From: Actinomycetota bacterium
GTDB taxonomy: Bacteria; Actinomycetota; Thermoleophilia; Solirubrobacterales; 70-9
Direction: 5' to 3'
DNA length: 37,251 nt
Assembly: GCA_018268675.1 (NCBI GenBank)
Contig: JAFDWB010000034.1
Location: forward strand, 1-37,251
Shown: positions 1 to 37,251 of the stretch, piece after piece
How the letters are laid out: each line of letters opens with the position of its first letter
Numbering within the stretch: position 1 is the stretch's first letter
The notes under the pieces: model-generated
Seen by the model: the letters and a program-made list of their open reading frames with translations, nothing else
Database searches by the model: none
What the model was told of the DNA's origin: nothing
Program-made: the position numbers and the translations under genes

Positions 1-546
1 GGACCAGTCGGCGAGCGGGTTCAGCTTCCAGAGGCCGAATTTCTTGTCCCAGGTGAACTTCGGGGCCCCGGCCCTGGAGCTGGAATCCGCCCGGCGGACG
101 CCGGCGACCCAGCAGTCTACGGATGCGAGAGCGCGGCGCATCGGCTCCACCTTGCGCACCCCGCAGCAGGCGTCGGGCGCGCGCTTCCAGAGCTCGTCGC
201 CGTACTCCGCCGCCTGCTCGGCGAGGGTCAGGTTGTGGAAGCGGTCGAACTCCACCCCGAGCGCCTCGGCGAGGCGATCGCGGGTCTCGTAGGTCTCCGG
301 GAAGAGGACGTCGGTGTCGAGGTAGAAGAAGCGCGCGTCGGGGTTGATGCGGCTCGCCATGTGCACCGTCACCGAGGTCGTTTTCTGGAACGAGCAGGCG
401 ATGTAGTGGTCCTGCCCGAACTGGTCGAACATCCACTCGATCGTCTCCTGCGCGCTCAGCTCCTCGAGCTCGGCGGCGATCCCCTCGTGATCGAGATCGG
501 TGACTGTCGGCACATTGCCGGACAAGGTGATCGGCGGCGGCTTCAT
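1..546 (-). CDS. cysH: Phosphoadenylyl-/adenylyl-sulfate reductase, C-terminus beyond window
   Basis: Cytoplasmic reductase of activated sulfate (APS or PAPS) to sulfite in assimilatory sulfur metabolism. From the ATG at 546 the frame stays open to base 1 (182 codons). The visible protein has the adenine-nucleotide hydrolase-like fold signatures of CysH: the IACSFQKT loop near residue 50, FYLDTDVLFPETYE, and CCGVRKVEPM, where the paired cysteines are the first half of the Fe-S ligand set in APS-type reductases. The reading ends in KLNPLADWS, typical of the family. The second CxxC and the C-terminal tail lie outside the window, so APS and PAPS specificity cannot be separated. It starts 29 nt after the sulfite reductase stop and is probably co-transcribed with it. 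Confidence 0.9.
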   Translation of the reverse strand, partial: MKPPPITLSGNVPTVTDLDHEGIAAELEELSAQETIEWMFDQFGQDHYIACSFQKTTSVTVHMASRINPDARFFYLDTDVLFPETYETRDRLAEALGVEFDRFHNLTLAEQAAEYGDELWKRAPDACCGVRKVEPMRRALASVDCWVAGVRRADSSSRAGAPKFTWDKKFGLWKLNPLADWS

Positions 547-575
547 CGGTTCCGCGGGTTCCTCGCTCGGGCGAG

Positions 576-2414
576 CTAGATCGCGCACTCCCCTTCGCCG
601 CGGATGACTTCATATGGAGTCGCCCGCTGCCAGTCGATGAACTCTTGCATGGTCTCGAGGGAGAAGTCGACCGGCATGGTCAGGTCCTTGACCTCGGCTT
701 CAAAGCGCTCGGTGCCGACCCGCTCGGCGAAGGCGTTGAACTCCTCGCCCTCGGCGCGCTCGGCCTCGTACAGCCGCACCCAGCGCTCGACCGCCGCGGG
801 GACCCGTTTGGCGGGCAGCCGCGATTTGAGCCGCTTGCCGAAGGCGACGCCGCCCTCGTAGCGGCCGCCGATGTGCGGGATGTAGGCGGGCATCTGGCGG
901 TCGCCGATCTTCAGCGAGGCGCCGTAGAAGCCGATCGTGCCAATGTGGTGCTGGCCGCAACCGTTCGGGCAGCCGCTCATTTTGATGTGGATGCGCTTGG
1001 TCAGCTCATCGTCGATCTGCATCGCGTCGACCCGCTCCTTGATCGCCCGGTTGAGGCCCATCGAGGAGGTGATCCCGAGTTTGCAGCTGTCGGTGCCCGG
1101 GCAGGAGACCACGTCGGTGATCTCGCGGGCGCCCGCCTCGCCGAGGCCGAGGGCGGAGAGCCGCTGCCAGACGTCGTAGAGCGACCCGTCGCGGACCCAG
1201 CGCAGGACGAAGTTCTGCTGCACGGTGCTGCGGGCGTTGCCGCCGCAGAACTCCCGCATGATCTGGGCGAGGCCGCGGAACTGCTCCGGCGTGAGGTCGC
1301 CGCGGGTGACCTTGACCTCGACCGTCGAGAATCCCTCCTGGCGCTGCGCCTGCACGTTGCCGGCGAGGAAGCGTTCGAACTGGGAGCGGTCGCCGTTCGG
1401 GGACGCGGCGGCGGCGGGCGGCGCCGGGGCGCGGCTCTCCTCGTCGTCGACGAAGCTCAGCCGCTCGACCAGCTCGGCGCCGAAGTCGCGCTCGCCGACC
1501 CAGTCGCCCTCGAGCTCCTCCTCGACCTGATCGCGGAAGGCGTCGATCCCGATCTTGTCGACCAGCACCTTGATCCGGGCGCGGGCGCGGTTGGCGCGCA
1601 GCCAGTCCTGGCGGTCGAAGATCCGCAGTACCGCCTCCGAGACCTTCAGGTAGTCGCCGTTGTCGGCCTCGACGAACTCGAAGAGAGTCGGCGCGATGCG
1701 GGGCATGATCGCGGTGCCGCCGCCGACCCGGATCTCGAAGCCCTTGACCCCGTCCCGTTCGCGGGAGAGGAAGGCGATGTCGTGGATGCCGGTGATCGCC
1801 CGGTCCTCGTCGGAGCCGGAGAAGGCGGTCTTGATCTTGCGCGGCATCAGCTGCGTCGTCGGGTGGCGGACGAAGTAGCGGACGTAGGCGCCGGCGTATG
1901 GCGTCGGGTCGAAGATCTCGTCCCCGGCGACACCCGCCCAGGGGTCGCCGGTCACGTTGCGGACCGTGTTGCCGCAGCCCTCGCGGGAGGAGAGCCCGGC
2001 CTCGGCGATCTCCCGCAGGAGCTTCTCCGCGTCGGGCAGCGGCACGTGGTGGATCTGGATGTTCTGGCGGGTGGTGATGTGGCCTTTGACCAGCGGCGCG
2101 TACTTCTCGACCACGCTGGCGAAGGTGTCCATCTGCTCGGGGCTGACGCCGCCGAAGGGGAGCTTCACGCGGATCATCTGGACGTCGGACTGGCGCTGCC
2201 CGTAGACGCCCTGTCTGAGGCGGAACGGGATGAACTCCAGCTCCTCCTTGCGCCCCGACAGGAAGCTCTCGGCTTCGTTGTCGAAATCGTCGAACTCGCG
2301 CTCGATGATCGGGATGATGTGGCCGGGGACGTTCTCATAGGTCTCCGGGTTGTCGAGGGTGCCGACGCGGCCCTTCCCTCGCTGCTCCTTGTTCTCGGTG
2401 ACGGTTAGCTCCAT
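576..2414 (-). CDS. Ferredoxin-type sulfite (or nitrite) reductase, sirohaem and 4Fe-4S
   Basis: Six-electron reductase of the nitrite/sulfite reductase haemoprotein family, 612 aa from the ATG at 2414. Two ferredoxin-like halves are visible: TTRQNIQIHHVPL near 114-126 and the second NFVLRW repeat near 401. The sirohaem/Fe-S ligands are present as C438-x5-C444 and C482-x3-C486. Family members reduce either sulfite or nitrite. The cysH gene 29 nt downstream argues for sulfite to sulfide in cysteine synthesis (inference). A TTG two codons upstream of the ATG would add three residues. I prefer the ATG because TAATTT lies 7 nt before it, as in a leaderless promoter, and no ribosome binding site is visible. 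Confidence 0.88.
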   Translation of the reverse strand: MELTVTENKEQRGKGRVGTLDNPETYENVPGHIIPIIEREFDDFDNEAESFLSGRKEELEFIPFRLRQGVYGQRQSDVQMIRVKLPFGGVSPEQMDTFASVVEKYAPLVKGHITTRQNIQIHHVPLPDAEKLLREIAEAGLSSREGCGNTVRNVTGDPWAGVAGDEIFDPTPYAGAYVRYFVRHPTTQLMPRKIKTAFSGSDEDRAITGIHDIAFLSRERDGVKGFEIRVGGGTAIMPRIAPTLFEFVEADNGDYLKVSEAVLRIFDRQDWLRANRARARIKVLVDKIGIDAFRDQVEEELEGDWVGERDFGAELVERLSFVDDEESRAPAPPAAAASPNGDRSQFERFLAGNVQAQRQEGFSTVEVKVTRGDLTPEQFRGLAQIMREFCGGNARSTVQQNFVLRWVRDGSLYDVWQRLSALGLGEAGAREITDVVSCPGTDSCKLGITSSMGLNRAIKERVDAMQIDDELTKRIHIKMSGCPNGCGQHHIGTIGFYGASLKIGDRQMPAYIPHIGGRYEGGVAFGKRLKSRLPAKRVPAAVERWVRLYEAERAEGEEFNAFAERVGTERFEAEVKDLTMPVDFSLETMQEFIDWQRATPYEVIRGEGECAI

Positions 2415-2480
2415 GCGGAGCAAATTAGCAAAACCCTGACCGGGATTAGGGTATTTATCCGAGAAGTTTTCTAACTTGGC
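2415..2480 (-). promoter_or_regulatory. AT-rich promoter region of the sulfite reductase gene
   Basis: Clearly AT-richer than its surroundings. On the minus strand TAATTT (2422-2427 on the plus strand) ends 7 nt before the ATG, fitting a -10 box of a leaderless transcript. The GGGATTAGGG/CCCTAATCCC stretch upstream may be part of an operator, but no clear dyad is seen. Confidence 0.45.
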
Positions 2481-2870
2481 TCAGGAGCTACGTTTGCGGG
2501 CCTGGATCACCGCCGCCGCTTCCCCCGACTCGGCTACGTAACCGCCCTCCGGCTCGAACGGCAGGCCCTCTTCCTCCCAGCCGACAGCGCCCTCGCGGAG
2601 CTTCGCCGTGTCGTAGCCGGCCTCGGCCAGCGCGGTCGTCGCCATCGAGGAGCGGTTGCCGCCGCGGCAGTAGAAGATCACCGCCCGGTCCTTGTCGAGC
2701 TCGCCGGCGCGCGCCGGCAGCTCCGGCAGCGCGATGTGGATCGCACCGGGCAGGTGCCCGGCCTCCCACTCGTGGTCGGCGCGCACGTCGACCAGTTGGG
2801 CGCCCGCGTCGAGCATCTCCCGCGCCTCGGCACGGGAGACCTCGCGCGGCGACGCGGCGGCGTTCGCCAT
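2481..2870 (-). CDS. Single-domain rhodanese-like sulfurtransferase
   Basis: Small cytoplasmic rhodanese, 129 aa from ATG 2870. The fold markers are LVDVRADHEWEAGHLPGAIHI (about residues 26-47) and the active-site loop CRGGNRS, whose cysteine would carry the persulfide. Loop length and sequence fit thiosulfate or thiol sulfurtransferases of the GlpE/PspE type. The ATG overlaps the dodecin stop as TGATG, so translation is probably coupled. A TTG one codon earlier is possible. It lies between dodecin and sulfite reductase, which suggests a sulfane-sulfur handling role beside sulfate assimilation. The true acceptor is unknown. Confidence 0.85.
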   Translation of the reverse strand: MANAAASPREVSRAEAREMLDAGAQLVDVRADHEWEAGHLPGAIHIALPELPARAGELDKDRAVIFYCRGGNRSSMATTALAEAGYDTAKLREGAVGWEEEGLPFEPEGGYVAESGEAAAVIQARKRSS

Positions 2871-3079
2871 CAACCGACCTCCGAGCCCTCGATCAGGAAG
2901 GCGACCCGGACGTGGGCCCGGTACTCGTCGAGGTTCTCGCCGCGGATCCCCGTCGACACGATGTCGACGGCGCGGATGTTGCGCAGCGATCCCTGCGCCT
3001 GCGCCAGCGCTTGTTTGGCGGCATCGTCGGTCGACGTCTTGGAGCTACCGACGAGCTCGATGATTTTCACGACTGCCAT
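2870..3079 (-). CDS. Dodecin, flavin-storage protein
   Basis: 69 aa, the usual dodecin length. The sequence follows the family pattern: MAVVKIIELVGSS at the start, a helix with DDAAKQALAQAQ, then RNIRAVDIVS and the closing strand EYRAHVRVAFLIE. Dodecins form hollow 12-mers that bind flavins (or flavin and CoA) and buffer free flavin. The start is the ATG at 3079, inside the last 13 nt of the upstream 67-aa gene, with a GAGGAGGAGCGA-like ribosome binding site on the minus strand. The stop overlaps the rhodanese start. Flavin storage next to flavin- and sirohaem-dependent sulfur enzymes is plausible context only. Confidence 0.9.
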   Translation of the reverse strand: MAVVKIIELVGSSKTSTDDAAKQALAQAQGSLRNIRAVDIVSTGIRGENLDEYRAHVRVAFLIEGSEVG

Positions 3080-3270
3080 CTCGCTCCTCCTCCTTGTGGG
3101 TCCTGGATGTCTTGCTTGGCGCTCACTCCCTCGAGCAGCGCGGCACGCTGCCACGGTCCGATCGCGTCCTTCGTCTCCTCCCGCGGCGGCGCGGCGAGCT
3201 CCGCCTCGAAGCGCGCGATCGCCGCTGCGATCGCCGCCGCCTCGTCTCCGGTCGCGGTCTTCTCGGCCAC
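3067..3270 (-). CDS. Small protein of unknown function, 67 aa
   Basis: GTG start at 3270, 67 aa. A helical alanine-rich N-terminus (EAAAIAAAIARFEAEL) is followed by GPWQRAALLEGV. The pattern faintly recalls the short epsilon-type subunits of actinobacterial acyl-CoA carboxylases, but I would not name it so. It looks real for two reasons. TAAAGT lies 6 nt before the GTG, the same leaderless arrangement as at other genes here. Its 3' end also overlaps the dodecin gene by 13 nt, so it heads the dodecin-rhodanese operon. Confidence 0.6.
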   Translation of the reverse strand: MAEKTATGDEAAAIAAAIARFEAELAAPPREETKDAIGPWQRAALLEGVSAKQDIQDPQGGGARWQS

Positions 3271-3282
3271 CGCCTCACTTTA
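3271..3282 (-). promoter_or_regulatory. Leaderless -10 box of the 67-aa/dodecin/rhodanese operon
   Basis: ACTTTA at 3277-3282 reads TAAAGT on the minus strand and ends 6 nt before the GTG at 3270. No purine-rich ribosome binding site lies between, so the transcript probably begins at the start codon. Confidence 0.4.
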
Positions 3283-4220
3283 TGCCGGCGCGCCGCGCCA
3301 GGTGCCGTCGCAGCGAGTCGAGGACCGCGCCGGGTTCGCGATCCAGGCGCGGCCCGGTGACCCTGGTGGTCTCGATCCCGGCGTGGAGGAGCTCGTCGTC
3401 CCTGACCCGGTCTTCCTCGAAGGAGAGGCGGGAGCCGTGGGTCCCGTAGACGTCCAGTTCCACCCCGAAGCCCTCCTCCTCCCAGAAGGCGTCGATCTCA
3501 TGGCCGGCGACGAAGCGGTTCATCGACGGCAGAGGGAGCCCGGCCTCGCGCACGACCTGCAGGAAGCGACGCTCGAGGCCCGAGCGGGTGAAGGCCGGCG
3601 TCTCCCGGTAGAGGTCGAGCGCGGCGCGGAGCTTCGGCGCGCCCGGGTGGTCCGGGCACCGGGCGAGGACCCGGCGGATCGGCCCAAGGTCGAATACCTG
3701 CAGGTCCGACGCCCGCTCGAGCACCCGCTGCACCGTGCGGCGCTCCCCCGTCGCCGCCAGATCGAGGTAGGTCCGGGCCAGGGAGGTGACCGGGATCCCG
3801 TCCCGGACCGCCCGTTCGTCGGCCCGCAGCACCGAGCAGTGGACGACGTAAGGTCGCCGTGAGCGGCGCGGCTTGGGCGTCGTCACCTCGATCGGCCGCG
3901 GCCGATACCGGAGCAGGTCCCAGACCCAGGCCGCCGCTCGATGGCTGGCGACGATCGGCTGGTGCCCCTTTGACCACCCGCGCCGGCGCCGCCGCCAACA
4001 CCGCCGCCATGCACCACCCCTCCCAGGTCAGATCCTCGTGCCCGACCGCGTAGACCCCGCGGTAGACGCGGAGCAACCGTCCCGACCTCTCGGAGTCCGA
4101 GATCCACATTCGCGCGTAATCCAGGCTTGCCAATTGCCGGGCCGAGATGACACCGTGCTGCCTGGTCGCCAGCGCGGCCAACCGGTCATGTGCCCGTACC
4201 CTTCGACGCTTGTCTTCCAT
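3275..4220 (-). pseudogene. AbiEi antitoxin-like/DUF559-type protein, frameshifted
   Basis: Two overlapping frames make one recognisable protein of about 315 aa. The first (ATG 4220) gives the winged-helix part typical of AbiEi-like proteins: QHGVISARQLASLD, then LLRVYRGVYAVGH. It then slips at the AAAGGGG run (plus-strand 3965-3971). The second frame resumes with VASHRAAAWVWDLLRYRP and runs to the stop at 3275. It ends in an endonuclease-like C-terminal domain (HEIDAFWEEEGFGVELDVYG, about 100 residues before the end). One extra base in the run explains the break. It may be a true mutation or a read error. No toxin partner lies beside it. The family is common as solitary genes in actinobacteria. 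The start codon sits in the loop of a 33-bp palindrome. Confidence 0.75.
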
Positions 4221-4236
4221 ACGAAGACAAGCGTCG
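4204..4236. repeat. 33-bp perfect palindrome, copy 1
   Basis: Arms CGACGCTTGTCTTC (4204-4217) and its exact complement (4223-4236) enclose the loop CATAC. The same 33 bp, inverted, recurs at 35846-35878 inside birA. The identity extends to 36 bp with three flanking G. The ATG of the AbiEi-like gene (4218-4220, minus) lies in the loop and its next codons in the stem. Confidence 0.9.
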
Positions 4237-4240
4237 GGGA

Positions 4241-4267
4241 GGGGGTGGCTTACCCCCCGAAGCTTCG
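4241..4267. terminator. Small inverted repeats between ald and the AbiEi-like gene
   Basis: GGGGGT (4241-4246) pairs with ACCCCC (4252-4257) around GGCTT. The palindrome CGAAGCTTCG follows at 4258-4267. They lie just downstream of the ald stop (minus strand) and may help terminate it. No T-run follows. Confidence 0.35.
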
Positions 4268-4290
4268 GTTGGTGTGCGGGAGGTGGGGGG

Positions 4291-5412
4291 TTAGGAGAGG
4301 CTGAGGGCCTCGTCGAGGGGGACGAAGGGCATGCCGACGCCCTCGGCCACCGCGGGGTGCGTCACCTTGCCGGCGGCGACGTTGACGCCGGGGCGCAGGC
4401 CGGGGATGCGCTTGATCGCGCCCGCCAGGCCGTCGTCGGCGATCGCGATCGCGTAGGGCAGGGTCGCGTTGGTGAGCGCCTGGGTCGAGGTGATCGGCAC
4501 CGCGCCGGGCATGTTGGCGACGCAGTAGTGGACGATGCCGTCGACCTCGAAGGTCGGTTCGTGATGGGTGGTCGGATGGGAGGTTTCGAAACAGCCGCCC
4601 TGGTCGATCGCCACGTCGACCATCACCGCGCCCGGCTTCATCAGCTTCAGGTCGTCGCGCGTGATCACGTAGGGCGCGCGGGCGCCGTGGACCAGCACGG
4701 CGCCGATGATCAGGTCGGCGCGCGGCAGCATCTCCTCGACCGCCAGCGTGGTCGAGTAGACGGTCGAGCAGCGGCCGCCAAAGATCACGTCGAGCTCCCG
4801 CAGCCGGTCGATCGAGCGGTCGAAGACGAAGACGTCGGCCTCCATCCCGATCGCGATGAAGGCGGCGTTCATGCCGACCACGCCGCCGCCGATCACCATC
4901 ACGTTGGCCGCCGCCACGCCGGGCACGCCGCCGAGCAGGATCCCCCGCCCGCCCTCCGGCTTCTGCAGCATGTAGGCGCCCGCCTGGGTCGCGATCTTCC
5001 CCGCCACCTCGCTCATCGGCGCCAGCAGCGGCAGTCCCCCGCCCGCGTCCTCGACCGTCTCGTAGGCGACCGCCGTCACCCCCGACTCGGTGAGCCCGCG
5101 CGTCTGCTCCGGGTCGGGCGCCAGGTGCAGGTAGGTGAACAGCAGCTGGTCGGGACGCAGCATCGCGATCTCGCTCGCCTGCAGCTCCTTGACGTGGAGG
5201 ATCATCTCCGCCCCGGCGAAGACCGCTGCCGCGTCGGGGACGATCGTCGCCCCCTGCAGCGTGTAGCGCTCGTCGGTGATCGCGCTGCCCTCGCCGGCGC
5301 CCGCCTGGATCAGCACCTCGTGCCCGTGCTCGACCATTTCCCGCACCCCGGCCGGGGTGATCGCCACGCGGTACTCGTCGGACTTGATCTCGGTCGGGAC
5401 GCCGATCCTCAT
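4291..5412 (-). CDS. ald: Alanine dehydrogenase
   Basis: NAD-dependent oxidative deamination of L-alanine to pyruvate and ammonium, reversible. 373 aa from ATG 5412, the normal Ald length. Visible marks are the N-terminal [10 protein letters not shown], catalytic K75 (HVKE) and H96 (YLHLAP), the Rossmann motif [12 protein letters not shown] near 170-182, and VDVAIDQGG with the substrate-side segment that follows. The start was chosen over the longer open frame because MRIGVPTE is the family start and its ATG overlaps the PucR stop (ATGA). It is the last gene of an aminotransferase-PucR-ald operon, where it could regenerate pyruvate from the alanine made by the aminotransferase. Confidence 0.95.
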
Positions 5413-6968
5413 TGACTTACCAACTCCCTTGCTCGCAGTGCCAGCCAGAACTCGATCCGGTCGTGGGCGCGCGAGAGGTCGCGCCCGGTCAGCTCTTCCA
5501 CCTTGCGCATCCGGTAGCGCAGGGTGTGACGGTGGCAGTAGACCTCGCGCGCGGCGCGCTCCCACTGCCCGTTCTGCTCGATGAACGCCTCCAACGAGCG
5601 CAGCAGCTCGCCGCCATACTCCTCGTCGCCTTCCTCGATCGGCCCGAGCACGGAGTCGCAGTAGAGGCTCAGCGCGTCGTCGTCCTGGATCGAGAGCAGC
5701 AGGGTGAAGGCGCCGAGGTCACGCCAGGAGGCGACCTCGGGGGCGGAGCCGTTGGCGAAGGCGGTGGCGTCGAGCGCGCAGCGCGCCTCGTGGAAGGAGT
5801 GGCGCAGGGACTCCGGCGCGGCGGCGCGGCTGGCGGCGGCGCGGACCGGGCCGCGCTCGGCGGCGAGCGCCTTGCGGGCCGCGGCGGCGACCGGGATCGG
5901 GTCGTGGTCGACGGCGTCGACCACCGCGCAGAGGAGCTCGCGGCCGCCGAGCTCGTGCGGGGCGACGACCGCCGGGCAGCCCTCCGCGGTCAGCGCCGCT
6001 TCCAGCGTCGGCGCCGCCGCCGCCGGGTGGTCGATCGCGAAGACGAGCACCGCGGCGTCGCCGCCGATCCCGAAGGGCTCGAGCCGGCGGCGCAGCTCGA
6101 GCGGCTCCATCCGCCCGCCGAGCGCCCCGGCGAGGACGTCGCCCGCCAGCCGCCGCTCGGTCTCCCGCGCCACCCGCCGGCGCATCAGCTCGAGCGCGAC
6201 GATCGCCACCGCCTGCTGCAGGATCAGCCGCTCGAAGTCCCCGAGGCCGCCCGAGTCGCGGACGATCACCACCCAGGCCTGCGGCGGCCCGCCGCCCGGC
6301 GAGACGACCGGGTGCGCGAGCGCCCGCCCCGCCAGCGAGGGGTGCGAGGGCACGAACGGGTGGCCGTCGCCGGCGTGGCCGACGACCTCGCGGCGGATGC
6401 CCGCGACCGCGTCGGCGGAGAGCTGGCGACGGAAGCCGCGGCCCGCGAGCCGCTCCCCGCGCCCGTCGAGGATCGCCACCGTCCCGCCCACCGCCGAGGC
6501 GACGGTCGCCGCGATTTCCTCCAGCCCGCGCTCCTCCAGCACCAGCCGCTCGAGCCGCCGCTGGATCGCCAGCCCGCGCTGCAGCACCTCGTACTGCTCG
6601 TTGACCAGGCGCGTGAACGCCTTCTCGGTGATCGCGATGAACGGGGTCGAGTAGGGGACCTCGAAGAGCGGGAAGTCGCGTTTCTTGGCCTCATCGACCA
6701 GCCCTTTGGGCAGCCGTTTGTGGCTGAACCCGGTGCCGAAGCCGAGCCCCGCCAGGTTGCGCTCGGCGAGGTCGGCGACGAAGGCGCGCTGCTTGCGGTC
6801 GGTGTCTAGCGGGATGCCGGTGGTCAGCATCAGCTCCCCGCCCGACAGCCAGGGCGTCGGGTCCTGCAGCTCGGAGATGTGCACCCAGCGGACCGGCGCG
6901 TCGGCGCTCCCCGCGCCGGCGGCCAGCTCCAGATCGAGCTCGTCTAGGAGGCTCTGGACCGTGAGCAC
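5409..6968 (-). CDS. PucR-family transcriptional regulator
   Basis: 519 aa. Residues about 1-125 form the PucR N-terminal domain (WVHISELQDPTPWLSGGELML near 28-48). A GGDEF-like middle region follows, and the C-terminal helix-turn-helix shows AAREVYCHRHTLRYRMRKVE about 40 residues from the end. Such regulators often control purine, amino-acid or polyamine catabolic genes next to them and sense a metabolite. The start is GTG 6968, preceded by GGAAGGGGAG at good spacing, 18 nt after the aminotransferase stop. The stop overlaps the ald start. The likely targets are this operon and the divergent pot operon (inference). Confidence 0.88.
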   Translation of the reverse strand: MLTVQSLLDELDLELAAGAGSADAPVRWVHISELQDPTPWLSGGELMLTTGIPLDTDRKQRAFVADLAERNLAGLGFGTGFSHKRLPKGLVDEAKKRDFPLFEVPYSTPFIAITEKAFTRLVNEQYEVLQRGLAIQRRLERLVLEERGLEEIAATVASAVGGTVAILDGRGERLAGRGFRRQLSADAVAGIRREVVGHAGDGHPFVPSHPSLAGRALAHPVVSPGGGPPQAWVVIVRDSGGLGDFERLILQQAVAIVALELMRRRVARETERRLAGDVLAGALGGRMEPLELRRRLEPFGIGGDAAVLVFAIDHPAAAAPTLEAALTAEGCPAVVAPHELGGRELLCAVVDAVDHDPIPVAAAARKALAAERGPVRAAASRAAAPESLRHSFHEARCALDATAFANGSAPEVASWRDLGAFTLLLSIQDDDALSLYCDSVLGPIEEGDEEYGGELLRSLEAFIEQNGQWERAAREVYCHRHTLRYRMRKVEELTGRDLSRAHDRIEFWLALRARELVSQ

Positions 6969-6986
6969 ATCGGCTCCCCTTCCGGA

Positions 6987-8363
6987 TCAGCCGGTCATCT
7001 GGTCCCACGCCTCGCTGAGGACGCCGGACAAGACGTCGTGGATTTCGTCGAACTGCTCGGTGTCGCAGATCAGCGGCGGCGCCAGCTGGATCACCGGGTC
7101 ACCGCGGTCGTCGGCGCGACAGATCAGCCCGCGCTTGTAGAGCTCGCCGGAGAGGAAGCCGCGCAGCAGGCGCTCGGACTCCTCGTCGTCGAAGCTCTCC
7201 TTAGTCTCCTTGTCTTTGACCAACTCGATCGCCTGGAAGAAGCCGGCGCCGCGCACGTCGCCGACGATCGGCAGCTCGCGCAGGGACTCCAGCATGCCCC
7301 GGAACTCGCCCTCCTTGGCGCGCACGTGGCCGCAGAGGTCCTCGCGCTCGAAGACGTCGATGTTCGCCAGCGCGATCGCCGCCGCCACCGGGTGGCCGGC
7401 GAAGGTGAAGCCGTGGGCGAAGGAGGCGTCGCCCTCGCTGAACGGCTCGAAGACCCGGTCGGAGGCGATCACCGCCCCCATCGGCGCGTAGGCCGAGGTG
7501 ATCCCCTTCGCCGTGGTGATCATGTCGGGCTGGTAGCCGAACCGTTCGCAGCCGAAGTAGTGGCCGAGCCGGCCCCAGGCGCAGATCACCTCGTCGGAGA
7601 TCATCAGCACGTCGTACTGATCGCAGATCTCGCGGACCCGCTGGAAGTACCCGTCGGGCGGGACGAAGCAGCCGCCCGCGTTCTGGACCGGCTCGAGGAT
7701 CACCGCGGCGACCGTCTCCGGCCCCTCGAAGACGATCCGCTCCTCGATCGCGTCGGCGGCCCACATCGGGTCGCGGTCCTCGGGCCAGCGGTAGATGTTC
7801 GTGTTCGGCACGTGGCAGGCGCCGGAGACCAGCGGTTCGAACTGGTTGCGGAGGTTCGTGATGCCGGTCGCCGAGAGCGCCCCCAAGGAGGTGCCGTGGT
7901 AGGCGACCTCGCGGGCGATGAATTTGTGCTTCTGGCCTTTGCCGTGGGCGCGGTGGAAGTTGCGCGCGAGCTTCAGTGCCGACTCGACCGCCTCGGAGCC
8001 GCCGTCGGTGAAGAAGACGCGGTTCAGTTCGCCGGGCGCGAGACCGGCGATCCGCGCCGCCAGTTCGATCGCCCGCGGGTGGGCGTAGCTCCACAGGGTG
8101 TAGAAGTCGAGCTCTTCGACCTGGCGCGCCGCCGCCTCGCCGTACTCGGCGCGACCGTGGCCGGCGTTGACGCAGAAGAGCGCCGACAGGCCGTCCAGAT
8201 AGCGGTTGCCGTGCTCGTCGTAGACGTAGCAACCGTCCGCCCGCGTGATCAGCGGGATCTCGTGCTCGGGGCTGTAAGACCCCATCCGCGAGAAGTGCAT
8301 CCAGAGATGCTCGCGGGCCATCTTCTGCAGTTCCGAGTCGACTACCTGTGGTGCGGACGCCAT
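6987..8363 (-). CDS. Class III (omega) aminotransferase, probably amine:pyruvate
   Basis: PLP enzyme, 458 aa. It has the class III layout: the N-terminal YLDGLSALFCVNAGHG, the FFTDGGSEAVESALKLAR phosphate/PLP region (117-134), ISDEVICAWGR with D257, and the Schiff-base lysine K286 in TTAKGITSAYAPMG. The N-terminus (LWMHFSRMGSY) and overall length resemble putrescine-, cadaverine- or beta-alanine-pyruvate transaminases. Location beside ald and across from PotADBC supports an amine plus pyruvate to aldehyde plus alanine reaction. The exact substrate is inference. ATG 8363 is preceded by GGAAGGAGAG. It is the first gene of the operon. Confidence 0.87.
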   Translation of the reverse strand: MASAPQVVDSELQKMAREHLWMHFSRMGSYSPEHEIPLITRADGCYVYDEHGNRYLDGLSALFCVNAGHGRAEYGEAAARQVEELDFYTLWSYAHPRAIELAARIAGLAPGELNRVFFTDGGSEAVESALKLARNFHRAHGKGQKHKFIAREVAYHGTSLGALSATGITNLRNQFEPLVSGACHVPNTNIYRWPEDRDPMWAADAIEERIVFEGPETVAAVILEPVQNAGGCFVPPDGYFQRVREICDQYDVLMISDEVICAWGRLGHYFGCERFGYQPDMITTAKGITSAYAPMGAVIASDRVFEPFSEGDASFAHGFTFAGHPVAAAIALANIDVFEREDLCGHVRAKEGEFRGMLESLRELPIVGDVRGAGFFQAIELVKDKETKESFDDEESERLLRGFLSGELYKRGLICRADDRGDPVIQLAPPLICDTEQFDEIHDVLSGVLSEAWDQMTG

Positions 8364-8570
8364 GCCGCTCTCCTTCCGAACGCTTGCGACGTTATGGACA
8401 AAGCTAGAGGCCTACGGGGGCGCGCGCAAGTAGCTCTCGGTTCAAGCGCTGGGAATCCCGTTGTACATCCGGTATAAGTCGGCTGTGTCCTTTTAGGACA
8501 TTCGCCACTTGCCACGCGTGCCACCGGGGCATACCGTCGGCTGACGGAGATGGGGATCTCAGGAGGAGAG
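8364..8570. promoter_or_regulatory. Divergent control region between aminotransferase and pot operons
   Basis: 207 nt without a gene. It contains the dyad TGTCCT-TTT-AGGACA (8486-8500) and, just to its left, TTGTACATCCGGTATAAGT (8461-8479), which could be promoter elements for the pot operon. An AGGAGGAGAG ribosome binding site occupies 8561-8570. The dyad is a reasonable operator candidate for the PucR regulator or another factor, but only one copy is visible. Confidence 0.45.
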
Positions 8571-9722
8571 ATGAGCGGACCGGAGCAGACGACGATCACG
8601 GAGCCGGAGACGTCGACGGCGGAGTCGCCCAGCGTCGCGCTCCGCAACGTGACCAAACGATTCGACGACTTCACCGCCGTCGATGACCTCTCGCTGGAGC
8701 TCGGGCGGGGGGAATTCTTCACCCTGCTCGGGCCGAGCGGCTGCGGCAAGACGACGACGCTGCGGATGATCGCCGGCTTCGAGCGGCCGACCAGCGGCGA
8801 GATCGCGATCGAGGGTGAGGACGTCGCAGCGCTGCCGCCGCACAAGCGGCCGACCAACACGGTCTTCCAGAGCTACGCGCTCTTCCCCCACCTGAGCGTC
8901 GAGAAGAACGTCGGCTTCGGGCTGAAGCGCAAGGGGGTCGGCAAGGACGAGATCGCCGAACGGGTGGCGGCCGAGCTGCAGCGGGTGGGGCTGGCGCGGG
9001 AGGCGAACCGGCGGCCCTCGCAGCTCTCCGGCGGCATGCAGCAGCGGGTGGCGCTGGCGCGGGCGCTGGTCAACCTGCCGAAGGTGCTGCTGCTGGACGA
9101 GCCGCTCGGGGCGCTCGACCTGAAGCTGCGCAAGGGCCTGCAGGTGGAACTGAAGCGGATCCAGCGCGAGGTCGGGATCACCTTCGTCTACGTCACCCAC
9201 GACCAGGAGGAGGCGCTGACGATGAGCGACCGGATCGCGGTGATGAACCGCGGTCACGTCGAGCAGGTGAGCGTCCCCGAGGAGGTCTACGACCGACCGA
9301 CCACGACCTTCGTCGCCGGCTTCATCGGGGTGTCGAACCTGATGCCGGCGACCGTCGCCGGGGCGGGGCGGGTGCGGCTCGACGGCGGGCCGGAAGTCGG
9401 TGCCGACACCGGCGACCTCGACAACGGCGAGCGGTGCGCGGCGGTGGTGCGGCCGGAGAAGCTGACCGTGTCGCTCGACGGCGTCGGGGCGGAGGTGGAC
9501 GGCAAGCCGCGGGTCGAGGGCGTCGTCGAGAGCTCGCTGTACCTGGGGACGGCGACGCAGATCGTCGTCAACCTCGGTGGCGACGTGCGGATGACCGTCC
9601 TGGTGCCGAACGCCGACGAGGCGGAACGGCAGCGGCTGCCGGGCGGCGGCGCCAAGGTGTCGCTGAGCTGGGCGCCGGAGCACATGCACGTGGTGAGGGA
9701 GTCGCCGAACGGGAGCGGATGA
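8571..9722 (+). CDS. potA: Spermidine/putrescine ABC transporter ATP-binding protein
   Basis: 383 aa. The ABC ATPase has Walker [10 protein letters not shown] (about 61-69), the Q-loop in [11 protein letters not shown], the signature [15 protein letters not shown], Walker [13 protein letters not shown] and the switch histidine in YVTHDQEEA. The C-terminal TOBE-like region (from about 270) is typical of the CUT1/MOI group that includes PotA. The ATG at 8571 is preferred over an ATG at 8550 because AGGAGGAGAG lies directly before it. The stop overlaps potD as ATGA. It energises uptake of polyamines across the inner membrane with PotB, PotC and PotD. Confidence 0.92.
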
Positions 9723-10876
9723 CGATGGAGACGAGCGGATCAGCCAAGAAGGGTGCGCGGAGGCTGGCGATCGCGCTGGCCGGCCTCGCCGTCGCGGTCG
9801 GGCTCGCCGCCTGCGGCAGCGGCATCGAAGGCCCGGTGGAAGCCACCGGCGCGAAGGTCGAACTGGAAAAGAAGGCGACCGGCAACCTGGTGATCTCGAA
9901 CTGGCCGCTCTACATCGACAAAAAGACGGTGCCGAACTTCGAAAAGGCGACCGGGGTCACGGTCGAATACCACGAAGACATCAACTCCAACGAAGAATTC
10001 TTCAACAAGATGCAGCCGCTGCTGTCGGCGGGTGAATCGGGCGGCCGCAGCATCTTCGTCCTCGCCGATTACATGGTCGCGAAGATGATCAAACTCGGGT
10101 ACCTGCAGGAACTCGACAAGACCGCGATGCCGGAAGTGGCAGCGAACATGTCGAAGGCCCTGCGCCACCCACCCTTCGACCCCGAACGCAACTACTCGGT
10201 GCCGTGGCAGAGCGGCATGACCGGACTCATCGTCAACAAGGAACTGGCGCCGGAAGTGCACTCGATCTGCGATCTGTTCAACCCCAAATACAAGGGCAAG
10301 GTCGACTTCCTGAACGAAGTCCGGGAAACGGTGCCGCTGGTGATGAAGTGCATGGGGATCGACACCGAAAAGGCGACCGAAGCCGACTGGATGAAAGCGA
10401 TCGCGAAAATCAAAGCCGCCGCCGTCGGCGGTCAGATCAGTCGCTTCACCGGCAACGACTACGCGCAGGACCTGACCAGCGGCAACGCAGTGGCGGTGAT
10501 GGGCTGGTCGGGTGACGCGGTGCAGCTGCAGATCGACAACCCGAACCTCGAATGGCGGATGCCCACCCAGGGCTGCATGCTCTGGTCCGAAGACATGATC
10601 ATCCCGGTCGGGGCACCGAACCCGACCGCGGCCGAGGCCTTCATGAATTACGTGTACAAGCCTGAAGTCCAGGCCAACATCACCGAATACGTGAACTACG
10701 TGACGCCGGTCGAAGGCGTCAAAGAAGTCCTGCTCAAGCGCGAACCGAAGCTCGCCGCGAACCACCTGATCTTCCCGAGCGCGTCGTTCACCAAGAACTG
10801 CTCACCGACCCCGACCCTCGAAGGCAAGGAGGAAAAGAACGTGATCCGGGCCTTCGACGAAGTGTTGAACGGCTGA
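9719..10876 (+). CDS. potD: Polyamine-binding lipoprotein of ABC transporter
   Basis: 385 aa extracellular solute-binding protein of the PotD/PotF family. A lipoprotein signal peptide (KKGARRLAIALAGLAVAVGL) ends at lipobox LAAC with Cys32. The mature part begins with LVISNWPLYIDKK and has PWQSGMTGLIVNK, GWSGDAVQLQ and a C-terminal YVYKPEVQANITEYVNYVTP, all family-like. The start overlaps the potA stop. Glutamate is coded almost only by GAA (about 30 to 3), whereas potA and most other genes here use GAG. This is a striking local change in codon use. Polyamine is the expected ligand, but a related cationic amine cannot be excluded. Confidence 0.9.
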   Translation: MTMETSGSAKKGARRLAIALAGLAVAVGLAACGSGIEGPVEATGAKVELEKKATGNLVISNWPLYIDKKTVPNFEKATGVTVEYHEDINSNEEFFNKMQPLLSAGESGGRSIFVLADYMVAKMIKLGYLQELDKTAMPEVAANMSKALRHPPFDPERNYSVPWQSGMTGLIVNKELAPEVHSICDLFNPKYKGKVDFLNEVRETVPLVMKCMGIDTEKATEADWMKAIAKIKAAAVGGQISRFTGNDYAQDLTSGNAVAVMGWSGDAVQLQIDNPNLEWRMPTQGCMLWSEDMIIPVGAPNPTAAEAFMNYVYKPEVQANITEYVNYVTPVEGVKEVLLKREPKLAANHLIFPSASFTKNCSPTPTLEGKEEKNVIRAFDEVLNG

Positions 10877-10878
10877 CG

Positions 10879-11745
10879 ATGGCCACCGCGCTCCGCCGGC
10901 GATCGCTCGCCTACCTCCTGCTCGCGCCGGGGACGCTGTGGCTGGTGATCTTCTTCGTCATCCCGTTGTACTTCATGGCGAAGCTCTCGCTGGACACGGA
11001 AATTCCCGGCACCCTGCACTACCACTTCACCTGGGCATGGTCGAACTACAAGGAAGCGCTCCAGCTGTATGACACGCAGTTCGTCCGCTCCTTCATCTAC
11101 GCCGGGATCGCGACGCTGCTCTGCCTGATCATCGCCTACCCGCTCGCCTACGTGATCGCCTTCAAGGCAGGCAGATGGCGCAGCCTGATGTTGTTCGCGG
11201 TGGTCGCGCCGTTCTTCACCACCTACCTGGTCCGCACGCTCGCCTGGAAGACGATCCTCTCCAACGAAAGCCCGATCACCGAAATCTTCCACGCCATCGG
11301 CCTCGCCCCGAGCGGTCACATCCTCTACACCGGCTTCGCGGTGATCGCCGGGATCACCTACAACTTCCTCCCCTTCATGGTGTTGCCGCTCTACGCCAGT
11401 CTCGAGCGGATCGACGTGAGGGTGCTCGAGGCCTCCAAAGACCTGTACGCGAGCGCCTCCAGCACGTTCTGGAAAGTGACCTTGCCGCTCTCGCTGCCGG
11501 GGGTCGTCGCGGGGACCCTCCTCACCTTCATCCCCGCAGTCGGCGACTACGTCAACGCCGAATTCCTCGGCGGCGCCAACAACCGGATGATCGGCAACGT
11601 GATCCAGTCGCTCTACCTGACCCAGTCCAACTATTCCGCGGCATCGGCGCTGTCCTTCGTCTTGATGGCGGTGATCATGATCGTGGTGTTCATCTACATC
11701 AGATTCGCCGGCTCGGAGGCGCTGATGGGACAGGAGGCCGTGTGA
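10879..11745 (+). CDS. potB: Polyamine ABC transporter permease PotB-type
   Basis: 288 aa membrane protein with about six hydrophobic helices: the first at about 9-30, then from about 70, 103, 143, 207 and 255. The cytoplasmic EAA loop is EASKDLYASASSTFWKVTLP, where the permease contacts PotA. The start is ATG two nt after the potD stop. The GTG start of potC overlaps its stop. GAA codons still exceed GAG in the first half and fade toward the end. Confidence 0.92.
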   Translation: MATALRRRSLAYLLLAPGTLWLVIFFVIPLYFMAKLSLDTEIPGTLHYHFTWAWSNYKEALQLYDTQFVRSFIYAGIATLLCLIIAYPLAYVIAFKAGRWRSLMLFAVVAPFFTTYLVRTLAWKTILSNESPITEIFHAIGLAPSGHILYTGFAVIAGITYNFLPFMVLPLYASLERIDVRVLEASKDLYASASSTFWKVTLPLSLPGVVAGTLLTFIPAVGDYVNAEFLGGANNRMIGNVIQSLYLTQSNYSAASALSFVLMAVIMIVVFIYIRFAGSEALMGQEAV

Positions 11746-12674
11746 GCACCACCGCCACCACCGCCGTGTCCGAGCGTGACATCACCCCGGGCCGCGGGTC
11801 GCTGAGCGCCGAGACCGGGCCCGCCCGCGCCTGGCGCTGGCTGCGCGAGCACGCAGTGAACATCGCCGCGGTCCTGGTCGTGATCTACCTGCTTATCCCG
11901 ATCGCGGTGATCTTCATCTTCTCCTTCAACAACCCGGCCGGCCGTTACAACTTCACCTGGGTCGGCTTCACCTTGTCCCACTGGTCGCACCCGTTCGCCA
12001 ACACCGAACTCACCGAAGCGATGCTCACCAGCATCAGGCTGGCGCTGCTGGCGACGGTGGTCTCGACCATCGTCGGCACGATGATGGCGATCGCCCTCGT
12101 CCGCCACAAATTCGTCGGGCGGCGGATCGCCAACTTCCTGATCGTGATCCCGATGGCGACCCCCGAGGTCGTGATGGGGGCCTCGCTGCTCTCCTTCTTC
12201 CTCGTCCTCGGCACTCCGGCGCTCGGCTTCACCACGTTGCTTATCGCCCACGTGATGTTTTGCATCAGCTTCGTCGTGGTGGTCGTCCGCTCAAGGCTGA
12301 TCGGCTTCGACCGCAGCCTCGAGGAGGCGGCCAAAGACCTCGGCGCGGGCCCCTTCACCACCTTCCGCCTGATCACCTTCCCGCTCATCCTGCCGGGCAT
12401 CTTCGGCGCCGCGATGCTCGCCTTCGCGCTCTCGATCGACGACTTCGTCATCTCCAACTTCAACTCCGGGACGACGGTCACCTTCCCGCTCTACATCTTC
12501 GGCGCCGCCCAGCGCGGGATCCCGGTCGAAGTCTACGTAGTGGCGATGATCCTCTTCTTCGTCACCGTGGCCGCGATGGGCTTCGCCACCTGGCAGCAGC
12601 GCCGGGCCGAACGGATGACCAGCATCCGGCCCGAGCAGGAGGAGGCCGACATCGTCCTCCCCGGCATCGCGTAG
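11742..12674 (+). CDS. potC: Polyamine ABC transporter permease PotC-type
   Basis: 310 aa. A polar N-terminus of about 40 residues precedes a helix (VNIAAVLVVIYLLIPIAVIF) and further membrane segments. The EAA loop is EEAAKDLGAGPFTTFRLITF, and SIDDFVISNFNSG is typical of PotC. The start is GTG 11742, overlapping the potB stop (GTGA). It forms the membrane pore with PotB. The gene is followed by a 436-nt region of hairpins and then by the convergent FAD oxidoreductase. Confidence 0.92.
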   Translation: MSTTATTAVSERDITPGRGSLSAETGPARAWRWLREHAVNIAAVLVVIYLLIPIAVIFIFSFNNPAGRYNFTWVGFTLSHWSHPFANTELTEAMLTSIRLALLATVVSTIVGTMMAIALVRHKFVGRRIANFLIVIPMATPEVVMGASLLSFFLVLGTPALGFTTLLIAHVMFCISFVVVVVRSRLIGFDRSLEEAAKDLGAGPFTTFRLITFPLILPGIFGAAMLAFALSIDDFVISNFNSGTTVTFPLYIFGAAQRGIPVEVYVVAMILFFVTVAAMGFATWQQRRAERMTSIRPEQEEADIVLPGIA

Positions 12675-12683
12675 AAGGGGCCG

Positions 12684-12774
12684 GCGTGAGGGGTCGGGGA
12701 TGCCCCTTCACTCACGAACTGCGGGAGGTTCGCTCAGGGTCATCCCCGACCCGTCCCCTCGGGCCTGGGCGCCG
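12684..12774 (+). repeat. Framed intergenic hairpin element, copy 1 (short)
   Basis: Begins GCGTGAGGGG (12684-12693) and ends near CCGTCCCCTCGGGC (12751-12764), the same frames as copies at 17803, 21219 and 28909. Inside, GGGTCGGGGATG (12691-12702) pairs exactly with 12741-12752. It follows the potC stop directly and may act as its terminator. No T-run is present. Confidence 0.6.
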
Positions 12775-12792
12775 GGCAGGGGCGCCGCCGAA

Positions 12793-12910
12793 GCGAGTTC
12801 GCAGTTAGCTACACATGCGTGGATAAGTGCGAACTCACCGGGGCGCTCACACACCCGTCAGGTTGATGGGCCGAAAACCCGCCTATATGTCAGGGTTTCG
12901 GCCCATCAAC
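12793..12910. repeat. Two hairpins downstream of potC
   Basis: GAGTTCGCA (12795-12803) pairs with TGCGAACTC (12828-12836). The right side, TGCGAACTCACCGGGGCGC (12828-12846), recurs exactly at 21625-21643. A second hairpin pairs 12862-12880 (GTTGATGGGCCGAAAACCC) with 12893-12910, with one bulged A. Confidence 0.75.
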
Positions 12911-13016
12911 ATCGGGGGCATGGGGAAGGGTCACGGGACACGCGCGGTTGTCGGCGGGACGCGCACCGCCCCTTGGCATCTCCGTGGCGCCAGCGCCCCG
13001 GCCCGGTGTAGACCAA

Positions 13017-13070
13017 GGCGCGGCCATCCCCCTCATTAACCAGCCGAAGGATGAGGGGGATGGCCGCGCC
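13017..13070. terminator. 20-bp perfect hairpin after the FAD oxidoreductase gene
   Basis: GGCGCGGCCATCCCCCTCAT (13017-13036) is exactly complementary to 13051-13070 with a 14-nt loop. It lies 41 nt beyond the stop of the minus-strand oxidoreductase and probably terminates transcription, although no U-tract follows. Confidence 0.6.
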
Positions 13071-13110
13071 GCCCGGGCGGCAGCCGGCCTCGGGCGCCGG
13101 CCGACCCGTC

Positions 13111-14514
13111 CTACCGCCCGATGTGGAACCCGATCAGCTCCGGGACCTTGGCCACCGCCGCGGCGACCGGGTTCGGGCTGCGGCCGGCGCGCTCGGCGGC
13201 CTCTTTGCTCTCGATGCCGAGGCGGATCGCTTCGCCGCCGATCCAGTGGAAGGGCTCGGGCGGGACGCGGGGGATCTCGGGGTCGACGAAGGCGAGGCGG
13301 GTGGGGTCGTCGGTGCGGTCGAGGGCGAGGGAGGCGAGGGAGAGGCCGACCATGTTGGTCGGGCCGACGCCGTTGCCGGTGTAGCCGGCCGCCACCCAGG
13401 CGCGCGAGCGGGGCAGCGATGTGACCGCGGGCAGATGCATCGGCGAGGCGTCGATCGGGCCGCCCCAGGCGTGGGTGACGCGGCGGCCGACGAGGTCGGG
13501 GAAGTATTCGAGCAGGTGGCGGCGCTGCGTCTCGACCACCCCGGCGTCGACCTCGGCGCGCCCGTGGAGACGAGCGCCCATCGCGATCCGGCCGCCGCCC
13601 CAGCCGAAGGCGATCCGCCCGTCGGGCGTGGTGCGGAAGTAGTGCACGAGGGCGCGGCCGTCGGTGATCGCCTCGCCGCCGGTCCAGCCGATCTTCTCGA
13701 GCACGTCGGGGACCGGCTCGGTGATCACGATGTGGGAGGAGGCGATCGTGAGCCGACCGCGCAGCGGGCCGCCGCGCCCTTTCGCGGCGCCGCCGATCGC
13801 GAGGACGCCGCGTCGGGCGCGGACCCGGGCGCCGGTCGCGGTGGTCGCCTCGACCCCGTCGTCGGCCTCGCGGAAGCGGCGGACCGGCGAGGACTCGTGG
13901 ACCTCGACGCCGGCCTCGAGCAGGCTGCGGCGGATCGCCAGGGCGAGGCGCGCGGGCTGGAGCGTCGCGGCACCCGGTTCCATCATCCCGACGCGGAACT
14001 CCGGCGAGGCGCACCGCGTCCGCACCTCGGCGGCGGTGAGGGCCCGCAGCTTGTCGGCGACGCCGAGCTCCCGGCAGGCCTCGATCGAGGCGACGCCGAT
14101 CCCGTCGTTCGCGGCGCTGGTCGACACCGCCATGTAGCCGCCGGGACGGAACCAGGCATCGACCCCGTCCGCGGCGCAGAAGGCGGCGATCCGGTCGACC
14201 GCGGCCTCCGCGGCGTGGCCGATCGCGAGCGCCGCGCCGTCACCCCAGCGCCCCCGGAGCGCGGCGAGCGACCGCCACATCCCCTCGCAGAAGCCGCCGT
14301 TGCGACCGCTCGGCCCGCGGCCGCAGACCGGTTCGGCCTCGAGCAGGACGATGCGCGCGTCGGGCGCCAGCCGGTGGGCGTGCCAGGCGGTCCACATCCC
14401 GGTGTAGCCGCCGCCGACGATCAGCAGATCGGCGTCGCGATCATCGTCCAGAGGGGGGCGAGGTGTGACGTCTCCCGCCTCTTTGATCCAGTAACCGAGA
14501 CGCGTGTGTTCCAC
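13111..14514 (-). CDS. FAD-dependent amine oxidoreductase, DAO family (gamma-glutamylputrescine oxidase-like)
   Basis: 467 aa from GTG 14514. The N-terminal dinucleotide fold has VGGGYTGMWTAWHAHRL with GGGYTG at 34-39, then VLLEAEPVCGRGPSGRNGGF, the FAD arrangement of the DAO family. TLQPARLALAIRRSLLEAGVEVHE and the C-terminal YTGNGVGPTNMVGLSLASL also fit. Related enzymes oxidise gamma-glutamylputrescine, sarcosine or glycine. The PuuB-like N-terminus and the polyamine neighbours favour an amine substrate, but no glutamate-putrescine ligase is in the window. No ribosome binding site is evident. CAGACT lies 8 nt upstream, and an in-frame TTG at 14523 is an alternative start. It is divergent from the decarboxylase, with 51 nt between them. 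Confidence 0.82.
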   Translation of the reverse strand: MEHTRLGYWIKEAGDVTPRPPLDDDRDADLLIVGGGYTGMWTAWHAHRLAPDARIVLLEAEPVCGRGPSGRNGGFCEGMWRSLAALRGRWGDGAALAIGHAAEAAVDRIAAFCAADGVDAWFRPGGYMAVSTSAANDGIGVASIEACRELGVADKLRALTAAEVRTRCASPEFRVGMMEPGAATLQPARLALAIRRSLLEAGVEVHESSPVRRFREADDGVEATTATGARVRARRGVLAIGGAAKGRGGPLRGRLTIASSHIVITEPVPDVLEKIGWTGGEAITDGRALVHYFRTTPDGRIAFGWGGGRIAMGARLHGRAEVDAGVVETQRRHLLEYFPDLVGRRVTHAWGGPIDASPMHLPAVTSLPRSRAWVAAGYTGNGVGPTNMVGLSLASLALDRTDDPTRLAFVDPEIPRVPPEPFHWIGGEAIRLGIESKEAAERAGRSPNPVAAAVAKVPELIGFHIGR

Positions 14515-14565
14515 CTTCGTCAAGTCTGACCGAGACCGGTCCTCGCCGCGTTTAGACTCGCCCGC
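14515..14565. promoter_or_regulatory. Compact divergent promoter region, leaderless decarboxylase start
   Basis: 51 nt between two divergent genes. TAGACT (14553-14558) ends 7 nt before the decarboxylase ATG. AGTCTG (14523-14528), read CAGACT on the minus strand, ends 8 nt before the oxidoreductase GTG. Neither gene has a clear ribosome binding site. Both transcripts may start at the codon. Confidence 0.45.
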
Positions 14566-16041
14566 ATGGCTGATCGCACCCAGGAAGAAACCCCATACGT
14601 CGACGCCCTCCTCGAGTACTCCGCCCGGGAGACCGGCCGCTTTCAGGTGCCCGGTCACAAGGGCGGGCTGGCCGCCGACCCGGCGATGGTCGAGCTGGTC
14701 GGGATGACCGGCCTGATCAACGACGTCCCCTCGGTGACCGAGGGCGTCGACATCGGCCCCGAACCGACCCCCTTCCAGCAGGCGCAGCTGCTCGCCGCCG
14801 AGGCCTGGGGGGCGCGGCGAAGCTGGTTCCTGATCAACGGCGCCTCGCAGGGCAACCACGCCACCTCGATGGCGCTCGGCCACATGGGCGAACAGGTCGT
14901 GGTGCAGCGCAACGTCCACTCCTCGGTGATCGACGGGCTGGTCCTCAACGGGCTGCGGCCGACCTTCGTCGCGCCCGAGCTCGACCCGGAGCTCGGCATC
15001 GCCCACGGTCTCACCCCGGAGTCGCTGGCCGCGGCGCTCGACGCCACCCCCGAGGCGATCGCCGCGATGGTCGTCTCCCCCACCTACTTCGGCGCCTGCG
15101 CCGACGTGGCGGCGCTCGCCGAGGTCGCCCACGCGCGCGATCTGCCGCTGATCGTCGACGAGGCCTGGGGCGCCCACCTCCACTTCCACCCCGACCTGCC
15201 TCCGGCGGCACTGGAGAGCGGCGCCGACCTGGTCACCTCCTCGACCCACAAGATCGTCGGCAGCCTCACGCAGGCGGCGATGCTCCACCTCGGGCACGGC
15301 GACCGGATCGACCCCGCGGTGGTCGACCGCTGCGTCAGCCTGGTCGAAACCACCAGCCCCAGCGGCCTGCTCACCGGCTCGCTCGACGCGGCGCGGCGGC
15401 AGGCGGCGATCCACGGCGAAGAGCTGCTCGGCAAGACGCTCGAGGCGATCTACCGCACCCGCGAGCAGATCGTCGAGATCCCCGGGCTCGCTGTCCTCGA
15501 CGAGTCGATGGTCGGGCGCGCCGGGATCGCCGGGTGGGATCCGATGCGCCTCTCGATCGACGTGCGCGGCACCGGCTCGACCGGCTACCGGCTCTACAAG
15601 AAACTGTTCTACTCGCACGGGATCGACCTCGAGCTCTACTCCGAGAACGTCGTGGTCGGCATCTTCGGCCTCGGCGAGCCCGCGACGACCACCGGCGAAC
15701 GGCTGGTCGCGGCGCTGCGCGCGGCGGTCGGCGAACTCGAAGCGGAGCCGCGCGAGCCGCAGGAGAAGCTGGCCCCGCCGCCGCCCTGGGGCGAGCTGGT
15801 GATGACTCCGCGCGAGGCGTTCCTCGGGCCGCAGGAGGTGGTCCCCTTCGAGGAGGCCGCGGGCCGGGTCGCCGCCGAGGGCCTCGCCGCCTACCCGCCC
15901 GGCATCCCCAACGTGCTGCCCGGGGAGCGCCTGACCGCGGAGACGCTGGACTTCATCCGCGAGAGCATCGCCCACGGCGGCTACGTGCGCGGCGGCTCCG
16001 ACCGGGAGCTGAAGACCCTGCGCGTGGCGCTCGACCGGTAG
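14566..16041 (+). CDS. Orn/Lys/Arg decarboxylase family protein (SpeA/LdcC-like)
   Basis: 491 aa PLP decarboxylase of the short gram-positive type. RFQVPGHKGG near 25-34, the FLINGASQGNHA PLP-phosphate region, VSPTYFGACADV, VDEAWGAHLHFHP and SSTHKIVGSLTQ with Schiff-base K229 are all present. A C-terminal domain follows with AYPPGIPNVLPGE. Family members make agmatine, cadaverine or putrescine from arginine, lysine or ornithine, and the substrate cannot be read from the sequence alone. With the transporter, transaminase and oxidase nearby it completes a polyamine neighbourhood. The start is the leaderless-type ATG 14566. Confidence 0.9.
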   Translation: MADRTQEETPYVDALLEYSARETGRFQVPGHKGGLAADPAMVELVGMTGLINDVPSVTEGVDIGPEPTPFQQAQLLAAEAWGARRSWFLINGASQGNHATSMALGHMGEQVVVQRNVHSSVIDGLVLNGLRPTFVAPELDPELGIAHGLTPESLAAALDATPEAIAAMVVSPTYFGACADVAALAEVAHARDLPLIVDEAWGAHLHFHPDLPPAALESGADLVTSSTHKIVGSLTQAAMLHLGHGDRIDPAVVDRCVSLVETTSPSGLLTGSLDAARRQAAIHGEELLGKTLEAIYRTREQIVEIPGLAVLDESMVGRAGIAGWDPMRLSIDVRGTGSTGYRLYKKLFYSHGIDLELYSENVVVGIFGLGEPATTTGERLVAALRAAVGELEAEPREPQEKLAPPPPWGELVMTPREAFLGPQEVVPFEEAAGRVAAEGLAAYPPGIPNVLPGERLTAETLDFIRESIAHGGYVRGGSDRELKTLRVALDR

Positions 16042-16061
16042 CCCGCTAGGCTCGACCAACG

Positions 16062-17141
16062 ATGGCCTCCTACGACCTGATCGCCGACCTGCCGCTGAGG
16101 ATCGAGTCCTGCGCGTTCGAGGGGCTCGAGTTCACGCTCGGGCAGTTCGAACGCCTGACCACGGTGATCAAGCTGCGCGGTGGCGGGCAGGAGGGGATCG
16201 GCGAAGACGTCGTCTACGACCCCGTCGACCACATCGGCCAGCAGAGCCACGGGCCCCCCGAGGGGCTGAGCGGGTCCTTCACCTTCGCTGAGTTCTCCGC
16301 CAGGCTGGAGGAGATCGACCTCTTCCCGGCCGGGGCGCCGGTCCGCGGCGAGGTCTCGATCGACTACCGGCGCTGGGCCTTCGAGTCGGCGGCGCTCGAC
16401 CTGGCGCTGCGCCAGGCGGGGACGAACCTGGCAACGGCGCTCGGCCGCGAGCCGCGGCCGCTGAACTTCGTCAGCTCGCTGCGCCTCGCGGGCCTGGAGA
16501 CGGGCGATCGGTCGACGATCGCGCCGGTCGCCGAACGCCTCGCCGTCTATCCCACCCTGCGCTTCAAGCTCGACCCCGTCAACGACTGGGACGACGAGCT
16601 GATCGCGGCGCTGGTGGCGACCGGCGCGGTCGACTCGCTCGACCTGAAGGGCTTCTACAAGGACACCCCGGTCGACGTGACCACCGACCCCGAGCTGTAC
16701 GCGGAGCTGATCGAGGCCTTCCCCGACGCCTGGCTCGAGGACCCCGACGTGACCGACGCGACGCGGCCGCTGCTCGACCCGGTCCACGAGCGGGTCACCT
16801 GGGACGCCCCGATCCACTCGATCGCCGATATCGAGGCGATGCCGTGGTCCCCACCCCGCACGGTCAACATCAAGCCCTCCCGCTTCGGCCCGATCTCCCG
16901 CCTCTTCGCCGCCTACGACTACTGCGAGTCCCGCGGCATCGGCGCCTACGGCGGCGGCCAGACCGAGCTCGGCCCGGGCCGCGGCCAGATCCAGTACCTC
17001 GCCTCGATCTTCCACCCCGACACCCCGAACGACACCGCCCCGCGCGGCTACAACGACCCCGCCCAGGCGACCCGCCCCGGCCTCCCCTCGAGCCCCCTCG
17101 AGCCCCGGATCGACGCCCTCGGCTTCCGCTGGGCCGAGTAG
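16062..17141 (+). CDS. Enolase-superfamily protein of unknown function
   Basis: 359 aa. The C-terminal barrel of the mandelate racemase/muconate lactonising branch is suggested by YRRWAFESAALDLAL (102-116), FKLDP with K169, DSLDLKGFYKD (191-201), the strand-end WLEDPDV (224-230) and VNIKPSRFGPISR. The usual three acidic metal ligands are not all obvious, so catalysis may be altered. It starts 20 nt after the decarboxylase, with TAGGCT 9 nt before the ATG, so it may have its own leaderless promoter as well as read-through. I do not recognise a specific substrate. A link to amine or amino-acid metabolism is only positional. Confidence 0.65.
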   Translation: MASYDLIADLPLRIESCAFEGLEFTLGQFERLTTVIKLRGGGQEGIGEDVVYDPVDHIGQQSHGPPEGLSGSFTFAEFSARLEEIDLFPAGAPVRGEVSIDYRRWAFESAALDLALRQAGTNLATALGREPRPLNFVSSLRLAGLETGDRSTIAPVAERLAVYPTLRFKLDPVNDWDDELIAALVATGAVDSLDLKGFYKDTPVDVTTDPELYAELIEAFPDAWLEDPDVTDATRPLLDPVHERVTWDAPIHSIADIEAMPWSPPRTVNIKPSRFGPISRLFAAYDYCESRGIGAYGGGQTELGPGRGQIQYLASIFHPDTPNDTAPRGYNDPAQATRPGLPSSPLEPRIDALGFRWAE

Positions 17142-17241
17142 GCGCCGCGGCCTGGTCGGGCCGGCCGGGGCGCGGATCGGGCGCTTCGGCTACGTTGGGA
17201 CGGCCGTCTCAGCCACCTCGACCCTAAGGAGCCGCAGAAAG

Positions 17242-17775
17242 ATGGCCGAGAAGTCCTTCGCCGCCGCCCTCAACGAGCAGATCTCCAACGAGTTCGCCGC
17301 CTCGCAGCAGTACGTCGCCGCCGCCGTCTACTACGACACCGAAACGCTGCCCCGCCTCGCCGCCTTCTTCTACCGGCAGGCGCTCGAGGAGCGCGAGCAC
17401 GCGATGATCATGATCCGCTACCTGCTCGACGTCGGCGAGAGCGTCGAGATCCCCGACATCAAGGCGGTCCCGACCACCTACGCGGACGGCTCCGAGCCGG
17501 TCAAGATGGCGCTCGAGCAGGAGAAACGGGTCAGCCAGGAGATCTTCTCCCTCTTCGAGCTCGCCCGCGAGCTGAAGGACTACCGCGCCGAGCAGTTCCT
17601 CCAGTGGTTCGTCAAGGAGCAGGTCGAGGAGGTCGCGCTGATGGGCGACCTGCTGAACGTGGTCGAGCGCTCGCGCGAGAACCTGCTGCTCGCCGAGGAC
17701 TTCATCGCGCGGGAGAAAATGGGCGAGGAGGGGGCCGACCCGACTGCGCCGCCGGCGGCGGACGAGGCGGAGTAA
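17242..17775 (+). CDS. Ferritin
   Basis: 177 aa non-haem ferritin that oxidises and stores iron as a 24-mer. The ferroxidase residues are in the standard places: E17 (SNEFAASQQY), E50 and H53 (EEREHAM), with further acidic residues in helices C and D (ALEQEKRVSQEI, FVKEQVEEVALM). A short acidic, proline/alanine tail (from about 162) extends past the core. A CTAAGGAGCCG ribosome binding site lies before the ATG, unlike the leaderless genes around it. A hairpin-rich region follows. Confidence 0.93.
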   Translation: MAEKSFAAALNEQISNEFAASQQYVAAAVYYDTETLPRLAAFFYRQALEEREHAMIMIRYLLDVGESVEIPDIKAVPTTYADGSEPVKMALEQEKRVSQEIFSLFELARELKDYRAEQFLQWFVKEQVEEVALMGDLLNVVERSRENLLLAEDFIAREKMGEEGADPTAPPAADEAE

Positions 17776-17802
17776 GGGACGAGGGAAGGGTTCTTCGGTT
17801 TG

Positions 17803-17951
17803 GCGTGAGGGACGGGGGACCGGTCCGGCGGAATTGAGGACCACGCCCTTCGGGCTTGGTCCGATGGTGGAGCCGCCTACGGCGGCTGGGATCAGATTGC
17901 ATTTCGCGGGACATTCCGGCAGACCGGTCCCCCGTCCCTCCCCTCGGGCGC
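17803..17951 (+). repeat. Framed intergenic hairpin element, copy 2
   Basis: Starts GCGTGAGGGA and ends CCGTCCCTCCCCTCGGGCGC. GAGGGACGGGGGACCGGTC (17807-17825) pairs perfectly with 17922-17940 over 19 bp. Two smaller hairpins lie inside: 17838-17848 with 17852-17862 (one mismatch), and AGCCGCC-TAC-GGCGGCT (17871-17887). It is immediately downstream of ferritin. Confidence 0.7.
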
Positions 17952-17982
17952 TTGCGCCTTGTGGGTGCGGCCCGCCAGAAGT

Positions 17983-18033
17983 GACGCCCCGGCCCGGCAG
18001 CAACCTTTATCGATGCTGCCGGGCCGGGGCGTC
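17983..18033. terminator. 20-bp perfect hairpin after the S51 peptidase gene
   Basis: GACGCCCCGGCCCGGCAGCA (17983-18002) and its exact complement (18014-18033) enclose an 11-nt loop. It is placed 53 nt after the stop of the minus-strand peptidase, like the hairpin at 13017-13070. It is a probable terminator without a U-tract. Confidence 0.6.
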
Positions 18034-18086
18034 CTTCGGGGGTCGCTGAAGAGACCCGGGGGGGCTCCCGATCAACAAGCCCGCCG

Positions 18087-18875
18087 TCACCCCAACCATC
18101 CGGCCCGCCGCCGCATCCCCGCCAACTGTCTGAACTCCGCGATGTCCTCCCGCAGCGCCGCCGGCGCGGGCGCCGGGAGGAAGCGGGCCGGGAGCGGGCT
18201 CTCGAGCACCTCGCCGCCCTCCCGCCGGACCCGGTACGCGCGGGCGCCACGGCGGGCGGTGACGGCGGTGGGCGAGTCCTCGCCCTCCCACAGCAGGCCC
18301 GCGTAGTCGTCGAGGCCGTAGCCGGCGGGCATCCCGGCGCCGACCGCCTCGAGGTAGGCGGCGCGGCGCTCGGGCTCGTTGTTGTAGTGGACGCAGAGGC
18401 TGCCCGGGAGGAGCGCGAGGCCGGCCGCCGCGAGGGGGCTGCCGGAGGATTTGGTGATCCCGGCCTCGAACCAGCACATCGCCCCGGCGCTCTGGCCGGC
18501 GAGGACGATGCCGCGGCGCCAGGCGAGGCTGAGGATCGAGGCGATGTCGTGGGCCTCCCAGACCGCCAGCAGGTTGACCATGCTGCCGCCGCCGACGTAG
18601 ATCAGGTCCTGGGAGAGGAGGTGGTCGCGGAGGGCCATCGGGCGCCGGCCGAGGCGGAAGAGCGAGACGTCGGAGGGCTCGCAGCGACGGCCGCCGAAGG
18701 CCTGGTAGAAGCGGGCGATCTGCTCGGTGGGGTCACCGCTGGCGGTGGGCAGGATGCAGATCCGCGGCCGCTCGCCGCCGCGCTCGCCCGCCAGCCGCAA
18801 GAGGAGCTCGGAGACGGCGCGGTCGGGCGGGCGCGAGGTGAAGTCGTGGCCGCCGAGCGCCAGGATCCGGCGCAT
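18087..18875 (-). CDS. Peptidase S51 family protein (dipeptidase E-like), second of a pair
   Basis: 262 aa. Shows the S51 fold marks: ICILPTASGDPT (39-50), DLIYVGGGSMVNLLAVW (90-106) and the nucleophile elbow GQSAGAMCWF with Ser129. CVHYNN has His163, the likely catalytic histidine. Family members cleave aspartyl dipeptides (PepE) or cyanophycin, and the short length favours a PepE-like enzyme. Its ATG overlaps the stop of the upstream paralogue (TGATG), so the two are translated together. The last 25 residues are basic. Confidence 0.85.
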   Translation of the reverse strand: MRRILALGGHDFTSRPPDRAVSELLLRLAGERGGERPRICILPTASGDPTEQIARFYQAFGGRRCEPSDVSLFRLGRRPMALRDHLLSQDLIYVGGGSMVNLLAVWEAHDIASILSLAWRRGIVLAGQSAGAMCWFEAGITKSSGSPLAAAGLALLPGSLCVHYNNEPERRAAYLEAVGAGMPAGYGLDDYAGLLWEGEDSPTAVTARRGARAYRVRREGGEVLESPLPARFLPAPAPAALREDIAEFRQLAGMRRRAGWLG

Positions 18876-19645
18876 CAGGCCGCCGGGACCGCGGTGGACA
18901 GCGCCTCCGGCAGCGGCGCCTCCGGGGCCACCCCGCGTTCGCCCAGATAGGTGGTGGCGATCCGCATCTCCAGCACCCGCTGCCCGGAGACGTCGAGCCG
19001 GTACCCGCGCGCCCGCGGCCGCGAGGCGACGACGCGGCAGAGCTCCTCGCCGACGAAGTGGAAGGCGGCGCCGTCCTCGGCCGCGTAGCCGGGGCGCATC
19101 CCTTCGCGCAGGAAGCGGTGGTAGGACTCGCGCCGGTCCGATTCGCGCTCGTAGTGGACGCAGTTGCTGAACGGCAGCAGGCCGAGCCCCTCGACCCGCC
19201 GCGGCGCCCCGTGGAAGCCGCTCACCGCCTCGGCGAACCAGCAGAGGGAGCCCGCCGAGAGGCCGCAGAGGATCACTCCGGCCTCCCAGGCTTCGCGCAG
19301 GATCGCGTCGATCCCGTGCGCCCTCCAGACCCCGAGCAGGCTGACCACGCTGCCGCCGCCGACATAGATCAGGTCCTGGGAGAGGAGGTGGCGGCGGATG
19401 TCGTCGGGCCCCTGCTCGCGGCGGAACAGCGAGATGTGGCTCGCCTCGCAGCGGTGCGCCGAAAAAGCCCGGTAGAAGCGGACGATGTAGTGGTCGGCGT
19501 CGCCGGAGGCCTGCGGCAGGAAGCAGACCCGCGGCCGCTCCGCCCCGCAGAGGCCGAGCACGTAGTCGTCGAGCAGCGGGTTTCCCGACTCCATCGAGAA
19601 GCCCCCGCCGCCGAAGGCGACGATCTGTCGGGGCGCTGTCTTCAC
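18875..19645 (-). CDS. Peptidase S51 family protein (dipeptidase E-like), first of a pair
   Basis: 256 aa, a paralogue of the next gene with the same blocks: VCFLPQASGDAD, LSQDLIYVGGGSVVSLLGVW, GLSAGSLCWF with Ser130 and NCVHYERESDRR. It is intracellular, with no signal peptide. The start is GTG 19645. The GAGGAG motif touches this codon, so initiation is unusual, but no other start codon is near. Two adjacent copies suggest a duplication, perhaps with different substrates or a hetero-oligomer. Confidence 0.85.
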   Translation of the reverse strand: MKTAPRQIVAFGGGGFSMESGNPLLDDYVLGLCGAERPRVCFLPQASGDADHYIVRFYRAFSAHRCEASHISLFRREQGPDDIRRHLLSQDLIYVGGGSVVSLLGVWRAHGIDAILREAWEAGVILCGLSAGSLCWFAEAVSGFHGAPRRVEGLGLLPFSNCVHYERESDRRESYHRFLREGMRPGYAAEDGAAFHFVGEELCRVVASRPRARGYRLDVSGQRVLEMRIATTYLGERGVAPEAPLPEALSTAVPAA

Positions 19646-19741
19646 CTCCTCGATGGTCGCGGCGGGAGACCGTGCCGTCCTTGTCCAGCCGTCCGAACTT
19701 AGGCCCGCGGGGCTAGCCCCGTGTACAGGGCCCCGCCGGGA
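19646..19741. other. Short gap with a 14-bp palindrome
   Basis: 96 nt between the sigma factor end and the S51 pair. It contains the perfect palindrome CGGGGCTAGCCCCG (19708-19721) and nearby CCCGCGG/CCGCCGGG. It may terminate the sigma gene or be an operator for the S51 pair. Confidence 0.4.
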
Positions 19742-20254
19742 TCAGCCGTCGAGAGCGTAGGCGCGCCGCAGCTTGACCCGCGCCCGGTGCAGCTGCACCT
19801 TCACGGTCCCCTCCGGGATCCCCAGCCGGGCGGCGATCGCGGGCTGAGTCAGGTCCTCCACGTAGCGCAGCGAGATCAGGGTGCGCTCACGCTCGGAGAG
19901 CAGCTCCAGCGCCGCGTGCAGGTCGGCTCGTTCGACCGTGGAGACGACCAGCGCGTCCTCGCTGCCCTCCTGGTATTCGAGCAGGTCGGTGGGATCGGGG
20001 CGCGGCCGTGAGTAGTAGCGCCAGGCCTCGTTGCGGATGATCGCCGCCAGCCAGCCCTTGCGGTTCGCGGCGTCGCGCAGGGTCGAGCGACGACGCCAGG
20101 CGCGGAGCAAGGCCTCCTGCGCGATGTCCTCCGCCTCGCTCGGGTTCTTCGCGTAGCGGTAGGCCAGTCGCAGACAGATCCTCTGTGCCTCACCCCACTC
20201 CCAGCCATCCTCACCCTGGTGTGAATGGTCCCTCTGAGAGTCGATGTGACGAAC
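19742..20254 (-). CDS. ECF-type RNA polymerase sigma factor, start codon unclear
   Basis: Region 2 reads QRICLRLAYRYAKNPSEAED then IAQEALLRAW, and region 4 reads LLSERERTLISLRYVEDLTQ followed by IAARLGIPEGTVKVQLHRAR. Both are typical of group 4 sigma factors. The open frame runs from 20254 to the stop at 19742, but between the TAA at 20255-20257 and region 2 there is no ATG, GTG or TTG. The first is a TTG at 20110, inside region 2, which would truncate the core-binding part. An ATG at 20208, with a GGTGAGG site, lies in another frame and would join with one added base. Either a one-base loss, a nonsense codon just after the ATG at 20260, or a rare start codon is involved. No anti-sigma gene is adjacent. 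Confidence 0.7.
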   Translation of the reverse strand, partial: VRHIDSQRDHSHQGEDGWEWGEAQRICLRLAYRYAKNPSEAEDIAQEALLRAWRRRSTLRDAANRKGWLAAIIRNEAWRYYSRPRPDPTDLLEYQEGSEDALVVSTVERADLHAALELLSERERTLISLRYVEDLTQPAIAARLGIPEGTVKVQLHRARVKLRRAYALDG

Positions 20255-20349
20255 TTACATAAATCGAACGGACTCGTCAGGAACAATGAACGGAATACGC
20301 GGATAGAACGTTTGAAACCGAACTGATCGAGGGCCAGGTCAAGTGGGCC
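20255..20349. promoter_or_regulatory. Divergent promoter region of sigma factor and methyltransferase
   Basis: 95 nt, AT-richer than the surroundings. GGAACA and nearby GGAATAC on the plus strand resemble -35 elements used by ECF sigma factors, which would suit autoregulation. The match is short and uncertain. Confidence 0.3.
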
Positions 20350-21168
20350 ATGGAGATCTCGACGCAACCGACACCCGGGGCGGACCGCCACGCGGAGGTC
20401 GCCTACGAGGCGATCGCGCCCGTATACGACGACTTCACGGCCCACCACGACTACGAGCTCTGGATCGGATCGCTGCTGGCCCTGGGCGAGGCGCACGGGC
20501 TGCGCGGCGACACCGCGCTGGACGTCGCCTGCGGCACCGGCAAGAGCTTCCTGCCCCTCCTCGAGCACGGTTGGAAGGTGACCGCCTGCGACCTCTCGCC
20601 CTCGATGCTCGAGTTGGCCCGGGCGAAGGCCGGGGGCAAGCTGGAGCGCCTCGAGGTCGCCGATATGCGCGCCCTCCCCGTCTACGGCAGCTTCGACCTC
20701 GTCTGCTGCCTGGACGACGCGATGAACTACCTCCATACGCCCGCCGAGCTGGAGCAGACCCTGAAGGGCCTGGCCGCCAACCTCGCCCCGCACGGCATCC
20801 TGATCTTCGACTCCAACACGCTCACCACCTATCGCGACTTCTTCGGCGAACACGTCGAGCTCGAGGCGAACGGGCGGCGGCTGATCTGGGACGGGCGCAC
20901 CGGCGGCCACGCCGAGCCGGGGCAGATCAGCGAGGCGTCGTTTGAAGTCGAGCCCCTCGTGCCGGGCACCGGCCCCGAGATCGAGCCCGAGCTCCACCGC
21001 CAGCGCCACCACCCGGAGCCCGAGGTGCGCGCGGCCCTCGACGCGGCCGGGCTGGAGCTCGTGGGCCTCTACGGCCACCACCACGACGGGGTCCCGCGGC
21101 AGCCGATGAGCGAGGACGACCATACGAAGGCGATCTACGTGGCGCGGCTGAGGGGGGCGGCGGCGTAA
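20350..21168 (+). CDS. Class I SAM-dependent methyltransferase
   Basis: 272 aa, cytoplasmic. The SAM-binding motif I is TALDVACGTGKSFLPLLE (about 55-72), followed by the acidic end of strand 2 in VTACDLSPSML. Motif IV is near SFDLVCCLDDAMNYL, and HGILIFDSNT follows. YEAIAPVYDDFTAHHDY at the N-terminus is common in this group. The substrate cannot be inferred. It is divergent from the sigma factor gene, so it may belong to its regulon. A long hairpin element follows it. Confidence 0.88.
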   Translation: MEISTQPTPGADRHAEVAYEAIAPVYDDFTAHHDYELWIGSLLALGEAHGLRGDTALDVACGTGKSFLPLLEHGWKVTACDLSPSMLELARAKAGGKLERLEVADMRALPVYGSFDLVCCLDDAMNYLHTPAELEQTLKGLAANLAPHGILIFDSNTLTTYRDFFGEHVELEANGRRLIWDGRTGGHAEPGQISEASFEVEPLVPGTGPEIEPELHRQRHHPEPEVRAALDAAGLELVGLYGHHHDGVPRQPMSEDDHTKAIYVARLRGAAA

Positions 21169-21218
21169 GGACGCTGGAGGGTTCGGGGGGCGCGGCGGCC
21201 GTCCGAGGTGCGTCCTGG

Positions 21219-21758
21219 GCGTGAGGGGTTCGTCGGGGAGTGGGCACAGGGACGTTGCGAAGTCGGACTTCCGTGATCGTCCCGTGTGAGAGGAGCGTCG
21301 GGATCGAGGCCCCGGGACGCGCTGCAGCTCTCAGGCGGTTGAGGAAGACGGGAGGAACCGTGACGATCTCCCTCCCTCCTCGGCCGATCCTCTTCCGCTG
21401 TTCCTTATGGCCGATATACCGGCATAAGGAACAGCTGGACGGAGGGTGCCCTCCCGACGGGGGCGAGGTCCCCGGCCTTCCCGACGTCTTCGTCACGAGG
21501 TCCCACATCGGTGACGGACCCGTGGCGCTCCCGGGCGTCTTCCGTCACTCCCCCGCGACCTTCCTCCACGCCCGGCGTCCCGTCCCGGGTGAGTTCGCAC
21601 TTCACCGCGCCATCCGCGGGTTTCTGCGAACTCACCGGGGCGCGCGTCCCTGGTGCGGCGTGCCGACCCTTCCTCTCCCCACGGACCCGGCCGTCTCGGC
21701 CACGGCCACAGCCCGCCCGGGCCGTGGACGAGACGGCCCGTCCCTTACCTCGGGCGCC
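21219..21758 (+). repeat. Framed intergenic hairpin element, copy 3 (540 nt)
   Basis: Runs from GCGTGAGGGG to CTCGGGCGCC between the methyltransferase and the convergent MFS gene. It contains: GAAGTCGGACTTC inside 21251-21281; GAGGAAGACGGGAGGAA (21341-21357); a hairpin pairing 21397-21409 with 21423-21435; a diverged second copy of the GTCACGAGGTC motif (21491-21520); GTGAGTTCGCA (21589-21599) pairing with 21625-21635; and a 19-bp stem, 21689-21707 with 21720-21738, with one mismatch. The first, second, fourth and last blocks recur in order in copy 4. I see no credible gene in it. Confidence 0.75.
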
Positions 21759-21793
21759 GGCTTCCCCCGCCGGCGCCCGGAACAACCGCCCCC

Positions 21794-23293
21794 CTATGCC
21801 GCCTCGGAGCTGAACACCGGCTCCGCCCCCGCTGCCTCGACGGCCGCCGCTTCCGCTGCCGGAGGACCGGAGCGGAGGACCAGGACGGCTACCGCGACGG
21901 CGGCGGCCAGGAGGCCGGCGCCGACCAGGAAGGCCAGCTGGTATCCGCTGGTGAGGGCGGCGTGGGTGCCCTCGCCGCTCGCGACCAGGGTGGTGGTGCG
22001 GTTGGTGGAGAGGGTCGCGAGGACCGCCAGGCCAAGGGCGCCGCCGACCTGGAGGGTGGTGTTGACCAGGCCCGAGGCGAGGCCCGCCTCCTCCGGCCGC
22101 ACCCCCGACATCGCCAGGCTCATCAGCGACGGGAAGGAGAGGCCGGCGCCGATCCCGACCAGCACCATCGCGGGCAGGACTCCGGACCAGTAGCTGCCGT
22201 CGACGGTGATGTGGGAGAAGAGCGCCAGGCCGGCGGCGACCGCCAGCAGGCCCGGGATCAGGGTGGCCCGGGCGCCGAAGCGCATGTTCAGTTTCGCCGA
22301 GAAGCCGAGCGAGAGGGTGCCGATGATCGCCGTCACCGGGATGAAGGCGAGGCCGACCTCGAGCGAGTCGAAGCCGAGCACTTTCTGCAGGTACAGGGCG
22401 CCGAGGAAGAACATCCCGTACATCCCGGCGACCATCAGCGCCTGGATCGCGTTGGCGCCGGAGAGGTTCCGCGAGCGGAAGATCCGCAGCGGCACCAACG
22501 GGTTCGCGGCGCGGGCCTCGCGGATGATGAAGCCGACCAGCAGCGCCACCGCGCCCGCGCCGAAGCCGAGCGTGTGGGCCGAGGCCCAGCCGTAGTTGGA
22601 CGCCTCGACGATCGCGTAGACGCCCATCATCAGCGCCGCCACGATCAGCCCGGCACCGGGCAGGTCGGCGCCCCGGGCGAAGCCGAGGCCGCCGTCCCGC
22701 CGCAGGTACCGCAGCGCCAACGTGCCGGTGAGCACCGCGATCGGCAGGTTGACGATGAAGATCCAGTGCCAGTTGATGGCCTGGGTGATCGCGCCGCCCG
22801 CGAGCAGCCCGATCGAGCCGCCGGCCGAGGCGACGAAGGAGTAGACGCCGATCGCCTTCGCCTGCTCCCCCGGCTCGGGGAACATGGTGACGATCATGCC
22901 GAGGATCACGGCCGAGGTCAGCGCCCCGCCGACCCCCTGGACGAAGCGGGCGACGACGAGCATCGTCTGGCTGTCGGCGAGCCCGCAGGCGAGCGAGGCG
23001 CCGGTGAAGAGGACGAGCCCGGTGAGGAAGACGTCGCGGCGGCCGAGCAGGTCGCCGAGCCGGCCCGCCAGCAGCAGCAGGCCGCCGAAGGAGATCAGGT
23101 AGGCGTTGACCACCCAGGCGAGGCTCGACTGCGAGAAGCCGAGGTCCCCCTGGATCTTGGGCAGCGCCACGTTCACGATCGTCGCGTCGAGGACGATCAT
23201 CAGCATGCCCACGCAGAGGACCACGAGGGCGATCCAGCGCGAACGGTCGGAAGTTGAGGAAGCTTGAGCTATGTTGTCATTCGTAAGTGACAT
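21794..23293 (-). CDS. MFS drug-efflux transporter, DHA2 (EmrB/QacA) type
   Basis: 499 aa proton-coupled exporter with about 14 membrane helices. ALVVLCVGMLMIVLDATIVN (TM1 with the D near its end) and ALPKIQGDLGFSQSSLAWVV are the DHA2 start. LAGRLGDLLGRRDVFLTG is the loop 2-3 motif A, and FVQGVGGALTSAVILGMIVT carries the motif C region. The start is ATG 23293 rather than the TTG/CTG-rich codons above it, because a good promoter lies directly upstream. It is divergent from a MarR regulator, a classic drug-responsive pair. The substrate is unknown. Confidence 0.9.
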   Translation of the reverse strand: MSLTNDNIAQASSTSDRSRWIALVVLCVGMLMIVLDATIVNVALPKIQGDLGFSQSSLAWVVNAYLISFGGLLLLAGRLGDLLGRRDVFLTGLVLFTGASLACGLADSQTMLVVARFVQGVGGALTSAVILGMIVTMFPEPGEQAKAIGVYSFVASAGGSIGLLAGGAITQAINWHWIFIVNLPIAVLTGTLALRYLRRDGGLGFARGADLPGAGLIVAALMMGVYAIVEASNYGWASAHTLGFGAGAVALLVGFIIREARAANPLVPLRIFRSRNLSGANAIQALMVAGMYGMFFLGALYLQKVLGFDSLEVGLAFIPVTAIIGTLSLGFSAKLNMRFGARATLIPGLLAVAAGLALFSHITVDGSYWSGVLPAMVLVGIGAGLSFPSLMSLAMSGVRPEEAGLASGLVNTTLQVGGALGLAVLATLSTNRTTTLVASGEGTHAALTSGYQLAFLVGAGLLAAAVAVAVLVLRSGPPAAEAAAVEAAGAEPVFSSEAA

Positions 23294-23330
23294 GGGACCG
23301 TCACTGTAACAAGGACTATCCACAATGCAA
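23286..23330 (-). promoter_or_regulatory. MFS promoter with overlapping inverted repeat
   Basis: On the minus strand TTGCAT (23325-23330), a 16-nt spacer and TACAGT (23303-23308) form a -35/-10 pair. The dyad AGTGAC-N8-GTCACT (23286-23305) covers the -10 and the start codon. It is a likely MarR operator. Confidence 0.5.
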
Positions 23331-23360
23331 GTAGTAATTCGTTAAAATTCTGGAACAGCC

Positions 23361-23816
23361 ATGAACCCGGCGACCCAAACTCCCCAGCAGACCGGCACGA
23401 TGGGGCTCCTGTCCCAGCTCAACCGGGTCGTCTTCCGGCGCGCGACCGAGGACGTGCTCGGGATGAAGATGAAGCAGCTGATCGCGCTCGAAATCCTCGC
23501 CCGCAACGAGGGCTGCCTGCAGCAGGATCTGGGGTCGACGCTGATGCTCGACCCGAACAACTGCGTGCTGCTGCTGAACGAGCTCGACGAGCGCGGCTAC
23601 GTCGAACGCCGGCGCGATCCCTGCGACCGCCGCCGCCACATCGTCGTGATCACCGCCGCCGGGGCGAAGGCGCTGAAGAAGGCGACGGCGAAGCTCGAGG
23701 AGCTGGAGGGCGAAGTGCTCGCCAACCTCGATCCGGCCGAACGCGAGCAGCTGCGCGACCTCCTCGCCCGCGCGATGGAAGGCCAGGACCCGAGCGTCGC
23801 GCTCCTCTGCGGGTAG
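23361..23816 (+). CDS. MarR-family transcriptional regulator
   Basis: 151 aa winged helix protein. Helices KQLIALEILARNEG and LQQDLGSTLMLDPNNCVLLL are the recognition part, and ERRRDPCDRRRHIVVITAAG is the wing with the family DRR signature. KATAKLEELEGEVLANL forms the dimerising helix. Divergent from the MFS gene with 67 nt between starts, so it probably represses the exporter until a ligand binds. TAAAAT at 23343-23348 is a possible -10, 12 nt before the ATG. Confidence 0.9.
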   Translation: MNPATQTPQQTGTMGLLSQLNRVVFRRATEDVLGMKMKQLIALEILARNEGCLQQDLGSTLMLDPNNCVLLLNELDERGYVERRRDPCDRRRHIVVITAAGAKALKKATAKLEELEGEVLANLDPAEREQLRDLLARAMEGQDPSVALLCG

Positions 23817-23819
23817 CGG

Positions 23820-24188
23820 CTACCGCGGCGCGTAGCGGCGGTGCAGGATCAGGACGTTGCCGTCCGGGTCCTTGAACGGCGCCTGCAGGCAGACGCCGCT
23901 GTCCATCGTCTCGCCGAGGAACTCGACGCCTGCCGCCTCCAGCTCCGCCCGCGCCGCCTCGACGTCGTCGACGCGGAAGGCGATCGGGTGGCCGCTCGGG
24001 GCGAACTCGCGGCCGACCGCGGCGGCATCGAGGACGGTGAGGGTCAGGTTGCCGGTCTCGAACTCGCCGCCGGGGACTTTGCCGTAGTCGCGCACGTCGC
24101 CGAGCCCGAGCGTGCCGCCGTAGAACTCGACCGCGCGCGGGTAGTCGGTGACGAAGACGACGGCGAAGTCCGTGCCTTCGATCTGCAC
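23820..24188 (-). CDS. VOC (glyoxalase/bleomycin-resistance fold) family protein
   Basis: 122 aa with the paired beta-alpha-beta-beta-beta units of the VOC superfamily: DFAVVFVTDYPRAVEFYGGT at the start and PIAFRVDDVEAARAELEAAG in the second half, closing with FKDPDGNVLILHRR. The metal ligands and substrate are unclear. It starts at GTG 24188, 10 nt after the stop of the 73-aa gene, so it is the last gene of the epimerase transcript. It ends 3 nt from the convergent marR stop. Confidence 0.82.
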   Translation of the reverse strand: MQIEGTDFAVVFVTDYPRAVEFYGGTLGLGDVRDYGKVPGGEFETGNLTLTVLDAAAVGREFAPSGHPIAFRVDDVEAARAELEAAGVEFLGETMDSGVCLQAPFKDPDGNVLILHRRYAPR

Positions 24189-24198
24189 GGCGCGCCGC

Positions 24199-24420
24199 TC
24201 AGTCGACCGAGCCGAAGCCGACCCGGTGGTCGCTCGCGGCGACGCGCAGGAAGGCGACCTTGCCGAGGTAGAGCGAGATCACGCCGTCCTCGGTGTGGAG
24301 GTCGTGCCAGCCGCCCTTCTCGAGCTGCTTGCGAAGATCCTTGAGGTCGTCGTCGGCCAGGCGGGCGGCGATCACCTGGCCGCCTTCGAAGCCGATCTCG
24401 ACGCGCTGTGCCTCTGCCAT
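24199..24420 (-). CDS. Small conserved-looking protein of unknown function, 73 aa
   Basis: 73 aa, predicted beta-rich with a central helix (LADDDLKDLRKQLEKGGWHD). VEIGFEGGQVIAARL and the ending ISLYLGKVAFLRV suggest a compact fold that gives each strand a hydrophobic face. No family recognised. Its ATG overlaps the epimerase stop as TGATG, so it is translationally coupled to mce, which supports it as a real gene and hints at a role near propionyl-CoA metabolism. Confidence 0.7.
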   Translation of the reverse strand: MAEAQRVEIGFEGGQVIAARLADDDLKDLRKQLEKGGWHDLHTEDGVISLYLGKVAFLRVAASDHRVGFGSVD

Positions 24421-24830
24421 CAGTGCCCTTTCGCTGGTTCGACGATCTCGGTGAGGACCCCGCCGGTGGAGCGGGGGTGGAGGAAGGCGACGCGGCTCCC
24501 GCGGATGCCGACCCGCGGCTCGGCGTCGATCAGCTCGACCCCGTCCGAGGCGAGGCGGGGGAGCTCGGCGTCGATGTCGTCGACCGCGTAGGCGACGTGG
24601 TGCAGCCCGGGCCCGGAGCGAGCGAGGTACTTGCCGACCGCGGTGTCGGGCCCGAGCGGGCGCAGCAGCTCGACGTGGCCGTCGCCGATGTCGAGCAGCA
24701 CCGCCTCGACGCCCTGCGACTCGACCGTCTCGCGGTGGACGAGCACCATCTCGAAGCTCGTCTCGTAGAGGGCTATCGCGGCGCCCAGGTCCTCGACCGC
24801 GACCCCGATGTGGTCGATCCTTCCGAACAC
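24420..24830 (-). CDS. mce: Methylmalonyl-CoA epimerase
   Basis: 136 aa, VOC fold. Interconverts the 2R and 2S forms of methylmalonyl-CoA between propionyl-CoA carboxylase and the B12 mutase. Family marks are RIDHIGVAVEDLGAAIALYE, VEAVLLDIGDGHVELLRPLG and GPGLHHVAYAVDDIDAEL, with the metal-binding His in DHIG and HHVAY and the Glu in VELL. GTG 24830 has TAGACT 7 nt upstream. That hexamer overlaps the TAG stop of the DUF1385 gene (24841-24843), giving mce its own leaderless promoter within the run. Confidence 0.9.
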   Translation of the reverse strand: MFGRIDHIGVAVEDLGAAIALYETSFEMVLVHRETVESQGVEAVLLDIGDGHVELLRPLGPDTAVGKYLARSGPGLHHVAYAVDDIDAELPRLASDGVELIDAEPRVGIRGSRVAFLHPRSTGGVLTEIVEPAKGH

Positions 24831-24840
24831 GCGCCGCAGT

Positions 24841-25656
24841 CTACGGGGCGGGCTCGGCGCGGAGGATCTCGGCCATCGCCGCCATGCTGACCTCGAGCTG
24901 CGCGGCGGTCGGCTCCTTGGTCGCGAACAGGCGCTGGATCTCGCGGCCGGGGGCGTGGAAGGCCTCGGCGAGGGGGTCGCCGTGGTGCCGGTCGCTCCAG
25001 GCGAAGGCCTCGACCGCGAGCGAGGCGCCCACCAGTCCGACGGCGGCGCGGGCGGCGCTGGTCGGCCGGTCGACGAGGCGCTCGAGCGCGATCGTGCCGG
25101 CGGCGGAGAGCACCATCATCGGGACGATCAGGTTGGAGCCGCAGCGGTCGTGCTCTTTGGGGACCGAGGCGACATCGTCGACCCCCTGCTCGTAGGCGGC
25201 GATCGCCTTGTGCTCGGCGCCGTGGTAGGCGGCCAGGTCGCGGTCGGTGAGGGCGATCAGGGCGGGGACCGCGCCGATCAGCTGGAGCAGCCCCTCGCGT
25301 CCGGCGGTGGCGGGGCCGCGGCGGCGCATCAGGCTGGAGATCGCCAGGGTCGAGGCGGTGGCGAGGAGGACGCGGGGCTCCTCGAAGGGGAGGCGGGCGG
25401 CGCGCATCCGCCGGCGCACCAGCGGCAGGACCAGCATCGACTCGGCGAGTTTGACCGGGCCGCGCAGTCCGGGGAGCTTGGCGACGAGGCCGGGGACGAG
25501 CTCCGGCTTGCGCTCGGAGGCGACTTCGATCGAGCCGTCGGGGCGGCGGACCGCGGCGGCCCAGTGGGTCGGGCCGTGGACCAGCAGGCCGTTGCGCAGC
25601 GCCATCCCGCCGAGCCGCAGCTTCTTCGCCTTCGGTTTCGCCTCGCCCTCCGCCAT
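24841..25656 (-). CDS. DUF1385 (YqhQ-like) membrane protein
   Basis: 271 aa. RLGGMALRNGLLVHGPTHWAAA near 14-35 and the strongly conserved AYHGAEHKAIAAYE with the HGAEHK core identify DUF1385. Hydrophobic stretches near 133-145 and 185-200 suggest membrane helices. The function of the family is not established. The start is ATG 25656, with TATCGT 6 nt upstream. It runs into mce with 10 nt between stop and start. Confidence 0.85.
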   Translation of the reverse strand: MAEGEAKPKAKKLRLGGMALRNGLLVHGPTHWAAAVRRPDGSIEVASERKPELVPGLVAKLPGLRGPVKLAESMLVLPLVRRRMRAARLPFEEPRVLLATASTLAISSLMRRRGPATAGREGLLQLIGAVPALIALTDRDLAAYHGAEHKAIAAYEQGVDDVASVPKEHDRCGSNLIVPMMVLSAAGTIALERLVDRPTSAARAAVGLVGASLAVEAFAWSDRHHGDPLAEAFHAPGREIQRLFATKEPTAAQLEVSMAAMAEILRAEPAP

Positions 25657-25810
25657 GCGCAGACGATACGAGATGGCGAGGGTCGGCAGGAGGCGAAACA
25701 GAGAGGGCGCCGAGTCAAGTCTCGACGCCCTCTCCCCCCTGTTCATCCCGGCCGGAAGCCCCCAGTCCGAGCCTCCGGCCGGTGTCACGGCTCTCCCTGG
25801 CTTAGCTTGG
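25657..25810. other. Gap upstream of the DUF1385 gene with two hairpins
   Basis: GAGAGGGCG (25701-25709) pairs with 25726-25734, with an inner CGAG/CTCG around TCAAGT. CCGGCCGGA (25748-25756) pairs with 25774-25782. They lie between the rarA terminator and the DUF1385 promoter (ACGATA at 25663-25668). No gene is seen. Confidence 0.5.
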
Positions 25811-25853
25811 AAAACCGCAATATGAGAAACCCCGCACGCGGGGGAAGTTGCGG
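25811..25853 (-). terminator. Intrinsic-type terminator of rarA
   Basis: Directly after the rarA stop. CCCCG-CACG-CGGGG (25830-25843) sits inside the outer pair CCGCAA (25815-25820)/TTGCGG (25848-25853). On the minus strand the inner hairpin is followed by TTTCTCATA and then TTTT, the best U-rich tail in the window. Confidence 0.65.
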
Positions 25854-25858
25854 TGCGC

Positions 25859-27193
25859 TCAGAGCTTGCCGAGGCGGCGGCGAAGCTCCACCAGGCGCTC
25901 GCCGAGGGCCTTCTCGCGGCCGCGGTCGGTCGGCTCGTAGAAGCGGCGGTCGGCGAGGCCGTCGGGGAGCAGCTGCTGGGCGGCGACGCCGCCGGGCTGG
26001 TCGTGCGCGTAGAGGTACCCCTCGCCGCGGCCGAGCGCCTGGGCACCGGGGTAGTGGGCGTCGCGCAGGTAGTCGGGCGGCGTCCGCGCACCGTTCTGGC
26101 GGACCTCTGCGCGGGCGGCGCCGATCGCCGTCGTCGCCGCGTTCGACTTCGGCGCCAGGGAGAGGTAGATCGCCGCCTGGCTCAGGTTCAGCGCCGCCTC
26201 GGGGAGGCCGACGCGGTCGACCGCGCGGGCCGCGGCATCGGCGACGAGCAGCGCCATCGGGTCGGCGTTGCCGATGTCCTCCGAGGCGAGGATGACCATC
26301 CGGCGGGCGATGAAGCGGGGGTCCTCGCCGCCCTCCAGCATCACCGCGAGGTAGTAGAGCGAGGCGTCGACGTCGGAGCCGCGGGTGGACTTGATCCAGG
26401 CCGAGATGAAGTCGTAGTGGCGGTCGCCCTGGCGGTCGTAGTCGATCGCCCGGCGCTGCAGGGCGTCCTCGATCGCGGCCACGTCGACTTCGGCGCCGCG
26501 GGCCCGCTCGACCGCGCGCTCGAGGGCCGAGAGGGCGACCCGGGCGTCGCCGCCGCTGCGCGCCGCGAGCATCGTCAGCGCATCCTCGGCGATCGGCGGC
26601 GGGTCGGCGATGCCGCGCTCGGGGTCGGCGAGGGCGCGGCGCAGCAGCTCCTCGACCTGGGCCGGGGACAGCGGCGCCAGCTCGTAGACCTGGCTGCGCG
26701 AGATCAGGGCGCCGTTCACCTCGAAGTAGGGGTTCTCGGTAGTCGCCCCGATCAGGGTCAGCAGCCCTTCCTCGACCGCCGGCAGCAGCGCGTCCTGCTG
26801 GGCCTTGTTGAAGCGGTGGATCTCGTCGAGGAAGAGGATCGTCGGCCGCCCCGAGGAGCGCCGCCGCTCCCGCGCCCGCTCGATCACGCTCCTGATCTCG
26901 GCTTTGCCCGCGTTGACCGCGGACTCCTCCTCGAACGCCCCGTCCGCCATCCGCGCCGCGATCCGCGCCAGCGTCGTCTTCCCCGCCCCCGGCGGCCCGT
27001 AGAGGATCGCGCTGTGCGGCCGCCCCGATTCGATCGCCGCCCGCAACGCCGACCCCTCCCCCACGATGTGCTCCTGCCCGACCATCTCGTCGAGCGTCCG
27101 CGGCCGCATCCGCACCGCCAGCGGCGCGTCGGGCGGGATCTGCTCGGGCGCTTCGCCGGGCGCGTCGCCGGTGTCGAAGAGCTGATCGCTCAT
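25859..27193 (-). CDS. rarA: RarA/MgsA-type AAA+ ATPase
   Basis: 444 aa replication-associated recombination protein acting at stalled forks. Contains [18 protein letters not shown] (28-45), Walker [10 protein letters not shown] (66-74), Walker [11 protein letters not shown] (119-128), the sensor region [12 protein letters not shown] and the C-terminal MgsA tetramerisation part with [11 protein letters not shown] and [11 protein letters not shown]. Full family length. The start ATG 27193 has CATACT 6 nt upstream, so it is probably leaderless, and it is divergent from the aldehyde dehydrogenase 47 nt away. Confidence 0.94.
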
Positions 27194-27240
27194 CGCCCCA
27201 GTATGAGGGGCCGCTCCCCCGCCCGAGGTACGCTCACGCG
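27194..27240. promoter_or_regulatory. Divergent leaderless promoters of rarA and aldehyde dehydrogenase
   Basis: In 47 nt, AGTATG (27200-27205; CATACT on the minus strand) ends 6 nt before the rarA ATG, and TACGCT (27229-27234) ends 6 nt before the dehydrogenase ATG. Neither side has a ribosome binding site. Confidence 0.45.
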
Positions 27241-28833
27241 ATGGAGAGCGCCGCGCAGGCCGGGCCGTCCCTGAACACGCTCAAGTCGAGGAGCCCGACC
27301 ACGGGAGAGGTGATCGGGAGCGTGGCGACGATCGCGCCCGACGAGGTCCAGGGGGTGGTCGAGGAGGTGGCGCGGATCCAGCCCGCCTGGGCGCAGCTGA
27401 CGGCGAAGGACCGGGCGCGCTACATGCTGCGGGCGGCCGACGCGCTGCTCGACGAGATCGACGAGATCGCCGAGCTCTTGGTGCGCGAGCAGGGCAAGCC
27501 GCGGGTCGAGGCCTACACGATGGAGCTGCTGCCGACGGTCGACGCGCTGCACTGGGTGGCGAAGGCGGGGCCGAAGATCCTCGCCGACGAGCGGGTGCGG
27601 ATGACGCAGGCGTTCACGCTCTCCAAGAGCGGGCACTTCTCGTATGAGCCGATCGGCGTGGTCGGGGTGATCGCACCCTGGAACTACCCCTGGTCGATCC
27701 CCTTCGGCGAGGTCGCGATCGCGCTGATGGCGGGCAACGGGGTGGTCTTGAAGCCGGCGTCGCTGACGCCGCTGCTGGGGGAGCGGATCCGCGCGGTGTT
27801 CGAGCGCGGCGGCGTGCCGGAGGGGCTCCTGCGGGTGGTCCACGGCGGCGGCGCGGTGGGCGAGGCGCTCGCCCACTCCACGGTCGGCAAGGTCTTCTTC
27901 ACCGGCTCGGTCGAGGTCGGGCGGCAGGTCGGCGAGGTCTGCGCGCGGCAGCTGAAGGGCAGCGTGCTGGAGCTCGGCGGCAAGGACCCGATGATCGTCT
28001 GCGCCGATGCCGATCTCGGCAACGCGGTGAGCGGCGCGGTCTGGGGCGGCTTCGCCAACGCCGGGCAGACCTGCTCGGGGATCGAGCGCGTCTACGTGCT
28101 GCGCGAGGTCGCCGACCGCTTCCTCGCCGGCGTCGTCCACGAGGCGGAGCGGCTGCGGCTCGGCGACCCGCTCGAGTGGGAGACCGAGATCGGCCCGATG
28201 ACCGCCGACTCCCAGTACGAGACCGTGGTCGAGCTGATCGACGACGCGGTCGCGGCGGGGGCGACGCAGCTCTGCGGCGGGCCGACCGAGGTCCCCGGCC
28301 TGCCCGGGAAGTTCCTCGCCCCGACCGTCCTCACCGGCGTCACCCACGAGATGCGGATCATGCGCGAGGAGATCTTCGGGCCGGTGCTGCCGGTCGTCGT
28401 GGTCGCCTCCGAGCAGGAGGCGATCGACCTCGCCAACGACTCGGAGTTCGGCCTCGGCGCCTCGGTCTGGACCCGCGACCGGGCGCGCGGCGAACGCATC
28501 GCCCGCACCCTCGAATCGGGCATGGTCTGGATCAACGACCACTCCTTCAGCCACGGCGCCTGCCAGTGCTCCTGGGGCGGCGTCAAGCACTCCGGCCTCG
28601 GCCGCTCCCACTCCAAATTCGGCTTCTACGAGTGCGTCAACATCAAGATGAACACCTGGGAGCCGGGCCACGCCCGCGACTTCTGGTGGCACCCCTACGA
28701 CCGCACCCTGGGCGAGGCCGTCCGCAACTCCGCCCGCCTCCTCTACGGCCGCGGCGAGGTCCGCGCCCAGGCGCTCCGCGACGGCGCCCGACCGCTGCTA
28801 CGGATCGGGCGGCGGACCGTGCGGCGGGGGTGA
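27241..28833 (+). CDS. NAD(P)-dependent aldehyde dehydrogenase
   Basis: 530 aa. The ALDH core is complete: GVVGVIAPWNYPWSIPFGE, FFTGSVEVGRQVGE, the general base E244 in LELGGKDP, nucleophile C278 in GQTCSG and EEIFGPVLPVVV. Overall it resembles the succinate-semialdehyde/betaine-aldehyde group. About 50 residues past the usual end (MNTWEPGHARDFWWHPYDRT, then an Arg-rich tail) form an unusual C-terminal extension. It could oxidise aminoaldehydes from the polyamine enzymes at 7-14.5 kb, but it is 13 kb away and not co-transcribed. Its own leaderless promoter is likely. Confidence 0.88.
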   Translation: MESAAQAGPSLNTLKSRSPTTGEVIGSVATIAPDEVQGVVEEVARIQPAWAQLTAKDRARYMLRAADALLDEIDEIAELLVREQGKPRVEAYTMELLPTVDALHWVAKAGPKILADERVRMTQAFTLSKSGHFSYEPIGVVGVIAPWNYPWSIPFGEVAIALMAGNGVVLKPASLTPLLGERIRAVFERGGVPEGLLRVVHGGGAVGEALAHSTVGKVFFTGSVEVGRQVGEVCARQLKGSVLELGGKDPMIVCADADLGNAVSGAVWGGFANAGQTCSGIERVYVLREVADRFLAGVVHEAERLRLGDPLEWETEIGPMTADSQYETVVELIDDAVAAGATQLCGGPTEVPGLPGKFLAPTVLTGVTHEMRIMREEIFGPVLPVVVVASEQEAIDLANDSEFGLGASVWTRDRARGERIARTLESGMVWINDHSFSHGACQCSWGGVKHSGLGRSHSKFGFYECVNIKMNTWEPGHARDFWWHPYDRTLGEAVRNSARLLYGRGEVRAQALRDGARPLLRIGRRTVRRG

Positions 28834-28857
28834 ACGCGCCCGTCCGAGATGCGTCCC

Positions 28858-28905
28858 GGGCGCCTCATGGCGGTCCTGGCAGGCTGTGACCGCCATGAGG
28901 CGCCC
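28858..28905. repeat. 18-bp perfect hairpin, absent from the matching site in copy 3
   Basis: GGGCGCCTCATGGCGGTC (28858-28875) pairs with 28888-28905 with a 12-nt loop. An outer CGTCC/GGACG pair continues past one mismatch. The flanks GTCCGAGATGCGTCC and GTGAGGGG match 21201-21228, where this hairpin is missing. Confidence 0.75.
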
Positions 28906-28908
28906 AGG

Positions 28909-29236
28909 ACGTGAGGGGTCCGTGGGGGAGCGGGCACAGGGACGTCACGAAGTCGGACTTCCGTGACGGTCTCGGGGCGGAAAGGAGGCCACGGACGGCG
29001 GCGAAGGGGCGCCTGTGGAGCCTTACTCGCGTATAGAGCGAGTTTCTCTCCACAGCAAAGCCCTGACCAATGGGAAGGCATGAGGAAGACGGGAGGAAGG
29101 GTGGAGTTCCCGACGTCTCCGTGACGAGGTCGGACTTCGGTGACGGTCCCTCCACCCCTTTCATACCCGGCCCTCTCGCCACGGCCACAGCCAGCCCGGG
29201 CCGTGGCGAGGAGGGCCCGTCCCTTTCTCGGGCGCC
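28909..29236 (+). repeat. Framed intergenic hairpin element, copy 4 (328 nt)
   Basis: From ACGTGAGGGG to CTCGGGCGCC, between the aldehyde dehydrogenase and ccmA. Contains the motif around GAAGTCGGACTTC (28941-28971), a two-part hairpin (29013-29020 with 29048-29055, inner 29025-29030 with 29038-29043), GAGGAAGACGGGAGGAA (29082-29098), a second motif copy with GAGGTCGGACTTC (29121-29148) and a terminal stem 29169-29186 with 29199-29217 (one bulged base). The order of shared blocks is the same as in copy 3. No gene is seen. Confidence 0.75.
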
Positions 29237-29288
29237 AGCCGGCACGGGCCGCATCCCTTTCCTGTCCGCCAATCGACAGAATCACCGC

Positions 29289-29960
29289 GTGGCGGACGAA
29301 CGGCAGACAGAGGCCGAGCCGGCGATCGAGCTGGTCGGGCTGCGGCGCGTCTACGGGGAACGGGCGGCGCTCGAGGGGGTCAGCCTGGAGACCCCGGTGG
29401 GGAGCTCGCTGGTGGTGCTCGGTCCCAACGGGGCCGGGAAGACGACGCTGCTGCGGATCCTCGCGACGTTGCTGCGGCCGACCGAGGGCGAAGTCCGGGT
29501 GCTCGGGTGCAAGCTCCCCGACGAGGCGTGGAAGCTGCGCGGGAAGATCGGGTACCTCGGGCACGAACCGCTGCTCTACCGCGACCTCAGCGGCCGCGAG
29601 AACCTGCGCTTCCACGCCAGGCTGCACGGGATCACGGGCGCCGCCGCCGAGGCGCGGATCGAGGAGCTGCTCGAGGCGGTGAAGCTCGCCCACCGCGGCG
29701 ACGAGCGCACCTATGAGTTCTCCGCCGGGATGCGCCAGCGGCTGGCGATCTGCCGCTGCGTGCTGCACGAACCGGAGCTGTTGCTGCTCGACGAGCCCGA
29801 CTCGAACCTCGACATCGAGGGCCGCGAGATCGCCCGCACGCTGCTCGGACCCGGGCTCGGCCACACCCGCGTCGTCGTCACCCACGATCCCGAGCGTCAC
29901 CTCCCCGACGCCGACCAGGTGCTGCGCCTCGAGGTCGACGAGCCGGCGGCGGTCTCGTGA
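29289..29960 (+). CDS. ccmA: Haem-exporter-type ABC ATPase CcmA
   Basis: 223 aa ABC ATPase: Walker A GPNGAGKTT, Q-loop in IGYLGHEPLLYRDL, the degenerate signature FSAGMRQRLAICRC, Walker B LLLLDEPDSNLD and VVVTHD. The short length and position before ccmB and ccmC identify it as CcmA of cytochrome c maturation system I. In that system CcmAB drive release of holo-CcmE from CcmCD. The start is GTG 29289, with CAGAAT 6 nt upstream. An in-frame ATG far upstream would run through the repeat element and is unlikely. Confidence 0.88.
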   Translation: MADERQTEAEPAIELVGLRRVYGERAALEGVSLETPVGSSLVVLGPNGAGKTTLLRILATLLRPTEGEVRVLGCKLPDEAWKLRGKIGYLGHEPLLYRDLSGRENLRFHARLHGITGAAAEARIEELLEAVKLAHRGDERTYEFSAGMRQRLAICRCVLHEPELLLLDEPDSNLDIEGREIARTLLGPGLGHTRVVVTHDPERHLPDADQVLRLEVDEPAAVS

Positions 29961-30637
29961 CCCCCTCGCGCACCGCCTTCGCGGCGATCCTCGGCAAGGA
30001 CCTCCGGGCCGAGCTCCGCACGCTGCAGTCGCTCCCCGCGATGGCGCTCTTCGCGGTCACCTCGTTCGTCATCTTCCGCTTCGGCCTCAACCGCACGAGC
30101 CTCTCCGGCGGCCTCGCCGCGGGCGTCCTCTGGGCCACCCTCCTCTTCGCCGCGGTGCTCGGCATCAACCGCCTCTTCGTCGCCGAGCGCGAGGAGGGCG
30201 GCTTCGACGCGATCCGCCTCGCCCCGATCGACCGCAGCGTCCTCTTCACCGCCAAGGTCGCGGCGCTGATCGTCTACCTGCTGGTGCTGGAGCTGATCGC
30301 GGTGCCGATCTTCGCCGTCTTCTTCCTCAACAGCGCCCGGGCGCTGCCGCCGCTGGCGATGGTCCTCGTCCTCGCCGACATCGGCCTCGCCGCGACGGGC
30401 ACGCTGATCTCCTCGATGGCGGTCAACTCGCGCGCCCGCGACCTGCTCGTGCCGCTCGTCCTCCTGCCCCTCGTGGTGCCGCTGATGATCGCCGCCACGG
30501 CCGCCAGCGAACCCCTGCTGCTCCTGGGCGGCGTTTCCTACCACCGCTTCGGGACCTGGTTGATGGTCCTGGGTCTATACGATCTGATCTTCGCCCTGCT
30601 GGGCTACGCGGTATTCGACTTCCTGCTCGAGGACTGA
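29957..30637 (+). CDS. ccmB: Haem-exporter-type membrane protein CcmB
   Basis: 226 aa with about six membrane helices, a few of them: MALFAVTSFVIFRFGL, LWATLLFAAVLGI, AALIVYLLVLELIAVPIFAV, and VPLVLLPLVVPLMIAA. GKDLRAELRT at the N-terminus and VAEREEGGFDAIRLAPIDRS are characteristic of CcmB. GTG 29957 overlaps the ccmA stop (GTGA), so expression is coupled. It partners with CcmA in the ABC complex at the inner membrane. Confidence 0.9.
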   Translation: MTPSRTAFAAILGKDLRAELRTLQSLPAMALFAVTSFVIFRFGLNRTSLSGGLAAGVLWATLLFAAVLGINRLFVAEREEGGFDAIRLAPIDRSVLFTAKVAALIVYLLVLELIAVPIFAVFFLNSARALPPLAMVLVLADIGLAATGTLISSMAVNSRARDLLVPLVLLPLVVPLMIAATAASEPLLLLGGVSYHRFGTWLMVLGLYDLIFALLGYAVFDFLLED

Positions 30638-30667
30638 GCCCGCGTCCGGCGGTCCGGCGAACACCGC

Positions 30668-31390
30668 ATGTACGGCAAAGGACTCAGACCCCTCTCGATC
30701 GCGACCGTCGTGAGCTTCGCGATCAGCCTCTCCCTGGTCTTCTTCTACGCGCCGATCGAAGCCGACCAGGGCTTCCTGCAGAAGATCTTCTACCTGCACG
30801 TGCCGCTGGCGATCGTCTCGCTCTGCGGCTTCGTCGTCGCCGGCATCTTCGCCGTCCTCCACCTGCGCCGCGACGACCCGCGCTGGGACGCCTACTCCTA
30901 CGTCGCGATCCACATCTCGGTGATCTTCGCGGTCGGCGGCCTGATCACCGGCTCGATCTGGGCGAAGGGCTCCTGGGGCCACTGGTGGGTCTGGAACGAA
31001 CCGACGCTGGTCAGCTTCCTGATCGTCTTCCTCCTCTACGCGACCTACTACCCGTTCCGCTACGCGATCGAGGACCGCCAGCGGCAGGCGCGCTACGCCT
31101 CGGTCTTCGCGATCACCGCGGGCGCCTTCGTGCCGCTCAACTTCCTCGCCGTGCGGATGTCGGCCTCGCTCGTCCACCCGCGCGTCTTCGCCACCGCCGA
31201 AGGCGGCCTCCCCGGCTCGATGAAGCTCACCTTCCTCGCCTCGATCATCTCGATGGCGCTGCTGTGGACGACGCTGGTCAAATTCGAGCTCTCGGCGAAG
31301 AGCGCGCAGGGCCAGCTGAAGCGCCTGCGGCGCGCCCTCGACGCCCCCAGCGGCCCGCCCAGCTCCCGCATCGCCCCGGAGGTCCACTGA
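30668..31390 (+). CDS. ccmC: Haem-handling cytochrome c maturation protein CcmC
   Basis: 240 aa with about six helices. The tryptophan-rich haem-binding loop is WAKGSWGHWWVWNEPTL (98-114), and His44 in FYLHVPLA plus a later His in LVHPRV are the likely axial ligands. The loop reads WVWNE where the usual form is WxWD, a variation worth noting. CcmC loads haem onto CcmE, but no ccmE is in the window. It follows ccmB by 30 nt and its stop overlaps the next ATG. Confidence 0.9.
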   Translation: MYGKGLRPLSIATVVSFAISLSLVFFYAPIEADQGFLQKIFYLHVPLAIVSLCGFVVAGIFAVLHLRRDDPRWDAYSYVAIHISVIFAVGGLITGSIWAKGSWGHWWVWNEPTLVSFLIVFLLYATYYPFRYAIEDRQRQARYASVFAITAGAFVPLNFLAVRMSASLVHPRVFATAEGGLPGSMKLTFLASIISMALLWTTLVKFELSAKSAQGQLKRLRRALDAPSGPPSSRIAPEVH

Positions 31391-31629
31391 TGCTCGACCA
31401 GGTCCTCGGCCTCGTCTTCGCCACCCCGGCGATCCCCAACGACGTCGGCGGCAAGTACGTCGCCGGCGCCTACATCGTCTTCGTCCTCCTGCTGCTGATC
31501 TACGTCGCGATCATGGGGATGAAACTGGCACGGATCGAGCGCGAACTGCGCGAGGTCGCGGAGATCGCCGAGACGCGGAAGAACGGCGCGGACAGCGGCG
31601 AGACGGCGCCCGCGGAGGTCAAGTCTTGA
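31390..31629 (+). CDS. Small CcmD-like membrane protein
   Basis: 79 aa. One membrane helix (YVAGAYIVFVLLLLIYVAIM, about 22-41), then a charged helix (KLARIERELREVAEIAE), the layout of CcmD, which binds CcmC. The N-terminus is longer than usual for CcmD. The start ATG overlaps the ccmC stop (TGATG), and the stop overlaps the TTG of hemA. Position and topology carry the call. Sequence similarity alone would be weak. Confidence 0.7.
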   Translation: MLDQVLGLVFATPAIPNDVGGKYVAGAYIVFVLLLLIYVAIMGMKLARIERELREVAEIAETRKNGADSGETAPAEVKS

Positions 31630-32960
31630 GCGAGATCCTCGCCCTCGGCGTCTCCCACAAGACGGCGCCGCTCGACCTGCGCGAGCGCCTCTCGCTGACC
31701 GAGGGGCGGTCGGTCGCGGCGCTCCGCGAGCTGACCGAGGCGGGGACGATCGAGGAGGCGGCGGCGATCTCGACCTGCAACCGGACCGAGCTCTACCTGG
31801 TGGTCTCCGACCCGGTCGAGGCGGAGTCCGAGGCGCTCGGCGTGCTCACCCGCAAGGCCGGGATCCGGCCGACCGAGCTGCTCGGCCACCTCTACTCGCT
31901 GCGCGGCATCGACGCCTCGCGGCACCTGCTGCGGGTCACCGCCGGGCTCGACTCGATGATCGTCGGCGAGGCGGAGATCCAGGGCCAGGTCAAACGCGCC
32001 TACGAGCTGGCGCTGGTCGAGGGCGCCACCGGGCCGATCCTCAACCGCCTCTTCCGCGGCGCCCTGGCGGCGGGCGGGCGGGCGCGCGCCGAGACCGCGA
32101 TCGGCGAGCGCGGCGTCTCGATCCCCTCGGTGGCGGTCGAGGTCGCCCAGCGCGCCCTCGGCGACCTCGCCGAGCGCAAGGTGCTGATGATCGGCGCCGG
32201 CGCGACCGCCGAACTCGTCGCCCGGGCGCTGGTCGCGCGCGGCGTCCAGACCGTCTTCGTCGCCAACCGCCACCACGACCGCGCGCTCGGGCTGGCGCAG
32301 CGCTTCGACGGCGAGGCGATCCGCTTCGAGAACCTGCCCGAGCAGCTGACCCAGGTCGACCTCGCCGTCTCCACCACCAACTCGCCGCACCACATCATCG
32401 AGCGCGACGGCCTGGAGCAGGTGATGGCGGAGCGCGAAGCACGGCCGCTGTTGCTGATCGACATCGCGGTGCCGCGCGACATCGAGCCGGAGTGCCGCGA
32501 GATCTCCGGGGTGAGCGTCTACGACATCGACGACGTGCAGCAGATCGTCGAACGGAACGCCGGCGTGCGCGAAGCGGAGGCGACGCGGGCGGAGCGGATC
32601 ATCGAGGCCGAGCTCGACCGCTACCAGCGCTGGCTCGCCTCGCTGGAGGTCGTGCCGACGATCGCGGCGCTGCGGGAGCGCGGCGACGAGGTGGTGCGGC
32701 GGGTCCTGGCCGAGAACGAGAACCGCTGGGAGGGCCTCGGCGCGGCCGACCGCGAGCGGGTGGAGCTGATGGCGAAGGCGATCGCCTCGCGGATCCTGCA
32801 CGAGCCGACCCGGCGGATCCGTCGCGCCGCGGGCTCCGACGACGCCTACCAGTACGTGAGCGCGCTGCGGGAACTGTTCGGCCTCGACGTCGACACCGAG
32901 GTGGAGGCCGAGGAAGGCGCGGCGGGCAAGGTCACCGAGCTGCGGCCCCGCTCCGACTAG
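31626..32960 (+). CDS. hemA: Glutamyl-tRNA reductase
   Basis: 444 aa. First committed step of C5 haem synthesis, making glutamate semialdehyde from Glu-tRNA. Marks: LALGVSHKTAPLDLRERL (5-22), the nucleophile cysteine in STCNRTELYLV (about 49-59), GLDSMIVGEAEIQGQVK, the NADPH motif MIGAGATAELVARAL and a C-terminal dimerisation region. The start is TTG 31626, overlapping the ccmD-like stop (TTGA). This is unusual but fits the family N-terminus. It is the first of three tetrapyrrole genes in a row, following the ccm genes in one run. HemB, HemL and later enzymes are not in the window. Confidence 0.95.
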   Translation: MSEILALGVSHKTAPLDLRERLSLTEGRSVAALRELTEAGTIEEAAAISTCNRTELYLVVSDPVEAESEALGVLTRKAGIRPTELLGHLYSLRGIDASRHLLRVTAGLDSMIVGEAEIQGQVKRAYELALVEGATGPILNRLFRGALAAGGRARAETAIGERGVSIPSVAVEVAQRALGDLAERKVLMIGAGATAELVARALVARGVQTVFVANRHHDRALGLAQRFDGEAIRFENLPEQLTQVDLAVSTTNSPHHIIERDGLEQVMAEREARPLLLIDIAVPRDIEPECREISGVSVYDIDDVQQIVERNAGVREAEATRAERIIEAELDRYQRWLASLEVVPTIAALRERGDEVVRRVLAENENRWEGLGAADRERVELMAKAIASRILHEPTRRIRRAAGSDDAYQYVSALRELFGLDVDTEVEAEEGAAGKVTELRPRSD

Positions 32961-32967
32961 GCGCAGC

Positions 32968-33852
32968 GTGGCGGCGGCGCTCCGCATCGCGACCCGGGGT
33001 AGCCAGCTCGCGCTGACGCAGGCGGGGACCGTCGCCGATCTGCTCGGCGACGCCGAGCTGGTCGAGGTCTCCTCCCACGGCGAGCCCGGCGACAAGTCGC
33101 GCTTCGTGCGGGCGGTCGAGCAGGCGCTGCTCGACGGGCGCGCCGACGTCGGCGTGCACTCGGCGAAGGACCTGCCGGGGGTGGAGGTCGAGGGCCTCGA
33201 GATCGCCGCGGTGCCGCCGCGCGAGGACCCGGCGGACGCCTGGATCGGGGCGGGGACCTCGCTCGCCGACGCGCCGGAGGGAGCGCGGGTCGGCACGGTC
33301 AGCCTGCGGCGGCGGGCGCAGCTTCTGGCAGCGCGGCCCGACCTGCGGGTGCTCGACCTGAACGGCAACGTCGACACGCGACTGCGCAAGCTGGCCGACG
33401 GCGAGTACGACGCGATCATCCTCGCCGCGGCGGGGCTGCGGCGGCTGGGGCGGGAGGGCGAGATCGGGTTCCGGGTGCCGGTGGACCGGATGGTCCCGGC
33501 GGCGGGCCAGGGCGCGCTGGCGCTGCAGGTGCGGGCTGACGACGAGGAGACCGCGGCGGCGGTGCGGGCGATCGGCGACGAGGTCGCCTTCGCCGAGCTG
33601 CGGGCCGAGCGCGCCTGCTTCACCCGCCTCGAGGCCGACTGCTCGACCCCGATCGGCGTCTTCGCCCAGGCCTCCCCGGAACGGCTGCGGATCGGCGCCT
33701 TCGTCGGCCTCCCCGACGGCGCCGAGTGGATCCACGACGAGCTCGACGCCGACCCGGCCGACCCCGAGGAGGCCGGCCGCGAGCTCGCCAGGCGCCTGCT
33801 CGGCGCGGGCGCCGCCGAGCTCCTCGCCCGCGCCGCGGAGCAGGGCGCGTGA
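32968..33852 (+). CDS. hemC: Hydroxymethylbilane synthase (divergent)
   Basis: 294 aa. Joins four porphobilinogen units using a dipyrromethane cofactor. IATRGSQLALTQ (7-18), VGVHSAKDLPG and SLRRRAQLLAARPDL are present, and the cofactor cysteine is C225 in LEADCSTPIG. Two normally strict spots differ: LNGNVDTRL has Asn132 where most enzymes have Arg in RGNVxTRL, and the cofactor loop is ADC rather than GGC. Since hemA and the CobA-HemD fusion sit on either side, it is still expected to work. GTG start 7 nt after hemA. Confidence 0.92.
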   Translation: MAAALRIATRGSQLALTQAGTVADLLGDAELVEVSSHGEPGDKSRFVRAVEQALLDGRADVGVHSAKDLPGVEVEGLEIAAVPPREDPADAWIGAGTSLADAPEGARVGTVSLRRRAQLLAARPDLRVLDLNGNVDTRLRKLADGEYDAIILAAAGLRRLGREGEIGFRVPVDRMVPAAGQGALALQVRADDEETAAAVRAIGDEVAFAELRAERACFTRLEADCSTPIGVFAQASPERLRIGAFVGLPDGAEWIHDELDADPADPEEAGRELARRLLGAGAAELLARAAEQGA

Positions 33853-35354
33853 GCATCCGACCGGGGGTCGTGTACCTGGTCGGGGCGGGGCCAGGGGACC
33901 CGGGGCTGATGACGGCGCGCTCGCTGGAGCTGATCGCGGCCGCCGATGTCGTCTACTACGACCGGCTGATCCCGCCGGGGGCGCTCGACGGCGCGCGCGG
34001 CGACGCCGAGCTCGTCTACGTCGGCAAGCGGCCCGGGGCGCCCGCGATGCCGCAGGAGGAGATCGGCGCGCGGCTGGTCGAGGCGGCGCGCGCCGGGCGC
34101 AGCGTGGTGCGGCTGAAGGGCGGCGACCCGTTCGTCTTCGGGCGCGGCGGCGAGGAGGGCGAAGCGCTGCGCGCGGCCGGGGTCGAGTTCGAGGTCGTGC
34201 CCGGGGTGACCGCCGGGGTCGCCGCGAGCGCCTACGCTGGGATCCCGGTCACCCACCGCGACGACGCCTCCGCGGTCGCCTTCGTCACCGGCCACGAGGA
34301 CCCCGAGAAGGCCGAGACGGCGCTCGACTGGGACGCGCTCGCCGCCTTCCCCGGCACGCTCGTCTTCTACATGGGGGTCAAACGGCTGGGCGAGAACGCG
34401 GCGGCGCTGATCGGCGCCGGGCGCGACCCCGAGCAGCCCGCGGCGGCGATCGAACGGGGCACCTGGTCCGGGCAGCGGACGGTGACCGCGACGCTCGGGA
34501 CCCTCGCCGCGGCGGTCGAGCGCGAGGCGATCGGGGCGCCGGCGCTGATCGTGATCGGCGACGTCGCGGCGCGGCGCGAGGGGCTCGAATGGCTCGAGCG
34601 GCGCCCGCTCCACGGGCGGACGGTCGTCGTCACGCGGGCGCGAGCGCAGGCGAGCGGGCTGGCGGCGACCCTGCGCGGCCTTGGCGCGCGCGTCGTCGAG
34701 CTGCCCGCGATCCGGATCGAGCCGCGCATCGAGAGCGCGGAGGTGCGCGCCGCGGTCGCCGCGGTCGGCGAGTACGCGCTCGTCTGCCTTACCAGCCCGA
34801 ACGGAGTCGACCTGCTCTTCGAGGCGCTTGCCGCCGCCGGGCGCGACGCCCGCGCGCTGGCCGGCGCGACGGTCGCGGCGATCGGCCCCGGCACCGCGCG
34901 GGTGCTCGCCCGGCACGGGATCGTCGCCGACGTCGTCCCCGAGCGCTTCGTCGCCGAGGCGCTGGTCGAGGCGCTCGCGGGGGTCGCGATCGAGGGCAGG
35001 CGGGTGCTGGTCGCGCGCGCCGCCGAGGCCCGCGACGTCCTCCCCGACGCCCTGCGCGAGCGCGGCGCGTCGGTCGACGTCGTCGCCCTGTACGAGACGG
35101 TGCGCGAGGCACCCGACCAGGACGCGGTCGCGGCGGCCCAAGCGGCCGACTACGTCACCTTCACCTCGTCATCGACCGTCCGCAACCTCACCGAGGCCCT
35201 CGGCGACCGCTTCCCCGGCAGCGCCCGGATCGTCTCCATCGGCCCGATCACGAGCGCGACGGTGCGCGAGGCCGGCCTCGAGGTCGCGGTCGAGGCCGAG
35301 CGCTACGACGTCGAGGGCCTGCTCGGCGCCCTGCTCGCCGACGCCGCGCGCTGA
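33849..35354 (+). CDS. Fused uroporphyrinogen-III methyltransferase and synthase
   Basis: 501 aa, two domains. Residues 1 to about 245 are the SAM-dependent CobA/SUMT part: VVYLVGAGPGDPGLMTARSL, VVRLKGGDPFVFGRGGEEGE and VPGVTAGVAASAYAGIPVTH. From about 252 (HGRTVVVTRARAQ) to the end is HemD, uroporphyrinogen-III synthase, with CLTSPNGVDLLF and YVTFTSSSTVRNL. The fusion makes uroporphyrinogen III and turns part of it to precorrin-2, toward sirohaem and B12. The sirohaem-dependent sulfite reductase at the other end of the window and the B12-linked mce fit this demand. GTG 33849 overlaps the hemC stop. Confidence 0.93.
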   Translation: MSIRPGVVYLVGAGPGDPGLMTARSLELIAAADVVYYDRLIPPGALDGARGDAELVYVGKRPGAPAMPQEEIGARLVEAARAGRSVVRLKGGDPFVFGRGGEEGEALRAAGVEFEVVPGVTAGVAASAYAGIPVTHRDDASAVAFVTGHEDPEKAETALDWDALAAFPGTLVFYMGVKRLGENAAALIGAGRDPEQPAAAIERGTWSGQRTVTATLGTLAAAVEREAIGAPALIVIGDVAARREGLEWLERRPLHGRTVVVTRARAQASGLAATLRGLGARVVELPAIRIEPRIESAEVRAAVAAVGEYALVCLTSPNGVDLLFEALAAAGRDARALAGATVAAIGPGTARVLARHGIVADVVPERFVAEALVEALAGVAIEGRRVLVARAAEARDVLPDALRERGASVDVVALYETVREAPDQDAVAAAQAADYVTFTSSSTVRNLTEALGDRFPGSARIVSIGPITSATVREAGLEVAVEAERYDVEGLLGALLADAAR

Positions 35355-35356
35355 GC

Positions 35357-36115
35357 GTGGAGCTGCGCGCGACGTTCGGCTCGCCGCACCGTCACTTCCG
35401 TCGCGTCGGGTCGACGAACACGGTCGCGCGTGAGCTCGCCGCGACGGGGGCGCCGCACGGGACCGTCGTCACCGCGGCCGAGCAGACGGCGGGCCGGGGA
35501 CGGCAGGGGCGCACCTGGACCGCGCCGCCCGGGGCCGCCCTTCTCTACTCGGCCGTGCTCCGGCCGCTGGAGCCGCGGCACGCGGTGCTGCCGCTCGCCG
35601 TCTCCCTCGCCGTCTGCGAGGTCGCCGAGCAGCTGCGACCGGGGATCGAGTGCAAGGTGAAGTGGCCGAACGACGTCCACCTCGACGGCCGCAAGCTGGC
35701 CGGCATCCTGATCGAGTCGCGCCCCCAGGACGGCTGGGCGGTCATCGGCGTCGGCCTGAACCTCACCATCGCCGCCGACGAGTTCCCCCCCGAGCTCCGC
35801 GACCGCGCCACCTCCCTATGGCCTCGCGCCGACGAGGCGCGGCCCCGACGCTTGTCTTCGTATGGAAGACAAGCGTCGGTGGGGGCGGCGCGGGTGGCGC
35901 TCGACGAGCGGCTCGAGGCGTGGCTGGGTGCCGAGGCCGCGACAGTGCTCGACGCGTGGCGCACGCGAGACGCGCTGCGGGGGCGCGAGGTGAGCTGGGA
36001 CCGGGGGAGCGGCGTCGCCGACGGGGTCGACGAGCGCGGGCACCTACTCGTCCGACTCGGCGATGGCGACCGGATCGCCCTCGGTGCCGGCGATGTTCAT
36101 CTGAGCGGCGTCTGA
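35357..36115 (+). CDS. birA: Biotin-[acetyl-CoA-carboxylase] ligase, group I, with in-frame palindrome
   Basis: 252 aa. Attaches biotin to carboxylase carrier domains via biotinyl-AMP. Visible: STNTVARELAATG, TAGRGRQGRTWTAPPG (adenylation loop), KWPNDVHLDGRKLAGILIES and VIGVGLNLTI. There is no N-terminal DNA-binding domain, so it cannot act as the biotin repressor. Codons for RRLSSYGRQAS (plus-strand 35846-35878) are a complete copy of the 33-bp palindrome seen at 4204. Its length of 11 codons keeps the frame. GTG start 2 nt after the preceding stop. The 3' end overlaps the convergent gene by 72 nt. Confidence 0.9.
   Translation: MELRATFGSPHRHFRRVGSTNTVARELAATGAPHGTVVTAAEQTAGRGRQGRTWTAPPGAALLYSAVLRPLEPRHAVLPLAVSLAVCEVAEQLRPGIECKVKWPNDVHLDGRKLAGILIESRPQDGWAVIGVGLNLTIAADEFPPELRDRATSLWPRADEARPRRLSSYGRQASVGAARVALDERLEAWLGAEAATVLDAWRTRDALRGREVSWDRGSGVADGVDERGHLLVRLGDGDRIALGAGDVHLSGV
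35846..35878. repeat. 33-bp perfect palindrome, copy 2, inside birA
   Basis: CGACGCTTGTCTTC (35846-35859), loop GTATG, and the exact complement (35865-35878). It is identical to 4204-4236 when inverted, and flanking GGG on the minus strand is also shared. It falls in the linker between the BirA catalytic domain and the C-terminal SH3-like part. Confidence 0.9.
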
Positions 36116-37251
36116 GTCGGCTTTCGCCGCTTTCGTCTTCGCTTTGCGTTTCGCCGCGGCTTTGGGTTTGGCGGCGGCTTTCGGTTTCGCCACTTTGGTT
36201 TTCGCGGCTTTGGCCGTTTTCGGTTTCGCTTTCGCCGCTTTGGCTTTGGCCGTTTTCGCTTTGGCTTTGCCTTTGGCGGCTTTCGCTTTCGTGTCTTTCG
36301 CCTTGGCCGCCTTCGGCTTGACGGCCTCCGCCTGCGGCTCCTCCGCGGGCGCCTGAGCCTCCGCGGGCTCGGGCTCCTCCGCCGCCGGCTCGGGCTCGCT
36401 CATCGGCTCGGGCTCGCCGGCGTCCTCCGCGGGCGCCGATCCGTTCTCGCGCCGCTCGGCCGCTTTCGCCCGGCGCCGCGAGCGCCGCCTCGACCGCTCC
36501 TCGGCCGCGGCCTCCGGGTCGCCGCCGTTGGTGGAGGCGACCTCGACCTGGGCCTCGTCCTCCCCGCTCTCCAACTCGATCACCTCGACGTCGGCGCCGG
36601 GCGCGCCGTTCTGGCCGCCCTCCGCGTCGCCGTTGCCGCCGCGCTTGCGCTTGCGCCGCCGCTTGCCGCCTTTGGGGAAGTTCCGCAGCAGCTCGCGCGC
36701 CACCGCCGAGGGTTTCCGCGCCATCCGCATCCGCGCCCCGCGCAGCACCTCCTCGCCCTCCGGCGTGTGCGAGACCGCCGCCGCCAGCAGCGACACCGCC
36801 AGCCGCCGGTCCTGTTTGCGCGCCGCGTGGACGAGCCGGCGCGCGTTTCGCCCGTGCGCCCGCCCGCTCGAGTTGACCAGCAGACCCAGCAGCCGCTTCG
36901 TCTCCGGCCAGCGCTGCACCGCGTACTCCTCGTGCAGTTCGCGGGTGTACCCGGCGAGCCGCCAGACCCACGCCTGCGCCTGGTCGCGCCGGCCGATCCG
37001 CTTGTCGATCAGCGCCTGCAGCATCGTCTTCGTCCCCGCCCGTTTGTCCTCGCGGCTCCAGGTGCCGACGATGTCGATCGCGTCGTCGAAGGCGTCGGCG
37101 TCGCCGAGGTCGGCGATCTCCCCCAGCGCTTTCAGCCGCAGCTGCGCGTTGCGGTTGCGCTGCACGCAGGTCAGCAGGAAGCGGCGGCGGAGCTCCTTGG
37201 TGCGGTCGTTCTGCAGCATCGCGCGGGCGCGCCGCCAGCCCTGCGTGTTGA
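36044..37251 (-). CDS. Protein with helical N-terminus and long Lys/Ala-rich tail; 5' end open to window edge
   Basis: At least 391 aa from ATG 37219, but the frame stays open to the window edge (reading NTQGWRRARA before that ATG), so the true start may be outside. Residues 1 to about 175 are helical and basic (RRRFLLTCVQRNRNAQLRLK, ALIDKRIGRRDQAQAWVW), perhaps HEAT-like. An acidic Glu/Pro/Ala linker follows, then about 75 residues of KAAKAKxKTAK-type repeats like histone H1 or other nucleoid-associated tails, and a short acidic end. DNA or RNA binding is likely for the tail. I do not recognise the N-terminal domain. The tail codes lysine almost only with AAA. Its last 72 nt overlap birA. 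Confidence 0.75.
   Translation of the reverse strand, partial: NTQGWRRARAMLQNDRTKELRRRFLLTCVQRNRNAQLRLKALGEIADLGDADAFDDAIDIVGTWSREDKRAGTKTMLQALIDKRIGRRDQAQAWVWRLAGYTRELHEEYAVQRWPETKRLLGLLVNSSGRAHGRNARRLVHAARKQDRRLAVSLLAAAVSHTPEGEEVLRGARMRMARKPSAVARELLRNFPKGGKRRRKRKRGGNGDAEGGQNGAPGADVEVIELESGEDEAQVEVASTNGGDPEAAAEERSRRRSRRRAKAAERRENGSAPAEDAGEPEPMSEPEPAAEEPEPAEAQAPAEEPQAEAVKPKAAKAKDTKAKAAKGKAKAKTAKAKAAKAKPKTAKAAKTKVAKPKAAAKPKAAAKRKAKTKAAKADSDAAQMNIAGTEGDPVAIAESDE

Follow-up and report, generated by a model that had tools for sequence, protein, structure and literature searches.

The closest known kinds of repeat are the BOX elements and the mosaics of REP sequences called BIMEs, and the repeat described here differs from both. 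BOX elements of Streptococcus pneumoniae and S. suis (PMC3049150) are composite repeats whose left and right end modules are fixed and whose internal modules are optional; they are intergenic, form stem-loops, number about a hundred copies per genome, and cluster with or insert into other small repeats. The present repeat is like them in these respects. It differs in being GC-rich, in carrying at most five differing stem modules in fixed order instead of tandem boxB units, in end hairpins that share one inverted loop, and in a hairpin, H1, that some copies have most likely lost by microhomology deletion. The comparison is one of architecture, not of sequence homology to boxA, boxB or boxC. REP, BIME and REPIN sequences with their RAYT transposases (PMC3116915; PMC2817692) are likewise dispersed extragenic palindromes arranged in mosaics and inverted doublets, but the genus studied here is without Y1_Tnp (0/12 genomes), and its repeat has far longer stems and no GTAG tag by eye. 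CGTC-tagged palindromic repeats, according to PMC3733652, are also palindromic and dispersed, with no dedicated transposase reported there, and have stems of 8-9 bp and loops of 4-5 nt beside the tag; H1 too starts with CGTC, but it has 24-nt arms and a conserved 12-nt loop, and its CGTC is paired. The sponge RHE (PMC2800124) and a mobile DNA family of yeast mitochondria (PMC4478555) are described as hairpin-type repeats of intergenic DNA that are mobile and turn over between relatives, but they are organellar. Literature searches for the present repeat returned no description, a statement limited to those searches, and nothing was found under the MAG names SZAS-9, SZAS-15 and RYN_247. To our knowledge, no ordered multi-hairpin architecture exists among organellar hairpin elements.

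The window (the whole stretch analysed, 37,251 nt, contig JAFDWB010000034.1 of assembly GCA_018268675.1, from an uncultivated Actinomycetota bacterium) contains two copies of one modular, non-coding, multi-hairpin interspersed intergenic repeat, both read on the forward strand. The labels E1, B, C, D and H1-H6 were coined in the present analysis. Copy B (28836-29225; E1-H1-B-H2a-C-D-H4b) is situated between the stop codon of an aldehyde dehydrogenase (ALDH) gene and an ABC ATPase gene. Its left-end module E1 (GCGCCCGTCCGAGATGCGTCC, 28836-28858) stands directly past the stop codon and is followed by hairpin H1 (28852-28911, 24-nt arms, loop CTGGCAGGCTGT), core linker B (28908-28974, including the short palindrome GTCACGAAGTCGGACTTCCGTGAC) and the H2 slot (29008-29080), which is filled with a hairpin of type H2a and includes 29013-29055. 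Linkers C and D are then joined directly, forming an empty H3 slot (GGAAGGGTGGAG/TTCCCGACGTC, 29081-29150), and the copy closes with the right-end hairpin H4b (29162-29225), in which the H1 loop is inverted, and then GTCCCTT. Copy A (21194-21746; E1-B-C-H3-D-H5-H4a) is without H1. Its H1-less junction GTCCTGGGCG/TGAGGGG (21201-21228) fits the deletion of 49 nt, with a microhomology of 3 nt. Reading the letters further, a collapsed remnant of hairpin type H2b is probably also present (GACGCGCTGCAGCTCTCAGG, 21315-21335), followed by hairpin H3 (CTGTTCCTTATG..CATAAGGAACAG, 21397-21435) in a slot of its own that separates linkers C and D, linker D (21478-21521), hairpin H5 with its tail (GGTGAGTTCGCA..TGCGAACTCACC, 21585-21680) and the right-end hairpin H4a (21684-21746).

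DNA searches of the own genome, with one window copy per query, gave 80 and 102 match rows, and parsing of the fetched contig pieces with module probes resolved at least 97 clusters, a lower bound because the best 40 of 155 and the best 40 of 192 candidates were scored. The assembly (95 contigs; completeness 96.65, contamination 3.13) has many contigs that start or stop within the element (C55, C59, C60, C63, C65, C67, C74, C78, C80, C84, C86 and others); the repeat therefore breaks the assembly, and its copy number is underestimated. Modules follow the fixed order E1, H1, linker B, H2 (types a, b and c), linker C, H3, linker D, H5, H4, the hairpins being present or absent independently between conserved linkers, which is the BOX-type layout of end modules with optional internal modules. 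Among the 97 clusters, many of them cut at contig ends, the modules occur as follows: B 75, C 75, E1 62, H4 61, D 60, H1 57, H2 56, H3 56 and H5 28. Order was flagged in 10 clusters, mostly on account of neighbouring extra hairpins or doubled linkers. The modularity suggested in an earlier sequence-only reading of the window is borne out by these clusters, with modules varying independently in a fixed order and hairpins also occurring solo. H1 and H4 carry the same loop in opposite orientation, and a covariance model of this loop-hairpin returned 149 rows in the own genome, duplicates from both strands counted. Rfam gave 0 matches in the window at gathering thresholds, and the idea that H1 belongs to a known RNA gene family was rejected on that ground.

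Further hairpins were observed beside this family. A second multi-hairpin mosaic family occupies 12670-13080 (hairpins at 12678, 12786, 12862 and 13017) and has 107 match rows genome-wide. A CGACGCTTGTCTTC hairpin with a 5-nt loop occurs twice, at 4204-4236 and 35845-35879, and hairpins like it recur in element flanks on contigs C11, C53, C74 and C86. In the SZAS-9 MAG, two elements (L185 and L208) have tandem left-end units (CGGACGGCC..) and right-end units (GGCGCCCGGGAAGGG..), which suggests that element ends may grow by tandem duplication.

Outside the own genome, similar DNA was restricted to the genus: the DNA search matched 7 of 41 genomes, the own one included, and the loop-hairpin model was positive in 6 of 61, all of them within the genus in either case. 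Model-positive genus genomes (n=6) measure 3.8-4.7 Mb and model-negative ones (n=6) 2.4-3.4 Mb. The other positive species share 88-91% identity with the aldehyde dehydrogenase of the window, against 81-84% for negative species with a match, so the element probably marks one clade of this Solirubrobacterales-like genus. Three MAGs are the named genomes among the matches listed for the exact H4 pattern (80 of 114 stretches), and the relatives found by pattern were Solirubrobacterales or Actinomycetota MAGs, again among the matches listed. Plasmid and phage collections contained no similar DNA at 1e-5 in distant mode.

Orthologous sites were compared across the genus (genomes denoted G), a search for such sites among the loci retrieved yielding 7 rows for 4 elements. 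Between the ALDH and ABC genes, the element is present in the own genome and missing from G003, where the gap is short. G011 and G008 have a single hairpin of other sequence there, G006 an end remnant with a different hairpin, and G009 nearly abutting genes; another gene lies between in G001, G004 and G010, and the site in G007 is cut by a contig end. At the 20350-21168 gene, short gaps were found in G003 and G007, a single hairpin resembling that at window position 12678 in G011, and several hairpins of the H3, H5 and H6 kinds in G006. The site in G008 is cut by a contig end, and the element is absent here from G009, G002, G004, G010, G001 and G005, several of which have different neighbours. 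It is thus missing from orthologous sites in G003 (at both loci), G007 and G009, and G006, G008 and G011 carry other hairpins. Two further loci have near-empty sites in relatives (C91:168862 and C76:10301), and at two more (on C60 and C67) relatives have longer stretches. Whole elements and some hairpins come and go between sister species, as the empty, single-hairpin and full-element states at sister sites indicate for the six sites compared, two of them in depth. The check proposed in the sequence-only reading, a search for empty and filled sites in sister genomes, was therefore answered positively: empty and differently filled sites were found for both window loci.

About a dozen copies that are nearly identical form a subfamily with unrelated flanks, and G006 holds dozens of H1 matches with one identical score. 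If the element were a miniature transposon belonging to a known family (REP/RAYT, IS200/IS605-type, or a MITE of a resident IS), this near-identical subfamily amid unrelated flanks and the inverted end hairpins with one loop would be accounted for; AGGGACG/CGTCCCT ends recur and are partly inverted, and the outermost ends differ between copies. This origin is possible but doubtful. Y1_Tnp (PF01797) was absent from 12/12 genus genomes, while 5/14 controls were positive, and mobilisation by RAYT was rejected on this basis. No clear target-site duplication was evident when flanks were read by eye and the two window sites were set against relatives. Mobilisation by a reverse transcriptase was not supported either: RVT_1 (PF00078) was detected in 2/12 genus genomes (G008 and G010) and not in the own genome (G000). 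Live mobility was not seen, and no mobilising enzyme was found in a search that covered the families Y1_Tnp and RVT_1.

The element is located mainly at gene 3' ends. Gene context was assigned by a custom GC3 rule, which left 34 of the 97 clusters without a score for both neighbours; the 63 scorable clusters comprise 27 convergent, 27 tandem and 9 divergent neighbour pairs, and in 43 of the 63 the left neighbour gene runs into the element. Such a distribution would be expected if the hairpins were transcription terminators or stabilisers of mRNA 3' ends under selection, their presence and absence reflecting terminator turnover. Tolerance of insertions at 3' ends would leave the same pattern, however, and a terminator function is unlikely considering that the stems lack a following T-run, that the same sequences are dispersed as repeats, and that the ALDH site in some relatives has no hairpin or has abutting genes.

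The hairpin at 28858-28905 itself is perfect, as the sequence-only reading had stated, with an 18-bp stem and a 12-nt loop; its stem extends outward into 24-nt arms (96%) at 28852-28911, and its DNA fold has an energy of -32.1 kcal/mol (z = -8.2). Perfect stems of at least 18 bp occur three times in the window and were absent from 20 Markov resamplings. A separate perfect hairpin of 20 bp with an 11-nt loop (GACGCCCCGGCCCGGCAGCA) was observed at 17983-18033. Covariation of the stems is strong. Across 26 hairpins hand-picked for good stems, two-sided changes were found at 18 of 25 pairs, with 96.6% of cells paired, as against at most 6 two-sided pairs and 46% pairing in slid controls. A wider scan of 75 + 75 distinct hairpins gave about 92% Watson-Crick pairing. 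An initial impression that wobble pairs are almost absent came from the hand-picked stems and was rejected, the wider scans containing both G-T and A-C mismatches. On the strand with the ACAGCC loop, G-T exceeded A-C mismatches by 51 to 5 over all H1 and H4 hairpins of the own genome (21 to 5 when distinct); in relatives the ratio was 23 to 14 (12 to 10 distinct), a weak excess or none.

Template switching is reported to homogenise hairpin arms and invert spacers (PMC8604942) and to produce compensatory change (PMC8794818). Events of both kinds were seen here: at C53:5710-5766, one of 52 filled sites, the H1 loop is exactly inverted between intact arms, and at C82:281308 a compensated change lies inside a young subfamily. 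Together with the near-perfect arms and their two-sided changes, these events and the published precedents could also be taken to mean that hairpins are created de novo, and stems replaced, by template switching during DNA replication. This is quite unlikely, because local switching would not place the same loop and stem families at tens of loci in several species; it accounts for maintenance, not for dispersal. Template switching between arms is thus a likely, if unproven, maintenance process for the stems, and the suggestion in the sequence-only reading that hairpins move or arise in this way survives only as upkeep of arm complementarity; nothing here shows switching to create or move hairpins.

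The H1 slot is best explained by loss. Around 21201-21228 the flanks are the same as those of the 28858-28905 hairpin, without the hairpin, and the core downstream of H1 aligns between the two window copies over 75 nt at 85%. The flanks had been described as matching and joined directly; the match holds, but the joint is not direct. The outer stem base GTCC(T)GGG is retained on one side, which points to a deletion within the foot of the hairpin. An H1-slot row was obtained for 66 of the 97 clusters (31 gave none), comprising 52 filled sites, 13 short sites and one misread row (C65:19-275) that was dropped. The short sites fall into 12 junction classes by script and 11 by eye, C75 and C76:63020 being alike, and the junction class of window 21201 is common to C59 only. 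On templates partly composed by hand, every short site fits a deletion of 45-69 nt whose junction has 1-6 nt of microhomology; the mean microhomology was about 2.6, against 0.64 across all breakpoint pairs in one template, the script value of 6 for C75 being a tie artefact that was taken as 2 for this mean. Loci from related species gave 59 distinct E1+H1 sequences and 1 H1-less sequence, the window's own row (L292) excluded. The diverse microhomology junctions and the filled state in related species argue that H1 is most likely ancestral and has been lost repeatedly through microhomology deletion, a polarity based on related species and junction diversity rather than on a dated tree. Two pairs of H1-less sites have a common junction, so some losses may go back to a common ancestor or may have reached new sites when an H1-less element was copied. 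The H1-less state as an ancestral empty site was rejected on the junctions. Clean insertion of H1 into the filled copies, that at 28858 among them, starting from an ancestral H1-less element, would explain why both flanks match in the two window copies and would parallel behaviour that the H3 slot does show, but it is very improbable and appears already largely refuted by junction diversity, given 11-12 distinct microhomology junctions in place of one empty site and H1 filled in 52/65 scorable clusters and nearly all copies of other species. Of the earlier statement that the hairpin was gained or lost cleanly, loss is thus retained, as repeated microhomology deletion, and clean gain is not, given the diversity of the H1-less junctions.

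H3, unlike H1, behaves as a clean module. Its slot is empty at 13 short C-to-D sites with one common junction, GTGACG/TTCCCGACG, apart from point changes, and in filled copies such as that at 21201 a unit of about 112 nt sits exactly at this junction. In a larger C-to-D class (106-108 nt) the start of linker D is lost as well. H3 has 52 occurrences per strand in the own genome by pattern and, in a comparison by eye, stands without a nearby match to the H1/H4 model at 14 of the listed places, so H3 also occurs solo. The hairpins at 21397-21435 and 29013-29055 had been placed at comparable positions. Their slots, H3 and H2 respectively, are distinct, and some other copies have a hairpin in each; that they are alternative fillings of one slot was rejected, as both slots are filled in C82:115111-115613.

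Overall, a modular repeat in which H1 is lost by deletion and internal modules are gained or excised as units is considered the best explanation, and with good confidence. It builds on family membership, copy number, module order, junction diversity, and empty and filled orthologous sites. H1 would be the founding end-module of the element. In the 21201 copy, some 49 nt lying between short direct repeats at the hairpin foot would have been deleted, and H1 with them, presumably when replication slipped or single strands annealed over the folded palindrome; at least 10 other copies would have lost H1 independently in the same way. Internal modules such as H3 would enter or leave whole, at a single fixed junction, and also occur solo. 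Between losses, stems would be kept complementary by two-sided changes, plausibly through inter-arm template switching, selection on the folded strand, or both, and the element would be moved by some activity acting in trans. A bolder proposal, which we offer tentatively and think unlikely to hold as a whole, is that the genus has its own mobile-DNA system made of hairpins only: ends would be defined by the shared loop CCTGGCAGGCTGT, not by stem sequence, internal hairpins would be traded as modules or solo, and a trans-acting enzyme recognising the folded strand through its loop would bring about the movement. That G-T mismatches outnumber A-C on the ACAGCC-loop strand of the own genome would be in keeping with one given strand folding at each end, although the imbalance is weak in relatives.

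The host genomes thus contain a mobile-like repeat family that breaks their assemblies and has no mobiliser among the families searched. With tens of copies per genome in several species, its H1 slot would be a record of many independent palindrome losses and its H3 slot one of clean module gain or excision, so that palindrome deletion, inter-arm correction and hairpin mobility may be measured side by side in one natural series.
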